This document shows, piece after piece, positions 1 through 57,029 of a stretch of 57,029 bases of DNA. A program made the position numbers and the translations under genes. The stretch spans positions 1-57,029 of the forward strand of contig JAQTUW010000001.1 in the NCBI GenBank assembly GCA_028707085.1, given 5' to 3'. Position 1 is the stretch's first letter; each line of letters starts with the position of its first letter. The DNA is from Methylococcales bacterium (lineage in GTDB: Bacteria > Pseudomonadota > Gammaproteobacteria > Methylococcales > Methylomonadaceae). Under the pieces are notes generated by a model. That model did not search any database and was not told where the DNA came from. It saw nothing but the letters and a program-made list of their open reading frames with translations.

Positions 1-1
1 C

Positions 2-1123
2 GGAGCGGTATTGCTGGGCAAGTTGAACATGGATGAATTTGCCATGGGTTCTTCCAATGAAACCAGTTTTTACGGTGCGGTGCGCAACCCCTGGGATACC
101 GGTTGTGTGCCGGGCGGCTCTTCCGGCGGTTCGGCCGCGGCGGTGGCGGCCGGACTGGCGCCAGCCGCCACCGGCACAGATACCGGCGGCTCGATCCGCC
201 AGCCGGCGGCGCTATGCGGGATTACCGGCCTGAAACCGACCTATGGCCGGGTTTCGCGTTACGGGATGATCGCCTATGCCTCCAGTCTGGATCAGGGCGG
301 GCCCATGACCCGCAATGTTGCGGATGCCGCCATCATGCTGCAGGCCATGGCAGGTTTCGATACCAGGGATTCCACCAGCGTGGACAAAGCCGTAGACGAT
401 TACAGCGCCGGCCTGAACGACAGTCTGCAGGGTTTGAAGATCGGCGTGATCAAGGAGTTTTTTACCGCCGAGTTGCATGCCGGTATCGCTACGGCGCTGC
501 AGGCGGCGATAGACGAATACCGCAAGCTGGGCGCGGAAGTGGTCGAGATTTCCATCCCCATGCTGAATCTGGCGATACCGGCCTATTATGTGATTGCTTC
601 TGCGGAATGCTCTTCCAACCTCTCGCGTTTCGATGGCGTACGGTTCGGCTACCGCTGCCGGAATCCGGAGGATTTGACCGATCTTTACACCCGTTCCCGT
701 GGCGAGGCTTTCGGTGCGGAAGTGAAGCGGCGAATACTGATGGGTGCTTACGCGTTGTCTGCCGGCTATTATGACGCCTATTATCTGAAAGCCCAGCAGG
801 TGCGCCGCCTGATCAGCGATCATTTCAAAGAGGCGTTGGCGGAGGTGGATGTGCTGATGGGGCCGGTCACCCCGGATGTCGCCTTCGGCATCGGCGAGAA
901 AACCGAGGATCCGATTCAGATGTATTTGTCCGATATTTACACCATCGCCATCAATCTGGCGGGTTTGCCCGCTCTGTCGATTCCGGCGGGTTTTGTGGAC
1001 GGTAAACCGGTCGGGCTGCAGATCATAGGCAATTATTTCGACGAGCAGCGTCTGCTGAATATTGGCCATCAATATCAGCAAATCACAGATCATCACCTGC
1101 AAACCCCAAAAGGCTTTGAATAA
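2..1123 (+). CDS. gatA: Glutamyl-tRNA(Gln) amidotransferase subunit A, 5' end outside the window
   Basis: GatA is the amidase subunit of the GatCAB complex. It releases ammonia from glutamine so that mischarged Glu-tRNA(Gln) (or Asp-tRNA(Asn)) can be amidated in the cytoplasm. The visible part is the C-terminal three quarters of the protein, open from the first in-frame codon at position 2. The Gly/Ser-rich amidase signature is clear around 100-215: a [11 protein letters not shown] stretch followed by [12 protein letters not shown]. These carry the two serines of the Ser-Ser-Lys triad; the lysine lies upstream of the window. The C-terminus (PVGLQIIG followed by Phe/Asp/Glu residues) is typical of the family. 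gatB follows after 39 bases, giving the usual gat operon order. A gatC gene would be expected just upstream but is not visible. Identification is secure; only the start is missing. Confidence 0.97.
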
Positions 1124-1162
1124 GCAGCCGTTTTTGCCGAATAGCTTTAAAGGAACCACATC

Positions 1163-2617
1163 ATGAACTCAGAATGGGAAGCCGTCATCGGCCTGGAAAT
1201 ACATACCCAGCTTGCCACCAAATCGAAAATTTTTTCCGGCGCCGCCACGGCTTATGGTGCGGAACCCAATACCCAGGCCTGCGCGGTGGATCTGGGCCTG
1301 CCTGGGGTCTTGCCAGTTTTGAACGGCGATGCGGTACGCAAGGCGGTAACCTTCGGGCTGGCGATCGACGCCGAAATTGCGCCGCAATCGGTTTTTGCCC
1401 GCAAAAACTATTTTTATCCGGATTTGCCCAAGGGCTACCAGATCAGCCAGTTCGAACTGCCGATAGTCGGCAAAGGCCATCTGGATATCGATGTGGATGG
1501 GGTCGGGAAACGGGTAGGCATTACCCGCGCCCATCTGGAAGAGGATGCCGGCAAATCCCTGCACGAGGATTTTCACGGCCTGACCGGCATAGACCTGAAC
1601 CGCGCCGGGACGCCTTTGCTGGAAATCGTTTCCGAACCGGACATGCGCTCCGCCAGGGAAGCGGTGGTCTATATGCGCAAATTGCACGAACTGGTGCGAT
1701 ATCTGGGAATTTGCGACGGCAATATGCAGGAAGGTTCGTTCCGTTGCGACGCCAATGTCTCGGTCAGGCCCAAAGGTCGGCAGGAGTATGGCACCCGAGC
1801 CGAAATCAAGAACATCAATTCCTTCCGGTTTGTCGAGAAAGCCATCAATTTCGAAATCGAGCGTCAGATCGACATCCTGGAGGCGGGCGGCAAAATCGTC
1901 CAGGAAACTCGGCTGTATGACGCCGACAAGGATGAAACTCGCTCCATGCGCAGTAAGGAAGAAGCCAACGATTACCGCTACTTTCCCGATCCGGATCTGT
2001 TGCCGGTGCTGATCGAGGAATCTTTGAAAGCGGAAATCCGCGCTTCGCTGCCGGAGTTGCCGGCCGCCAAGAAACAGCGGTTTATCGGGCAATACGGGCT
2101 GGATGGCGAAAACGCCGACACGCTGACATCGTCGCGGGAACTGGCGGATTTTTACGAGGCGGTGGTCAGCGCTTCGGGCGTGGAAGCGAGATTGTGCACT
2201 AACTGGGTGACCGGCGATGTGCTGGGCGCATTGAACAAGGCCGGTCTGGAAATCGGCCAGTGTCCGGTCAGTAGTACGCGTCTGGCGGGTTTATTGCAGA
2301 GGATAGCCGACAACACCATCTCCGGCAAAATCGCCAAACAGGTGTTCGACAAAATGTGGAGCAGCGAGGCCAGCGCTGATGACATCATCCAGCGGGAAGG
2401 TTTGGTGCAGATCAGCGATAGCGGCGCAATCGAAGCCGTCATAGACGCCATCATCGCCGCCAATCCCGGTCAGGTCGAACAATATCGCAGCGGTAAGGAC
2501 AAGGTATTCGGCTTTTTTGTCGGCCAGGCGATGAAGGCGACGCAAGGCAAGGCCAACCCGGCCGAGGTCAATAAAATGCTGGTGGAGAAGCTCGGACAGC
2601 CATCTGGGGCTGAATGA
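1163..2617 (+). CDS. gatB: Aspartyl/glutamyl-tRNA amidotransferase subunit B
   Basis: GatB (484 aa) binds the misacylated tRNA, phosphorylates the Glu or Asp side chain and passes ammonia from GatA to it. The start ([14 protein letters not shown]) is the standard GatB/PET112 N-terminus. LPGVLPVLN and [19 protein letters not shown] follow within the first 110 residues, then the HLEEDAGKS segment and the [11 protein letters not shown] motif near residue 195. The C-terminal GatB/Yqey domain ends in a helical tail with [12 protein letters not shown], which is characteristic. Length matches the family (about 475-490). An AAGGA ribosome binding site lies about 10 bases before the ATG. It is cotranscribed with gatA by position. 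Several long reverse-strand open frames overlap it, but they have no recognisable content. Confidence 0.98.
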
Positions 2618-2815
2618 AAAATTACTGTGATATTTACAAAAGTGTTAACGTATTTTTCATAAATATAGAGTATATTTCAAAAATTTAAAGTTTCTGGTTC
2701 AGATTCGGAAAATCTGCGGGAATTTTCGGCATTTTTGTCTGTCGGATGTTCGGTTTTTAGCTTATTTTCGGTTTTGACTGGACATGCCGTTTTGTTTGCA
2801 TGGAGATATTTCAGA

Positions 2816-3199
2816 ATGCCACATCAGTTGCCGTTTCCAATTCAGAATTTTGAAGCTTATTGCAGCGGTTTGCTGCGGGTGGGCATTGATCCCGGTTTTG
2901 TCATGTACACCAACGACCACGCCGGCAGCCACCATCCGGTAGCCCGATTATTGTCCAGGGAACTGCTAGATCATGCCCATGCCTACATAGCCTCGCCTTC
3001 CGATGAGGGGTTCAAGCGTCTGGTCGAGGGTGGGGTGCTGCTGGATACCGAATGGGATCGCATTACCAACCAATGGCAGATTATTTCTTTTGAAGGATGG
3101 GAGGCCCTGCATGCTGCGTTCAACCGGCTGCACGGCAAATCCCGGCAGGCGCTGACTGAACTGGGTGGCGTCGAACCGGATTTTAATGTGCTGGCCTAG
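2816..3199 (+). CDS. Hypothetical protein, 127 aa
   Basis: I do not recognise this family. A longer frame opens at 2735 with a TTG, but the ATG at 2816 is preceded by GGAGA nine bases upstream. The sequence from there (MPHQLPFPIQ) reads as a soluble protein, so I take 2816 as the start. The product has no signal peptide or membrane span. It has a central His-rich stretch (NDHAGSHHPVAR, near residue 36) and a C-terminal helical part. It sits alone between gatB and the type II secretion operon, 198 bases after gatB and 205 before gspF, in the same direction. The gap before it (2618-2815) is AT-rich and probably carries its promoter. A link to the secretion operon is possible only by position. 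The coding call is good; the function is unknown. Confidence 0.7.
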   Translation: MPHQLPFPIQNFEAYCSGLLRVGIDPGFVMYTNDHAGSHHPVARLLSRELLDHAHAYIASPSDEGFKRLVEGGVLLDTEWDRITNQWQIISFEGWEALHAAFNRLHGKSRQALTELGGVEPDFNVLA

Positions 3200-3404
3200 A
3201 AGCTTTTTTTGACGCATGGGCTGATCTGAGATGCCGGGCAGAATTTTGGCTGGTTTCCGGATGTTTTGTCCGAAGTGACTGCAGATACGCCTAGCTTCGG
3301 ATCGTAATGATAACGGATTGCTTTGAAATTGCATTGAAACAGGGCTCCCGGTCGTAGAAGACCAGTCAGGCAGCCATTTTCCTATCCCATTCCTGCACAC
3401 CTTC

Positions 3405-4622
3405 ATGCCATTATTTTCCTATAAAGCAGTCAATCACCTGGGCCTGGCGGAAGAAGGCGTGCGGGATGCGGCCAACGAACAGGCTTTACTGCTGGAACTG
3501 CAGGGCATGGGGCTAATTCCTATTCGTATTCAACAGGCCAGGGATAAAACCTTTCTGGGCGTCAGGCTGAAATCCGCCGGGCTGCGCTTGTCGCAGAAAG
3601 ATATAGGCATGTTCACAGCCGAACTGGCGACCCTGCTGGAATCGGGCCTGCCGCTGGATAGATCCCTGACCATCCTAATGCAGTTGACAGAGGAAAACAT
3701 CAAACTCAACAAGCTGGTTGGCGATATTCTGGAGAAGGTCAAGGCCGGCAAATCGCTGGCGGATTCGCTGGAAACCCAGATTGGGGTTTTTTCCCGTTTT
3801 TATCTGAATATGATCCGGGCCGGCGAAATGGGCGGCAATCTGGGTAGCGTGCTGCACCGGCTGGCGGAATATATGGAACGCAGCCAGGAACTGAAGGATA
3901 CGGTGAGTACGGCGTTGATTTATCCGGCCGTGCTGCTGGTGATGTCGATGGCTTCGCTGTTTGTGATGCTGACCTTCGTGGTGCCGCAGTTCGAGGAAAT
4001 GTTTAAAAGCGCCGGCAAGGCCTTGCCAGTGCCCACGCAGATCGTGGTGGGCCTGGCGGAGTTTTTGCAGAACTACTGGTGGGTATTGTTCCTGCTGGTA
4101 TTTTCCGCAAGCCTGTACATGAAGTCGCAACTGGCCAGTCCGGCCGGCAGAAAAGCCTGGGATGGGCGGTTTTTAAAAATGCCGTTGTTTGGGGAAATTA
4201 TCTTGAACAAGGAAGTGGCTAATTTCAGCCGTACCTTTGGCACCCTGCTGGGTAATGGGGTATCCATTCTCAACTCGCTGACCGTGGTCAGGGAAACAGT
4301 GGGCAATACCGTATTGTCGGAACTGCTGGACGAGGTGGAAGATCAGTTGAAGCAGGGCAAGACCCTGGCCGATTCCCTGTCGCAATATAAGCTTTTTCCC
4401 AAACTTGCGGTGCAAATGATTAAAATGGGCGAGGAGACCGGCCGCCTTGAGGAAATGCTGATGCGTGTCGCCCTGATTTATGATAAACAACTGCGTACCA
4501 CCATCCAGCGCATGCTGGCGCTGATGGAGCCGGTGCTGATTATCTCGCTGGGCCTGATGATAGGCGGGATTATAGTCTCCATTTTATTGGCCATTTTAAG
4601 TGTCAACGATCTCGCTGCTTAA
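3405..4622 (+). CDS. gspF: Type II secretion system inner membrane protein GspF
   Basis: GspF (405 aa) is the polytopic platform protein of the type II secretion system and contacts the GspE ATPase. The N-terminus MPLFSYKAV is the typical GspF opening. Two T2SSF domains are visible, about residues 70-190 and 270-395, each beginning with a FTAELATLLESGLPL-like or FSRTFGTLLGNGVSI-like helix. Three membrane segments follow the family plan, near 170-195, 220-240 and 375-400. The start ATG at 3405 lacks a clear Shine-Dalgarno sequence. It is the first gene of the gspF-G-H-I-J-K-L-M-N-D run. The usual upstream partner gspE is absent, so the ATPase must be encoded elsewhere. gspG starts 19 bases after its stop. 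Confidence 0.95.
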   Translation: MPLFSYKAVNHLGLAEEGVRDAANEQALLLELQGMGLIPIRIQQARDKTFLGVRLKSAGLRLSQKDIGMFTAELATLLESGLPLDRSLTILMQLTEENIKLNKLVGDILEKVKAGKSLADSLETQIGVFSRFYLNMIRAGEMGGNLGSVLHRLAEYMERSQELKDTVSTALIYPAVLLVMSMASLFVMLTFVVPQFEEMFKSAGKALPVPTQIVVGLAEFLQNYWWVLFLLVFSASLYMKSQLASPAGRKAWDGRFLKMPLFGEIILNKEVANFSRTFGTLLGNGVSILNSLTVVRETVGNTVLSELLDEVEDQLKQGKTLADSLSQYKLFPKLAVQMIKMGEETGRLEEMLMRVALIYDKQLRTTIQRMLALMEPVLIISLGLMIGGIIVSILLAILSVNDLAA

Positions 4623-4641
4623 TTTTTCTAGAGGAATTACC

Positions 4642-5067
4642 ATGAAACAAACCCTGCCCCGCATTGGCGGTTTTACATTGCTGGAACTTTTAGTCGTATT
4701 GGGAATCATCGCCATGCTGGCAGGCATTGTCGGCCCACAAGTCATGAAGCACATGGGGGCGTCGAAAACCAAGGCCGCCAAGGTGCAAATCGAGGATCTG
4801 TCCTCGGCGCTAGATATGTACAAACTGGACGAAGGCCGCTATCCCACCCAGCAACAGGGTTTGCTGGCGCTGATCGAAAGACCGTCCGACGCCCGACACT
4901 GGAATGGGCCATATTTGCGCAAGGAGAAAGTGCCGCAGGATCCCTGGCTGCTGGATTACCATTATGTCTATCCCGGTCAGCACGGCAAGTTCGATCTGTT
5001 TAGTTATGGCGCTGATGAAAAGGAAGGCGGGGAAGGTGAAGATCAGGATGTTACCAGCTGGGAATAA
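4642..5067 (+). CDS. gspG: Type II secretion major pseudopilin GspG
   Basis: GspG (141 aa) is the main subunit of the periplasmic pseudopilus. The prepilin signal is RIGG/FTLLELLVVLG: cleavage after Gly10, phenylalanine at mature position 1 and glutamate at position 5, followed by a long hydrophobic helix. The C-terminal half shows the GspG signature, with DEGRYPTQQQGLLAL, WNGPYL and DPWLLDYHY, ending in a FDLFSYGAD loop that usually helps form a calcium site. Length is normal. The frame opens earlier (4600), but the ATG at 4642 has a GAGGA site 6 bases upstream and places the signal peptide correctly. It is followed after 6 bases by gspH. Confidence 0.96.
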   Translation: MKQTLPRIGGFTLLELLVVLGIIAMLAGIVGPQVMKHMGASKTKAAKVQIEDLSSALDMYKLDEGRYPTQQQGLLALIERPSDARHWNGPYLRKEKVPQDPWLLDYHYVYPGQHGKFDLFSYGADEKEGGEGEDQDVTSWE

Positions 5068-5073
5068 CCGGCT

Positions 5074-5529
5074 GTGAGTTTGGCCAGGCCTGTTCAGGGT
5101 TTTACCCTGATAGAGATGATTATCGTACTGGTCATCAGCGTTCTGGGTTTTGCCGTGCTGGGCAGCAATATCAACTCCGGCAATCAGACTACCCAGTTGC
5201 AGGCGTCCGCCCGGGATATCGCCTCCGCCCTGCGTTATGCCCAGGGTGAGGCTTTAATTACCCGAATACCGGTAAGCGTCGCCGTGAATCTGGACGATAA
5301 CAGCTACCGGATCAGCAATCGCGACAAGATTTACCGTCTGCCGGGCGAACTGGATATCTCGCTAGTGGTGGCCGAAGAGGAGTTCGGCGGTGGCGAAGGC
5401 AGTATCCGTTTTTTTCCGGACGGTTCGTCTACCGGCGGTCGCGTCACGCTGGAATGGGGTAAACAGTTGCGGCGGGTGGATGTCAACTGGATAACCGGCG
5501 AGGTCAGTATTAGCGATGAAGCGGCATAA
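5074..5529 (+). CDS. gspH: Type II secretion minor pseudopilin GspH
   Basis: GspH (151 aa) is a minor pseudopilin. The GTG start at 5074 gives MSLARPVQG/FTLIEMIIVL, a canonical prepilin peptidase site with Glu at mature position 5. The rest is a small beta-rich periplasmic domain, with a conserved ASALRYAQGEAL helix at about residues 49-60 as in GspH/FimT proteins. It lies between gspG and gspI and overlaps gspI by 14 bases, so the two are probably translationally coupled. The family is variable, but position and motif make the call firm. Confidence 0.9.
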   Translation: MSLARPVQGFTLIEMIIVLVISVLGFAVLGSNINSGNQTTQLQASARDIASALRYAQGEALITRIPVSVAVNLDDNSYRISNRDKIYRLPGELDISLVVAEEEFGGGEGSIRFFPDGSSTGGRVTLEWGKQLRRVDVNWITGEVSISDEAA

Positions 5530-5932
5530 GGGTTTCTCGTTGCTGGAAGTGCTGATGGCCTTCGCGATCATGGCGGTGGCCATCACCATCATACTGCGAA
5601 TTTTCGGCAGCGGAGTCAATAATGCAATCGTCTCCGAAGAATACAGTATCGCCGTGCAGATTGCCGAATCGCTGATGGCGCGAACCGGTATCGAAACGCC
5701 GTTACAGATCGGTGAATTGAGCGGAATCGAGGGCGGCAAATATGTCTGGCTGGTCGATATATCCGAGCTTGCGTCAGGCGCGGCCAGCCAGAATTCTTTT
5801 CAGAGCCAGTTTCAAAGTTCGGCGCAGAATCAGCCCCCGCCGCCGCTGTTTCTGGTCAAGGTTCGGGTGTCGTGGGGAGATGACGAAAACGAGCGGCGCA
5901 GCATCGAGCTGAGCAGTTTGAAATCGCTTTAA
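5516..5932 (+). CDS. gspI: Type II secretion minor pseudopilin GspI
   Basis: GspI (138 aa) nucleates the pseudopilus tip together with GspJ and GspK. It begins MKRHKG/FSLLEVLMAFAIMAVA, with a prepilin cleavage site, Glu at mature position 5 and the FSLLEVLVA-type motif that is characteristic of GspI/PilV-like subunits. The C-terminal part contains VRVSWGDDENERRSIEL, matching the usual 'V.V.W' strand of GspI. There is a Gln/Ser-rich stretch around residues 88-103. Its start lies inside gspH. gspJ starts 15 bases after its stop, preceded by a GGAG site. Confidence 0.9.
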   Translation: MKRHKGFSLLEVLMAFAIMAVAITIILRIFGSGVNNAIVSEEYSIAVQIAESLMARTGIETPLQIGELSGIEGGKYVWLVDISELASGAASQNSFQSQFQSSAQNQPPPPLFLVKVRVSWGDDENERRSIELSSLKSL

Positions 5933-5947
5933 GGAGCATGGAGATAG

Positions 5948-6595
5948 ATGGGTCGCAGGCGTATTAAAGGATTTACCCTGATTGAAATGCTGATCGCCAT
6001 GACGCTGCTGGGCATTTTGGTGGTGTTGCTGTTCAGCGTGCTGAGAATTGCCGCCGAAAGCTGGAACGCCGGCGAGAGCAGGACTGTGGAAGTCAATAGA
6101 AAAGCCGTGGTCTATCAGTTCTTCAAGCGTCATCTGGCCACTATCCGCCCGGTGACGCTGGCCAAGTCAGATCCGAATAACGGCGAGGAACCGCAACAGG
6201 CGTTTCAGGGCTACCCGCAACGCATGGCTTTTGTTGCGTCCCTGCCGGCAAGCTCCGCCCGTAAGGGCTGGCAGATTTTCGAAATTGGCCCGGATCCCAA
6301 TTTGCCTTCCAGAATCATGGTGGGTTTATCGCCCTATCAGCCAACCGCGAATTATCAGGCTGATAAAGTGGTTTTGCTGGATCATGTCAAAACCTTCTCT
6401 TTCGCCTATTTTGGCTCGGCGGACAACGCTACTGCCGGAGACAGTCTCTGGCAGGAACAGTGGACAGGCATGACTCAATTGCCGCAATTGATCAAGGTGA
6501 GCATACAACTGGAGGATGGCGGCTTTTGGCCGGACATGCTGTTTCCGGTCAGGATCAACGGCAAGACGCCAGGCGGCGGTTCGCCGCCCCAATAA
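5948..6595 (+). CDS. gspJ: Type II secretion minor pseudopilin GspJ
   Basis: GspJ (215 aa) is the larger minor pseudopilin of the tip complex. MGRRRIKG/FTLIEMLIAMTLLGI gives the expected prepilin site and Glu5. The length (about 200-220 residues) and the position between gspI and gspK support the assignment. The mature domain is less conserved in this family, and I see no unusual feature in it. The ATG at 5948 is preceded by GGAGCATGGAGATAG, which supplies the ribosome binding site. Confidence 0.88.
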   Translation: MGRRRIKGFTLIEMLIAMTLLGILVVLLFSVLRIAAESWNAGESRTVEVNRKAVVYQFFKRHLATIRPVTLAKSDPNNGEEPQQAFQGYPQRMAFVASLPASSARKGWQIFEIGPDPNLPSRIMVGLSPYQPTANYQADKVVLLDHVKTFSFAYFGSADNATAGDSLWQEQWTGMTQLPQLIKVSIQLEDGGFWPDMLFPVRINGKTPGGGSPPQ

Positions 6596-6632
6596 CAACG
6601 GCAAATAAGCTGCGAACGCATTCGGAATCTAT

Positions 6633-7700
6633 ATGCATAAGGCTCAAAACGGATTTGCTCTGGTTATCGTCATCTGGATATTGACCCTGCTCAGCCTGAT
6701 GGCCGGCAGTTTTGCGCTGACCATGCGCCGGGCGAGCAGCGTGACCATGGCGCTAAAGAACAATGCCCAGGCGGTAGCCTTGACCGAAAGCAGTCTGACC
6801 ATGGCCGAATATATGTTGCAACAGCCCGATCCCAGTCAGAACTGGCTGGCGGACGGCTCTGTGTATCGCATTGTGCGCGATGACGGCAGCGAGATCAGAA
6901 TCAAAATAGAATCTGAATCCGGCAAGATCGATGTCAACGAGGCCGATCCCGGGCTGTTGTCTGCGGCCATCGGCGCCATCACATCCGATAAATGGCAGCA
7001 GCAGAAACTGCTGAACAGCATACTGGACTGGCGGGATGCCGATGACGAGGCCAGGCCGCATGGCGCGGAGAAAAAAGACTATCTGGAAGCCGGATTGCCG
7101 TATGGCCCCAGCAATCAGCCGTTTCAGTCACTGGATGAGTTACAACTGGTAACGGGAATCGACGCCGATATGTTTAACCGCCTGCAGCCGTGGTTTACCG
7201 TCTATTCCGGCCAAAAAACGGTCGACATGAATCAGGCGTCGCCGGATGTACAGGAAATCGTCAACAATGCCTTGCTGGACGGCGGCGGCCAGACCGCTGC
7301 CGGGCAGAGCGCCGCACCCGGAAATGCAAACCAGAAACCGGCCGCCCAAACCAATAACCAGACTGCAAACAATAGTCAGGCTGCGAATAATCAGAATTCG
7401 ACTTATACTATTATAATTGAGGTACGAACCGAAGATGGCGGTTCGGCATCGCTTGAAGCAGTCGCCCAATTGCCGGCATCGGGCGGCGGCCCCGGGCAGT
7501 CTTCTGGCGCAGGGCAGCCCGCCACGGCGCAACCCACCGGCAATGGACAGCCTTTGCCGTCAGGTCAGCCATCCGGCGCTGGGCAAGCCCCGGAACAGAT
7601 TCTGGACTGGAAGCAGAATCAACTTATAAAGTCATTATTTGCTATTGATATGGAAGCCAGGTTAATAACCGTCCGCGATGAATTTACAAACAACAATTGA
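6633..7700 (+). CDS. gspK: Type II secretion minor pseudopilin GspK
   Basis: GspK (355 aa) caps the pseudopilus. Its prepilin site is QNG/FALVIVIWILTLLSL. As usual for GspK, the glutamate at mature position 5 is replaced by a hydrophobic residue. The body contains ESGKIDVNEAD near residue 90-100 and a SAM-like/helix-hairpin region (LLNSILDWRDADDEARPHGAE followed by SLDELQLVTGI), both typical of GspK. The C-terminal third is a low-complexity linker rich in Ala, Gln, Asn, Gly and Pro (about residues 220-320), longer than in most relatives. gspL starts 23 bases before the stop in another frame. Confidence 0.92.
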   Translation: MHKAQNGFALVIVIWILTLLSLMAGSFALTMRRASSVTMALKNNAQAVALTESSLTMAEYMLQQPDPSQNWLADGSVYRIVRDDGSEIRIKIESESGKIDVNEADPGLLSAAIGAITSDKWQQQKLLNSILDWRDADDEARPHGAEKKDYLEAGLPYGPSNQPFQSLDELQLVTGIDADMFNRLQPWFTVYSGQKTVDMNQASPDVQEIVNNALLDGGGQTAAGQSAAPGNANQKPAAQTNNQTANNSQAANNQNSTYTIIIEVRTEDGGSASLEAVAQLPASGGGPGQSSGAGQPATAQPTGNGQPLPSGQPSGAGQAPEQILDWKQNQLIKSLFAIDMEARLITVRDEFTNNN

Positions 7701-8844
7701 TTTCGACCTCAAGGGCTTTTTCCGGTGGTGGGGCGGCGAGCTTGCATTTCTGATTCCCAAACGTATCAGACAATTACTGAGCGTTCACACCGCCAGCGTG
7801 GCTTTTACCGCTACGGAATCCGGTTTCGATGTTTGTTTCAGGCGTGAGGCCGGCCTCGATCAGCCGGTTTTCAGCCGCCATTTGAGCAGTGCCGACGCAG
7901 ATGCTTTTCAGCAACTGAAAAACCATTACCCCGACCTGGAAAATGCCGAACACATTTTGTGTTTGACCGATAGCCAGGCGATAGCCAGGCTGCTTTACCT
8001 GCCGGAAGCCACTCTGGAAAACCTGCAGCAGGTCGTAGGCTTCGAACTGGATCGTTATACTCCATTTACCGCCGAACAGGTTTATTTTAGTGTGACGGCT
8101 TTAGGGAAAACCGGCCAGGGACAGGTGCAGGTTTTGCTGGTTTTAAGCCCGAAAACCCTGCTGGACGAACAACTGGCGCAATTAAACGCCTGGGGCGTGC
8201 AACCCGCCCGTATCGAGTATCAGCGCCTGCAACACGAATTTCCGCAATGGTCGGGCCAGTACAATCTGCTGCCGGATCATTACCGGCCGGAAACCAACAA
8301 GCTGGCGCAGTTCGTCAACTGGTTTTTAAATTCCCTGATGTTCGCCCTGTTCATGGCTGTGCTGGTGTTTCCGGTTCTGGAGGAAAAACAGGCTGTGGAC
8401 GCCTTGAAAAGCCAGATCAAGGCAATGGAGAAGGATACCCGCATGGTGGACGAGCAACAGCGGGAAATCGACGCCCTGCAGGAGCAGACCCGGCGTCTGA
8501 TCGACATCAAGGCTCAAACGCCGGAACCGCTGACCGTGATAAACGAGCTGAGCCATATGCTAAAAGACGACACCTGGCTGACCAATCTGCAATATACTGA
8601 AAAACATATTCAGATTCAGGGACAATCGCCCACGGCTTCGGCGCTGATCAGCCTGCTGGAGGAATCGCCTTTATTCAGCAAAGTCAGTTTTGTTTCGCCG
8701 TTGACGCAGGACAAAACCACCGGCCTGGAGCGGTTTCAGATTTCAATGGATGTTAGTCCCAAACTGGCTGCCGATGAGCTGTCCGCAACGGGACAAACTG
8801 AAACCCAAGGCGCAGTCCCCACCATGTATATGAAAAAACCATGA
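7678..8844 (+). CDS. gspL: Type II secretion protein GspL (PilM/PilN-like fusion)
   Basis: GspL (388 aa) links the cytoplasmic ATPase to the inner membrane platform. The N-terminal two hundred residues resemble the actin-like cytoplasmic domain (FELDRYTPFTAEQVYF near residue 124 is the PilM/GspL-type motif). One membrane span follows near residues 213-233 (FLNSLMFALFMAVLVFPVL). Next come a coiled coil (about 240-280, rich in Gln, Glu and Arg) and a PilN-like periplasmic domain containing ELSHMLKDDTWLTNLQY. This organisation is the GspL variant seen with the GspMb type of GspM. The stop overlaps the gspM start as ATGA. Confidence 0.85.
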   Translation: MNLQTTIDFDLKGFFRWWGGELAFLIPKRIRQLLSVHTASVAFTATESGFDVCFRREAGLDQPVFSRHLSSADADAFQQLKNHYPDLENAEHILCLTDSQAIARLLYLPEATLENLQQVVGFELDRYTPFTAEQVYFSVTALGKTGQGQVQVLLVLSPKTLLDEQLAQLNAWGVQPARIEYQRLQHEFPQWSGQYNLLPDHYRPETNKLAQFVNWFLNSLMFALFMAVLVFPVLEEKQAVDALKSQIKAMEKDTRMVDEQQREIDALQEQTRRLIDIKAQTPEPLTVINELSHMLKDDTWLTNLQYTEKHIQIQGQSPTASALISLLEESPLFSKVSFVSPLTQDKTTGLERFQISMDVSPKLAADELSATGQTETQGAVPTMYMKKP

Positions 8845-9422
8845 AAAATGCGATTTACCAGCGCTGGCTGGCGGTCGGCTTACTGGTTTTGGTGCTGTTG
8901 GTCTTCCTGCTGGCGGTGCTGATCCCGCTGATCGGCAATGGTCTGGCCCTATATGATGAAAAGAGCGATTTATTGTTCCGCTTGCAGCGGCAACAGAAAA
9001 TTATTGCCCGTAAGGATCTGGTCGCCAAAAATCTGGAAGCTGTCAAAGCCCGGTTTCAGGAGCAAGGCTATTTCAGCAACCGGGATACTGAAGCCCTGGC
9101 TTCGGCCGATCTGCAAAACATCATCAAAACCACCGTCACCGACGCCGGTGGTCAGTTGACCAGCACCCAGGGCTTGCCGGGCAAGACCGACAACGACTTC
9201 ACCAAAGTATCGGTCAGGGTGCGCATGACCTGCACCATCGAAACCCTGCGCACGGTGCTGCATGCCCTGACTGCGGCCACCCCGGTGCTGATCATCGACC
9301 AGATCGACATCGCGCCGACCCGAACCGGCCGCCCCAATCATGCCAAGATCAAAAACGAACCCTCCGGACAACTGAACGTCAGTTTTCAGGTCGTCAGTTT
9401 TATCCGCGGGGCGAAGTCATGA
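8841..9422 (+). CDS. gspM: Type II secretion protein GspM, GspMb type
   Basis: This 193-residue protein has one N-terminal membrane helix (about residues 9-31, LAVGLLVLVLLVFLLAVLIPL), a coiled-coil segment (about 38-75) and a periplasmic ferredoxin-like region at the C-terminus. This matches the GspMb/PilO-like partner of GspL. Its place directly after gspL, with a 4-base ATGA overlap, and directly before the next gene, with another ATGA overlap, supports this. Sequence identity in the family is low, so the assignment rests on topology and context. It most likely pairs with GspL to couple the ATPase to pseudopilus assembly. Confidence 0.8.
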   Translation: MKNAIYQRWLAVGLLVLVLLVFLLAVLIPLIGNGLALYDEKSDLLFRLQRQQKIIARKDLVAKNLEAVKARFQEQGYFSNRDTEALASADLQNIIKTTVTDAGGQLTSTQGLPGKTDNDFTKVSVRVRMTCTIETLRTVLHALTAATPVLIIDQIDIAPTRTGRPNHAKIKNEPSGQLNVSFQVVSFIRGAKS

Positions 9423-10024
9423 ATCTGAAAATTGTCAAATTGCAACTGCTGGCCTGTGCATTTTTCGGCGCGATTCTGCTCGGCGAATGGGGCTACGGCA
9501 TTTACGCCGGAGACCAGTTGCAGCAGGACTTTCAGGTCAAAAAGGATGAAGATGGCGTCGTCAGCGAACTGCCGAAATTTCCCGCTCAGAACTTCGGCCC
9601 CGGCGATTTTGCAGAAATGGTGGAACGCCCGTTGTTTACCGAGGGCCGGAAACCGATCGTCGAAGCAGCCGGTGAACTAGCCAAAAACGAAGAAAACAAC
9701 GCCCAGCTCGATGATTGGGCATTGATCGGCGTGTACAATAAAAACAATCGGTTGATTGCGCTGTTTACCCGAAAAACGGAAGCTAAAAAATATCTGAAAT
9801 TAAGCGCCGAACAACAGATTTCCGGCTGGGTACTGAAGGAAATCCGGCTTGACCGGGTGATTTTGCAACAGGGTGGACAGGAAACTGTCGTGCAGTTGCG
9901 CAAACCCAGAAAGGACGTTGCCCCGCTGCCGCCGGCCAGACCCGCTCCGCCGCCCGCCAGACCCAATAGGCCGCCGCTTCCACCGAAAAACAACAATCCC
10001 GAGAATGTTAACAATGATAGTTAA
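9419..10024 (+). CDS. GspC/GspN-like type II secretion protein
   Basis: A 201-residue protein with a single N-terminal membrane helix (about residues 7-27) and a periplasmic domain. The domain holds the motif MVERPLFTEGRKP near residue 63 and DDWALIGVYNKNNRLIALF near residue 97. These resemble the homology region of GspC and of the XpsN-type GspN, which connect the inner membrane platform to the secretin. The C-terminus is a proline-rich tail (PLPPARPAPPPARPNRPPLPP, about 175-195) that may span the periplasm or bind a partner. It overlaps gspM by 4 bases and gspD by 11. No PDZ domain is visible, so it is closer to the short N-type than to full GspC; the name is left open. Confidence 0.75.
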   Translation: MNLKIVKLQLLACAFFGAILLGEWGYGIYAGDQLQQDFQVKKDEDGVVSELPKFPAQNFGPGDFAEMVERPLFTEGRKPIVEAAGELAKNEENNAQLDDWALIGVYNKNNRLIALFTRKTEAKKYLKLSAEQQISGWVLKEIRLDRVILQQGGQETVVQLRKPRKDVAPLPPARPAPPPARPNRPPLPPKNNNPENVNNDS

Positions 10025-12383
10025 ACGAATGAAAGCATCACATGTCCTGGCATTGGCGCTATCGATGGCCGGTTGCGAATTCATAGGCCCGCAGATCCAT
10101 ACCAAGTTGCCGCTGCCTGAATTGGCGCCCCCCGAGGAAGGACTGACCAGCATTCCGGTAGATACCTCGGCGGACGAAAATAAAAAAACCACCAAAGTGG
10201 AAATTATTTCCGGCATTGAAGATGTCATTCCTTCGCAATCCCGTATCCTGAGCGCCGAAGCGGCGCACGGCAAGGGCGAATACAACCTGAATTTTGACGA
10301 TGCCGATTTGGGCGAGGTCGCCAAAGTGATTCTCAGTGATATTCTGGGCAAAAACTATAGTATCAGCCCCCAAGTGACCGGCAAGGTGACGCTGCAGACC
10401 AGCAAGCCGCTGAGCAAGGACGAGCTGTTGCCGACCCTGGACATGCTGCTGGGCATCAATAATGCGGCGTTGGTCAATCAAGGCGGCATGTATTTGATCA
10501 AACCGGTCGCCGACGCCGTTTACGACTCCCCGCTGCACGCGGCAAACATGCCTGCCGGCTATCAGGTGCGGGTGATTCCGGTCAGAAACGTGTCCGCCAG
10601 CGAAGTGGCCGATATTCTCAAGCCGCTGTTGCCTGAAAAAGCCCTGCTGCATGTCGATCCCAAACGCAACATTTTGCTGGTGGCCGGCTCCGGCAACGAA
10701 CTGAGCCGGGCTGTGGAGCTGGTCAACATTTTTGATGTGGATGTCCTGAAAGGGCGGTCGTTCGCACTGTTCACCCCGGCCCATACCGATGCATCCATCA
10801 TTATCGATGAACTTGAACAGATTTTTAATAATCATGCCGCCAGTTCAGGCGGCGGTAGCGCCGCCGGCGCAAAAAAGGAGAAAGAGACCGGCGCCGCGCC
10901 AGCTGCGGATAGCAACAGTTTTTACCGGTTCATCGAAATCAACCGCCTGAACGCTATTCTGGCCATTACCCGCAAACCGGAGTATTTAAAAGAAGTCGAA
11001 AACTGGGTGGTGCGTCTGGATAAAACCAATACCGCCGGCAAAGGCGGCGTCAATGTCTATCGCGCCCAGCACCATAGCGCCGTAGATCTGGCGCATACCT
11101 TGAGCAGTATCTTCGGCACAGCGTCGCAGGGTTCAGGCTCGGCTTCCATCGCCTCCGGTCGCTCGTCCTTGTCGGCGAGCAATAAATCGGGCTCGGGCGG
11201 TGGACTGGGTGGCGGACTAGGCGGCAGTAGCGGCGGCATGGGCGGCAGTAGTAGTGGTGGATTGGGCGGCAGTAGCGGCGGCATGGGCGGTGGCCTGGGC
11301 GGCGGCTTCGGTAGTTCGGGTGGCCAGGGCGGGCTATCGGCGCTGGGCAGCACTAGCGCTACCGGCAGCTTCGGCGGCGGCAATCTGTCCGGCGGCATGG
11401 CTGGCGGACAAGGGCAAAGCCTGATGCCCAATGTCAAAATCATTGCCGACGAAAGCAATAACGCCCTGATTATCGTCGGCAACAGCCAGGAATACGCCAC
11501 GATTATGAAAGTGCTGAAACAACTGGACGTTTTGCCCTTGCAGGTTTTGATAGACGCCACCATCGTCGAGGTGACCCTGACAGATAATCTGAAATACGGC
11601 ATCGAATGGTATTTTACCCACAATAACGGCGGCACCAATGTCATTTCCGGAGGCGATAGCACGAATTCTTTTACCCTGTCGAAAGTTGCCACCGGCGTCG
11701 CCAGCGGCGGTTTTTCCTATGCTTTTTCAAATGCCGGTCACAACATCGGCGCCCTGTTGTCGGCGGCGGCCACCAATAACAATATCAACGTCATCTCCTC
11801 GCCATCGCTGATGGTGTTGAACAATCAGGAAGCCGATATTCTGGTCGGCGATTCGGTGCCCGTTATCACCGGCACCACCACCAGCGGTTTGACCGGCGGC
11901 ACCAGCAACTCGATTCAGATGATAGACACCGGCGTCAGTTTATCCATCAAACCCAGAGTGAACGCCAATGGCCTGGTATTGATGGATCTAATGCAAAGTG
12001 TCAACACCGCCGTCCCGACCACGACGCTGTCAACCGGCACCAGCGGCGCGATTTCCACGCCAACCATTCAGAAAAGACAGATCGGCACCAGCGTGGCCGT
12101 GCAGAGCGGTGAAACTATCGTGCTGGGCGGGCTGATCAGAGAGGAAAACGACTTTAATCGTAACGGCGTACCGCTATTGCATGAAATTCCTTATATAGGG
12201 CCGTTATTTGGCGGCACCACCCGCAATAATGACAAAACCGAGCTGGTGGTGCTGCTGACGCCGCGGGTCATGAAAAGCCGCCAGGACGCTCAGGATGTGA
12301 CCGAAGAATTCAAGCATAAACTGACCGGCATTTACGACGAGAGGATCCCGGTTACAGCCGGAACAGCAGCGGAGCAGGAGTAA
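10014..12383 (+). CDS. gspD: Type II secretion outer membrane secretin GspD
   Basis: GspD (789 aa from the ATG at 10014) forms the outer membrane channel. An open frame begins earlier (9873), but the upstream 47 codons only shadow gspN. ATGs at 10014 and 10029 give a short signal peptide ending in SMAGC, which suggests a lipoprotein secretin. N0-type sequence (YNLNFDDADLGEVAKVILSDI) is followed by N1-N3 modules (VRVIPVRNVSASEVADILKPL, FRFIEINRLNAILAITR-like). The C-terminal secretin domain shows IDATIVEVTL, SIKPRVNANGLVLMDLMQ and GETIVLGGLIRE. A Gly/Ser/Met repeat of about 45 residues interrupts the N3 region, as described separately. It is the last gene of the operon. Confidence 0.95.
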   Translation: MIVKRMKASHVLALALSMAGCEFIGPQIHTKLPLPELAPPEEGLTSIPVDTSADENKKTTKVEIISGIEDVIPSQSRILSAEAAHGKGEYNLNFDDADLGEVAKVILSDILGKNYSISPQVTGKVTLQTSKPLSKDELLPTLDMLLGINNAALVNQGGMYLIKPVADAVYDSPLHAANMPAGYQVRVIPVRNVSASEVADILKPLLPEKALLHVDPKRNILLVAGSGNELSRAVELVNIFDVDVLKGRSFALFTPAHTDASIIIDELEQIFNNHAASSGGGSAAGAKKEKETGAAPAADSNSFYRFIEINRLNAILAITRKPEYLKEVENWVVRLDKTNTAGKGGVNVYRAQHHSAVDLAHTLSSIFGTASQGSGSASIASGRSSLSASNKSGSGGGLGGGLGGSSGGMGGSSSGGLGGSSGGMGGGLGGGFGSSGGQGGLSALGSTSATGSFGGGNLSGGMAGGQGQSLMPNVKIIADESNNALIIVGNSQEYATIMKVLKQLDVLPLQVLIDATIVEVTLTDNLKYGIEWYFTHNNGGTNVISGGDSTNSFTLSKVATGVASGGFSYAFSNAGHNIGALLSAAATNNNINVISSPSLMVLNNQEADILVGDSVPVITGTTTSGLTGGTSNSIQMIDTGVSLSIKPRVNANGLVLMDLMQSVNTAVPTTTLSTGTSGAISTPTIQKRQIGTSVAVQSGETIVLGGLIREENDFNRNGVPLLHEIPYIGPLFGGTTRNNDKTELVVLLTPRVMKSRQDAQDVTEEFKHKLTGIYDERIPVTAGTAAEQE
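11197..11335 (+). repeat. Gly/Ser-rich coding repeat inside gspD
   Basis: The N3 part of gspD carries a low-complexity insert made of glycine, serine, leucine and methionine. At the DNA level a 26-base unit (GGCGGCAGTAGCGGCGGCAT plus GGGCGG) occurs exactly at 11220-11245 and again at 11265-11290, 45 bases apart. Looser copies lie around it. All units are multiples of three, so copy number can change without a frameshift. A glycine-rich N3 insertion loop is known in secretins, but this one is unusually regular. Confidence 0.85.
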
Positions 12384-12442
12384 TGCCCGCCAGTCAAGCC
12401 GGTGATGAGGCGGCCGGGAAATGGGGATGCTCCGCATATTGC

Positions 12443-12470
12443 GACTAAAGCTGACGCCCGGTCTTTAGTC
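12443..12470 (+). other. Inverted repeat after the type II secretion operon
   Basis: GACTAAAG (12443-12450) and CTTTAGTC (12463-12470) form a perfect 8-bp stem with a 12-base loop, 60 bases after the gspD stop. No U-run follows on the plus strand (the next bases are CAAAAATAAAAAG). It is therefore not a classic terminator in that direction. It may be an RNA processing signal or a protein site; function is unknown. Confidence 0.4.
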
Positions 12471-12593
12471 CAAAAATAAAAAGCAATTTACTTTTATCCG
12501 TTTTTCTCCTGATAATTAACCACCATGGACTGGGGGCTTTTTCCGGACAGCGGATTGCAGTCGATGGCGGCTATAATGGTCGGCAGGCATGTC

Positions 12594-12630
12594 TGTCCGG
12601 TCTGCGCTTGCCGACCGGACAATAATTTTT
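12594..12630 (+). terminator. Probable intrinsic terminator between gspD and the glycosidase gene
   Basis: TGTCCGGTC (12594-12602) pairs perfectly with GACCGGACA (12613-12621) across a 10-base loop. It is followed by ATAATTTTT (12622-12630). A 9-bp GC-rich stem followed by a T-rich tract is the form of a rho-independent terminator. It would end the type II secretion transcript. Its position also argues against starting the glycosidase at 12589, because that start would put this hairpin inside the coding sequence. Confidence 0.6.
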
Positions 12631-12648
12631 AATTCTGAAGAAGCCGCC

Positions 12649-14898
12649 TTGAAACTTATATTGTATTTTTATATTTTTTTCCTGTTTCTCCTGCTGGGGC
12701 CTGCCGTGAGCGCACAAGAAAATAATGAGCCGGTTGAAACCAGGGTCGGCAAGCTGCTGGCGCAGATGACGCTGGAAGAAAAAATTGGCCAGATGACGCA
12801 GATCGATTTTAGCGTCATTTCAGTTGAAAACGGTCAGGATGCCGACGATCCGGTCGATCAGGCAAAGCTGGACGATGCGCTGTTCAATTACCATATCGGC
12901 TCCATTCTCAATGCGCCGACCACGCCCAACAACAAGGCGCAGCCCATCGAAAAATGGCGCAACCTGACCCAGGTTATCCGCGATACTACGTTCAGAACCA
13001 GGCTGCAAATTCCAGTCATATACGGCATAGACGCCATTCACGGCGCAAACTATACTAGGAACGCGGTACTGTTTCCGCAGGCCATCAACATGGCGGCCAC
13101 TTTCGAACCCGAGCTTTCCTTTCAAGAGGGCAAGTTTACCGCCAAAGCCGTCAAGGCTTCCGGGCTGGACTGGAATTTTGCGCCGGTCATGGATATAGGC
13201 CGTCAGCCGCTATGGCCACGGCTTTGGGAAACCTATGGCGAAGACGTGCATCTGGTGGGCGCAATGGGCGAGGCGTTCATAAAAGGCCATCAGGCTGACG
13301 ATTTTTCCGCGGCGGACAAGGCGCCGGCCTGCTTAAAACATTTTGTCGGTTACAGTTTTCCTATCAACGGCAAGGACAGAACCCCGGCCTGGATAGGCGA
13401 GAGAATGTTGCGCGAATATTTTCTGCCCGGTTTCGAGGCCGGGGTAAAAGCCGGCGCGGCTACCATCATGGTCAATTCCGCCGAAGTGGACGGCATTCCC
13501 GGCCACGCCAATTACAAGTATCTGACCGGCATTCTGCGCGAGGAAATGGGTTTTACCGGTTTTACGGTTTCCGACTGGGAAGACATCATCCGCCTGTACA
13601 GCCGCGACAAACTGGCGGCGTCGCCCAGTGAAGCCGTGAAAATTGCGGTGATGGCCGGGGTTGATATGAGCATGGCGCCGTTTAATTATTCCTTCTACGA
13701 TCTGCTTCTGCAACTGGTAAAAGACGGTGAAGTGCCGCTTAGCCGGATTGATGAGGCGGTGTCGCGCATCCTGCGGGTGAAGTTTCAAAGCGGTCTGTTT
13801 GATCGCCAGCAACCGGCGCTGGCTGCGGCGGACAATTTCGCCAGCCGCGAGGCGGTCGAGCTTAACCGGCGGGCGGCCAGGGAATCCATCGTTCTGGCTA
13901 AAAACGACGGGCAATTGTTGCCGCTGCCCAGACAGGCCAAGGTTTTGGTTACCGGGCCTACCGCCAATTCCCTGAGCGTGATGAACGGCGGCTGGACGAT
14001 CACCTGGCAGGGCAACAAGGACGAGCTGTATCCGCAGGACAAGCCCAGTCTGTATAGGGCTCTGCTGGAAAAGGCCGGCGACCGGGTCAGTTTCGTCGGC
14101 GGCAAGCGGTTTGAGGATGAAATCAATATCGAACAGGCTGTTAGCGAAGCGCGCAACAATGATTATATTATTCTGGCGCTGGGCGAAAAACCCTATACCG
14201 AAACTTTGGGCAATATCGAAACGCTCGACCTGCCTCCGCCCCAGCTTCAGCTCGCCAGAGCCCTGCAGGCCACCGGCAAGCCCATCATTCTGGTGACCTT
14301 TGGCGGCAGGCCGCGGATCATCACTGAAATCGCCAACAATGCCGCCGCCGTGGTATTGGGTTTTCTGCCGGGCATGGAGGGTGGCATCGCGATGGCCGAC
14401 ATCCTGTATGGCGATGTCAATCCCAGCGGCAAGCTGCCGATCACCTATCCCCGCGATACCAATGGCATTACGCCTTACGACTATAAACCCAGCGAAGAAT
14501 TTGAAAGCAACCGTTACTGGCCGCTATACTCTTTTGGTCACGGTTTAAGTTATACCCGTTTTGAAACCAGTAATTTGCAATTGGATAAAACCAGTATCGC
14601 CAATGGCGAGGACATCAATGTTAGCGTCAAGGTCAGAAACACCGGCAATCTGACCGGCAAGGAAGTGGTGATGGTGTATCTGCATGATGTGGCGGCTTCC
14701 GTCACCCGTCCGAACCGGCAGTTGAAAGCCTTCAGGAAGGTTGAGCTCAAAGCCGGCGAGGAACGAACCTTGCTGTTCACCCTGACTTGGCGCGATATGT
14801 CGTTCATAGGCGTGGATATGCGGCGTATCGTGGAGCCCGGCGAATTCAGGGTCATGGTCGGCAATGAAACCGCCACTTTTAGCGTTGTGAAAAATTGA
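12649..14898 (+). CDS. Secreted glycoside hydrolase family 3 (beta-glucosidase-like)
   Basis: A 749-residue family 3 glycosidase, probably periplasmic, that removes terminal glucose or related sugars from beta-linked oligosaccharides. I favour the TTG start at 12649: a GAAG-rich ribosome binding site precedes it, and the product then begins with a clean signal peptide (Lys, then LILYFYIFFLFLLLGPAVSA, cleaved before Gln). An upstream ATG at 12589 would add 20 residues over a terminator hairpin. The N-terminal barrel shows LTLEEKIGQMTQ-type sequence, IPVIYGIDAIHG, CLKHFVGY and the nucleophile motif GFTVSDWEDI. The C-terminal domains contain GFLPGMEGG, SGKLPITYPR, SFGHGLSYTRFE and a fibronectin type III-like end. 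Length agrees with BglX-type enzymes. The following sugar permease suggests joint uptake. Confidence 0.9.
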   Translation: MKLILYFYIFFLFLLLGPAVSAQENNEPVETRVGKLLAQMTLEEKIGQMTQIDFSVISVENGQDADDPVDQAKLDDALFNYHIGSILNAPTTPNNKAQPIEKWRNLTQVIRDTTFRTRLQIPVIYGIDAIHGANYTRNAVLFPQAINMAATFEPELSFQEGKFTAKAVKASGLDWNFAPVMDIGRQPLWPRLWETYGEDVHLVGAMGEAFIKGHQADDFSAADKAPACLKHFVGYSFPINGKDRTPAWIGERMLREYFLPGFEAGVKAGAATIMVNSAEVDGIPGHANYKYLTGILREEMGFTGFTVSDWEDIIRLYSRDKLAASPSEAVKIAVMAGVDMSMAPFNYSFYDLLLQLVKDGEVPLSRIDEAVSRILRVKFQSGLFDRQQPALAAADNFASREAVELNRRAARESIVLAKNDGQLLPLPRQAKVLVTGPTANSLSVMNGGWTITWQGNKDELYPQDKPSLYRALLEKAGDRVSFVGGKRFEDEINIEQAVSEARNNDYIILALGEKPYTETLGNIETLDLPPPQLQLARALQATGKPIILVTFGGRPRIITEIANNAAAVVLGFLPGMEGGIAMADILYGDVNPSGKLPITYPRDTNGITPYDYKPSEEFESNRYWPLYSFGHGLSYTRFETSNLQLDKTSIANGEDINVSVKVRNTGNLTGKEVVMVYLHDVAASVTRPNRQLKAFRKVELKAGEERTLLFTLTWRDMSFIGVDMRRIVEPGEFRVMVGNETATFSVVKN

Positions 14899-14915
14899 TT
14901 CGGCCCGGTAAAAAC

Positions 14916-16181
14916 ATGTCTCATCTGCAAAGCCGGCGCGGGCAATCCCATACCGGCTCTCTGGCCCCGCTCACCACGCTGTTTTTTATGTGGGGGTTCA
15001 TCACCTGTCTGAACGATATTCTGATCCCGCATTTAAAAGCCGTGTTTACCCTGGGTTACGCACAAGCCATGCTGATTCAGTTCTGTTTTTTTACCGCCTA
15101 TTTCGCCGTGTCCATACCCAGCGGTTTGCTGGTGGAAAAAATTGGATATAAGGGTGGCATCATAACCGGACTGACCGTGGCCGGTTGCGCCTGCCTGCTG
15201 TTTTATCCGGCGGCGGCCCTGCGCGATTATCCCTTGTTTCTGCTGGCGCTGTTCGTGCTGGCTTCCGGCATCACGCTGTTGCAGGTTTCCGCCAACCCGT
15301 ATGTGACGGTGCTGGGCGCGGCTGAAACGGCTTCCAGCCGGCTAACGCTCACTCAGGCCTTTAATTCGCTGGGCACCACGCTGGCGCCTTATTTCGGTTC
15401 GTTATTCATTTTAAGCAATGCGGCCAAAAGCGTGGGCGACATTGCGGCCTTGAATACTGAGCAGTTATCGCAGTATCAGGCCTTGCAGGCGGCGGCCGTG
15501 CAAAATCCCTATCTGTTTCTGGCCGCCCTGCTGTTTCTGATCGCCGCCGTGTTCGGGTTTTTGAAATTACCGGAAATCACTGTCGAGCAAAAACATGTCG
15601 GCAAGCGTCACGTTGAACAAAGCGCCTGGCATTTTCCACATCTGGTCTTGGGGGCTGCGGCGATTTTTGTCTATGTGGGCGCGGAAGTGTCCATCGGCAG
15701 TTTTCTGGTGAATTTTCTTGGTCTGCCGGAAATTGCCGGGCTGGCGGCGGCGGATGCCGGCAAATATGTGTCTTTTTACTGGGGCGGCGCGATGCTGGGG
15801 CGGTTTTTCGGCGCCGCGGCCATGCAAAAAATCCGTCCGGCCAGGCTGCTGACCTTGCACGGCCTATTTGCAGCCGCCCTGGTGCTGCTGACCATTTTTA
15901 GCCACGGGGCGCTGGCCATGTATAGCATTCTGGCGGTCGGATTGTGCAATTCCATCATGTTTCCGACCATCTTTTCGCTGGCGCTTACCGGTCTGGGCCA
16001 TCACACCGGTCAGGGTTCCGGAATATTATGCGCCGCCATAGTCGGCGGCGCGGTGCTGCCGCTGATTGAAGGCCTGTTCGCCGACCTGATAGGCATACAG
16101 ATTGCGTTTTTCCTGCCGATGTTAGGTTATCTGTATATTGCATTTTATGGCTGGCGCTGCCGGATCATGCTGAAATCTTGA
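14916..16181 (+). CDS. FucP-type sugar:proton symporter (MFS)
   Basis: A 421-residue major facilitator superfamily permease with about 12 membrane segments. The opening PLTTLFFMWGFITCLNDILIP is the hallmark of the L-fucose/glucose-galactose transporter family (FucP, GluP), as are PSGLLVEKIGYKGG and FLQVSANPYV-like segments (here TLLQVSANPYVTVLG) and LTLTQAFNSLGTTLAP. The frame opens at a TTG at 14895, overlapping the glycosidase stop. The ATG at 14916 is more likely, though neither has a strong ribosome binding site. Together with the upstream family 3 glycosidase it looks like a unit that hydrolyses an oligosaccharide outside the cytoplasm and imports the released sugar. The exact sugar cannot be read from sequence. 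Confidence 0.88.
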   Translation: MSHLQSRRGQSHTGSLAPLTTLFFMWGFITCLNDILIPHLKAVFTLGYAQAMLIQFCFFTAYFAVSIPSGLLVEKIGYKGGIITGLTVAGCACLLFYPAAALRDYPLFLLALFVLASGITLLQVSANPYVTVLGAAETASSRLTLTQAFNSLGTTLAPYFGSLFILSNAAKSVGDIAALNTEQLSQYQALQAAAVQNPYLFLAALLFLIAAVFGFLKLPEITVEQKHVGKRHVEQSAWHFPHLVLGAAAIFVYVGAEVSIGSFLVNFLGLPEIAGLAAADAGKYVSFYWGGAMLGRFFGAAAMQKIRPARLLTLHGLFAAALVLLTIFSHGALAMYSILAVGLCNSIMFPTIFSLALTGLGHHTGQGSGILCAAIVGGAVLPLIEGLFADLIGIQIAFFLPMLGYLYIAFYGWRCRIMLKS

Positions 16182-16223
16182 GGATCCCCCCGGATTTCAT
16201 TGCAGGTCATTCTGGCTACGCCT

Positions 16224-16277
16224 GTTTCATTAATGTATCATACGTTTCAGTTATGTTTCAATGTGTAGCATTGAAAC
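16224..16277 (+). promoter_or_regulatory. Candidate enhancer sites (GTTTCA repeats and palindrome) for a sigma-54 activator
   Basis: A perfect palindrome GTTTCAATG-TGTAG-CATTGAAAC lies at 16255-16277. Two more direct GTTTCA half-sites begin at 16224 and 16244. The half-sites start 20 and 11 bases apart, about two and one helical turns, so they lie on one face of the DNA. They end about 65 bases before a sigma-54-type promoter, a normal distance for an enhancer-binding protein. The activator is not in this window. Confidence 0.55.
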
Positions 16278-16342
16278 TCCATTCCCGTGATTGAAAGTCA
16301 AACAAACCCATAAAAAACAGATGCTTTAGCCAGAGCGTAAAA

Positions 16343-16358
16343 TGGCACGGAAGTTGAT
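16343..16358 (+). promoter_or_regulatory. Sigma-54-type (-24/-12) promoter for the sulfur gene cluster
   Basis: TGGCACGGAAGTTGAT at 16343-16358 fits the RpoN pattern TGGCAC-N5-TTGC except for A in place of the final C of the -12 GC. Spacing between the GG and the -12 element is correct. Transcription would start near 16369, leaving a 5' leader of about 34 bases before the persulfide dioxygenase ATG. Established precedent: in Cupriavidus the activator FisR drives pdo and sqr genes from sigma-54 promoters. Confidence 0.6.
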
Positions 16359-16359
16359 A

Positions 16360-16386
16360 TAAGTTTATTAGAACTTATTAAACTTA
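16360..16386 (+). other. Inverted repeat in the leader of the persulfide dioxygenase gene
   Basis: TAAGTTTA (16360-16367) and TAAACTTA (16379-16386) form an 8-bp AT-rich inverted repeat over the predicted transcription start, with AACTT (16372-16376) as a third partial copy in the loop. It could be an operator or a weak leader hairpin just before the GGGAG ribosome binding site. Confidence 0.35.
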
Positions 16387-16402
16387 TGCCCGGGAGCGCC
16401 AA

Positions 16403-17101
16403 ATGATCTTTAGACAGTTATTCGAAGAGGAAACTTCGACCTTTAGTTATCTGCTAGGCTGTGAGCGCACTCGCCGCGCCTGTTTGATCGATTCGGTGGC
16501 GTCGGAGCTAGACACCTATCTGGCTTTACTGGACAGCCTGAAACTCAAACTGGTTTACACCTTGGAAACCCACGTCCATGCCGATCACATTACCGGAGCC
16601 GGCATGCTGCGTGAAATCACTGGCAGTAAAAGCGTAGTGCATAAAGACGCTGGCGCCCGTTGCGCTGATCTGCAGATTACCGATGGCGAGTTACTGCAGG
16701 TCGGCGACCTTGACATCGAAGCGCGGCATACCCCGGGCCATACCAATGGCTGCGTCAGTTATGTCATGGCGGACAGGGTATTTACCGGCGACGCCTTATT
16801 GATAGGCGGCAGCGGCCGAACCGATTTTCAGCAGGGCAACCCCGGCCAGCTTTACGACAGCATTACCGGCAGGCTGTTCACCCTGCCTGCCGACACCCTG
16901 GTTTATCCGGGGCACGATTACAACGGCAATACCGTCTCGACCATCCGCCAGGAAATGGCCAGCAATCGGCGTCTGGGCCGGGGCCGTTCCCGCGAGGACT
17001 TCGTGGCCATGATGCAGGCGTTGAAACTGGATTATCCGAAGTATATCGACCGTGCGCTGCCGGCAAACCAGTCCTGCGGACTGGTAACGGAACAATACTA
17101 G
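16403..17101 (+). CDS. Persulfide dioxygenase-like MBL-fold protein (ETHE1/Blh type)
   Basis: A 232-residue metallo-beta-lactamase-fold enzyme. Persulfide dioxygenases oxidise glutathione persulfide to sulfite with one mononuclear iron. The ligands expected from ETHE1 are in place: His57 and His59 with Asp61-His62 in THVHADH, His113 in HTPGHT, Asp130 in FTGDALLIGG. The family's GSGRTDFQQG signature is at 136-145 and PGHDYNG at 169-175. The ATG at 16403 has a GGGAG site about 6 bases upstream. It is the first gene after the sigma-54-type promoter. A sulfite exporter-like gene and a sulfide:quinone oxidoreductase follow on the same strand, which fits the route sulfide to persulfide to sulfite. 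Confidence 0.9.
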   Translation: MIFRQLFEEETSTFSYLLGCERTRRACLIDSVASELDTYLALLDSLKLKLVYTLETHVHADHITGAGMLREITGSKSVVHKDAGARCADLQITDGELLQVGDLDIEARHTPGHTNGCVSYVMADRVFTGDALLIGGSGRTDFQQGNPGQLYDSITGRLFTLPADTLVYPGHDYNGNTVSTIRQEMASNRRLGRGRSREDFVAMMQALKLDYPKYIDRALPANQSCGLVTEQY

Positions 17102-17111
17102 AGCGGCGGCA

Positions 17112-18041
17112 ATGATTCTGACACTGGGATTGTCCGTCATCATCGGTTTGCTGCTCGGTCTGCTGGGCGGCGGCGGCTCAATTCTGATGCTGCCGATGCT
17201 GGTCTACCTGTTGGGTATCGATCCTAAAAACGGAATTGTTACCTCGTTTGTGGTGGTCGGCGTTTCCAGCCTGATCGCCTTGATTCCGCATGCCGTCAGG
17301 CGACTGGTGTGCTGGAAAAGCGGTGTGTTTTTCGGCTTGACCGGGATGCTGGGCGCATTTGGCGGCGGACGTTTGGCCAGCCAGTTTTCCGGGGATGTGC
17401 TGATGACCCTGTTTGGCCTGGTTTGCCTGGCGATCGGCATGTTGATGATACGCCCCGGAAGTTCACGGGCCATACCGGGTTCGGCAGCCGGCCCGGCTGG
17501 CGTCTGTCCGTTGCGGGTGCCTTATCTGAAAGTGCTGTTCGACGGTTTTTTCGTCGGCGTGCTGACCGGCACGGTCGGGGTGGGCGGCGGATTTTTGATC
17601 GTGCCGGCATTAACCCTGCTGGTGGGCTTGCCGATACAGGGCGCTATAGGCACCTCATTGCTGGTGATCGTAATGAACGCCGTGGCCGGATTGAGCGGTT
17701 ACAGCCAGCATGTGGAGCTGGATGTGCATTTGACGCTGATCGTGGCCGGCGGGGCAATCGCCGGCAGTGCAATGGGGTCTTTGCTGGCGGTGTACGTCAA
17801 ACCGAAATGGTTGCGCCGCGCATTCGGGACGATGGTGGTGCTGGTGGCCGGCTATGTATTGTCCCGCTCTCTCAGCGTGCGGCTATTCGACAGTCTCGAA
17901 ATATGGGCGGACGATCCGCAGAGGTACAAATGGGCGTTGGCCGGTTTGCTGCTATTTTGGCTGATGCTGCGGATCAGCAGATGGATACATAAATCCGATG
18001 CCGTTTTCCTGCCGGAAGCGGATGCAAAACAGGAGAGCTAA
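17112..18041 (+). CDS. TauE/SafE family sulfite/organosulfonate exporter-like permease
   Basis: A 309-residue membrane protein with about eight hydrophobic segments. It contains the TauE/SafE repeat twice: GLLLGLLGGGGSILMLPMLV near the N-terminus and GVLTGTVGVGGGFLIVPALT near residue 155. Members export sulfite or sulfonates or move other small anions. Starting 10 bases after the persulfide dioxygenase gene, whose product is sulfite, it most likely removes sulfite from the cytoplasm. That role is inferred from context, since the family is broad. The C-terminus has a further hydrophobic span followed by a charged tail. The gene overlaps nothing; the next start is 4 bases after its stop. Confidence 0.85.
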   Translation: MILTLGLSVIIGLLLGLLGGGGSILMLPMLVYLLGIDPKNGIVTSFVVVGVSSLIALIPHAVRRLVCWKSGVFFGLTGMLGAFGGGRLASQFSGDVLMTLFGLVCLAIGMLMIRPGSSRAIPGSAAGPAGVCPLRVPYLKVLFDGFFVGVLTGTVGVGGGFLIVPALTLLVGLPIQGAIGTSLLVIVMNAVAGLSGYSQHVELDVHLTLIVAGGAIAGSAMGSLLAVYVKPKWLRRAFGTMVVLVAGYVLSRSLSVRLFDSLEIWADDPQRYKWALAGLLLFWLMLRISRWIHKSDAVFLPEADAKQES

Positions 18042-18045
18042 GAAG

Positions 18046-18468
18046 ATGCGGCCGGAACGTTTAAACGAGCTACGCGACATTTACAGAAACTGGGTTGATG
18101 AACTGGGCAGCCTGCTGATAGAAGCATTTCACTATCTGGCCCTGTTTGTGATCGGCGCCAGTATCGTCTGGTCGGCGGTGGTGGCTTATGGCGGCATGAT
18201 GTTGCAAGGCCACGCCACGCTCGGCGACATTCTGCTGCTGTTTATTTACCTTGAGTTCGGCGCCATGGTCGGGATTTATTTTAAAACCAGCGTCATGCCG
18301 GTCACCTGTCTGATATATATTGCCATCACGGCGCTATCCAGAATGCTGATCGGTGATATTCAGGCCCATCATCACATCGATAACGGGATTCTGCTGGTGT
18401 CCGTTTCGATTTTGTTGCTGGCGATCTCGACGCGAATTCTGCGCAAACCGCCGTTCAGCGACAACTAA
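18046..18468 (+). CDS. PsiE family membrane protein
   Basis: A 140-residue protein with four predicted membrane segments and the PsiE family pattern: an N-terminal helix, then LLFIYLEFGAMVGIYFK, IYIAITALSRMLI and a final LLVSVSILLLAISTRIL helix. E. coli PsiE is a phosphate-starvation protein of unknown mechanism. The frame opens earlier (17998, inside the TauE gene), but the ATG at 18046 has AGGAGAG 8 bases upstream and gives the normal family length. Here it lies in a row of sulfur genes, so a phosphate-related role is not supported by context. The family call is fairly firm; the function is unknown. Confidence 0.75.
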   Translation: MRPERLNELRDIYRNWVDELGSLLIEAFHYLALFVIGASIVWSAVVAYGGMMLQGHATLGDILLLFIYLEFGAMVGIYFKTSVMPVTCLIYIAITALSRMLIGDIQAHHHIDNGILLVSVSILLLAISTRILRKPPFSDN

Positions 18469-18506
18469 CATTATTAAAAGAACCTTGTTAAGGTCGGAGA
18501 GATGTC

Positions 18507-20162
18507 ATGAAGCAAACCGTTAATCTTTTTCGCCGCCGTTTTTTTGTTCAGGCCGGAGCCGGATTATTGGCCTCAGCCGGATTGCCGGGCTGGGTGCGGG
18601 CCATGGAAGGCATGGCCGGCATGCCGAAAATGCAGCCCAACAAGGCCAGCTCGGATTTTCATCCCGATGTGGAAATCGATCTGGTTTGCAAGCCGGCGGC
18701 AGTACAGATATTGCCGGGGCAGCCAACCGCCGTGCAGCAATATTTTGCACAACTGCGCAAAGGCCCGGCCAACACCCTGGCTGTGCTGCCGGGCTCTTAT
18801 CTCGGGCCGGTGATGCGTTTCGAGAAAGGTCAAAAAATTCGGATCAATCTGCATAATCAACTGGACGAGCCGAGCATTACCCACTGGCATGGATTGCACG
18901 TTCCGGCAAAAATGGACGGTCATCCGCTGTATGCGATAGACAAAGGCCAAACCTATGTCTATGAATTTGAAATGCTGAATCGCGCCGGCATGAACATTTA
19001 CCATCCGCATCCGCATGACGCCACGGCCAGCCAAGTTTATCACGGTCTGGCCGGGGCGATGCTGGTCAACGACAGGGAAGAGCGCCGTCTGGAATTGCCG
19101 GGCGGCGAGTATGAAGTGCCTATCGTCATTCAGGACAGACAGTTCGATCATAACAATCAGCTTGTCTACGCCGGGCATATGCGCGATCGCATGCTGGGCT
19201 TTTACGGCGACCGCATTCTGGTGAACGGTCTGCCTGATTTTCATCTCGACCTAGCCAGTCGAGCTTATCGTTTCCGCGTCCTCAACGGCTCAACGGCGCG
19301 CATATACAAATTGGCCTGGGACGACAATTCGCCTATTACCGTCATAGGTACCGATGGCGGTTTACTGGAAGCCCCCGTACACAAACCCTATGTGATGCTG
19401 GCCCCCGGCGAGCGTCTGGATGTGTGGGCGGATTTCAGCGGCCGAAAAGTCGGCTCCCAGTTTGTTATGCGCAGCCGTTCTTTTTCCGGGGTTTTGCCGG
19501 GCATGGCGGAGCGGATGATGACGATGGGAGGGCGGCATGCTCAAGGCATGCATGGCATGCACGGCATGGCTTTGCCGGTTGGCGGCGATTTTCCGATATT
19601 GAGTATACGCGTGACGCGGCAGGGGCATGACAGTCCGCCATTGCCGAACAAATTGGCGGTTATTGATCGCTACCGGCTTAGGGATGTCGCCAATCCGGAC
19701 AGACCGGTGCCTATCGCCATTTCCGAGCGACCGATGTCCATGCTGCTGAACGGGCGGCCTTACGCCTATAACGATGTGCAGCCCGGCGAACGCATACCTT
19801 TCAATACCGTGCAACTGATGGAAATATTTCACGCCGCTGGCGATGGCCACGGCATGAGCGGCATGAGGGGAGGCATGGGTGGTGGCATGGGGATGATGAT
19901 GTCGATGGCGCATCCGATACATCTGCACGGCCAGTCTTTTCAAATTCTTAGCCGTACCGTGGGGATGAACGGCAACGATCATTACGCCAGCGTCAGGGAA
20001 GGTTTCGTCGATGACGGCTGGAAGGACACCGTGCTGGTGATGCCGGGCGAACGGATCAAAATAATCAAGCCCTTCCAGGATTTTAAAGGCTTGTATATGT
20101 ATCACTGCCACAATCTCGAACACGAGGACATGGGCATGATGCGCGATTTTTCTGTGGAGTAG
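18507..20162 (+). CDS. Tat-exported multicopper oxidase (CueO-like, Met-rich)
   Basis: A 551-residue three-domain multicopper oxidase. The N-terminus carries a twin-arginine signal (RRRFF at 9-13, then AGAGLLASAG). All four copper motifs are present: HWHG (126-129), HPHPH (166-170), HPIHLHG (469-475) and YHCHNLEHEDMGMM (532 onward), so the type 1 and trinuclear sites should be intact. Met/His-rich stretches (HGMHGM near 350; a GM-rich run near 450-468) resemble CueO, which oxidises Cu(I). It sits between psiE-like and sqr genes. A role in copper tolerance, or in oxidising a sulfur compound, is possible; the second would be new. A small palindrome, ACCTT-GTT-AAGGT (18482-18494), precedes its ribosome binding site. 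Confidence 0.9.
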   Translation: MKQTVNLFRRRFFVQAGAGLLASAGLPGWVRAMEGMAGMPKMQPNKASSDFHPDVEIDLVCKPAAVQILPGQPTAVQQYFAQLRKGPANTLAVLPGSYLGPVMRFEKGQKIRINLHNQLDEPSITHWHGLHVPAKMDGHPLYAIDKGQTYVYEFEMLNRAGMNIYHPHPHDATASQVYHGLAGAMLVNDREERRLELPGGEYEVPIVIQDRQFDHNNQLVYAGHMRDRMLGFYGDRILVNGLPDFHLDLASRAYRFRVLNGSTARIYKLAWDDNSPITVIGTDGGLLEAPVHKPYVMLAPGERLDVWADFSGRKVGSQFVMRSRSFSGVLPGMAERMMTMGGRHAQGMHGMHGMALPVGGDFPILSIRVTRQGHDSPPLPNKLAVIDRYRLRDVANPDRPVPIAISERPMSMLLNGRPYAYNDVQPGERIPFNTVQLMEIFHAAGDGHGMSGMRGGMGGGMGMMMSMAHPIHLHGQSFQILSRTVGMNGNDHYASVREGFVDDGWKDTVLVMPGERIKIIKPFQDFKGLYMYHCHNLEHEDMGMMRDFSVE

Positions 20163-20230
20163 AAAGAAAAAACGGGGTAATCACGATCCCCGCCAAATCA
20201 AAAAAGCATCAATCAAAGAGGAGTATTAAA

Positions 20231-21502
20231 ATGGCAAAAATTGTAATTGTAGGCGCAGGCATTGGCGGTATACCCATGGCGCTGGAAATGAAGGAAAACG
20301 CCCGTAAAAGCGACGAGGTGGTGGTGATAGCCGATACCCCGACCTTTCATTTCGTACCGTCCAATCCCTGGGTGGCCGTAAACTGGCGCAAGCCGGAAGA
20401 CATCAAGGTTGAACTGGCTCCGATGTTCAAGAAAAAGAAAATCGGCTTCATTCAGCAAAAAGTCACCCGTTTTCATCCCGAAAGCAATCAGGTAGAACTG
20501 GCGGACGGTTCGCGGGTCGATTACGACTATCTGATCATCGCTACCGGGCCAAAACTGGCGTTTGAGGAGGTTCCCGGTCTGGGGCCGGACGGTCACACCC
20601 AGTCGGTCTGCCATGTCGATCATGCCGGCGAAGCAGGCGACTTCTGGGACGAGTTCGTGGAGGCGCCAGGGCCGATCATCATCGGCGCGGTACAGGGCGC
20701 ATCCTGTTTCGGGCCCGCCTATGAATACATGTTCATCGCCGAAACCGATTTGCGCAAACGCAAAATCCGCGACCAGGTGAAAATTACCTACGTCACTTCG
20801 GAACCCTATGTCGGCCATCTGGGCCTGGGCGGGGTCGGCGATACCAAAGGCATGTTGGAAAGCGAGATGCGCAACAAGCATATCAACTGGATTTGCAACG
20901 CCAAGGTCGATAAAATCGAGGACGGCATGATGTATGTGACCGAAGTCGATGAAAACGGGCAGGAAAAAAAGAAGCACGAACTGCCGTTCAAACATAGCAT
21001 GATGTTGCCCGCTTTCAAAGGCGTGGACGCCTTGCAGGGTATAGACAAACTGGTCAATCCGCGTGGTTTTGTGATTGTGGACGAGCATCAGCGCAATCCG
21101 ACCTATAAAAATGTCTATTCGGTCGGCGTCTGCATCGCCATTCCACCGCTGGAACAGACGCCGGTGCCTACCGGCACTCCAAAAACAGGCTATATGATCG
21201 AATCCATGGTGACGGCGACCGCGCATAATATCCGCGCCGAACTGGACGGCAAGCAACCGAAAGACAAAGGAAGCTGGAATGCGCTGTGCCTGGCCGATTT
21301 TGGCGACAGCGGCATTGCGTTTCTGGCCATGCCGCAAATTCCGCCACGCAATGTACAATGGGCCTCTAGCGGCAAGTGGGTGCATCTGGCGAAAATAGGC
21401 TACGAAAAATACTTTATGCGCAAGGTGCGTAAAGGTATCAGCGAGCCTTATTACGAACGGCTGACCCTGAAAATGTTCGGCATCATGCGTCTGAAAGGTT
21501 AA
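20231..21502 (+). CDS. sqr: Sulfide:quinone oxidoreductase
   Basis: A 423-residue FAD enzyme that oxidises sulfide and passes electrons to the quinone pool, forming polysulfide or persulfide at the membrane surface. The Rossmann start VIVGAGIGGIPMA binds FAD. Cysteines at 127 (SVCHVDHA), 159 (QGASCFGPAYEY) and 353 match in position the three redox cysteines of the Acidithiobacillus enzyme; two more are at 222 and 301. The PTGTPKTGYMIE stretch near 313 is a family signature. A strong AGAGGAG ribosome binding site precedes the ATG. A short hairpin (CGGGG/CCCCG, 20173-20192) lies in the 68-base gap after the oxidase gene. The Crp/Fnr regulator follows, with its own promoter. Confidence 0.93.
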   Translation: MAKIVIVGAGIGGIPMALEMKENARKSDEVVVIADTPTFHFVPSNPWVAVNWRKPEDIKVELAPMFKKKKIGFIQQKVTRFHPESNQVELADGSRVDYDYLIIATGPKLAFEEVPGLGPDGHTQSVCHVDHAGEAGDFWDEFVEAPGPIIIGAVQGASCFGPAYEYMFIAETDLRKRKIRDQVKITYVTSEPYVGHLGLGGVGDTKGMLESEMRNKHINWICNAKVDKIEDGMMYVTEVDENGQEKKKHELPFKHSMMLPAFKGVDALQGIDKLVNPRGFVIVDEHQRNPTYKNVYSVGVCIAIPPLEQTPVPTGTPKTGYMIESMVTATAHNIRAELDGKQPKDKGSWNALCLADFGDSGIAFLAMPQIPPRNVQWASSGKWVHLAKIGYEKYFMRKVRKGISEPYYERLTLKMFGIMRLKG

Positions 21503-21512
21503 AGGCCGGGCT

Positions 21513-21550
21513 CACGCGGCGGCGCTGTTTGTAACAGTTGCCGCCGCGTG
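21513..21550 (+). terminator. Long hairpin after sqr (terminator or attenuator)
   Basis: CACGCGGCGGC (21513-21523) pairs perfectly with GCCGCCGCGTG (21540-21550). Inside it CTGTT (21525-21529) pairs with AACAG (21533-21537), giving a nearly continuous stem of about 16 bp with a TGT loop. No U-run follows, so it may rely on Rho or act as a processing barrier. Its right arm ends 3 bases before the TATAAT of the next gene. Confidence 0.5.
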
Positions 21551-21559
21551 GCCTATAAT
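21529..21559 (+). promoter_or_regulatory. Candidate sigma-70 promoter for the Crp/Fnr regulator
   Basis: A consensus TATAAT lies at 21554-21559, 40 bases before the ATG. The best -35 is TTGTAA at 21529-21534, with a long 19-base spacer, and it falls in the loop of the sqr hairpin. The -10 is convincing; the -35 is weak, which suggests help from an activator. Confidence 0.45.
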
Positions 21560-21598
21560 CGGCGCTTTGCTGCAAAGTCCGATCGAGGTTGAAACCAT

Positions 21599-22267
21599 AT
21601 GAACGAGTCCCTATGGAAAAAACATTTTCCCGAATTTCAGGGCGTTGATGATAATGTTCTGCGGCAATTGATGGACGCCGCCATGGTCGTCAATCTGCCG
21701 GCCGGCCAACAGATTTTCTATCCCGGCAAGCCTTGCGAAAATTATCTGCTGGTGATTGCCGGCAGCGTCAAGACCCAAATCCTTTCGAACGAGGGCAGGG
21801 AAGTGCTGCTATATCATGTCGGGCCCGGCGAGTCCTGCGTACTGACCACATCCTGTCTGTTGGGTGGGAATGAATATCCGGCGGAAGGCTATGCCGAAAC
21901 GACGGTCAGCGCTTTTGCCATTCCCGCGCATGTGTTTCACCGCTGCATTGAAAATTCCGCATTCTTTCGCGAATTCGTGTTTCGCAATTTCTCGAAGAGA
22001 CTGGCCGATGTCATAAAACGGATGGAGACCATTACCTTCGGCAAGATCGAACAGAAACTGGCCGGGCTGTTGCTGGCCGGGGGCCATGGGGTCATTCTGA
22101 AAACCCATAACGAACTGGCCCAGGAAATGGGCTCAGTTCGTGAAGTGGTTTCTCGCCATCTCAAGCGTTTTGAAAGTTACGGCTGGTTAATCCTTAAACG
22201 CGGCAGTATCGACATTATTAATGAACAAGCGTTGCAGAAAATTGTCGATGCCGGTCTAATGGACTAA
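21599..22267 (+). CDS. Crp/Fnr family transcription regulator with a CxxxxxC motif
   Basis: A 222-residue regulator with an N-terminal cyclic nucleotide-binding-like beta-barrel (about 20-115), a dimer helix (about 118-150) and a C-terminal winged helix (THNELAQEMGSVREVVSRHL, about 170-190). It lacks the N-terminal cysteine cluster of FNR, so it is not a [4Fe-4S] oxygen sensor. It has Cys46, Cys80, Cys86 and Cys116; the 80/86 pair lies in GESCVLTTSCLLGG on the effector barrel. Following sqr directly, it is a candidate thiol or persulfide sensor for this cluster. That is inference. The small membrane protein gene on the opposite strand overlaps its stop codon. Confidence 0.85.
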   Translation: MNESLWKKHFPEFQGVDDNVLRQLMDAAMVVNLPAGQQIFYPGKPCENYLLVIAGSVKTQILSNEGREVLLYHVGPGESCVLTTSCLLGGNEYPAEGYAETTVSAFAIPAHVFHRCIENSAFFREFVFRNFSKRLADVIKRMETITFGKIEQKLAGLLLAGGHGVILKTHNELAQEMGSVREVVSRHLKRFESYGWLILKRGSIDIINEQALQKIVDAGLMD

Positions 22268-22443
22268 TCCTGGGATTCTTTGTCGCGTTTGTTTTCGTTG
22301 CCTATAAATTGCAGGATGACAAAACCCATGATAAAACCCAGTAATGCCGAAAACACCAGCGGCAAGGCAAAGGGTATATCATGGGGATCTCTCAGGTTCA
22401 TATGTAAAACCCCGTAAGCAAAACTGAAAATTAAATCTAACAT
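22264..22443 (-). CDS. Small single-span membrane protein, 59 aa
   Basis: A short gene on the minus strand reading from the ATG at 22443 to a TAG at 22264. An AGGA ribosome binding site lies about 6 bases before the start. The product begins MLDLIFSFAYGVLHM, has one strong membrane span (about residues 26-47, ending MGFVILQFIG) and a charged tail (NENKRDKESQD). Its stop codon overlaps the stop of the Crp/Fnr gene tail to tail. I do not recognise the family. The ribosome binding site, the membrane span and the tidy charged end make a real gene likely, and the overlap with the regulator could allow antisense effects. Confidence 0.65.
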   Translation of the reverse strand: MLDLIFSFAYGVLHMNLRDPHDIPFALPLVFSALLGFIMGFVILQFIGNENKRDKESQD

Positions 22444-22808
22444 TTGAATTCCTACCTTTTTTAAGTTTTATGTATGCCTTGAAAAAAGTATGGCCATTAC
22501 TGATGAAATGGACGGTTCAAGGTGTTTGTACTATAAGGCGGCAGTTTGTAAATATTCAGTGACCAAGTCACATTGAGACTGAAAAAAGGTGTTTTAAAAT
22601 AAGCGGTTCTTTCCTGTGATCCAGGTTTTGTCAGAATTTTTTTTCGGTATCAAGTGTATGAATATCACATATTTTTAATATGGTTTTTTATGGATAAACT
22701 GTCCGGTATGGAATTCTGATGTTTCCTGGCGGAGTGGGTTTTAGTAAGGTTTGATCGGGACGTAAAGTCGGCCCGATTGTTTTAAATTCAAATATCGAGC
22801 AGTAAGTC
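22444..22808. other. Intergenic region between divergent genes
   Basis: This 365-base AT-rich stretch separates the small membrane protein gene (minus) from the exported unknown protein (plus), so it should hold both promoters. It contains a 5-bp palindrome, GTGAC-CAA-GTCAC (22559-22571), and AT-rich runs at 22640-22690. A hairpin near its right end is listed separately. I see no further gene in it. Confidence 0.5.
22754..22784 (+). terminator. Hairpin with T-rich tail just before the exported unknown gene
   Basis: ATCGGG (22754-22759) pairs with CCCGAT (22772-22777), followed by TGTTTT. This looks like a weak intrinsic terminator placed 25-50 bases before the ATG at 22809. It could act as an attenuator in the leader of that gene or end a short upstream transcript. 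The stem is only 6 bp. Confidence 0.3.
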
Positions 22809-23927
22809 ATGTATCAGCCGCTTCAGGACGCCGAAAAATATCAGCCGTACCACCTGTCAGAATGGGTCTTCCGCCTCTACGGGCTGGTGATGTGTTCGGT
22901 TTTGCCCATGCTGCTTGCCGCGCCTGTCGCCGGCGCGGCCGCCCTTCCCACTTCCGCCGAGATTCTGGAAATGGTCGGCGTTCCGCCGGCGAAAATAGCC
23001 CGGCTCGATCGGGGAGAGGTCATTGCTCATGATATTCTGGAAACAGGCGACAGGGAGTTGGCGAAAATTATCGCTATTTATTTGACTGTTCCGCCTGAAA
23101 AAGTCGCCGGCTTCATGCGGGATGTCGATCTGATTACCATCGATCCCGAAGTGACGGCTTATGGCGCAATCCCCCGCAACGCCACGCTCGACGATTTCAA
23201 GGGGCTTGCGCTGTCCTTCAGGCAGGGCGATGAAGCCCTGGAACTGCTTGATGCGGAGGCCGGCGAGCAATTCAATCTGTCGAATGCCGAGATTTCCAGT
23301 TTCGGGCTGCTTAAAAGCCAGAACCCGGCGTCAAGCCGCAAAGCCCTGGTAGAGCAGGCCTCTCGCCAATATCAGAAACTACTGTTTCAGCGCTGGCAGG
23401 CTTATCGGAGTACGGGACTGGCCGGTATTGCCGCGTATTCCCGAGAGGATGGTGTCACCAGTCCGGCGGAAGAACTGAATGAGGCCGCCAGGAACTGCAA
23501 AGTGTTATCCGCGTTTTTCCCGCAACTGTATAGCAGCCTGCTCAAATATCCGGCCGGTCTGCCGGCCGGAACCGAGGAGCATTTCTACTGGATCAACCGT
23601 AAGATCGAAAGCCGGCCCACCGCCGTTCTCGGGCATCGGATTTTTCAAATGACCAAGGCCGGCGCACTGGTTGTGGAACGGCAGTTTTATGTTGGACATT
23701 CCTATAATTCAACGCACCAGATCGTCGGCGCATTGCCTTACCGGACTGGCACACTGGTTTTTTATGCCGAACGCACCTCCACCGATCAGGTTGCCGGTTT
23801 AGCCAGTGGCCTACGCCACGACATAGGCAGAAAGCATTTACAGGAACAAATGGTAGAGCGTCTGGAAAGGCTGGGAAAAACACTGGAAGCACCCGCCAAT
23901 AGTCTTACCGTGCGTCCGCCGGACTAA
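22809..23927 (+). CDS. Exported protein of unknown function, 372 aa
   Basis: I do not recognise a named domain. The N-terminus is charged for about 27 residues. It then has a hydrophobic stretch (YGLVMCSVLPMLLAAPVAGA) that looks like a signal peptide cleaved near APVAGAA. The mature protein begins with an ALPTSAEILEMVGV segment and has a repeated mix of helical and beta-rich parts. A C-terminal domain (about 255-372) contains LGHRIFQMTKAGALVVERQFYVGHSYNSTH, which looks like a beta-sheet lipid- or ligand-binding fold. It is probably periplasmic. The phosphoesterase gene converges on it from the other strand, with 9 bases between stops. The function cannot be inferred from neighbours. Confidence 0.75.
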   Translation: MYQPLQDAEKYQPYHLSEWVFRLYGLVMCSVLPMLLAAPVAGAAALPTSAEILEMVGVPPAKIARLDRGEVIAHDILETGDRELAKIIAIYLTVPPEKVAGFMRDVDLITIDPEVTAYGAIPRNATLDDFKGLALSFRQGDEALELLDAEAGEQFNLSNAEISSFGLLKSQNPASSRKALVEQASRQYQKLLFQRWQAYRSTGLAGIAAYSREDGVTSPAEELNEAARNCKVLSAFFPQLYSSLLKYPAGLPAGTEEHFYWINRKIESRPTAVLGHRIFQMTKAGALVVERQFYVGHSYNSTHQIVGALPYRTGTLVFYAERTSTDQVAGLASGLRHDIGRKHLQEQMVERLERLGKTLEAPANSLTVRPPD

Positions 23928-23936
23928 AGCAGGCTC

Positions 23937-24983
23937 CTAGTGCAGCGTGTAATCGCAGGTCTGCGGCACGGTCTGGCCGGATACCAGTCCCGTGGCTGTG
24001 AAAGGTTTATCCGGATTCGCCGGATCGACGACTATCAGTGCCGCATCGATGACCTGATAATCGCCCGGGGCGTTTAAGCGCCATAATTTGGGCGTTTTAG
24101 CGGTGGGGAAGGGCTGATCCAGGCAATAGGCATTGGTATCGCCATGAATCAGCAGCACAGGCTTATCCAGCGAGGCCGCCAGACTTTGCAAATGCAAACA
24201 GAAATTTCGGTAGGCCGGTTTTTTCAGGCAGCGGCTAAAAGCATCGTCCGCGCCATCGGGTGCACCGAACACATCAGCCTGGGTCGCCACGACCAGCGCG
24301 GTGGTGTCGCCGTTTTTCGCCATCTCGAAGGCGTGATCCAGCCAGTCCTGATTCAGTTGGTCGCGGTTGTCCGCTTGCCGGATGGCAAGCTCCATGTCGT
24401 CAAGCAGGATTTCCTCCCGGCCATTGCCGGTACCCACAATATGCTGGGTCACGAAGCGGATGCCCTTATGCCACCAGGTCGCGTTTTCAGGCTGGGCGGT
24501 CTGTTGTTCATAACGCCATTCCGCGGCCAGGTTTTTAGGCTGGCCGAAAAAGATGCGGCGGATCGCATCGAGCCGTTCCAGCTCTTTGGAGGGTGCGGGA
24601 ACGGATGTGCGGTCGCAATCGGCCCATTCGTTATCGCCCGGGGTGTAGAACACGGGTTTAATCAGTTCAGTCGTCCAAAAATCCCGGGTATGCAGCAGCC
24701 AAGCGTCGGTGCAGGCAAATTCCGGACGACCAATGTCGCCGACATGGATGATGAACGGAATATCGTCGCGCTTACGAATGCCGGGGGCTATCTCTTGTAG
24801 CAAAAGCTGTTCATCGGTTTCGCCGTCAGGCAGTTTGATCCTGTAAGGCATATCGCCGTAGACGGCAAATACGGTTCTTGCCGAAGCGGGCGAACTCTCC
24901 ACATGGATAGCCGATGAGCATGCCGGCAGCAATACCAATAAAACCGCAAGCAGCCGACGCTTGTTTTCAAAAATAGTTATCAT
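23937..24983 (-). CDS. Calcineurin-like phosphoesterase, probable lipoprotein
   Basis: A 348-residue protein starting with a lipoprotein-type signal (LLAVLLVLLPACSS, Cys22 as lipidation site). The body follows the metallophosphoesterase pattern: VYGDMPY (Asp44), VGDIGRPE (Asp83), TPGDNEW (Asn118) and a late LLIHGDTNAY segment standing in for the GHxH-type metal motif. The metal ligands look largely conserved, but the last motif has Asp-Thr-Asn where many family members have histidine, so activity is not certain. It probably acts on a phosphomonoester or diester in the periplasm. It stands alone, convergent with the exported unknown gene. Confidence 0.7.
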   Translation of the reverse strand: MITIFENKRRLLAVLLVLLPACSSAIHVESSPASARTVFAVYGDMPYRIKLPDGETDEQLLLQEIAPGIRKRDDIPFIIHVGDIGRPEFACTDAWLLHTRDFWTTELIKPVFYTPGDNEWADCDRTSVPAPSKELERLDAIRRIFFGQPKNLAAEWRYEQQTAQPENATWWHKGIRFVTQHIVGTGNGREEILLDDMELAIRQADNRDQLNQDWLDHAFEMAKNGDTTALVVATQADVFGAPDGADDAFSRCLKKPAYRNFCLHLQSLAASLDKPVLLIHGDTNAYCLDQPFPTAKTPKLWRLNAPGDYQVIDAALIVVDPANPDKPFTATGLVSGQTVPQTCDYTLH

Positions 24984-25068
24984 GTCCCTTCAACTTTTCG
25001 AATTAAACCGCGATTTGAGTTGCGCTGACGGTCAAGCGACAAAGGATTGGGAAATGTCCGTTCCGTAG

Positions 25069-25095
25069 CCCGTATGCAGCAACGTGGAATACGGG
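25069..25095. repeat. REP-like palindromic element
   Basis: CCCGTAT (25069-25075) and ATACGGG (25089-25095) form a 7-bp stem with a 13-base loop, inside the sequence GTAGCCCGTATGCAGC. This has the shape of the dispersed GTAGCCCGGATG-type palindromes found between genes in many gammaproteobacteria. It lies in the 330-base gap between the phosphoesterase and murI, which otherwise shows no gene. Confidence 0.5.
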
Positions 25096-25313
25096 TGTCG
25101 GCCTAACAGGTAGTCAACCAGCTTAAAAAGGGACAGAACAGGGTTGATGAAGGCTGGTCTGATCCCCAATATCTTCTGTCTGAGCCGGCCTCCGGTTGTT
25201 GACCGTCGCAGCACAGAACGATACCATGCGCGCAGACGTATTGATCGGTTCCGCAGGTCGGGTATAAGCTGTGCATTGGCCCAACGTTAGACCTTTTCTT
25301 TTTAAACCAATCT

Positions 25314-26117
25314 ATGAATGCACTCCCTGCTGATTCACCCATCGGAATTTTTGATTCCGGTGTCGGCGGAATATCGGTCTTGCAGGCTATTCGCCATGAA
25401 CTGCCGGCCGAGCATCTGCTTTATGTCGCAGACTCCGGCAATGCACCCTACGGCAATCGACATACCAGCTTCATAATAGATCGAACCATGATCATTGCCA
25501 AGTTTCTCATCGAGTCTCGAGTCAAGGCTATTGTCGTTGCCTGCAATACCGCAACAGTCGTCGCAATTGAGGCGCTACGGTTATGGTGCCCCATTCCGGT
25601 CGTCGCCATGGAGCCTGCGATCAAGCCCGCGGCAGACAGCACTAAATCCGGGGTGGTCGGCGTGCTGGCGACGAGCCAGACCATTGCAAGTCCCGCAGTC
25701 GCCCGCCTCTGCGATCAGTATGGCAGGCGCGCCGAAATTCTGTTGATGGCATGCCCAGGGTTGGTAGAACAGGTCGAGCGGGGCGAACTGGCAAGTGAAG
25801 TCACTCGGTCGCTACTGGTCGAATACCTCTCGCCTTTGCTCGATGCAGGCGTTGACACCCTTGTTCTCGGCTGTACGCACTATCCGTTTCTCAGCGCCCT
25901 TATTCAAGACATCGTTGGCCCAAACGTCTCCATTGTCGATCCCGCGGCGGCGGTGGCTCGCCAGCTCGCCAGACGTCTGGATGCGAATCTGAGGCTTGCG
26001 CCCCCAGGCGATTCAGTAAGCGAATACTTTTTCTCCAGCGATCAGGTTGAGCGGGCTCACACTGTCATGTCAATTCTTTTGGGCAAGAACATCGTTGTTC
26101 GCAGTTTCGATAAATAG
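25314..26117 (+). CDS. murI: Glutamate racemase
   Basis: MurI (267 aa) converts L-glutamate to D-glutamate for peptidoglycan. Family motifs are all present: GIFDSGVGGISVL (Asp14, Ser15), ADSGNAPYGNR (near 40-49), the first catalytic cysteine in VVACNTATVVA (Cys77) and the second in VLGCTHYPFL (Cys187, His189). Length is normal. The start ATG at 25314 follows a long gap, without a strong ribosome binding site. It stands alone, and its codon choice looks somewhat different from its neighbours (more T- and A-ending codons), which might reflect separate ancestry; I have not measured this. Confidence 0.95.
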   Translation: MNALPADSPIGIFDSGVGGISVLQAIRHELPAEHLLYVADSGNAPYGNRHTSFIIDRTMIIAKFLIESRVKAIVVACNTATVVAIEALRLWCPIPVVAMEPAIKPAADSTKSGVVGVLATSQTIASPAVARLCDQYGRRAEILLMACPGLVEQVERGELASEVTRSLLVEYLSPLLDAGVDTLVLGCTHYPFLSALIQDIVGPNVSIVDPAAAVARQLARRLDANLRLAPPGDSVSEYFFSSDQVERAHTVMSILLGKNIVVRSFDK

Positions 26118-26168
26118 GTCTGTAATGCCCTGGGAATAGAACCAAAACAGGGTTCAAAATATGAATGA

Positions 26169-28604
26169 TCAATGCTGGTGAACATTATTGATATGGTTGT
26201 TTTGAACTGCTGTTGTTTTAGAATCGCCTGATTCGGCAATATGGATAGTCGCCATCATGCCGCCATCTTCATGCTCCAATATATGACAATGGAAAACAAA
26301 ATCGCCTGCAATGGCGAAGGGAATGTCCACATCAACAGCCGATGTTTGGCACGCGCCGTTTCTCCATGCGACGACTGTACCGTCGCAACCATCATCCCCG
26401 GTTGGCATGGGTACGCTGTCCTGAAGTATTCCGCTGTCATTCAGGTCTGAAGCCATCCCCGCAATTTCGCCCTTGGTTAAAACTCGAAACTTGGTTTGAT
26501 GTATATGAAAATTATGATCCTCGCCTGTCAGATTGATCACTTCCCAATGCTCATGGACGGGGGTGTCGCCTGTTCCTAATGGCAGGCAAATCGTTTGCGA
26601 GGCATTCGGAAATGCCGAGACATCCTGGAACGTACCCGGTACCGCAACCCCATGTTGATCGACCAGTTCAAAACCGATGCCGAAATTGGTGCTGAGAGGA
26701 TAGCCGAAGAAAATGCGGCGCTTCCAGCCTGTTGGCAAGGGCTGACAGGCAGAGTCCGGCCCGACTTCCTGATTGGCCGCAGCCAGTTCTTTAGCGATTG
26801 CGTTGATTTTGAGACCTGTCGCGTCATGTTTTTTATCCAACACCTTCAGCACGGGGCTATTCTGAAAAAAGGCGCCGCCAGAAAACGCAACCTGCGCCAG
26901 ATGGACGGCAGGCCAGTTATCGCCGTTCCACCCGGTAGAATAGCCGACAGTTTGAAATATTGCCTGGCTGCCGTCCGCCTTGATCATTTTGCCCTGCGCA
27001 TCGCGATTGACCACCCAGACTTCGGCTCTGCTGGCGGGCATCATATGCAGACTGGTCGCACAAATAGCCGCCGGCGTTTTGGCTGTTACGCCCGGACAGG
27101 CGATAGGGCGGAATTTTGCGCCGCCGATTTGCTTTAGATCGCCTTGGGAAATACCCGTGGACGGCGTCACGCTAATACCGTCTATCGACAGCACCTGGAT
27201 TGCCATGCCCGTTTCCGTAGCGGATTTGCCATTGAGACTTTTAGTCAGTTGCAGCTCATACGTCGCACTCCCGGATGCATTGGTTATACGCCATATTTGC
27301 CCCGCCGAGCCGACTGTAATGGCCGGATTCAATTGACCATTCACGGTGAAATACCATTTGCCGCCATTATCGCCATCGCATAGCCCGGCAGATGCCGATG
27401 GCGAGGTACAGAAATCCGGATCTTCCTCATCGTTGACGCTTTTATCGCCGTTGACCTGAATATCCTTGAGAATCAAATGCCGGACGGGGATGTTGCCGGG
27501 CAAACCCGGCATATAGTCATTCACCTTGCCCAGGGTGATGATGCCCGACAAACCGGCAGTGACCTGATTCAACGAAATGCCGTGCGCATGCGGATGAAAC
27601 CAGTACAAACCGGAAGGATGGCTGTCGGGTATCTTAATCTGGTAATCCGTGGCGTCGGTTCGCACATCGCCATGTATATGCGAGGCTGGGGTAATATCGG
27701 GCGCGCCGTTGGCCGAATTAAAGGTTAACACGAAAACAGTGTCGCCAAAGACAGGGTTGGTCGCCGTCGCAGAAGGCAAACCGGGCGAAACCAGCATGCC
27801 ATGAGTATGAATATTGGTTGGGTTTTGAGCCAAAAACTCTTCGTTTGGTTCTTCGCTATGCGAGGAATCCACGATCCTGGGCAACTGGTTGACGAAATGA
27901 ATGTTCAAGGTGTCTCCCGGATTGAGCTGCAAGCGGGCGCCGCCGTATGGATTCGGATTCGACATACCAGGCTGACAGGCATTGCCCAGGCTGTATTTAC
28001 GCTCGCAAATTTCATACGCCCAGCCGGTAACGCCGGGTATTGCGGCAATGCTCGTCGGCTTTGCGACCATCAGCAGGTCAAGCGTGTGTTTGGCTGGATG
28101 ACTGGCGAAAGTCGGCGGCTCGACCAGCTCTACGCTATGGGCTACTAACTGGTACACTAATGGCGTGAAGCTGATTTTCGCATTAGAAGGGTTGCTGAAC
28201 TCAATGGGAACGCTGAGCGATGCGCCGGGAGCGAGCGGCGATTTTTGATAAATAAACGGGAAGCCGTCGTGCTGTCCATCTGCATTGGTATTATTGACGC
28301 CTGGGGTAAGGTTGCTGAGTTGTATGGCAAGCGGGCCGGAAATGGCGGCCGCCTTGCTGAGGTTGGCAATATTCACGGTTCCGGCATACAGTTTTGTCGC
28401 TCTGTTATAAACGATCCTCGAGAAGGTGACGCTGACCTGATGGCTGACATCAAGGAATTGAGAGGCAGGCAGTATCGATGCCCCGTCGGAATTGGCGTAA
28501 CAAACATGGCCGCCGGCAGACAGTTCAAAAGCGCCGCCCAGCGATGCGGCCATGATGGCAACAGCAAGCCTGGCGGGCAAGGGATTTATGAAAGTTTTTA
28601 TCAT
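26169..28604 (-). CDS. Large multicopper oxidase with N-terminal beta domain
   Basis: I take the ATG at 28604 (811 aa); a TTG at 28649 would add 15 residues before the signal peptide. After the signal (about residues 1-35), a beta-rich domain of roughly 110 residues contains VTFSRIVYNRATKLYAGTV and PLAPGASLSVPIEFSNPS, a fold seen in bacterial surface proteins. Then comes the oxidase, with all copper motifs: HTHGM (266 onward), FHPHAHG (336 onward), HEHWEVINLTGEDHNFHIH and FHCHILEHEDGGMM (771 onward). It therefore should bind type 1 and trinuclear copper. It follows the VPLPA-CTERM gene after 52 bases in one operon behind a Fur box. Substrate (Fe(II), Mn(II), Cu(I) or a phenol) cannot be told from sequence. 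Confidence 0.88.
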   Translation of the reverse strand: MIKTFINPLPARLAVAIMAASLGGAFELSAGGHVCYANSDGASILPASQFLDVSHQVSVTFSRIVYNRATKLYAGTVNIANLSKAAAISGPLAIQLSNLTPGVNNTNADGQHDGFPFIYQKSPLAPGASLSVPIEFSNPSNAKISFTPLVYQLVAHSVELVEPPTFASHPAKHTLDLLMVAKPTSIAAIPGVTGWAYEICERKYSLGNACQPGMSNPNPYGGARLQLNPGDTLNIHFVNQLPRIVDSSHSEEPNEEFLAQNPTNIHTHGMLVSPGLPSATATNPVFGDTVFVLTFNSANGAPDITPASHIHGDVRTDATDYQIKIPDSHPSGLYWFHPHAHGISLNQVTAGLSGIITLGKVNDYMPGLPGNIPVRHLILKDIQVNGDKSVNDEEDPDFCTSPSASAGLCDGDNGGKWYFTVNGQLNPAITVGSAGQIWRITNASGSATYELQLTKSLNGKSATETGMAIQVLSIDGISVTPSTGISQGDLKQIGGAKFRPIACPGVTAKTPAAICATSLHMMPASRAEVWVVNRDAQGKMIKADGSQAIFQTVGYSTGWNGDNWPAVHLAQVAFSGGAFFQNSPVLKVLDKKHDATGLKINAIAKELAAANQEVGPDSACQPLPTGWKRRIFFGYPLSTNFGIGFELVDQHGVAVPGTFQDVSAFPNASQTICLPLGTGDTPVHEHWEVINLTGEDHNFHIHQTKFRVLTKGEIAGMASDLNDSGILQDSVPMPTGDDGCDGTVVAWRNGACQTSAVDVDIPFAIAGDFVFHCHILEHEDGGMMATIHIAESGDSKTTAVQNNHINNVHQH

Positions 28605-28656
28605 GATATGCAAGCGCCTCGGTTTTGATATTGAATGCTTTTTGATCAAGGATTTT

Positions 28657-29289
28657 TTAAGCCGGTTTGAGCACAGTCGAATTTTGTTTTCGGCTGATGA
28701 TTCCCGCCAGGCCGATCAGACCGGAAGTCAGCAGCCATAAGGCCGACGGCAGCGGGACAGCGTTAACCTGAGTCTGGCTGGTCGCGATAGAGGTGATCAG
28801 GCTATTGTCATTGAGCAGACTGACCGAAAATACGCCGCCGTCAGTAGTCATTAATGGACTATTCCCCAGTGCGTCGGCAAAAAATCCAAGAGAGAAGGTG
28901 CTGCCGCCGCCAGTCAGACCGCCTGTCGCAGGGTCGCTGAAAGACACTATAAAATTGAGGGTGTCGCCGAACTGGATGGCCTGGTTGTAATCATTGACGC
29001 CGTTGGTATTGCTGAACACGACATTGCCGGGTAGGGCGCCGCCGACTGCGCCGCCGTTGACGATATCGACGGTGTCTTGCTGGCCAAGCGTCGCATCGCT
29101 GCTGAAGCTTGAAAGTGTCACGCTTGAATCGGCGGCATTGACCGGAATGTACTGAAAATATAAGTAGCCGTCAGTATGATCCAAAGAGTGGGTGTCGACC
29201 GTTACGTCAAGACTATTCGATGCGTAAGCCGTAGCGTTGGCAAGCAATGCACATGCAATTGAGAGCCGTTTGATATGACCTAAACTCAT
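28657..29289 (-). CDS. Exported protein with VPLPA-CTERM sorting signal
   Basis: A 210-residue secreted protein. A signal peptide ends near Ala23 (CALLANATAYA). The mature part is a beta-rich domain resembling other PEP-CTERM-type cargo. The C-terminus from residue 178, VPLPSALWLLTSGLIGLAGI, then Ser-Arg-Lys, is a sorting signal of the VPLPA class: short Pro motif, hydrophobic span, basic end. Such proteins are handled by exosortase and usually reach the outer surface or extracellular polymer. No exosortase is in the window. A good AGGAGA site precedes the ATG. The large multicopper oxidase is cotranscribed, suggesting a surface-associated pair. Confidence 0.8.
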   Translation of the reverse strand: MSLGHIKRLSIACALLANATAYASNSLDVTVDTHSLDHTDGYLYFQYIPVNAADSSVTLSSFSSDATLGQQDTVDIVNGGAVGGALPGNVVFSNTNGVNDYNQAIQFGDTLNFIVSFSDPATGGLTGGGSTFSLGFFADALGNSPLMTTDGGVFSVSLLNDNSLITSIATSQTQVNAVPLPSALWLLTSGLIGLAGIISRKQNSTVLKPA

Positions 29290-29374
29290 TGTTTTTTCTC
29301 CTAAATTTTAAATGTCTCTTGGTTCGTGGGGCAAAGTGGAGCTTGGAAACCCCCCGTTTTCATTCAGTTCGACC

Positions 29375-29430
29375 TAACGGAAAGCTGTCAAACCAATTGC
29401 CTGGATTCCGGCTTCGGTTCCGTTAGCCGG
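29375..29430 (-). promoter_or_regulatory. Leader with two mutually exclusive stems
   Basis: In the leader of the VPLPA-CTERM operon, TAACGGAA (29375-29382) pairs perfectly with TTCCGTTA (29418-29425). CCGGCT (29408-29413) pairs perfectly with AGCCGG (29425-29430). The second stem encloses the right arm of the first, and they share position 29425, so the two cannot form together. This is the arrangement of a switch or attenuator. I do not recognise a known riboswitch class. Confidence 0.35.
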
Positions 29431-29515
29431 CCTTCCGGGCGGGCGTCCGTTCGCAGGGTTAAGCGGGTAGGGCAAAACGGACAGGGTGAAGAAAGCCGGT
29501 GATTAGCACTTTATT

Positions 29516-29534
29516 GCAAATGAGAATCATTGTC
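29516..29534 (-). promoter_or_regulatory. Fur box upstream of the VPLPA-CTERM/multicopper oxidase operon
   Basis: GCAAATGAGAATCATTGTC matches the 19-base Fur consensus GATAATGATAATCATTATC at 15 positions, including an intact AATCATT half. It lies 227 bases before the ATG of the minus-strand operon, so a leader of roughly 200 bases is expected. A fur gene lies elsewhere in this window (48773-49189). Iron-dependent repression is the natural prediction. Confidence 0.6.
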
Positions 29535-29648
29535 GATTAAGGCTTGTTAATATTTTATCGGGCTTTACAACAGCGAGAACATTTGGGCGGTAACCATACA
29601 GCGCTGTCAGGCGAACATAGTGAGATTGAGTTTGAGACCAGTTCGTAG

Positions 29649-29674
29649 GGTGTGGTGAGTTTACGAACCGCACC
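29649..29674. repeat. REP-like palindromic element
   Basis: GGTGTGGT (29649-29656) and ACCGCACC (29667-29674) form an 8-bp stem with one G-U pair, and an adjacent CACCG/CGGTG pair (29671-29693) makes a second small stem. GTAGGGTGYGGTGAG-type palindromes of this kind are commonly dispersed between genes in gammaproteobacteria. It marks the left side of the accessory region. Confidence 0.5.
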
Positions 29675-29759
29675 GCTCGCGAACGATGCGGTGTACGTTG
29701 TTTGCCGCATCCTAAGGCTTTCCTTAACGGGATAGCGGCTTTTTTCTGATTGACCTTGT

Positions 29760-29775
29760 GTAACTAATAAGTTAC
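29760..29775. promoter_or_regulatory. Palindrome ahead of the broken toxin gene
   Basis: GTAAC-TAATAA-GTTAC is a 5-bp palindrome ending 9 bases before the ATG at 29785. Palindromes of this form are usual autoregulatory sites of RelE/HigB-type toxin-antitoxin operons. Here it is probably a relic, as the gene is broken and no antitoxin gene is left. Confidence 0.4.
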
Positions 29776-29784
29776 GGTTGGCCT

Positions 29785-30118
29785 ATGTTTGAAATCTTGG
29801 AATACATCACAGAAGACGGCAAAAAGCGTTTTGCCGATTGGCTATTGAAGCTCAAGATAAAAGACCGCAGGTGAAAATTCTCGCCCGTATTGAGGGTGTC
29901 TGCCTGGGAACTTTGGAGACAGGAAAAGTCTTGATGACGCGAATGATATTTACGAAATGCGCGAACACTGCTGGGCTGGTTTTCGTGTTTTCTACAAACT
30001 GATTGGAAATAAAATCTAGTCCGTGAAGCTCTTTACCGTTCTTTGTCGAAGGAAGGAAATCCTCGTCTTATACGTTCATAAAGGTTTTGGACGCTTTCGG
30101 CTTACGGATGAGCGTTAA
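29785..30118 (+). pseudogene. Degraded RelE/HigB (Gp49-like) toxin gene
   Basis: The start MFEILEYITEDGKK, then RFADWLLKLK, is the typical opening of phage-derived Gp49-like addiction toxins. It stops in frame after about 30 codons. The family sequence continues in other frames: QVKILARIEG, then GNFGDRKSLDDANDIY and EMREHCWAGFRVFYKLIG, then a LVLYVHKGFGRF piece ending at 30118. At least two frameshifts and two stops are needed to join them, so no functional toxin can be made. The antitoxin gene normally found beside it is missing. Confidence 0.7.
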
Positions 30119-30141
30119 ATCCAGGTTTGAATGATTGTGGT

Positions 30142-30173
30142 TTGGGTAGCTACGCATAGCGACAGCGACCCAA
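30142..30173. repeat. Imperfect inverted repeat between the toxin relic and the ParA-like gene
   Basis: TTGGGTAGCT (30142-30151) and AGCGACCCAA (30164-30173) pair with one mismatch around a 12-base loop. It resembles a dispersed TGGGTCGCT-type palindromic repeat. The rest of the gap up to 30281 holds no gene I can see. Confidence 0.4.
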
Positions 30174-30281
30174 TGCAGCTTGTTCTGTACGATAGCAAAA
30201 AACGCTTGGTGGCCTGCGCATCCACCTTACCGTGTTTATATGGCATTGCCGTAGTCAATTGTTTTAAAAAACATCAAATTA

Positions 30282-31388
30282 CTATTTGATTAATTTTGTT
30301 AAACCATCCGCAATAGCATTATAAGACTCAGAAATGCTCTTGAAAGATTTTGCATATTGATTCCTATCGTTATTAATATCTACCGAGGCAGAAGAATCTT
30401 TATGAGTTTTACATAAGTCTTGTGTCAAATTCACAACTGGCACAGCTGCTTTTTCAGCTATAGACCTTAACTGTGGCGTGAAATCACAACATTTCTGAAC
30501 AATAAATGGCTTTGAATTAACAAAGGTTTGTTTAAAATATTCTTCCGAAATAGACATGTCCCTGCTAAAAGCCCACTTTTGGAATTTCATAACGCTAACA
30601 TTCAAATCTTCTATCCATTTTTCCGTAGATTGAGAAAAATTGTTTTGGTTATTTCCGGTATCTTCATTTATAATGTTTCCACTGGTAAATCTTTTAGCCA
30701 TTTGCACGACTAATCCTAAAAATTTTGGTCGAAGACTAATGCCCTTAAACCCCATTGTTGTTTCATAATCTTTCAGCAAATCAGTCCAGTTTTGAAAAAT
30801 TGTACTCAAGTTATCAATGGCTTGTAGTGAAAAAAAAGAAGGAGATACGGGGGCTATAAAATAGTCGCTCAACATAATCATTAGCGCATTGATAATGCTG
30901 CTACCGCTCGGAGATGTGTCAATAAAAATAAAATTATAATTTGCTTTTTGCTTGGTTATAGTGTGTTCAAATTTATTTGGAATGTTTTTTGTGAGGTCAT
31001 TTTTGCTTTTCACAACGCCAAATAAGTCGCCTTCAATAATTGATAGATTTATATCTCCAGAAATTAAATCAATTACACCGGCTTCATTTTTATCCGATTT
31101 AATACTAAAGAATTTTTTATTACAGTCCATGTCCCTCAGCGCAATATTAAGGTACTCTGATAATGATATATACTTATTGGTATTTTCGTTCCATCTAGAA
31201 TCCTCATCTGTAGAGTATTCAACACTGGTCGATAATCCATACATTGCAGCCGTTAAATTCATTTGAGGGTCTGCATCAATGAGCAGAACCTTATACCCTC
31301 TATCTGCTAAAATAAACCCCAAATTATGTACTAAAGTTGTTTTGCCGACTCCGCCCTTATGATTAAAGAACGCTATTATTTTTCCCAT
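30282..31388 (-). CDS. Orphan ParA/Soj-like ATPase, AT-rich
   Basis: A 368-residue P-loop ATPase. The deviant Walker A is NHKGGVGKTT (9-18), with both lysines (Lys11, Lys16). VLLIDADPQMN (35-45) is switch I, and FIFIDTSPSG (about 155-164) is the Walker B region. These place it in the ParA family, which segregates plasmids, chromosomes or protein clusters. No ParB-like gene or centromere-like repeats are adjacent, so a classical partition role is unsupported. The coding sequence is markedly AT-rich compared with everything around it, with frequent Lys/Asn/Ile codons, a sign of recent transfer. It sits downstream of the restriction-modification operon on the same strand. A role in mobile element maintenance or defence is possible, but there is no direct evidence. 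Confidence 0.8.
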   Translation of the reverse strand: MGKIIAFFNHKGGVGKTTLVHNLGFILADRGYKVLLIDADPQMNLTAAMYGLSTSVEYSTDEDSRWNENTNKYISLSEYLNIALRDMDCNKKFFSIKSDKNEAGVIDLISGDINLSIIEGDLFGVVKSKNDLTKNIPNKFEHTITKQKANYNFIFIDTSPSGSSIINALMIMLSDYFIAPVSPSFFSLQAIDNLSTIFQNWTDLLKDYETTMGFKGISLRPKFLGLVVQMAKRFTSGNIINEDTGNNQNNFSQSTEKWIEDLNVSVMKFQKWAFSRDMSISEEYFKQTFVNSKPFIVQKCCDFTPQLRSIAEKAAVPVVNLTQDLCKTHKDSSASVDINNDRNQYAKSFKSISESYNAIADGLTKLIK

Positions 31389-31890
31389 GGTTACACCACA
31401 TTGTTGATGGTTTTTATAGCATTTTATTACTATACTTGCTTAGATGATTTTATAAGTTTTTTAAAAGATGTAGACTCGTACTGAGCTGTATTTTCTTCAC
31501 TAATCTAATCCAACGCCCAATCGGACAAGCCACCCTACTACGGTTTTGTTTAAATTATGGCTCACCGCAGGGCGGATAGTCGGTTAGCTTTGCGATATGT
31601 TTCAACGGCAGCAATAAATCGAACCTTGCTCTTCACTGTACGATCAGATTGAAACTGATTTAAAAATTATACACTAGGCCTAGCAAGCCAGCACGATCAA
31701 GATTAGCCAATTTAAAGTTGACGTTGCTCCACGAGACTGTGTTTTTCTTGGTGGTCACGCCTTACTCTCCATCATTGACGGGTTTGTGTTCAGACTCGAT
31801 TTGCTTGATGATTCTGTCGAAATCACTCTCAAAAAGCCGAGCCAAACGTTTTCATCGGCGTAAACCGCTTCACATCAAATTCACTAAAAC
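31389..31890. other. Gene-poor gap with remnants between the ParA-like gene and hsdR
   Basis: About 500 bases without an intact gene. It holds the promoter side of the ParA-like gene and, on the minus strand, two adjacent coding relics. The first is an open stretch at 31762-31851 that would end RLARLFESDFDRIIKQIESE then HKPVNDGE. The second is the short truncated frame described next. The arrangement, a stop followed 3 bases later by a GTG, looks like the junction of a former two-gene operon. Confidence 0.45.
31660..31758 (-). pseudogene. Truncated 5' end of a small hypothetical gene
   Basis: A GTG start at 31758 begins TTKKNTVSWSNVNFKLANLD, then RAGLLGLVYNF, and stops at 31660 after 32 residues. 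From memory, WS.VK.KLA..DRAGLLGL is the conserved opening of a family of hypothetical proteins of roughly 90-100 residues, so this would be a gene truncated early. The family match is recall only and needs a search. It lies just downstream of hsdR on the same strand. Confidence 0.4.
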
Positions 31891-34800
31891 CTATCCACCC
31901 CTCGCCGCAGCCACTAAATCCCCACTCACATCCTTTTTCAGCATTTCATATACCACGGCAAGAAACAGGTCGCGCGTTACTTCATCGCTTAACAGCTTGG
32001 TTGCCAGACTTTGGTGGGTGTTCATAGCTTCGACAATCGCAGCGACCGTGGCGGCAGGCAGATTAGCTTTCATGGCTTGATCGCGGCTATTGTTTTGTAC
32101 CTGGGCCATGACGATGGCGTCGTCGCGCAGTTTTTCCGAGACATGTACTGCAAAGGCGACTTTGTCCCTGTCGCTAATGTCTTTGCCGAAGGCGTCGTTG
32201 AGTTTTTCAATCAGTTCCGACAGATATTTCTTTTCCCGATCTCGAGCATCGCGCAAACCATTGTCAGTAATACCATAGAGTTCTGGTTGTTCCTCTCCTA
32301 TGCCGACTCCTGTCAGCGTTCCGCCTTTGCTGGTTTTATAGTGCGTCAGCGTCAAATCGCCCAAGTCAACTTGTTCAGGGGCAATGCCTTTCAAGCGTTT
32401 GCGTAATAGACGGGCGTAACAGGCAAAGGCCTCCAGCTCAGGATCGGCAAAGTCCACCAGTTGCGCCACATATTCGTAGGTACGGACAAACTTGGATAGG
32501 CTCTCGCTAAAGATCATCAGTGCATCGCGGGCCTTGGTCTGTTCCGAGCGCTGAATATCGGCTTCCGCCATGGCTTTTTCGTCACCGGCATCCTTAGCGA
32601 TGCGCCAGGCTTCATCCCACTGGTCTATGGCGTCATTCAGCGCTTTCAGTTTTCCGTTAAAGCGGTCGGTGGCCGGTTGCGTTAAAGAATACAGCTTCTG
32701 GTGGGTAACGTATTGACTAACAACGGCCTCGCCAAACGCCTCCACTTCCTTGGCTTCATATAGATACATGCCATCCAGACGCTGCTTGATGTCATAAACG
32801 ATGTTCGGGTCCTGCACATCGGCGACCTGGGCATCGCGGTAAAAGGTTCTGAACGCCGCCAGGATTTCTTCGGCTTTATTGGCAAAATCCAGCACAAAGG
32901 TTTTATCCTTGCCTGGATAGGTCCGGTTCAGACGAGACAGGGTTTGCACAGCTTCCACACCGGAAATTTTCTTGTCCAGATATAGGGCGACCAGTTTAGG
33001 CTGATCAAATCCGGTCTGGAATTTATTGGCGACGATCATCACCTGATATTCCTGCGTGGCAAATGCCTTACGCATGTCCCGGCCCTTGAGACCCGGATTC
33101 ATATTGGTTTCGTTGAACGGGTGCTTTTCGGCATACTGGCCGTCCAACACTTCCTGGTTCGGCACCTCGCCGGAAAAAGCCACCATGGCCTGAATATTTT
33201 GATAGCCTTTACTCTGACAATATTTTTCCAGGGCCAATTGGTATTTCACCGCCGAAGCGCGAGAAGAAGTCACCACCATTGCTTTGGCCTGACCGCCCAG
33301 CAAGTGGGCGACATTGCTGCGAAAATGCTCGACGATTAGCTCCACCTTCTGCGCGACATTGGTTGGATGCAGCGACAGCCACTTGGCCAGCGCCCGTTTC
33401 GCGCTTTTTTCGTCGACACGTTGATCGGATTGCTTGGCAAATTCGGAACCGATACGTAAGGCCACGTCATAAGTGGTATAGTTTTTCAGCACATCCAGGA
33501 TAAAACCTTCCTCAATGGCCTGCTGCATGGTGTACAGATGAAACGGAACCGGGGGATTGTCTTTGGCAGGCGGCAGCTCCGGTTTAAGCGGTCGTCCGAA
33601 CAGACTCAACGTGGAATGCTTGGGTGTTGCGGTAAAGGCAAAATAGCTGGCATTGCCGGGACGTTGCCGGGAAGACTGCCACACCGACAGCTTTTCCTCT
33701 TTGCTGAGCTTTTCCCATTCCTCTTCGCTCTGTCCGGTCAGCACATAGCGCAGGTCATCCGCCGTGCTGCCGCCGGTGGAGCTGTGCGCCTCGTCAATAA
33801 TGATGGCGAAACGCCTGTCGCGCAGACTTTGTTCGGCCAGGATCAGCTTTTGGGCATGCGGAAAAGTCTGCAAAGTCACCACAATAATCGGCGTACCGCT
33901 GAGCATAGCCTCCGCCAATTGCTGGCTTTTCGGCTTGCTTGAGGTCTGCCGGTCTATCGCGCAGACCACGCCGGTTTGATGTTCAATCTGAGCGATAGCA
34001 TCCTGTAGTTGTCTATCCAGCACGGCACGGTCGGTGACGACGATCACGCTATGAAAATAAGGTTCGCCATCCGCTTGCCGCACTCGAATCAAGGCATGCG
34101 CCATCCAGGCGATGGTGTTGGTCTTGCCGGAACCGGCGCTGTGTTGGATCAGATAAGGTTGACCCGTACCTTCCAGGCGCACAGCATCCACCATTTTCGT
34201 CACGCCTTCCCATTGGTGAAAACGTGGGAAGATCAGGTTTTCCTTGAAATAGGTTTTACCCAGCGCATTCTGCTCTTCCTTGCGCTCCAGCAGCACAAAA
34301 CGCTGGAATATCCGCAGCCAATTATCCTTTTGCAACACCCGCCGCCAAAAGTAGCTGACCGGATAGCTGCCGTTATCGCCGGGCGGATTACCTGCCGCGC
34401 CGTCGTTGCCGCGATTAAACGGTAAAAAGAATGTGGAGTCGCCCGCCAGTTTGGTCGTCATGCGAATGTCGCTATCGCTCATGGCGAAATGCACCACCGC
34501 TCCCCGCTTAAAAGTCAGTAAAGGTTCGGCGCGGCCGGTTTTTTCGTGCTTCGGCGGCCTGTCCATCCGGTATTGTTGCATCGCCGCCTGCACCGACTGG
34601 GTGAAATCGGTTTTCAGCTCCACGGTGGCAACCGGTATGCCGTTGATGAAAAACGCCAGATCGATCTCGTCACCCTTGTCCAGGGAATAGCGCAGTTGCG
34701 GCACTACCCGCAAACGGTTGGCGACGTAACGTGTCAACACGGTCTGGTTTCGATCATCCTCCGGCAAAGCCTGACTCATCGCCAAGGTACCGCCACCGGC

Positions 34801-35082
34801 CATGGCAAAACCATCACGCAATACATGCACCGTGCCGCCGTCTTTACTCGCCAGGGTTTTCACCAATCTATCCAGTACGGCGGCCTCGGTTCCGGCGCCA
34901 TTCAGGCTAGTGAGCTTAGCCCAAGCTTGGGGTTGGCTTTCTTGTAACCAGCCGATTACATCTTCCGGAAACAGCGCACGGGCTTGATCATAGCCGCTGG
35001 ATTTGCCGACCAGCCAACCGGCTTCAGCCAGTTGTTCGACTATGTGGCGTTCCAGTTCGCATTCGTGATGGATTTGGCTCAT
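31891..35082 (-). CDS. hsdR: Type I restriction endonuclease subunit R
   Basis: HsdR (1063 aa) is the motor and nuclease of the type I restriction complex. An N-terminal PD-(D/E)xK nuclease is visible, with Asp141 (KGDEIDLAF), Glu155 and Lys157 (VATVELKTDF). The superfamily 2 helicase follows: Walker A SAGSGKT (315-321), DEAH (430-433), FAFTATPKHSTL, and later MIVANKFQTGFDQPKLVALY and TLSRLNRTYPGKD. The C-terminal part is the helical HsdR C domain. It is the last gene of the hsd operon, 23 bases after the DUF1016 gene, and has no obvious damage. With hsdS interrupted it should be unable to find its targets. Confidence 0.95.
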   Translation of the reverse strand: MSQIHHECELERHIVEQLAEAGWLVGKSSGYDQARALFPEDVIGWLQESQPQAWAKLTSLNGAGTEAAVLDRLVKTLASKDGGTVHVLRDGFAMAGGGTLAMSQALPEDDRNQTVLTRYVANRLRVVPQLRYSLDKGDEIDLAFFINGIPVATVELKTDFTQSVQAAMQQYRMDRPPKHEKTGRAEPLLTFKRGAVVHFAMSDSDIRMTTKLAGDSTFFLPFNRGNDGAAGNPPGDNGSYPVSYFWRRVLQKDNWLRIFQRFVLLERKEEQNALGKTYFKENLIFPRFHQWEGVTKMVDAVRLEGTGQPYLIQHSAGSGKTNTIAWMAHALIRVRQADGEPYFHSVIVVTDRAVLDRQLQDAIAQIEHQTGVVCAIDRQTSSKPKSQQLAEAMLSGTPIIVVTLQTFPHAQKLILAEQSLRDRRFAIIIDEAHSSTGGSTADDLRYVLTGQSEEEWEKLSKEEKLSVWQSSRQRPGNASYFAFTATPKHSTLSLFGRPLKPELPPAKDNPPVPFHLYTMQQAIEEGFILDVLKNYTTYDVALRIGSEFAKQSDQRVDEKSAKRALAKWLSLHPTNVAQKVELIVEHFRSNVAHLLGGQAKAMVVTSSRASAVKYQLALEKYCQSKGYQNIQAMVAFSGEVPNQEVLDGQYAEKHPFNETNMNPGLKGRDMRKAFATQEYQVMIVANKFQTGFDQPKLVALYLDKKISGVEAVQTLSRLNRTYPGKDKTFVLDFANKAEEILAAFRTFYRDAQVADVQDPNIVYDIKQRLDGMYLYEAKEVEAFGEAVVSQYVTHQKLYSLTQPATDRFNGKLKALNDAIDQWDEAWRIAKDAGDEKAMAEADIQRSEQTKARDALMIFSESLSKFVRTYEYVAQLVDFADPELEAFACYARLLRKRLKGIAPEQVDLGDLTLTHYKTSKGGTLTGVGIGEEQPELYGITDNGLRDARDREKKYLSELIEKLNDAFGKDISDRDKVAFAVHVSEKLRDDAIVMAQVQNNSRDQAMKANLPAATVAAIVEAMNTHQSLATKLLSDEVTRDLFLAVVYEMLKKDVSGDLVAAARGG

Positions 35083-35105
35083 GGCGTATCTTTGTCCAGT
35101 AGTTT

Positions 35106-36143
35106 TTACTCTATCAACTGCGCTCGTTCTCTTTCCAATTCGACGCGCAACTCTTCTTCGCTGGGCAGCACTAAGCGGTATTTACTGGCAAACAATTGTT
35201 CGTTACCTTGCAACACAGAATAACGCACCACCGAGGCATCTTTTTGCGAACAAAGAATAATGCCCACGGTTGGGTTGTCATCTTGGCCGCGCTTTAAATC
35301 ATCATACATGCGCACATACATATCCATTTGGCCGATGTCCTGATGGGTCAGTTCGCCGCGCTTGAGATCGAAAATAACAAAGCACTTCAGCAGATAATTA
35401 TAGAAAACCAGGTCGATATAAAAATCTTTGCTTTCGGTGCTGATGCGCTGTTGACGGGCGACAAAAGCAAATCCCTTGCCCAGTTCCAGCAAAAAACCCT
35501 GTAACTGATTCATCAGCGCTTGCTCTAACTCGCTTTCCAATACCGCGCCTGCGTTTGGTAAACCCAAGAATTCCAATACCACCGGGTCGCGGACAAACGC
35601 CCGTGGATGCGGGTCTAGCGCCCGTATGTTGGCAGACGCTTCCTGCTCCACGGCGGCTCTATCCTGACTGGCCAGCAAACGTTCGTAATACAGCGTACCT
35701 ATTTGCCGTTCCAGCGCCCGCGTTGTCCAGTTCTGGTTGGCGGCTTCATGCATATACCACTGGCGAGCAGTGTCGTTATCAACCCGCAACAGCAGTCGAT
35801 AGTGTGTCCAGTTCAATTCGCGACGCACTGCGTCGCAAATTGGAAAAGCGATATAGAATCCGCGCATATGCCGCAAATTGGTGGCATCAAAGCCTTTGCC
35901 GAATTCATGAGTTAAGCCCTGGGCCAAAGTTGATAACAACCGTTTGCCATAAGCTGCCCGCGCTTCGCCACCTTGCTCAAACTCGACAATATGCCGTCCC
36001 AACTGCCAACAGGTTTGCACTTGCAGATTATCCACAGTGCGCAAGGCCTGCTGACGTGCTTGACGGATCAACTCGCCCAGATTATCCAGCAGCGTTTGCA
36101 ATTGCGGGTCTTTGCCGGTTGACGGGATCAGTTTGTCGCTCAT
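35106..36143 (-). CDS. DUF1016 (YhcG-type) PD-(D/E)xK nuclease family protein
   Basis: A 345-residue protein of the DUF1016 family. The N-terminal domain (about 20-160) includes LRHMRGFYIAFP and LNWTHYRLLLRVDN, the conserved helical region. The C-terminal nuclease domain carries DFYIDLVFYNYLLKCFVIFDLK (Asp at 253 region, DLK lysine) and GQMDMYVRMYDDL, matching the PD-(D/E)xK pattern of this family. Such genes commonly lie inside type I restriction operons, and their role there is not settled. The ATG overlaps the hsdS stop by 4 bases; hsdR follows. It appears intact. Confidence 0.88.
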   Translation of the reverse strand: MSDKLIPSTGKDPQLQTLLDNLGELIRQARQQALRTVDNLQVQTCWQLGRHIVEFEQGGEARAAYGKRLLSTLAQGLTHEFGKGFDATNLRHMRGFYIAFPICDAVRRELNWTHYRLLLRVDNDTARQWYMHEAANQNWTTRALERQIGTLYYERLLASQDRAAVEQEASANIRALDPHPRAFVRDPVVLEFLGLPNAGAVLESELEQALMNQLQGFLLELGKGFAFVARQQRISTESKDFYIDLVFYNYLLKCFVIFDLKRGELTHQDIGQMDMYVRMYDDLKRGQDDNPTVGIILCSQKDASVVRYSVLQGNEQLFASKYRLVLPSEEELRVELERERAQLIE

Positions 36144-36595
36144 ATTGCTTCCCGCAGATCGATCTGACCGGTGACAGCGGCGGTAATCAGGGCGCTGCGG
36201 CGTTCCTTGAGGAGTTCAATGCTGCGTTCGGTTTTGGTGATCAGGGTGTTAAAACGTATGATATTTTCCCTAATGTAAGAAGTTAAATTAATCTGTTCTG
36301 ATAATGGAGGAAAAGGAAAGCGATATTGTCTAAATTTGTCAGCGGGTAAATGCGCAATTGTCGCTTTAGCATCTGATTCTTCAAACACGGCTCTTTCCTT
36401 AGCAGTTACAAGAGAAAAGTATAAAAACTCGGCAGTGTCGTTTGCAACTGATCTGGGGCGAAGTCGATGTAGCGCCTTTTGAAACCCTATCTGTTGATTG
36501 CAGCCTCTCCAAATAGCCGCACGGCCCACATCTCCACCTTCACATACGAGTAAATCACCCAATTTGACGGTATACCGATCAATTTCTATTTTATA
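36140..36595 (-). pseudogene. hsdS: hsdS, 3' part cut off by an insertion sequence
   Basis: This is the C-terminal part of the specificity subunit, holding most of the second target recognition domain and the last conserved helix (IELLKERRSALITAAVTGQI). Reading back toward the insertion, codons for KIEIDRYTVKLGDLLVCEGG run without a stop to the target duplication at 36591-36595. The frame matches the 5' part at 38252-39138: joining at one copy of TTATA gives ...MDIYKIEIDRY... and a total of 446 codons including the stop. A Met inside it (36562) could give a 140-residue product, but it has no evident ribosome binding site. Confidence 0.9.
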
Positions 36596-36611
36596 CCTGA
36601 ATCCGTGACTT
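36596..36611. repeat. IS terminal inverted repeat, left
   Basis: CCTGAATCCGTGACTT, preceded directly by the target duplication TTATA (36591-36595). Confidence 0.92.
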
Positions 36612-36812
36612 CAGTTGTTGCGATAAAATTCATCTGTGCTCATTAAAAAAATAGCAGTCAATTTGTCCAATTTCCAGAGGGAAAATAGTTTGGCCGTTCC
36701 ATTCTCGGGTATTTTCCGGCGATTATTGGCTGAATATGCGCCATTTGTTTTCTGTTGACAAGACTCTGCCTACGGCGGCAGGTGTCGCCGTTATCAAACG
36801 GGTGGGTTTGGA

Positions 36813-38147
36813 TTAGCCGGCGGCTAATTTAGCATAGGTGGCCTCGAAAGCCTTAAAACCCGCGCAGGCAGCGGAAAACCGCAGTTTCAGACGACGACCT
36901 GTTCGGATGATCCTCGCAGCCAGGTACATGAGTTCCTGCATCACCGTTTTGATGCGCCGCCGTTTGGCTGGATGTCTGACTGGACTGATGTCGCCGAGTA
37001 AGCCTATCAGGCCTATCCAGCGCAAAATGTTGTAGCTGTAGGCGCTCAAGGTCATAATCAGATCGTTGGTGGCGAATTTGCCGGAGGGCAGGCGCTCAAT
37101 GTTCAGATCGGTTTTGAATTCACTGTGAAATTGTTCGGCGGTGGCATGATCTCGGTACAGGGCGATGATGTGTGCGTCATCGTAGTGTGCTTGATCCAGA
37201 GAGGTCCACCAACCTTGGATTTCGATGTCGGGTATCAGTAGCATTTGGCCGCTGGCGGTGGTGGTGCGTTCAATGATTTGCATGACGCGGCGGAAACGAT
37301 AGGCTTTATCGCCACGGGTCTGTTGTTCTTCCACGCTGAACAATGCAACGCGCTTGCCTTCTCGTGGGCTTGTCCATTGACCTTGTTGTTCGGCTTTCGC
37401 TAACCAGGTTTCAACGTCTTGTTTGCGCGGATTCCATTTCAGAATGAAATTGACCTGCTCGTCACCGCTCAGCCAGATGCGGGTGTCCAGTGCATCATGA
37501 CCGCTATCCAGGCGCACCAGCAATGGCTTATCGGTCAGACGTTTGGCGGCAGGAATGACACGTTTCAGAGTATATTGAAATTCGGATTGGCAATGCTGTT
37601 TGCCTACTCTGAGTTCATTGGTCAGACACCAGCCTTCGTTACCCAGATAGGCGGCTATCGGTGCATAACCGTCATAGCCTTTGTAGGTTCTGGAGATACC
37701 TTCCTTGCGGGTCTTCTCGTTGTTCATGGGGTAGACATCCATATCCAGTGCAACGTGACCGGTTTTTAATGGGGTGACCGGGACTTGTGCATGGACCAGG
37801 AAGTCGATATTGCTGTTATAGACAATCGGCAATAATGCTTCGGCATGCTCATCCAGGCGTTGTCTGAGACGGGCAGTTGAGGGGACTTGCTGAATGGATA
37901 GGGATGATTTGAAATACAAGTCGTGACGATAGTTTTCAATGGCTTCAAAATCGCTTTTCCCCAAGCATAAGATCCCCATATAGGATTTGATAAGGTCGCT
38001 GTGGGCTATGCCGTGTCGCAAAGGGATGCCGGCTTTCAGGGCGTGATTAAGATTTCCATACCGATTTAGACATAAACCCACCAAGGCTAATCCAGAATGG
38101 CTAGTATAGATTTCGGATTCGGCTTGTTCGAGGATAAAATGTTTCAT
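36813..38147 (-). CDS. IS1380-family transposase
   Basis: A 444-residue DDE transposase. The N-terminal part has LVGLCLNRYGNLNHAL and the DLIKSYMGILCLGKSDFEAIE block typical of IS1380 members. The catalytic domain shows VALDMDVYPMNNEKTRKEG (first Asp), LLVRLDSGHDALDT (second Asp) and a late HATAEQFHSEFKTDL (Glu). Length matches the family. The start at 38147 is 104 bases inside the element's right end. The gene lies in the same direction as the hsd operon it interrupts, so read-through into the downstream hsd genes is possible. Confidence 0.93.
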   Translation of the reverse strand: MKHFILEQAESEIYTSHSGLALVGLCLNRYGNLNHALKAGIPLRHGIAHSDLIKSYMGILCLGKSDFEAIENYRHDLYFKSSLSIQQVPSTARLRQRLDEHAEALLPIVYNSNIDFLVHAQVPVTPLKTGHVALDMDVYPMNNEKTRKEGISRTYKGYDGYAPIAAYLGNEGWCLTNELRVGKQHCQSEFQYTLKRVIPAAKRLTDKPLLVRLDSGHDALDTRIWLSGDEQVNFILKWNPRKQDVETWLAKAEQQGQWTSPREGKRVALFSVEEQQTRGDKAYRFRRVMQIIERTTTASGQMLLIPDIEIQGWWTSLDQAHYDDAHIIALYRDHATAEQFHSEFKTDLNIERLPSGKFATNDLIMTLSAYSYNILRWIGLIGLLGDISPVRHPAKRRRIKTVMQELMYLAARIIRTGRRLKLRFSAACAGFKAFEATYAKLAAG

Positions 38148-38235
38148 GGCTCACTCAACGGGTGAAATTGTATTGAGCCTATTTTACAAAATTATGCCTT
38201 TTAAATCATGTGTATAGAGGTGTTTTTGTGATTTT

Positions 38236-38251
38236 AAGTCACGGATTCAGG
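38236..38251. repeat. IS terminal inverted repeat, right
   Basis: AAGTCACGGATTCAGG, the exact reverse complement of the left end, followed directly by the second TTATA (38252-38256). Confidence 0.92.
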
Positions 38252-39138
38252 TTATAAATATCCATTTCCGGTAAATCATCAGTATTGATGTTATCCCATT
38301 GAACATCTTGATTTCGAAGGTAAGGAACTAAGCTTTCTCCAGTAATACGTTTTTCATCCAACATTTTTCCTAAATCAATCGAGTAGCGGAAGCTGAGTTT
38401 GCATACAACCCAATGCTCCGGCACATCCCCCAGCCATTCCACGCCGGAATCCTTCATCTTCACATTCGGGTCAAGTCCCTTGGTAACTGCATGGGTAATC
38501 AGCGCCTGCCGTTTCTCGCGCAGCAGCTCGATGAAGCGGGTTTTCTTGCTGACTAAGGCATCAATGCGGGCGGTTTCGCAATCTAAATGAAACGAGACAG
38601 ATCGTTGTTCCTCAATAAGTGGCCAAACAGCCTCAAAATTGCGTGTAAATTCATCTGGAACTCGTTTGAGTCCACCAGCTCCAGTCATCGCACCCTTGCC
38701 AAACGCACGGAAACGATTACTTTGCACAAGGTAATTTAGAAAACGAGCATCAATTCCATCTTTAGGGCGCAAAACTGTTAATTCGGTAGTGCCAAAGCCT
38801 ACCCCACCAAGTAGATTACGAAAAAGAGTCCCTTTTCCATTTTCGAAACAAGGTGTGACCTTGGCGAAGGCTACATCATCGTTTTCAAAATAAGAGTAAC
38901 CATTGCGAACATCCGCTACTGTCCGTGTTTGTTCTAAATTTAATGATCCATCTTCACCGATTGATTCCATCGGGATAAACGACACCTCAGCATTTGAATC
39001 AACGAGAAGCTCTGCTTTAATAGAAGGATTGAGTTGCGCTGCATAGCGTAGTCGCTTCACCCTCCAATGCTCAGGCACCACCCCCAACCACTCCACTCCA
39101 GAATCCTTATAAGCCGGATAAGGCCGATAATGGCTCAT
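38252..39138 (-). pseudogene. hsdS: hsdS, 5' part cut off by an insertion sequence
   Basis: This encodes the first target recognition domain and the central conserved helix (FIELLREKRQALITHAVTKG, about 200-219), then the beginning of the second domain. The motif KDSGVEWLG.VPEHW occurs twice, at about 11 and 229, marking the two-fold design of HsdS. At the insertion the frame runs into the element and stops after four foreign codons at 38239, giving a 299-residue truncated protein. Its ATG lies 2 bases after the vapC stop. A truncated HsdS with one full domain can in known cases dimerise and recognise a palindromic site, so some function is not excluded. Confidence 0.92.
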
Positions 39139-39140
39139 GC

Positions 39141-39560
39141 TCAGGTAGATGGAGAAAAGGGATTGAGTAGACGAACCCCGCTACGCTCGACATCCCTCAC
39201 ATTACGGGTGACCAAAATCAGATCGTGCTCAAGCGCTGTTGCAGCAAGCAAACCATCAATAACCGGCAGGGCATCCGGTACATTGTTGCGCCCCCAGCGT
39301 TCGGCAATGGCGGTGGACACTGGAAGCAACCGCTCGGCCATAGCCGACTGTACTTTCGCCATACGCGCTTCCAACCGGGTAGCTTGCTCAGGATCACGGC
39401 GACGAAGACGCTCTATCCCTTGACGAATCTCTCCAACCACCAGCACAGACAAGAAAAGTTCATTACTGTTGGTATTGTTGTACCAGAGCAAGACGTCCGG
39501 ATTAGCTTTCTGGCCTTTCTGCAATTCGGACAGAATATTGGTGTCGATTAAATATCCCAT
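39141..39560 (-). CDS. vapC: PIN-domain ribonuclease toxin, VapC type
   Basis: A 139-residue PIN-domain protein. Acidic active-site residues are visible in MGYLIDTNILSEL (Asp6), LVVGEIRQGIERL (Glu43) and PVIDGLLAATALEHDLILVT (Asp101 region), followed by TRNVRDVE (last Asp). VapC toxins cut tRNA or rRNA when freed from VapB. Its start overlaps vapB by 13 bases and its stop is 2 bases before hsdS, so it is built into the hsdM-hsdS operon. The active site looks complete. Confidence 0.88.
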   Translation of the reverse strand: MGYLIDTNILSELQKGQKANPDVLLWYNNTNSNELFLSVLVVGEIRQGIERLRRRDPEQATRLEARMAKVQSAMAERLLPVSTAIAERWGRNNVPDALPVIDGLLAATALEHDLILVTRNVRDVERSGVRLLNPFSPST

Positions 39561-39775
39561 TGGACTGGTTCCCTGCCCGAATCGCGCGGACGCATCAAGT
39601 CCTCCTCTGTCAGGCCATCGGTGAGAGTTGTCAATAGCGTCTTAACATCCGAAACAGATTCAGGCGGACGGGCTTCGATGAGTAACAATACCCGGATGGG
39701 CACCCCATCTGGAACTGTTTCCGGTATTTTTATGCTGTGTTGATAAGCGGTTGCTTCAAATTCTATGGCTTGCAT
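39548..39775 (-). CDS. vapB: Antitoxin of the VapBC pair
   Basis: A 75-residue protein from the ATG at 39775, which has a GAGGAG site about 8 bases upstream. A longer frame to 39805 would include that site. The sequence MQAIEFEATAYQHSIKIPE, then VPDGVPIRVLLLIE, looks like a small antitoxin with an N-terminal beta-type DNA-binding part and a C-terminal LTEEDLMRPRDSGRE region that would bind the toxin. Identification rests mainly on its 13-base overlap with the PIN-domain gene. It may also act as repressor of the downstream operon. Confidence 0.75.
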   Translation of the reverse strand: MQAIEFEATAYQHSIKIPETVPDGVPIRVLLLIEARPPESVSDVKTLLTTLTDGLTEEDLMRPRDSGREPVQWDI

Positions 39776-39871
39776 AATTATTACTCCTCTAAGCTGCGTT
39801 TGCATAAAGACTAAGGTAAAACTCTCAACAGCATTGAGAGTTTTTTAATTATTTACAACAAATAGCTATCC

Positions 39872-41800
39872 TCACGCCGTCACCTCATTCAATAGCGCGG
39901 CAATTTCCGCTTCCACGGTTTTCAAATCAGAGTCTATATCCGCCAGCTTGCGGGGCGGCTGGTATTGGTAGAAGTAGCGATTAAAGTTAATTTCGTAACC
40001 GACTATGCCGATTTGGCCGTCTTTGTCGTCGCGTTTGCCGTCATCTATCCAGGCATCCACCACATGCGGCAATACTTCGCGGGTAAAGTAAGCATGGATA
40101 TCCTGATTGAGCGGCACGTTTTCATTTTCACGCAAATCGGGATCGGCCAGCGGTTTGCCATCCGTGTCCTTGACGATTTCCGCCTCCGCACATTTAGTGC
40201 CGAAACAACTCAACACCGCTTTTTGCCCGGCTTTGCCGAGTTTTTTGATGTTGGCGGCTTTTAAAAAGCCTGGTAAATCGTCGAAATGTTCGGCCTGTTC
40301 CAATAAAGCGGCGAAAGCCTCGCTCTGTTCAGCGCCTTTGGCCGCGCGGTACACAGCCAGATTTTCGGCGTTGACTGTAAAGCGCAAGCGTAATGGCCGT
40401 TCCACGGTAATGCGGCGGTAGCCGAAATCGGTGGTATTGAATATTTTACTGGCCGGGGTTTCGGCAAACCCGTCATGCAGGCGGGCGATGTCGGCAATCT
40501 GTGCTTCCGACAGCAATTTGCGTTTGCTGCCCAGTGATTTGCGCATCGCCGAATGCATGGCAGTGGCGTCGATCAGTTGCACTTTGCCTTTGCGTTTGGC
40601 GGTTTTGTGGTTGCTGAGTATCCAGACATAAGTGCCGATACCGGTGTTGTAGAACAAATCATTGGGCAGGGCGATAATGGCTTCCAACAAGTCGTTTTCC
40701 AGTATCCAGCGGCGGATTTCCGATTCGCCGGAACCAGCGCCACCATTAAATAGCGGCGAGCCGGACAGTACGATACCGATCCGGCTGCCGCCTTGGACGA
40801 CCGGCTTGCGCTTGTGCAGCAAGTGCAGCAGGAACAATAGCGAACCGTCGCCGACGCGCGGCAGGCCAGGGCCAAAACGGCCGCCGAAACCCAATTGTTT
40901 ATGTTCGTCCTGAACGGCTTTTTGCACATTCTCCCATTTCACCCCAAAAGGCGGATTAGCCAGACAATAATCGAACTGCTCATGCGGCAGCAGGTCGTTG
41001 GACAGGGTGTTGCCGAGCTTGATGTTTTTGGTGTCGTAGCCCTGGATCAGCTTGTCGGCCACGGAAATGGCGTAAGTCTCCGGATTGAGTTCCTGGGCGT
41101 AGGGGATCAGTCGGGCGTTTGGGTTCCATTCGTAGACTTGCTCAATGGCCGAAGACAGAAAGCCGCCGGTGCCGGCGGCACAGTCGTACACGGTGCGCAC
41201 CACGCCCTCACCGTTCAGTGCGTCATGATCGCTGGCAAACACCAGAGTGGTGACCAGCCGCACCACGTCGCGCGGGGTAAAGTATTGTCCGGCGTCGTCG
41301 TTGGACGATTCGGCGAATTTGCGGATCAGGTGTTCGAAGATCAGTCCCATTTCGTGGTTGCTGATCACGTCGGGATGCAGATCGATGGTGGCGAATTTCT
41401 GCGTGACCAAATACAACAGATTGGCTTTTTCCAGTTTCTCCAGCCAGCGATCGAAGGCGAAATGCTCGAATACCTGACGGGCGTTGCCGGAGAATTTGGC
41501 GATATAGTCTTCCAGGTTGGCACGGGTGCTGGTTGAGCCGACAGTTGCCAGGCTGAATTCAGAAATATTGTAGAAACTGGCTAGAGCGGTATTGGGCAAT
41601 ACCAGATCCAGATCAACCGGTGAGCCTTTTAACCCGGCATATTGTTGCTGTACTTGCTTGCGAGTCGGCTCCAACACGCATTCCAGACGGCGCAACACGG
41701 TAAATGGCAGGATGATGCGACCGTATTCAGACGGTTTGAACGCCCCTAATAACAAATCGGCGATATTCCAGATGAAAGGGGCAAGGTTTTGTTGGTTCAT
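39872..41800 (-). CDS. hsdM: Type I restriction-modification methyltransferase subunit M
   Basis: HsdM (642 aa) is the N6-adenine methyltransferase. An N-terminal helical domain begins LAPFIWNIADLLLGAFKPSEYG. Motif I is DCAAGTGGF (206 onward), GQYFTPRDVV (171-180) precedes it, and the catalytic motif IV is NPPF (282-285). It is the first gene of the hsd operon on the minus strand; vapB follows after 96 bases. The protein appears intact, but methylation needs HsdS, which is interrupted here. Confidence 0.95.
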   Translation of the reverse strand: MNQQNLAPFIWNIADLLLGAFKPSEYGRIILPFTVLRRLECVLEPTRKQVQQQYAGLKGSPVDLDLVLPNTALASFYNISEFSLATVGSTSTRANLEDYIAKFSGNARQVFEHFAFDRWLEKLEKANLLYLVTQKFATIDLHPDVISNHEMGLIFEHLIRKFAESSNDDAGQYFTPRDVVRLVTTLVFASDHDALNGEGVVRTVYDCAAGTGGFLSSAIEQVYEWNPNARLIPYAQELNPETYAISVADKLIQGYDTKNIKLGNTLSNDLLPHEQFDYCLANPPFGVKWENVQKAVQDEHKQLGFGGRFGPGLPRVGDGSLLFLLHLLHKRKPVVQGGSRIGIVLSGSPLFNGGAGSGESEIRRWILENDLLEAIIALPNDLFYNTGIGTYVWILSNHKTAKRKGKVQLIDATAMHSAMRKSLGSKRKLLSEAQIADIARLHDGFAETPASKIFNTTDFGYRRITVERPLRLRFTVNAENLAVYRAAKGAEQSEAFAALLEQAEHFDDLPGFLKAANIKKLGKAGQKAVLSCFGTKCAEAEIVKDTDGKPLADPDLRENENVPLNQDIHAYFTREVLPHVVDAWIDDGKRDDKDGQIGIVGYEINFNRYFYQYQPPRKLADIDSDLKTVEAEIAALLNEVTA

Positions 41801-41949
41801 GATAGTTTTTTCATTCCATGTCTTTGCAAATTAAGTCATATTTGGCGGCTCTGGGCCAATAGTCATTATTGCGACCATATGCCCAAAAAATCCACCTGCT
41901 CAATTCGCTTCCAAACCACCCGGCCTCACCCCCCACGCCTATCCGGAAA

Positions 41950-43635
41950 TCACCAGCCGGCATCCATCCAGGCCTGATAGGTCTGCATGCCGCCGGAGAG
42001 CACTTTGACTTTCAGGCCGTTCTGCATCAGCAGCCGGTAGGCGTAATACGCCCGTTGTCCGACACCGCAGAGTAGCCAGATTTCCTTGTCTTGCGGCAAT
42101 TCGTGGTGGCGTTCGCGCAGGTTTTCCAGCGGCAGGTTCAGGGCGTTGGGGATGTGTCCGGCTGTGTACTCCTGTTCGCTACGCACATCCAGCAACAGCG
42201 CCCGGGTGTCCTGCAGGTCGCTCCAGTCCGCCAGCGGCAGGTCGCCGCGCAGGTGATTGCCCGCCACCATGCCGGCCAGATTGGCCGGATCCTTGGCCGC
42301 GCCGAATTGGGGCGCGTAGCATAGTTCCAGTTCCTCCAGATCGAATACCGTGCTGTTGCTCATCATGGCCGTGGCGATCACGTCGATGCGCCGCGCCACG
42401 CCGGCTTCGCCCACGGCTTGCGCGCCCAGCAGTCGGCCGTCGGTTTCGGAAAACAGCAGTTTCATGTGGATGGGTTTGGCTCCGGGAAAATAACTGGCGT
42501 GATGACCCGGGTGCAGATAGACCTTGCCATAATTCATGCCCGCCCGTCGCAACAGTTTTTCGCTGGCGCCGGTGGTGGCGACCGTCAGGCCGAACACTTC
42601 GCAGATGGCGGTGCCGAGTACCCCTTCGAAGGCCAGTGGCGGTTTCAGGTTTTGGCTGGCGTGAGCAAAATGATGCAGGATGGCGGTTGCCGCCACTCGG
42701 CCCTGGCGGTTGGCCGGGCCTGCCAGCGGCACCAGTTGCCATTCGCCGGTGATGCGGTTTTTCACTTCGACCACATCGCCGACCGCCCAGATGCAGGGGT
42801 CGTTGCTGCGCATGTATTCATCGACGCGGATGCCGCCCAGCGCTCCCAGTTCCAGGCCGGCTTCTCGGGCCAGGGCTGCGTCGGGCCGCACGCCTATGCC
42901 GACGACGATCAGATCCGTGGCTAGCGTTTCGCCTTTGGATGTCCGAACCTGCAGCCCCTGTTCCGGGTGCTGTTCGATGGCGGTTACCGCTTCTCCCAGA
43001 CGCAGCCTGACGCCATGCGCCAGCATTTGTCCGGCTGCGTAGCCGGCCATTTCCGGATCCAGCGGCGGCAACACCTGATCGGCCAGTTCCAGCAGCGTCA
43101 CTTCCAGCCCCAGTCCGACCAGATTTTCGGCCATTTCCAGGCCGATGAAGCCGCCGCCCAGGATCAGCGCCTGTTTGGCATTGGCTGCGGAGGCCTTGAT
43201 TTTGTGGCTGTCCGGTATGGTGCGCAGCATATAAATGCCGGGCAGGTCGATGCCGGGCACGGAAAGCCGGTTCGGCTGGGCGCCGGTCGCCAGCACCAGC
43301 GCGTCATAGGTTTCCTGACGGGTGATTCCAGTTTTCAGGTCGCGGACTTCGATCCGTTTGGCGTGCCGGTCGATATGGGTAACCTCGGTCTCGACATGCA
43401 CTTCGATATTGAAGCGGCGTTTGAAGCTGTCCGGGTTGGCGATCAATAACTTGTCGGCGGACTCGATCACGTTCCCTACAAAATAAGGCAGGCCGCAATT
43501 GGCGAAGGAGACGTGCGGGCCGCGTTCAAAGACGATGATTTCGCATGTTTCGCAAAGTCTGCGAGCCCGCGCGGCGCAGCTTGCGCCGCCGGCCACGCCG
43601 CCGATAATCAGGATACGCTTTTTTGTCGATGTCAT
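41950..43635 (-). CDS. CoA-disulfide/persulfide reductase with C-terminal rhodanese domain
   Basis: A 561-residue fusion. The N-terminal 440 residues are a pyridine nucleotide-disulfide oxidoreductase: FAD site IIGGVAGGASCAARAR, single active cysteine Cys47 in SFANCGLPYF, NAD site LILGGGFIGLEMAENL, and CIWAVGDVVE. The C-terminal rhodanese domain (about 455-561) has LLDVRSEQEYTAGHIPNALN and its cysteine (Cys523) in WLLCGVGQRAY. This matches CoADR-Rhd and the NADH-dependent persulfide reductase of Shewanella, which reduce polysulfide or CoA persulfide. It is next to the hsd island and 20 kb from the sulfide oxidation cluster, with which it may share substrates. Confidence 0.9.
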   Translation of the reverse strand: MTSTKKRILIIGGVAGGASCAARARRLCETCEIIVFERGPHVSFANCGLPYFVGNVIESADKLLIANPDSFKRRFNIEVHVETEVTHIDRHAKRIEVRDLKTGITRQETYDALVLATGAQPNRLSVPGIDLPGIYMLRTIPDSHKIKASAANAKQALILGGGFIGLEMAENLVGLGLEVTLLELADQVLPPLDPEMAGYAAGQMLAHGVRLRLGEAVTAIEQHPEQGLQVRTSKGETLATDLIVVGIGVRPDAALAREAGLELGALGGIRVDEYMRSNDPCIWAVGDVVEVKNRITGEWQLVPLAGPANRQGRVAATAILHHFAHASQNLKPPLAFEGVLGTAICEVFGLTVATTGASEKLLRRAGMNYGKVYLHPGHHASYFPGAKPIHMKLLFSETDGRLLGAQAVGEAGVARRIDVIATAMMSNSTVFDLEELELCYAPQFGAAKDPANLAGMVAGNHLRGDLPLADWSDLQDTRALLLDVRSEQEYTAGHIPNALNLPLENLRERHHELPQDKEIWLLCGVGQRAYYAYRLLMQNGLKVKVLSGGMQTYQAWMDAGW

Positions 43636-43791
43636 AAATTCAAACGTCCAATTCAGAATTTTAAGAGAGTACCGGATTCGCTTAGACTATAGCCCAACTT
43701 GGCGGTTTAGACCAGCCTGAAGGCGGCCGAGCCCGGATTCTTGCGGCGGGAACAGCGCGCGGCTTGCGCAGCCGGCATTTTAGGCCGCCTG

Positions 43792-44001
43792 TCAGTAATG
43801 CGGCGGCCTTTCGTTTGCCGGCAGCCCCTGCTCATGCCCGCCCTGCACCAGGCTTTTAATTTTGTCGTGCAGTAATTTGCAGGTTTCCTCCAGTTTGCCC
43901 AACTGTTTTTGCTGCCCGGCCACCACCTGATTCAGGGCCTGAATCAAATCCTCCTGATAAGCCTGTTTGATTTCCAGCTCGATGATTCTGTTTTCGTCCA
44001 T
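43792..44001 (-). CDS. slyX: SlyX family protein
   Basis: A 69-residue coiled-coil protein. I place the start at the ATG at 44001 (MDENRIIELEIKQAYQEDLI); the frame opens earlier at 44070, without support. A heptad-rich helix runs to about residue 50, and the protein ends in the invariant PPHY of the SlyX family. The cellular role of SlyX is not known. It is transcribed divergently from the DUF6763-like gene, with 115 bases between starts. Confidence 0.88.
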   Translation of the reverse strand: MDENRIIELEIKQAYQEDLIQALNQVVAGQQKQLGKLEETCKLLHDKIKSLVQGGHEQGLPANERPPHY

Positions 44002-44116
44002 TGCCTGTTCCCAAGTGTTGATTGCCGGCATTCTAACAATTTGTCCGGGGTACTCGCCACAGCGATGCAATCTCGGCTATGATTAAGCCACCATGAAACA
44101 ACGCGAGGATGCGACG

Positions 44117-44419
44117 ATGACGACTATTGCAGACCCTGTTATAGGCCGCTGGTATAAAGACTTCGAAAACGATCTGACCTTCAAGGTCGTGGCGATTGAA
44201 GGCAACGATGAATCGATAGCCGTGCAATACGCCAATGGTGATCTGGGCGAATACGATAACGAAGCGTGGTATGTCTCCACCTTCGATTATATTGAAGACC
44301 CGGAGGACTGGAGCGCGCCTTTCGACGATCTTGAAACCGACGATCTGGGCTATAGCGATCCCGACCGCCATGCCCGTACCGAGCAGGAAGACGTGGATAT
44401 CAGCGATTTACTGGATTGA
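44117..44419 (+). CDS. DUF6763-like acidic protein, 100 aa
   Basis: An acidic soluble protein (MTTIADPVIGRWYKDFENDL). It contains IAVQYANGDLGEYDNEAWYV and the motif PEDWSAPFDDLETDDLGYSD, which I associate with the DUF6763 family of gammaproteobacteria. The ATG at 44117 has GAGG 8 bases upstream, and I prefer it to the ATG at 44093. It precedes an ATPase gene by 10 bases and may share its transcript. Function is unknown. Confidence 0.7.
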   Translation: MTTIADPVIGRWYKDFENDLTFKVVAIEGNDESIAVQYANGDLGEYDNEAWYVSTFDYIEDPEDWSAPFDDLETDDLGYSDPDRHARTEQEDVDISDLLD

Positions 44420-44429
44420 GTAACATTTT

Positions 44430-45278
44430 ATGAAGATGAGCCCACAGCAATTCCTGGACTGGGAATCCAAAAGCATTACCTTGCTGGCCATGTCCGGAGC
44501 CGGTAAAACCACGTTGTCCAACAAGTTGCCCAAGGACAAGTGGTTTCACTATTCTGGCGATTACCGGATTGGCACCAAATATCTGGAAGAACCGATACTG
44601 GACAACATTAAACAGCAGGCCATGGGCGTGCCCTTTTTACGCAACCTGCTGAAATCGGATTCGATTTATATCTGTAGCAATATCAGCGTCGAAAACCTGT
44701 CGCCGGTTTCCAGTTTTCTGGGCAAGCTCGGCAATCCCGAACTGGGCGGTCTGTCGCTGGCGGAATTCAAGCGGCGGCAGGCGTTGCACCATCAGGCCGA
44801 GATTGCCGCCATGAATGATGTGCCGGAGTTTATCCATAAAGCCGAAGACATTTACGGATACAAGCATTTTATCAACGATGCCGGCGGCAGCGTATGCGAA
44901 CTGGACGACCCATCCGTGCTGGAGAAGCTGGCCGAACACACGCTGATAGTTTATATCAGCATTCCGCAGTCGCTGGAACAGACCATAATCGAGCGCGCCA
45001 AAAAAGATCCCAAGCCGCTGTATTACCGTCCGGAATTCGTTGACGAAAAGCTTGCCGAGTTCATGCGGGCTCGCGGTTATGTCTCTACCGATGAAATTGA
45101 CCCCAACGATTTCGTGAGCTGGGTGTTTCCGCTGCTGTTCCACTCCAGGGCGCCGCGTTATGAAGCGATTGCCAGGCAGTACGGCTATACCCTCAGCGCC
45201 GACGAGACCGCCCAGGTCGATAGCGAAGAGGAATTTTTGCAATTGATAGCCCGGGCCATTGCCCGGCAGCAGATTTAA
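44430..45278 (+). CDS. P-loop ATPase of unknown role, upstream of metA
   Basis: A 282-residue protein with a Walker A motif MSGAGKTT (21-28) near the start, placing it in the shikimate/nucleotide kinase-like P-loop group. The remainder contains FHYSGDYRIGTKYL, HFINDAGGSVCELDDP and VYISIPQSLEQTIIERAKK, consistent with a kinase-like fold. I do not know an assigned substrate. The gene lies 10 bases after the DUF6763-like gene and 9 bases before metA, suggesting an operon of three or four genes. Confidence 0.75.
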   Translation: MKMSPQQFLDWESKSITLLAMSGAGKTTLSNKLPKDKWFHYSGDYRIGTKYLEEPILDNIKQQAMGVPFLRNLLKSDSIYICSNISVENLSPVSSFLGKLGNPELGGLSLAEFKRRQALHHQAEIAAMNDVPEFIHKAEDIYGYKHFINDAGGSVCELDDPSVLEKLAEHTLIVYISIPQSLEQTIIERAKKDPKPLYYRPEFVDEKLAEFMRARGYVSTDEIDPNDFVSWVFPLLFHSRAPRYEAIARQYGYTLSADETAQVDSEEEFLQLIARAIARQQI

Positions 45279-45287
45279 GATCGTTAA

Positions 45288-46352
45288 ATGCCTTTAGTCG
45301 CTCATACCGAGTTGCCGACTTTTTTGCGTTTGCAGGAAGAAGGCGAGGAAATTCTATCCGCCGAGCGGGCCAGTCATCAGGCCATACGCGAATTGCACAT
45401 CGGCCTGCTCAACATCATGCCGGACGCCGCGCTGGAAGCCACGGAACGTCAGTTTTTCCGCATGGTGGGGGCGTGTAACCAGATTGCCCAGTTTCACGTT
45501 CATCCGTTTACCATCGACGGGTTGCCAAGAAGCCCGGAAGCGCAGGCGCACATCGGCAAATACTATGAGTCATTCCGGCAAATCCGCGAGGATGGCCTGG
45601 ATGCGCTGATCATCAGCGGCGCGAATGTCACCCACGATCATTTGCAGGAAGAGGCTTTCTGGCAGCCGCTGACCGAGGTGTTTTTGTGGGCCAAGCAGAA
45701 TGTCACCTCCATTCTTTGCTCCTGCCTGGCCACCCATGCCCTGATTCAATGCTGCTACGGCGTGGAGCGCACCCGTTTGCCCGACAAGCGCTGGGGCGTG
45801 TTTTCGCACAAGATCATCGATCGGCAGCATCCGCTGGTGGCGGAAATCAACACCCGTTTTGATGTGCCGCATTCGCGCTACAACGAAATTTTTCAGGCCG
45901 ACATGGAAAAGCACGGCCTGAAAGTGCTGGCGGCCAGCAAGGAAGCCGGCGTACATCTGGCGGTCAGTCCGGATGGTTTTCGGATAGTGTTTTTTCAGGG
46001 CCATCCCGAATATGACGACATTAGCCTGCTCAAGGAATATAAGCGTGAAGTGTTGCGCTATTATCGGCGCGAGCGCGAGGATTATCCGCCTTATCCCGAA
46101 CATTATTTCGATACGGACGTGCAACTGATTCTGGCGGAATACGCCGAGCAGGTCAGAATCGCCCGCCGCGACGGCAGCCCGCTGCAACCCATGCCGGAAG
46201 AGCGCATTGTCGGGCATCTGGACAATACCTGGCGGGATTCGGCCAAGGCGGTATTCAACAACTGGCTGGGCAAGGTTTACCAGCTTACCAACGAAGACCG
46301 CCGGCTGCCGTTCATGGCCGGTATCGATCCGGATAACCCGCTGGATCTATGA
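45288..46352 (+). CDS. metA: Homoserine O-acyltransferase, MetA type
   Basis: MetA activates homoserine by acylation, the first committed step of methionine synthesis. The N-terminal LHIGLLNIMPDAALEATERQ motif and the glutamine amidotransferase-like core are clear. The nucleophile is expected at Cys146 (LCSCLATHAL). His239 and Glu241 (FQGHPEYD) complete the active site, with PHSRYNE at 195-201. It is 354 residues, about 45 longer than E. coli MetA, by a C-terminal extension. Whether succinyl-CoA or acetyl-CoA is used cannot be told here. Its stop overlaps the start of the deaminase gene (ATGA). Confidence 0.92.
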   Translation: MPLVAHTELPTFLRLQEEGEEILSAERASHQAIRELHIGLLNIMPDAALEATERQFFRMVGACNQIAQFHVHPFTIDGLPRSPEAQAHIGKYYESFRQIREDGLDALIISGANVTHDHLQEEAFWQPLTEVFLWAKQNVTSILCSCLATHALIQCCYGVERTRLPDKRWGVFSHKIIDRQHPLVAEINTRFDVPHSRYNEIFQADMEKHGLKVLAASKEAGVHLAVSPDGFRIVFFQGHPEYDDISLLKEYKREVLRYYRREREDYPPYPEHYFDTDVQLILAEYAEQVRIARRDGSPLQPMPEERIVGHLDNTWRDSAKAVFNNWLGKVYQLTNEDRRLPFMAGIDPDNPLDL

Positions 46353-46819
46353 GCGGACACTGGCGTTTTTTGCGGCAGGCGGTCGATCTGGCGGCTGGGA
46401 ATGTCGCCTGCGGCGGCGGGCCGTTCGCCGCAGTTATTGTCAGGGACGGGCAGGTGATCGCCACCGGCTGCAATCGGGTCGCCGCCAGCCTGGATCCAAC
46501 AGCCCATGCCGAAATTCTGGCCATCCGCGAGGCCTGCCGGCAACTGGGCGATTTTCAATTGCGCGGCTGCACGCTGTACAGCAGTTGCGAACCCTGTCCC
46601 ATGTGTCTGGGGGCGGTTTACTGGGCCAGACTGGCGGAGGTGTATTTCGCCTGTACCCGGTCGGACGCCGCCGAGGCCGGTTTTGACGACGGTTTTATTT
46701 ATGCCGAACTGGCCAGGCCGGCGGCCGATAGGCGGATCGCCATGCGGCATCTGCCGTTGACCGCCGCCGTCCGGCCGTTCCGGGCCTGGGCGGAATGGGC
46801 GGACAGAACAGCGTATTGA
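46349..46819 (+). CDS. Guanine deaminase-like nucleobase deaminase
   Basis: A 156-residue zinc deaminase. The zinc site is His-Ala-Glu in DPTAHAEILAIREAC and the Cys pair of SSCEPCPMCLGAVYWA. Resemblance to Bacillus GuaD is close: equal length, GGPFAAVIV and SDAAEAGFDDGFIY in the same places, and a C-terminus ending in an aromatic pair region (RAWAEWADRTAY). GuaD converts guanine to xanthine. tRNA adenosine deaminase TadA is the main alternative but differs in the DAAEAGFDD region. It overlaps metA by 4 bases and converges on lolD with 8 bases between stops. Confidence 0.85.
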   Translation: MSGHWRFLRQAVDLAAGNVACGGGPFAAVIVRDGQVIATGCNRVAASLDPTAHAEILAIREACRQLGDFQLRGCTLYSSCEPCPMCLGAVYWARLAEVYFACTRSDAAEAGFDDGFIYAELARPAADRRIAMRHLPLTAAVRPFRAWAEWADRTAY

Positions 46820-46827
46820 GCCGGCTG

Positions 46828-47520
46828 TCAGGCGGTCGTCAGTGGGACGATCAGGCCGTCTTCCATATGCAGCACATGATCCATCCGCGCCGCCAGATCG
46901 GGATCGTGGGTGACGATCAGAAAGCTGACCTGCAATTCCTGATTCAATTCCAGCATCAGTTGATAAACCTGTTCGGCGGTTTTGCTGTCCAGATTACCGG
47001 TGGGTTCGTCGGCCAGCACGCATTTCGGCCGGTTGATCAAGGCCCTGGCCACGGCGGCCCGCTGTCTTTCGCCGCCGGACAATTCGCCCGGCTTGTGACG
47101 GATGCGATGCCCCAGTCCCACTCTTTTCAGCAGTTCCGTGGCTTTCTGTTGCGCCTGGCTGATGGATTGATGGCCTATCAGCAAGGGCATGGCCACGTTT
47201 TCCAGCAGGGTGAACTCGCCCAGTAAATGATGAAACTGATAGATAAAACCCAGGGCGCTATTGCGTAAAACCCCCATTTTTCCGGCGCTGATTTTGCCAA
47301 GATCAAAACCGTCCAGTATCACCTGTCCGGAAGTGGGTTTCTCCAGTCCGCCCAGCAAATGCATCAGGGTGCTTTTGCCCGAGCCTGATGCGCCCATGAT
47401 GGCGACCCGCTGTCCGGCGTGAATTTGCAGATTGACGCCTTTTAGCACCTCTACATCCAGCTCGCCTTGCTGATAGCGTTTGGTGAGATCGCGGCATTCC
47501 AGAATCACGGAATTATTCAT
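46828..47520 (-). CDS. lolD: Lipoprotein-releasing ABC transporter ATPase LolD
   Basis: LolD (230 aa) powers release of outer membrane lipoproteins from the inner membrane to LolA. Walker [10 protein letters not shown] (43-51), signature LSGGERQR (147-154), Walker [13 protein letters not shown] (167 onward) and the H-loop (LIVTHD) are intact. [18 protein letters not shown] after the Q-loop is the LolD-specific segment. It overlaps the permease gene by 8 bases. Confidence 0.96.
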
Positions 47521-48760
47521 AACGCAGTACCTCCGCCGGATTGATGCGCGCGGCCTGCCAGGCTGGATACAGCGTCGCCAGTAGCGATAATAGAAAAGAC
47601 ATCAGCGCTATCCAGTACACGTCGCCCCAGATCAGTTTGGAAGGCACTTCGCTGATGTAATACACGTCGGCGGCCATAAAATGGACGCCAAACAGTTTTT
47701 CGATGGCCGGGACGATGGTTTCCACGTTCAGGGCCAGTAGAATGCCGCCCGCTGTACCCAGCAGCGTACCCACCGAACCGATAATGCAGCCCAGCACGAT
47801 GAAGATGCCCATCACAGAGGGATTGGACAGCCCCTGGGTCTTGAGTATGGCGATGTCGCCGCGTTTGTCGGTGACTACCATCACTAGCGTGGAGACGATA
47901 TTGAAGGCGGCGACGGCCACAATCAGCAGCAGAATGATGAACATGGCGCGTTTCTCGGTCTGTACCGCCCGGAAAAAATTGCTATGCGCCTTGGTCCAGT
48001 CGCTCACCCGGTATTCGTCGCCCAGTGCATTCGCCAGTTCCTGGGTAATAAGCGGGGCGTTGAGCACATCGTCCAGTTTCAGGCGCAAGCCGCTGACAGC
48101 CGATTCGGTGCGGAACAATTTTGCGGCGTCGTCCAGATGGATAAAGGCCATGTTGCGATCGTATTCGTACATGCCGACCTGAAACACGCCGACTACGGTA
48201 AAACGCTTCAGTCGCGGCAGAATGCCGGCCGGCGTGGCGTTGACCTGTGGGGTGATGACGGTGACCTTGTCGCCGACCAGCGCCCCTAGATAGGTGGCCA
48301 GTTCCGCGCCCAGCACGATGCCGAATTCGCCGGGTTTGAGATCGTCGAGCTTGCCGAGTTTCATTTTCTCAGCCACTTCCGAGACATTGCTTTCGTATTC
48401 CGGCAGGATGCCCTGCACCATGGTGCCGCTGACTTGTCGGTCGGCATTGAGCATCACCTGACCGTTGATAAACGGCGCGACCCCCTGCACATGCGGCAAA
48501 TGGCGGGTGCGCGCCGCCAGGCTTTGCCAGTCGTCGAGCTGGCCGTAACGGCCGGTAATGGTGCTGTGCGCGGTCATGCCCAGGATGCGCTCCCGCAGTT
48601 CGGCCTCGAATCCGTTCATGACCGACAGTACGGTGATCAGCGCTGTGACGCCCAGGGCGATGCCCAGCACGGAAGTCAGGGTAATGAAGGAGATAAACTG
48701 GGTACGGCGCTTGGCGCGGGTATAGCGCAAGCCTATGTAAAGAATGAGTGGTTTAAACAT
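47513..48760 (-). CDS. Lipoprotein-releasing ABC transporter permease, LolC/LolE family
   Basis: A 415-residue permease with four membrane segments (about 22-48, 270-295, 315-345, 375-400) and a large periplasmic domain between the first two, the MacB/LolC plan. The start [20 protein letters not shown], then [16 protein letters not shown], is typical. Only one permease gene is present, whereas E. coli has LolC and LolE; many other gammaproteobacteria manage with a single LolF-like protein, and this may be such a case unless another copy lies elsewhere. It overlaps lolD and follows fur by 12 bases. Confidence 0.93.
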
Positions 48761-48772
48761 GAATGGGTGGTG

Positions 48773-49189
48773 TCAGGCGGATTTGCAATCGCTACAATAG
48801 CCGTAAAGGTAGAGACTGTGGTCGGTTAATACAAAACCGAGTTTTTTTGCGATTTCGTCTTGGCGTTTTTCGATGACTTCGTCGGTGAATTCGGCGACTT
48901 TGCCGCATTTCATGCACACAACATGGTCATGATGGCTGCCGGTATTGATTTCGAAAATGGAGTTTCCGCCCTCGAAGTGGTGGCGGCTGACCAGACCCGC
49001 GGCTTCAAACTGGGTCAGTACGCGGTATACCGTCGCCAGCCCGATTTCTTCGCCTTCGCTGAGCAGGATTTTATAGACCTTTTCGGCAGACAAATGACGG
49101 TCATCCTGCTGCTTCTCAAGAATCTCCAGAATTTTCACTCTGGGCAGGGTAACCTTTAGTCCGGCATTACGTAGTTCCTGGGTTTCCAA
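48773..49189 (-). CDS. fur: Ferric uptake regulator
   Basis: Fur (138 aa) represses iron uptake genes when loaded with Fe(II). It starts with a TTG at 49189 preceded by GGAG about 8 bases upstream (METQELRNAGLKVTLPR). The winged helix is at about 15-85 (LATVYRVLTQFEAAGLV). The metal-binding end has HHDH (86-89) and two CxxC pairs, Cys92/Cys95 and Cys132/Cys135. lolC/E follows on the same strand. It is a plausible regulator of the site at 29516-29534 and perhaps of its own gene through the site at 49263-49281. Confidence 0.95.
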   Translation of the reverse strand: METQELRNAGLKVTLPRVKILEILEKQQDDRHLSAEKVYKILLSEGEEIGLATVYRVLTQFEAAGLVSRHHFEGGNSIFEINTGSHHDHVVCMKCGKVAEFTDEVIEKRQDEIAKKLGFVLTDHSLYLYGYCSDCKSA

Positions 49190-49262
49190 AAGAAGGTCTC
49201 CGTTATCGCTTAATCGGGTGCATTGTATCGTTTTTTGCCGTAAGCCGCTGACGGATTTATGG

Positions 49263-49281
49263 GATAATGCAAATTATTTTG
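49263..49281. promoter_or_regulatory. Fur-box-like site between fur and bamE
   Basis: GATAATGCAAATTATTTTG matches the 19-base Fur consensus at 14 positions. It lies in the 112-base gap between the divergent fur and bamE genes, 20 bases before the bamE ATG. It could mediate autoregulation of fur or simply overlap the bamE promoter, since GATAAT is also a fair -10 element. Confidence 0.4.
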
Positions 49282-49301
49282 GCCGGTATCTGTCTTAATT
49301 C

Positions 49302-49787
49302 ATGAACAAACCCGTTTTCTGGTTGAGCCTTTGCGCCAGCCTGACCTTGTCCGCCTGTTCCTATGCGCTGAATAATTTGCCTGGGGTATACAAAATCGAC
49401 ATCGAGCAGGGCAATATGATCAACCAAAGCATGGTCGACCAGCTCCGGCCCAATATGACCAAGCGTCAGGTCATGTATATCATGGGCTCGCCCATGCTGG
49501 TCGACAATTTTCACCAGCAGCGCTGGGATTACGAGTATGCCAACGCTCCCAGCGGCGAAAACCGGGTGCAAAAGCGCATTACCCTGTTTTTTACCGGCGA
49601 GAATCTGATCGGCATTCAGGGCGATTTTCACCCCAGCCAGTTGCCGGTTGCCAAACAGGCGAACGAAACCACCATCGAACTTCCCAAACGCAATCTGGAG
49701 AAATCCATGTGGGAAAAAATCTCCGATCTGTTCGGGATAGCTCCCGGCGATTCTGCCGATTCATCTTCTGGCCGGCCTAAAGACTGA
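49302..49787 (+). CDS. bamE: Outer membrane assembly lipoprotein BamE
   Basis: BamE (161 aa) is a small lipoprotein of the BAM complex. The signal ends in LTLSACS, with Cys19 as lipidation site. YKIDIEQGNMINQSMVDQL and the hallmark MTKRQVMYIMGSPML lie in the first 75 residues, followed by WDYEYAN and LFFTGENL. It is longer than E. coli BamE at the C-terminus. Divergent from fur, as is common in gammaproteobacteria; its stop region overlaps the CysB-like gene by 11 bases tail to tail. Confidence 0.94.
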   Translation: MNKPVFWLSLCASLTLSACSYALNNLPGVYKIDIEQGNMINQSMVDQLRPNMTKRQVMYIMGSPMLVDNFHQQRWDYEYANAPSGENRVQKRITLFFTGENLIGIQGDFHPSQLPVAKQANETTIELPKRNLEKSMWEKISDLFGIAPGDSADSSSGRPKD

Positions 49788-50676
49788 TCGCTTCGCCGGC
49801 CTTTAATAGTTCCTCAATAAAATAGCGGCAATATGAGGGAATATAATGCTGCTTGAGATAGGCTATCTTGGTCACAGAGCCAGATATCAGATGCCCGAGA
49901 TCCAGGGCGGTTAAATCGGCGTCTATATCCGGGTCATAAGCGGTGGCGGCGATGATGCCGACGCCCATGCCCAGTCTGACATAGGTTTTGATAATATCGG
50001 AGTCGGTTGCAGCCAGGGTGACATCCAGTTGCAAGCCGGCATCGGTAAAGGCTTTTTCGATGGCGGAACGCCCGGTAAAGCCGGTGTTATAGGTCAGTAT
50101 CGGCTGTCCGGCCAGAACCTTGAGACTGAGTTTTTCATTGATCAGCGGGTGGTCTTTGGGCGTCACGGCGATGTGATGCCATTTATAGCATGGGCTGATG
50201 ATCAGTTTGTCGTCGGTATCCAGTTTTTCGGTACACACGGCGACATCTGCCTGCTGCTGATGCAGCAGATTGATCAGATTTTCCGGCGAGGATTGCACCA
50301 TGTAGATTTTGATGCCGGGAAATTTGCTGCGAAACTTCCGCACCGGTTCCGGCAGCAGGTATTTGGCCTGGGTGTGGGTGGTGGCGATGCGCAGTTCGCC
50401 ATTGCGATTTTCCAGATAATCGTCCGCCATGATCTGGATATTCCTTTTCGCCTGATTGATTAAATCCACTTCCGCCATGATGCGTTCGCCCAGCACGGTC
50501 AGGCTGACCAGCTTTTTGCCCTGCCGTTCGAACAGCGGCGAACCCAGTTCGGTTTCAAACAGGTGCAACTGCCTGCTGACGGCGGATTGCACCACATGCA
50601 TTTTCTCCGCCGCCTTGCTGAGGTTGAGGCCGGTTTCGTGCAGCACCCGCAATAATTCAAGCTGATTAAGATTCAT
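49777..50676 (-). CDS. CysB-type LysR family regulator
   Basis: A 299-residue LysR regulator. The helix-turn-helix lies at about 17-45 (LNLSKAAEKMHVVQSAVSRQ). The effector domain shows features of CysB/Cbl: GELRIATTHTQAKYLLPE, SPCYKWHHIAVTPKDHPL, TGFTGRSAIEKAF and TDSDIIKTYVRLGMGVGI. CysB controls sulfur assimilation in response to N-acetylserine or sulfate. A regulator of this type could connect to the sulfur genes here, but no target site was identified. It is 25 residues shorter than E. coli CysB. Confidence 0.88.
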   Translation of the reverse strand: MNLNQLELLRVLHETGLNLSKAAEKMHVVQSAVSRQLHLFETELGSPLFERQGKKLVSLTVLGERIMAEVDLINQAKRNIQIMADDYLENRNGELRIATTHTQAKYLLPEPVRKFRSKFPGIKIYMVQSSPENLINLLHQQQADVAVCTEKLDTDDKLIISPCYKWHHIAVTPKDHPLINEKLSLKVLAGQPILTYNTGFTGRSAIEKAFTDAGLQLDVTLAATDSDIIKTYVRLGMGVGIIAATAYDPDIDADLTALDLGHLISGSVTKIAYLKQHYIPSYCRYFIEELLKAGEAISL

Positions 50677-50822
50677 GCCGTATCCTTATGCCGTGTGCTA
50701 CCAGAGCAGACGCCAGCCTGATGAACCGCTGTTGAACAGGGCCGAACCATCAGTCGGGCATATTTTGATAAATGTCTAAATTATAGCGGTTAATTGCAAT
50801 AATGTTTCAAAATTATGACGAT

Positions 50823-50837
50823 AGCCGCCCGGCGGCT
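50823..50837 (-). terminator. Hairpin after the PHP-domain gene
   Basis: AGCCGCC (50823-50829) and GGCGGCT (50831-50837) form a 7-bp GC stem directly after the minus-strand stop at 50844. The sequence after it has only a few T residues, so it may be a weak terminator or a transcript-end stabiliser. Confidence 0.4.
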
Positions 50838-50843
50838 TCAGGG

Positions 50844-51677
50844 TCAGAATAGCTCCCAGACTGCCGGCAGGTCTTTGGGCAAATCGTTGAGTCTGCCCAG
50901 TTCCAGCCATTGATTGTCCGGACTGTGAAAATCGGAGCCGACCGAGGCGTACAGCCCATGTTTTCTGGCCAGTTGGCAGCCCAGCCGGATTTCGTCGTCG
51001 CTGCCGCGGCCGTTTACCACTTCTATGCCTAGTCCGCCCATTTCCTTGAATACCGGCAGGGCGCGATTCAGCCACGTTGTGCTGAGTTTATAGCGCAAGG
51101 GATGAGCCATCACGGCCATGCCACCCGCCTGGCCGATCCAGTCCACAACCTCCGCCATTTCCGCCCAGGCCGTCGGCACATAAGCCGGTTTGCCCTTGCT
51201 CAAATAGCGGTCGAAAGCTTCCTGCTGGCTGCCGACATAACCGTTCGCCAGCAGGAAAGCGGCAAAATGGCTGCGGGTGATCTCGCCCTGGCCGGCCGCC
51301 CGGCTCACTGCCTCATAGACACCCGGAATACGTTTTTTCTCCAGCTTCTCGGCAATTTTTTGCGCGCGCTCGGCGCGGACAGTATGCTGGCCGGCAATGC
51401 CCTGCATCAGCGCCGGGCACCGCGGGTCGATGTTAAGGCCGATGATATGCAGGCATTGACCCAGATAGTTGGCCGACAACTCGATGCCGTCTATCAGGCG
51501 GATGCGGTGGTCGGCGGCGCTTTGTCCGGCTTCGGTCAGGCCGGCGGTGGTGTCGTGGTCGGTGAGGGCCAGCACCGTAACCCCCTGCTCCCCGGCGCGG
51601 CGCACCACTTCCGCCGGCGACAGCGAGCCGTCCGAAGCTGTGGAGTGGCAATGCAAATCGTATTTTTCCGGCGTCAC
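50844..51677 (-). CDS. PHP-domain phosphatase/exoribonuclease, RNase AM (TrpH/YciV) type
   Basis: A 277-residue PHP-domain enzyme starting at a GTG that overlaps the stop of the ABC exporter gene (GTGA). Metal-binding residues are in DLHCHSTASDGSL (His9, His11), LALTDHDTTAGL (Asp40, His41), IDGIELSANY (Glu66), MAVMAHPLRY and VGSDFHSPDN near the end. E. coli YciV (RNase AM) is of this type and trims 5' ends of RNA and 3',5'-bisphosphonucleotides. The frame runs far upstream across the ABC gene, but that part is not coding. A GGAG site about 7 bases before the GTG supports this start. Confidence 0.9.
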   Translation of the reverse strand: MTPEKYDLHCHSTASDGSLSPAEVVRRAGEQGVTVLALTDHDTTAGLTEAGQSAADHRIRLIDGIELSANYLGQCLHIIGLNIDPRCPALMQGIAGQHTVRAERAQKIAEKLEKKRIPGVYEAVSRAAGQGEITRSHFAAFLLANGYVGSQQEAFDRYLSKGKPAYVPTAWAEMAEVVDWIGQAGGMAVMAHPLRYKLSTTWLNRALPVFKEMGGLGIEVVNGRGSDDEIRLGCQLARKHGLYASVGSDFHSPDNQWLELGRLNDLPKDLPAVWELF

Positions 51678-53455
51678 TGGTAGTCTCCGTAAAGTTTGGC
51701 GTATAGGCCGCGCTGCTGGATCAGCGTCTCGTGTTTGCCGTGTTCGCAGATTTTGCCCTGTTCGAACACATAGACATGATCGGCCTGCCTGACGGCGCTG
51801 AGGCGATGAGCGATGATGAGAGTGGTTCTGCCGTTTAAAAACCGGCTCAGGGCCTGGTGCAGCCGGTATTCGGTTTCGGTATCCAGCGCCGAAGTGGCCT
51901 CGTCCAGGATCACCACAGAGGGTTTGCTGACGATCATCCGCGCAATGGCCAGGCGTTGCCGTTGCCCGCCTGACAGGCGCATGCCCTGCCGGCCGACCAC
52001 GGTGTCCAGCCCCTTGCCCAGCGTCAGCACAGTGGTTTTCAGTTGCGCCAGTTCCAGCGCGTACCACAACTCGCTGTCGTCGGCTTCCCGCCCCAGTGTC
52101 AGATTGGCGCGGATGGTGTCGTTCAAAAGGGCAGGGTGCTGCAAGACCGTGGCGACATGTTCGCGCACCACGTCCAGACCGATCCTGTTCATCGAGACGC
52201 CGTCGAAATAAACCATGCCCTGCCTGAGCGGATATAGGCCGACCAGAATTTGCGCCAGGGTCGATTTTCCGCCGCCGCTGGCCCCGACCAGGGCAATTTT
52301 TTCCCCGGCGGCGATATTCAGGTTGATGCCGTTTAAAACCGGTTCTTCCCGGTAGCTGAAATGCAGGTTTTCGACCCTGACCGAGACCGTGGCTTTGCCG
52401 GCAAAGGGGTTGTCGAGATGCGGGTAGTCCGGCTCGCGCTGCAGGCGGGTCAGTTCGTTGATGCGGGCCAGGGCGGCCTTGGCGGCGTAAAACGCCTGCT
52501 GAATGTTGAGTATCTCCTGCACCGGCGCCATCATGTACCACAGATAGCCGAACACCGCCAGCATTTCGCCTATGCTCAGATTGGAATACAGAACCAGCAG
52601 CATGGAGGTGGCGCGGAAAATATCGAAGCCGAACAAAAACGTCAGAAAACTCAGCCGCCCGGCGGCGTCGCTTTTCCAGGCAAAGGCGGCGGAGTGATTT
52701 TTTACCGTCATGGCGCTGGCGATCAACTGCCGGCAGTAATGCGCTTCGCGGTTGCTGGCGCGTATCTGGTGTATGGCTTCCAGAGTTTCGCTCAAGGCTT
52801 GCTGGAAGACGCCGTAAGCTGTGTTTTCGTTGGCCTTGAGGGTCTTGATTCTGGAGCCTATGGCTCTGGCCAGATAAATTACCGCCGGATTCAGGCAAAT
52901 GATGAATAGCCCCAGTTGCCAGTGCATCCACAACAGGATGATCGCCGTACCCAGCACGGTCAGGCAGGCCACCAGCAGTTTACTGATGGTCGAGCCGATA
53001 AAATCGTCCAGGGTATCCAGATCCTTGATCAGATAGTTGCTGACGGTGCCGCTGCCCAGGTTTTCGTATTCCGACATGGAAAGGGTTTGCAGACGCCGTA
53101 TCAGGTTTTCCCGAATCGTGAAAACCACATCCTTGGCGATATTCGAGAAATGCTGGGTCTGGATGATGTTCAAAATCAGGCCGATCAGCCTGAGCAACAG
53201 GCTGACCAGTAGTACGCCGCCGATATAGACCACCGGTTGCCGCCAGTCCGGCGGCAGATAGGGATCGACGGTTTTCAGCACCCAGCCGGGGTGATGCAAC
53301 AGCACCTCGTCCACCAGCAAAGGCATCAGCAGCGGCACGGGCACGGTGACCACGGTGGCCAGCAAGGCGTTGACGTGTCCGGTAAGCAACTGCTTTTTAT
53401 GCTGTAAGGCAATACGGAAAATAAAATCCCATGAATATTCCGTTTGTGGGGGCAT
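51674..53455 (-). CDS. ABC exporter (MsbA-like fused membrane and ATPase domains)
   Basis: A 593-residue half-transporter. Six membrane helices fill the first 320 residues. The ATPase follows: Walker A GASGGGKST, signature LSGGQRQRLAIARM, Walker B VVILDEATSALD and H-loop IIAHRL are intact. It is the general family of MsbA, lipid, peptide and drug exporters; no substrate can be assigned. I use the ATG at 53455; a TTG at 53470 is also open, and neither has a good ribosome binding site. Divergent from slt, with about 107 bases between starts; PHP gene translationally coupled downstream. Confidence 0.88.
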   Translation of the reverse strand: MPPQTEYSWDFIFRIALQHKKQLLTGHVNALLATVVTVPVPLLMPLLVDEVLLHHPGWVLKTVDPYLPPDWRQPVVYIGGVLLVSLLLRLIGLILNIIQTQHFSNIAKDVVFTIRENLIRRLQTLSMSEYENLGSGTVSNYLIKDLDTLDDFIGSTISKLLVACLTVLGTAIILLWMHWQLGLFIICLNPAVIYLARAIGSRIKTLKANENTAYGVFQQALSETLEAIHQIRASNREAHYCRQLIASAMTVKNHSAAFAWKSDAAGRLSFLTFLFGFDIFRATSMLLVLYSNLSIGEMLAVFGYLWYMMAPVQEILNIQQAFYAAKAALARINELTRLQREPDYPHLDNPFAGKATVSVRVENLHFSYREEPVLNGINLNIAAGEKIALVGASGGGKSTLAQILVGLYPLRQGMVYFDGVSMNRIGLDVVREHVATVLQHPALLNDTIRANLTLGREADDSELWYALELAQLKTTVLTLGKGLDTVVGRQGMRLSGGQRQRLAIARMIVSKPSVVILDEATSALDTETEYRLHQALSRFLNGRTTLIIAHRLSAVRQADHVYVFEQGKICEHGKHETLIQQRGLYAKLYGDYQ

Positions 53456-53562
53456 GTTTTGGTTTTTCAATTTTTGGGCTATTGGAGTTAGACTGTGGGG
53501 ATTATAGTGGTAAATTTCATGACGAAAATATACCAGTATTCGAATCTTCCCAGGAGAATTGT

Positions 53563-55482
53563 ATGCAGCCTGCCTTTGGTTTGTTGCTAGTTTTGAGTTT
53601 GGTCACGGGCATGGGCCATGCTTTTGCCGCCCCGCAATCGCCCGAGGAATACCGCAAGACTTTTTTGCAGGCCGAACAGTTCCTGAATCAGGATCGCGAG
53701 CGGGAATATTTCGAGTCGGCGGACAGTCTGAAAGGCTATGCGCTCTATCCGTATCTGCATTATCAATGGCTAAAAAAACATCTTGATGACAATCGGGCGG
53801 TACAGGCCTTTCTGCTTGAATATCCGCAAAGCCGCTATGCCCAGGGCTTGCGGCAGAAATGGCTGCTGCAATTGGGAAAAACCGGACAATGGTCAACCTT
53901 TCTCGACCAGTACCACAACACCGATGATCTTGAGCTGCAATGCTATGCGGCGCTGGCTCGGTTTCAGGATGGCGAACGTAGTACGGCGCTGAACAAGGCC
54001 CGCCAGCTATGGTTGAACGGCAAATCGCTGCCGCCGGCTTGCGATAGCCTGTTTGAGCTGCTCAAGGCTTCGGATGTGTTTACCCCGGAACTGGTCTGGC
54101 AGCGGTTTCATGCCGCGCTTAAACTGAACAATCAGACTTTGGCCGCTCAGTTGAGCCGCCTGCTGCCGGCAGAGCAGCAGGCGGACGCCGGGCTATGGCT
54201 CAGGCTGCACCGTCAGCCGGCGCTGGTCGCGCAGGCGGAAGACTGGAAACGCAATTACGTTCAGGCCGGCAGCTTGTTTGCATATGCTGTGGATCGCTGG
54301 TTGAACAGCGATGCGCTGGCCGCCATGCAGGTCTGGGATGCGGAAAAGCAGAATTTTAGCATCCCGCAGACGCTAGCCGCCGAAACCGAACAGCATCTGG
54401 CTGTGGAACTGGCGCTGAGCCGCGACAGCCGCGCTTACGGCCGCTTGTCCGGGCTGGCCGAAAAGACCGCCGCCAGCCGGGAATGGCAGGTAAGGGCGGC
54501 GCTTTATCAACAGAATTGGCAACAGGTCGTCGAAGCGGTCAACGCGCTGAAGCCCGAAGAAAAGCAGCAGGATAAATGGCAATACTGGCAGGCCAGAGCC
54601 TGGGCCATGACCGGGGCCGCCGCCCAGGCCGATGCGTTGTTCAGGGAACTGGCCGGCAAACGCAGTTATTACGGTTTTTTGGCCGCCGCCCGCCTGAATC
54701 AGCCGATAGCCGTGCCCGACCAGCCCTTGCCGGTCGCGGATGCGGACATCCGGCAGCTTCAGGCCCAGGAGGCTTTTCAGGTGGTTTCCGAGCTGCTGGC
54801 CATCGACCGTAAAGCAGAGGCCAAAAAGCAATGGTGGTTCGCCGTCGCCCGACTGGATCACAACGGTTTGCTGGCGGCCGCCAAACTCGCCCAGCAATGG
54901 CAATTGCCCGCCTTGGCGATTTTTACCATTGCCCGGGCCAATGCCTGGGACGATATGGAATTGCGCTTTCCGTTGCTGTACAACGAGCGGATACAGGCCG
55001 GCGCTGCTGCCGGGCAGCTTGATCCGGCGCTGATTTACGGCCTGATCCGTCAGGAAAGCGCTTTTGATGAACGGGCGGAATCGCCGGCCGGAGCCAGGGG
55101 GCTGATGCAACTGATGCCCGGAACCGGCCGGCAGATCGCCCGCGAACTGAAACAGAACTGGAAAGGAGAGAGCGCTTTGTTCGACCCCGACCTGAATATT
55201 CATTATGGCAGTTTGTATTACAAAAAGCTGTTGCGGCAATATAATGGTAACCATGTGCTGAGTACGGCGGCCTATAATGCCGGCACGCACCGGGTTAAAC
55301 GCTGGCTACCGGAAGATCGTTCCCTGCCGGGCGATATCTGGATAGAAAGCATCCCCTATAAAGAGACGCGCAACTATGTCGGCTCGGTGTTGCAGTACGC
55401 CCTGATTTATCAGCATCGCCTGCATCGAAACAGCCTGACGACGGAAATATTGAGTCCGGAAATCCATGCTTCAAAAAATTGA
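53563..55482 (+). CDS. slt: Soluble lytic murein transglycosylase
   Basis: Slt (639 aa) cleaves peptidoglycan glycan strands to 1,6-anhydromuropeptides in the periplasm. The open frame begins at 53431, but the ATG at 53563 has AGGAG about 7 bases upstream and opens a clean signal peptide (QPAFGLLLVLSLVTGMGHAFA). A long alpha-superhelical region follows (about 25-440). The C-terminal catalytic domain has LIYGLIRQESAFDERAESPA with catalytic Glu498, then GARGLMQLMPGT and NAGTHRVKRWLP. Length and layout match Slt70. Confidence 0.94.
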   Translation: MQPAFGLLLVLSLVTGMGHAFAAPQSPEEYRKTFLQAEQFLNQDREREYFESADSLKGYALYPYLHYQWLKKHLDDNRAVQAFLLEYPQSRYAQGLRQKWLLQLGKTGQWSTFLDQYHNTDDLELQCYAALARFQDGERSTALNKARQLWLNGKSLPPACDSLFELLKASDVFTPELVWQRFHAALKLNNQTLAAQLSRLLPAEQQADAGLWLRLHRQPALVAQAEDWKRNYVQAGSLFAYAVDRWLNSDALAAMQVWDAEKQNFSIPQTLAAETEQHLAVELALSRDSRAYGRLSGLAEKTAASREWQVRAALYQQNWQQVVEAVNALKPEEKQQDKWQYWQARAWAMTGAAAQADALFRELAGKRSYYGFLAAARLNQPIAVPDQPLPVADADIRQLQAQEAFQVVSELLAIDRKAEAKKQWWFAVARLDHNGLLAAAKLAQQWQLPALAIFTIARANAWDDMELRFPLLYNERIQAGAAAGQLDPALIYGLIRQESAFDERAESPAGARGLMQLMPGTGRQIARELKQNWKGESALFDPDLNIHYGSLYYKKLLRQYNGNHVLSTAAYNAGTHRVKRWLPEDRSLPGDIWIESIPYKETRNYVGSVLQYALIYQHRLHRNSLTTEILSPEIHASKN

Positions 55483-55553
55483 GCTGATTTTTTAACCTGA
55501 CTATTAGATAATGGTCGGTGTTTTCAGTTCACTTTAGTTCAGGTAAAAATTTA

Positions 55554-56069
55554 ATGGAGAAACAGCACAGTTTCACACGCGAAGAGTTGCTTATGTCAGG
55601 TCGTGGTGAATTATACGGCCCAACAAATGCCCAACTTCCGCTCCCTAACATGCTGATGATGGATCGTATCCTTCACATCTCCGATGAGGGAGGCCGGTAT
55701 GGAAAAGGTGAGATTATTGCTGAACTCGACATCAAGCCCGATTTATGGTTTTTCGGCTGCCATTTCCAGGGCGATCCGGTTATGCCCGGCTGCCTGGGTT
55801 TGGACGCCATGTGGCAACTGATCGGCTTTTATTTGTGCTGGATGGGCGGGCCCGGCAAGGGGCGGGCGCTGGGCTGCGGCGAAGTCAAGTTTACCGGACA
55901 GGTGCTGCCCACCGCTAAAAAGGTGACCTACCGTATAGACCTGAAGCGGGTGATACTGCGCAAGCTGGTGATGGGTATCGGCGACGCCACCATGGAAGTA
56001 GACGGCAAAAAAATTTACGAGGCCACGGATCTGCGAGTCGGCCTGTTCACTTCAACGCAGGATTTCTAG
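55554..56069 (+). CDS. fabA: 3-hydroxydecanoyl-ACP dehydratase/isomerase
   Basis: FabA (171 aa) dehydrates 3-hydroxydecanoyl-ACP and isomerises the product, the branch point to unsaturated fatty acids. The ATG at 55554 gives the family N-terminus [20 protein letters not shown]; an upstream open frame to 55518 is not needed. Catalytic His70 ([14 protein letters not shown]) and Asp84 (LGLDAMWQL) are at the E. coli positions, and [16 protein letters not shown] is conserved. fabB follows after 9 bases, the classical pair. Confidence 0.97.
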
Positions 56070-56078
56070 GTGACCGCT

Positions 56079-57029
56079 ATGAGACGTGCAGTCGTTACAG
56101 GATTGGGGATCGTTTCCAGCATCGGCAATAACCGGGACGAAGTGGTCGATTCATTAAAAACCGGCCGCTCCGGCATCGTACATGCCGACGTTTACGAACA
56201 AATGGGGTTTAGAAGTCAGGTACACGGCGCGGTCAACATCGATCTCGACGAACTGATAGACCGGAAGATTCGGCGTTTCATGGCCGATGGCGCAGGCTAT
56301 AACTATATCGCCATGCAGCAGGCCATCGCCGACGCCGGACTGGAAGACGATCAGGTTTCCAATTTCCGCACTGGGCTGGTCATGGGCTCCGGTGGGCCGT
56401 CAACGGCCAACATTGTTGAGGCGGCGGACATCCTGCGCAGCAAGGGCGTCAAAAAAATAGGCCCGTATATGGTGCCGCGCGCCATGTCCAGCACCAATAC
56501 CGCCTGTCTGGCCACGCCTTTTAAAATCAAGGGCGTCAACTACACTATTACTTCGGCCTGCGCTACCAGCGCGCATTGCATCGGTCATGCGCTGGAGCTT
56601 ATCCAGCTCAACAAGCAGGACGTGGTGTTCGCCGGCGGCGGCGAGGAACTGCACTGGAGCATGTCGGTATTATTTGACGCCATGGGCGCTTTGTCCTCCA
56701 AATATAACGACACCCCGGCTACTGCCTCCAGACCTTACGACGCCAGCCGCGACGGGTTTGTGATTTCCGGCGGCGGCGGTGTGCTGATCATAGAAGAGCT
56801 GGAACACGCCAAGGCCCGCGGCGCAAAAATCTACGCGGAACTGGTCGGCTACGGCGCGACTTCCGACGGATACGACATGGTGCAGCCTTCCGGCGAGGGC
56901 GCGGTGCGCTGCATGCAGCAGGCCATGAGCAGCGTTGACGCCAAAATCGACTACATCAACGCTCACGGCACCAGCACCCCGGTTGGCGACACCCGCGAAC
57001 TGGAAGCCTTGCGCAAGGTTTTCGGCGAC
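56079..57029 (+). CDS. fabB: Beta-ketoacyl-ACP synthase I, 3' end outside the window
   Basis: FabB elongates unsaturated fatty acids with malonyl-ACP. The first 317 codons are visible, open to the last base. The start [17 protein letters not shown] is preceded by AGGTGA. The active-site Cys161 is in [10 protein letters not shown], and the first catalytic histidine (His296) is in NAHGTSTP. The second histidine and the rest of the C-terminal domain lie beyond the edge. The fabA-fabB order indicates anaerobic-type unsaturated fatty acid synthesis. Confidence 0.96.

Follow-up and report, generated by a model that had tools for sequence, protein, structure and literature searches.

The stretch of DNA analysed here (the window, 57,029 nucleotides) corresponds to positions 1-57029 of contig C8 of its own genome (G000), a draft assembly of 3.02 Mb in 73 contigs that is 99.9% complete. 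This genome encodes an AMO/pMMO subunit (PF02461, 425.7 bits), and we infer that it belongs to Methylomonas. On the minus strand, the window carries a restriction locus with the gene order hsdM, a 75-aa ORF, a PIN gene, hsdS, yhcG, and hsdR, in which hsdS is split. Both hsdM (39872-41800, 642 aa, with NPPF at residue 282) and hsdR (31891-35082, 1063 aa, with HSDR_N, the Walker A motif GSGKT, and DEAH) are intact. HsdR matched the Pfam models SWI2_SNF2, ResIII, T1R_D3-like, HSDR_N, and DEAD, all over their cut-offs, and scored 159 bits against TIGR00348, under the cut-off of 284. HsdM could be aligned to EcoR124II M over residues 152-438 (E 8.7e-25), with higher scores for 7vru, 3khk, and 3lkd, and the match of HsdR to EcoR124 HsdR spanned residues 644-729 only. 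With hsdM, hsdS, and hsdR standing together, this is a type I locus whose S gene is broken, and it is the sole type I system found in the draft genome.

The other genes of the locus vary between relatives. A PIN-domain toxin-like gene (39141-39560, minus strand) lies between hsdM and hsdS, with the 75-aa ORF, antitoxin-like by position only, just upstream of it (39548-39775, minus strand). Since hsdS directly overlaps the end of hsdM in six related loci (L006-L011), this toxin-antitoxin-like pair (39141-39775) seems to have been inserted at the hsdM/hsdS junction; a PIN gene is also found in G022, a genome of the same genus (L046, 4627-5052). Directly downstream of the split hsdS is a YhcG/DUF1016 PDDEXK nuclease gene (35106-36143, minus strand; PADLOC candidate PDC-S02). 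The same kind of nuclease is found between hsdS and hsdR in L007 and L011, a DUF4357 gene takes this place in G022 (L046, 6338-7318), and L006-L010 carry ORFs of 310-315 aa with alike starts, L007 having both kinds. Within this single type I family, the position thus resembles a slot for exchangeable accessory genes. Scanning the window for Rfam families and tRNAs returned zero matches, and a promoter scan found 4 promoter-like sites against 2.8 expected by chance (sd 1.8), terminators being also near chance. Elsewhere in the window, an 826-aa protein (26169-28649, minus strand) lacks a Pfam match at E 1e-10, and among NCBIfam models it only weakly resembles multicopper oxidases (62.9 bits).

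Members of the IS1380 family are bounded by terminal inverted repeats and generate a short target duplication of 4-6 bp. The element that interrupts hsdS (36596-38251, 1656 bp, minus strand) has both features: its ends, at 36596-36611 on the plus strand and 38236-38251 on the minus strand, are 16-bp inverted repeats (CCTGAATCCGTGACTT) in which 16 of 16 pairs match, and it is flanked by the direct repeat TTATA at 36591-36595 and 38252-38256, the element and both TTATA copies together occupying 36591-38256. Searched across the 57 kb window at up to 3 mismatches, this 16-mer occurs at two sites, both exact and both element ends; the chance level is a mean of 0.45 sites, and 8 of 100 shuffles reached two such inexact matches. 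The element encodes a 444-aa IS1380-type DDE transposase (36813-38147, minus strand, in the same direction as the hsd genes) that carries DDE_Tnp_1_4 and matches the NCBIfam IS1380 model NF033539 at 328.5 bits, for a cut-off of 180. Seven of eight full-length relatives have a transposase within one residue of this length, the eighth being 452 aa. In the alignment with these eight copies, from which two interrupted relatives (L048 and L050) were left out, 244 of the 444 positions are invariant, and the acidic residues D135, D137, D214, and E338, candidates for the catalytic residues, are identical in all nine. A preliminary description of this DNA had proposed an IS1380-family element with perfect 16-bp inverted repeats, a TTATA duplication, and an intact transposase, and each of these points is borne out.

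Across 61 genomes (the genome itself, 36 of the same genus, and 24 of the same order), 16, including its own, held a match to the element at E ≤0.001. Its own genome contains one full copy and four short weak matches elsewhere, and none of the 61 genomes has a near-identical copy, the best match outside being one of 91-93% DNA identity in G022. We retrieved nine stretches with related elements (L046-L054); both ends were found for six elements, which lie in five of these stretches, and the other four show one end only at up to 3 mismatches. Five of these six elements are flanked by AT-rich direct repeats of 5-6 bp (TTGTT, TGATA, GTTAAA, ATTAA, and TATTT), a flanking repeat being absent from L051. 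The 16-mer recurs in related elements; same-genus copies in G022, G027, G005, and G029 have 16-bp ends like those in the window, with at most 1 mismatch where both ends were found, and transposases 78-94% identical to the one in the window. One copy in G022 (L048, 294-2232) is 1939 bp long; its 16-bp ends match perfectly, TTGTT is duplicated on either side of it, and about 280 extra bases split its transposase into two open frames. IS1380 matches were also obtained at 110821-111185 of the second contig of G002, of the same genus, and at coordinates 110821-111185 of plasmid NZ_AP019778.1 of Methylomonas koyamae, an agreement that underlies, with the AMO/pMMO gene, the placement in Methylomonas.

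The insertion point lies in the second target recognition domain (TRD2) of HsdS, after codon 295, and both parts of hsdS are still open reading frames. The 5' part (38239-39138, minus strand) encodes 299 aa, namely 295 native residues and 4 codons read into the element before a stop; with the domain limits as drawn here, it contains all of TRD1, the central helix, and some 47 residues of TRD2. The 3' remnant (36140-36595, minus strand) holds the rest of TRD2 and the C-terminal helix. The element places an in-frame stop ahead of it (36613), and its next start, TTG at 36562, falls within TRD2, which rules out the remnant as a source of a whole second recognition domain. When the flanks are joined over a single TTATA, they give 887 + 451 bases, or 445 aa and a stop (446 codons), as the preliminary description had calculated, and its placement of the insertion within hsdS is equally confirmed. 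With its hsdS interrupted, the locus lacks a full-length HsdS with two recognition domains. Two 45-bp direct repeats (38410-38454 and 39064-39108), 84% identical and 654 bp apart, sit at the starts of both recognition units and are possible sites of recombinational domain exchange.

Relatives indicate that hsdS was whole before the insertion. The nearest allele is that of G022, whose HsdM, PIN, and HsdR proteins are 96.9%, 92.9%, and 97.7% identical to those of the window, and whose uninterrupted hsdS has 430 codons and other recognition domains than the window's. HsdM matches at E ≤1e-200 were found in 3 of 37 genus genomes: its own, G022, and G026, which is further removed (55%). Among eight named relatives, six (L006-L011) have a full-length hsdS of 431-453 codons, while L012 ends at a contig edge before hsdS and L013 has hsdS fragments only; together with G022, all seven close relatives with a readable hsdS encode a full-length HsdS of 430-453 aa. 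On both sides of the insertion point, the interrupted TRD2 runs colinear with an intact domain, the first one of HsdS in two Pseudomonas relatives (L007 and L011), at 79-81% identity on the 5' side and 63-65% on the 3' side. Recognition units occur in first or second position, depending on the relative. A second scan of viral contigs added one distant relative only. Shortened HsdS-like frames of 254-346 codons were seen in the genus (G011:C1:4339513, G015:C127:105543, G018:C1:2344980, and G008:C12:53951), one of them with an internal TGA, and shortened hsdS genes may be commoner in this genus. In Stutzerimonas kunmingensis BUN14, a decayed-looking hsd copy (L013, 10001-13515: a second hsdM, then a RhuM/Fic-type ORF, hsdS fragments, and an hsdR tail only) stands beside an intact copy (L009) of the same genome.

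These comparisons also bear on the age of the insertion. The reading in the preliminary description would have failed if related strains all carried the element at this place beside decaying hsd genes, and the uninterrupted hsdS of G022, the one near allele, speaks to the contrary. It had also called the insertion recent, which is plausible, but its age is only loosely bounded: the 21 positions that match, 16 in the repeats and 5 in the duplication, rule out only a divergence of more than about 13% at 95%. We reject the idea that the locus is already decaying, with hsdM, the PIN gene, and hsdR all open and at low dN/dS relative to G022 (0.044, 0.130, and 0.044, respectively), ratios that mostly reflect pre-insertion time. 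We regard the insertion and the loss of the old specificity as virtually certain. It is a known kind of event, a mobile element entering a restriction gene, in a new place. Among titles and abstract openings, the literature yielded no report of this hsd locus; one paper came up for IS1380 together with hsdS, by its title on pneumococcal RelBE.

Judged from sequence and a monomer model, the 299-aa product has what defines a half-S subunit, a single whole recognition domain together with a dimerisation helix. A first structure model, built from 7 sequences, was of low quality (pLDDT 38); the model of the 299-aa product itself shows the N-terminal domain and the dimerisation helix at good confidence, followed by a disordered tail. 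The structure alignment included 29 of 39 viral-contig loci, with duplicates, cut, and odd ones left out. The two helices of the window HsdS, D1 (central) and D2 (C-terminal), align without gaps over 52 residues, 21 of them identical, and score 94, whereas the best of 1000 shuffles scored 47. This likeness of D1 and D2 and the occurrence of recognition units in either position are two properties that, as read from sequence, favour a half-S mechanism.

Several known enzymes work in this way. In EcoDXXI, a Tn5 insertion in the C-terminal HsdS domain is reported to give an active enzyme with the palindromic target TCA N8 TGA (PMC3874165, Table 2), and the half-S EcoR124I delta50 recognises GAA N7 TTC (PMC3874165). 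The activity of such subunits is explained by the pairing of two copies of the first helix. PMC3874165 suggests that, in type IC, the likeness between D1 and D2 may be the reason why half-S works in that group; homodimers were at that time reported, according to the same source, for type IC only (PMC3874165, section 26), to which the window system is not assigned. EcoR124INT is described as a two-copy half-S enzyme (PMC2877798). A Staphylococcus aureus half-S was made active on ACC N5 GGT, with 78.6% of motifs detected as modified, although it is said to have restricted poorly, as did other S. aureus systems in E. coli (PMC6158711). Against these cases, the N-terminal half of a Staphylococcus xylosus HsdS reportedly gave no modification at all, in a system with an unusual extra short HsdS (PMC10030836). 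A close parallel is EcoDXXI hsdS::Tn5 (Meister et al. 1993), in which a mobile element in the C-terminal domain likewise spares the N-terminal domain and central helix (PMC3874165), but that is a type IC system with Tn5 and a measured specificity, whereas the window has an IS1380 element and a specificity predicted from sequence. In NgoAV of Neisseria gonorrhoeae, hsdS is likewise split in nature and its first part serves by itself as the specificity subunit, although the split there is a frameshift at a phase-variable polyG tract rather than an insertion sequence (PMC9577141). The active half-S subunits of EcoDXXI::Tn5, EcoR124I delta50, NgoAV, and CC398-1 share an architecture that the 299-aa product, by sequence and model, appears to have as well.

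An IS1380-family element transposed into hsdS, duplicating TTATA and ending the frame four codons past residue 295, and a single HsdS chain of this locus can no longer make an asymmetric two-part specificity. We propose that the 299-aa product, in which TRD1 and the whole of the central helix D1 are retained, would act as a half-S subunit. Two copies would pair D1 to D1, which may be possible because D1 resembles the lost helix D2, and would hold two HsdM in an M2(half-S)2 complex. Instead of the old motif, this complex would methylate an interrupted palindrome built from the half-site of TRD1, and HsdR, if expressed, would cut at the new palindromic motif. In this sequence of events, the element most likely changed the target of the system rather than only silencing it.

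The preliminary description considered the system probably switched off. The insertion does entail that the original asymmetric specificity is lost, but not that the system is inactive, given the retained half-S architecture and the intact hsdM and hsdR. We give an active half-S enzyme that recognises a palindrome, as predicted from sequence and model, an even chance. Plain inactivation, in which the 299-aa fragment is unstable or unpaired, nothing is methylated or cut, and decay has entered its first stage, we place just short of that. The tail modelled as disordered is one point in its favour, and this unfolded piece of TRD2 could destabilise the product; the S. xylosus half-S that failed (PMC10030836) is another. 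This hsd family is also not known to use half-S subunits, since all seven readable close relatives have a full-length HsdS. The confinement of the reported homodimers to type IC, the poor first structure model, and the near-chance promoter count likewise tell against an active half-S. As substitutes, neither another HsdS nor a clear second HsdM was found in the genome: the only other hsdS sequences were pieces of the window gene, which dismisses complementation by another S subunit, and a search for a second N6-methylase returned one weak match on C1, at the cut-off (20.4 bits). Polarity may further affect yhcG and hsdR, which lie downstream of the element. Against inactivation, every part needed for a half-S enzyme is present, and a like insertion is reported to have left EcoDXXI active with a new target (PMC3874165). 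Because of the literature precedents, the likeness of D1 and D2, the recognition units found in either position, and the intact hsdM and hsdR, we rate the active half-S enzyme and inactivation as nearly equal, at about even odds and with the former slightly favoured.

The insertion could instead act as a reversible switch, the element excising precisely so that a population mixes full-length and split hsdS and restriction is phase-variable. The perfect TTATA duplication, the in-frame join, and the intact transposase would permit this, and precise excision or alternating insertion has been reported for IS256 and IS492, going by reference titles in PMC9296519. Yet the interrupted form alone was found in the assembly and no adaptation for switching was seen. 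We consider such a switch very improbable, although little speaks directly against it; the suggestion in the preliminary description that the switch-off is possibly reversible is allowed by the duplication but gained no further positive support. In a sequencing survey, ISEcp1, of the IS1380 family, gave 3 transpositions and, in the counts reported there, 0 circularisation or deletion junctions (PMC5001619). This says little against excision, because 15 of the 17 elements in that survey had 0 deletion junctions and two had 1 read (PMC5001619). An assembly or binning artefact, conceivable in a draft of 73 contigs, is more improbable still: a single transposition accounts for the repeats, the duplication, and the reading frame alike, elements of this family with identical ends are present in relatives, and a collapsed repeat is unlikely because the element is present once in full.

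We advance only tentatively, at somewhat below an even chance, that a natural insertion sequence has rewritten rather than abolished what a type I enzyme not of type IC recognises, through a truncated-HsdS homodimer that methylates a palindromic half-site motif; this would be the equivalent in nature of EcoDXXI::Tn5, which arose in the laboratory. If the system is inactive, the insertion would represent a routine loss of a defence gene to an insertion sequence, in a strain that is perhaps easier to transform. If the half-S enzyme is active, this methanotroph, which has no other detected type I system, would show one palindromic N6-adenine motif from this locus, and mobile elements would be able to redirect restriction systems in nature in one step.
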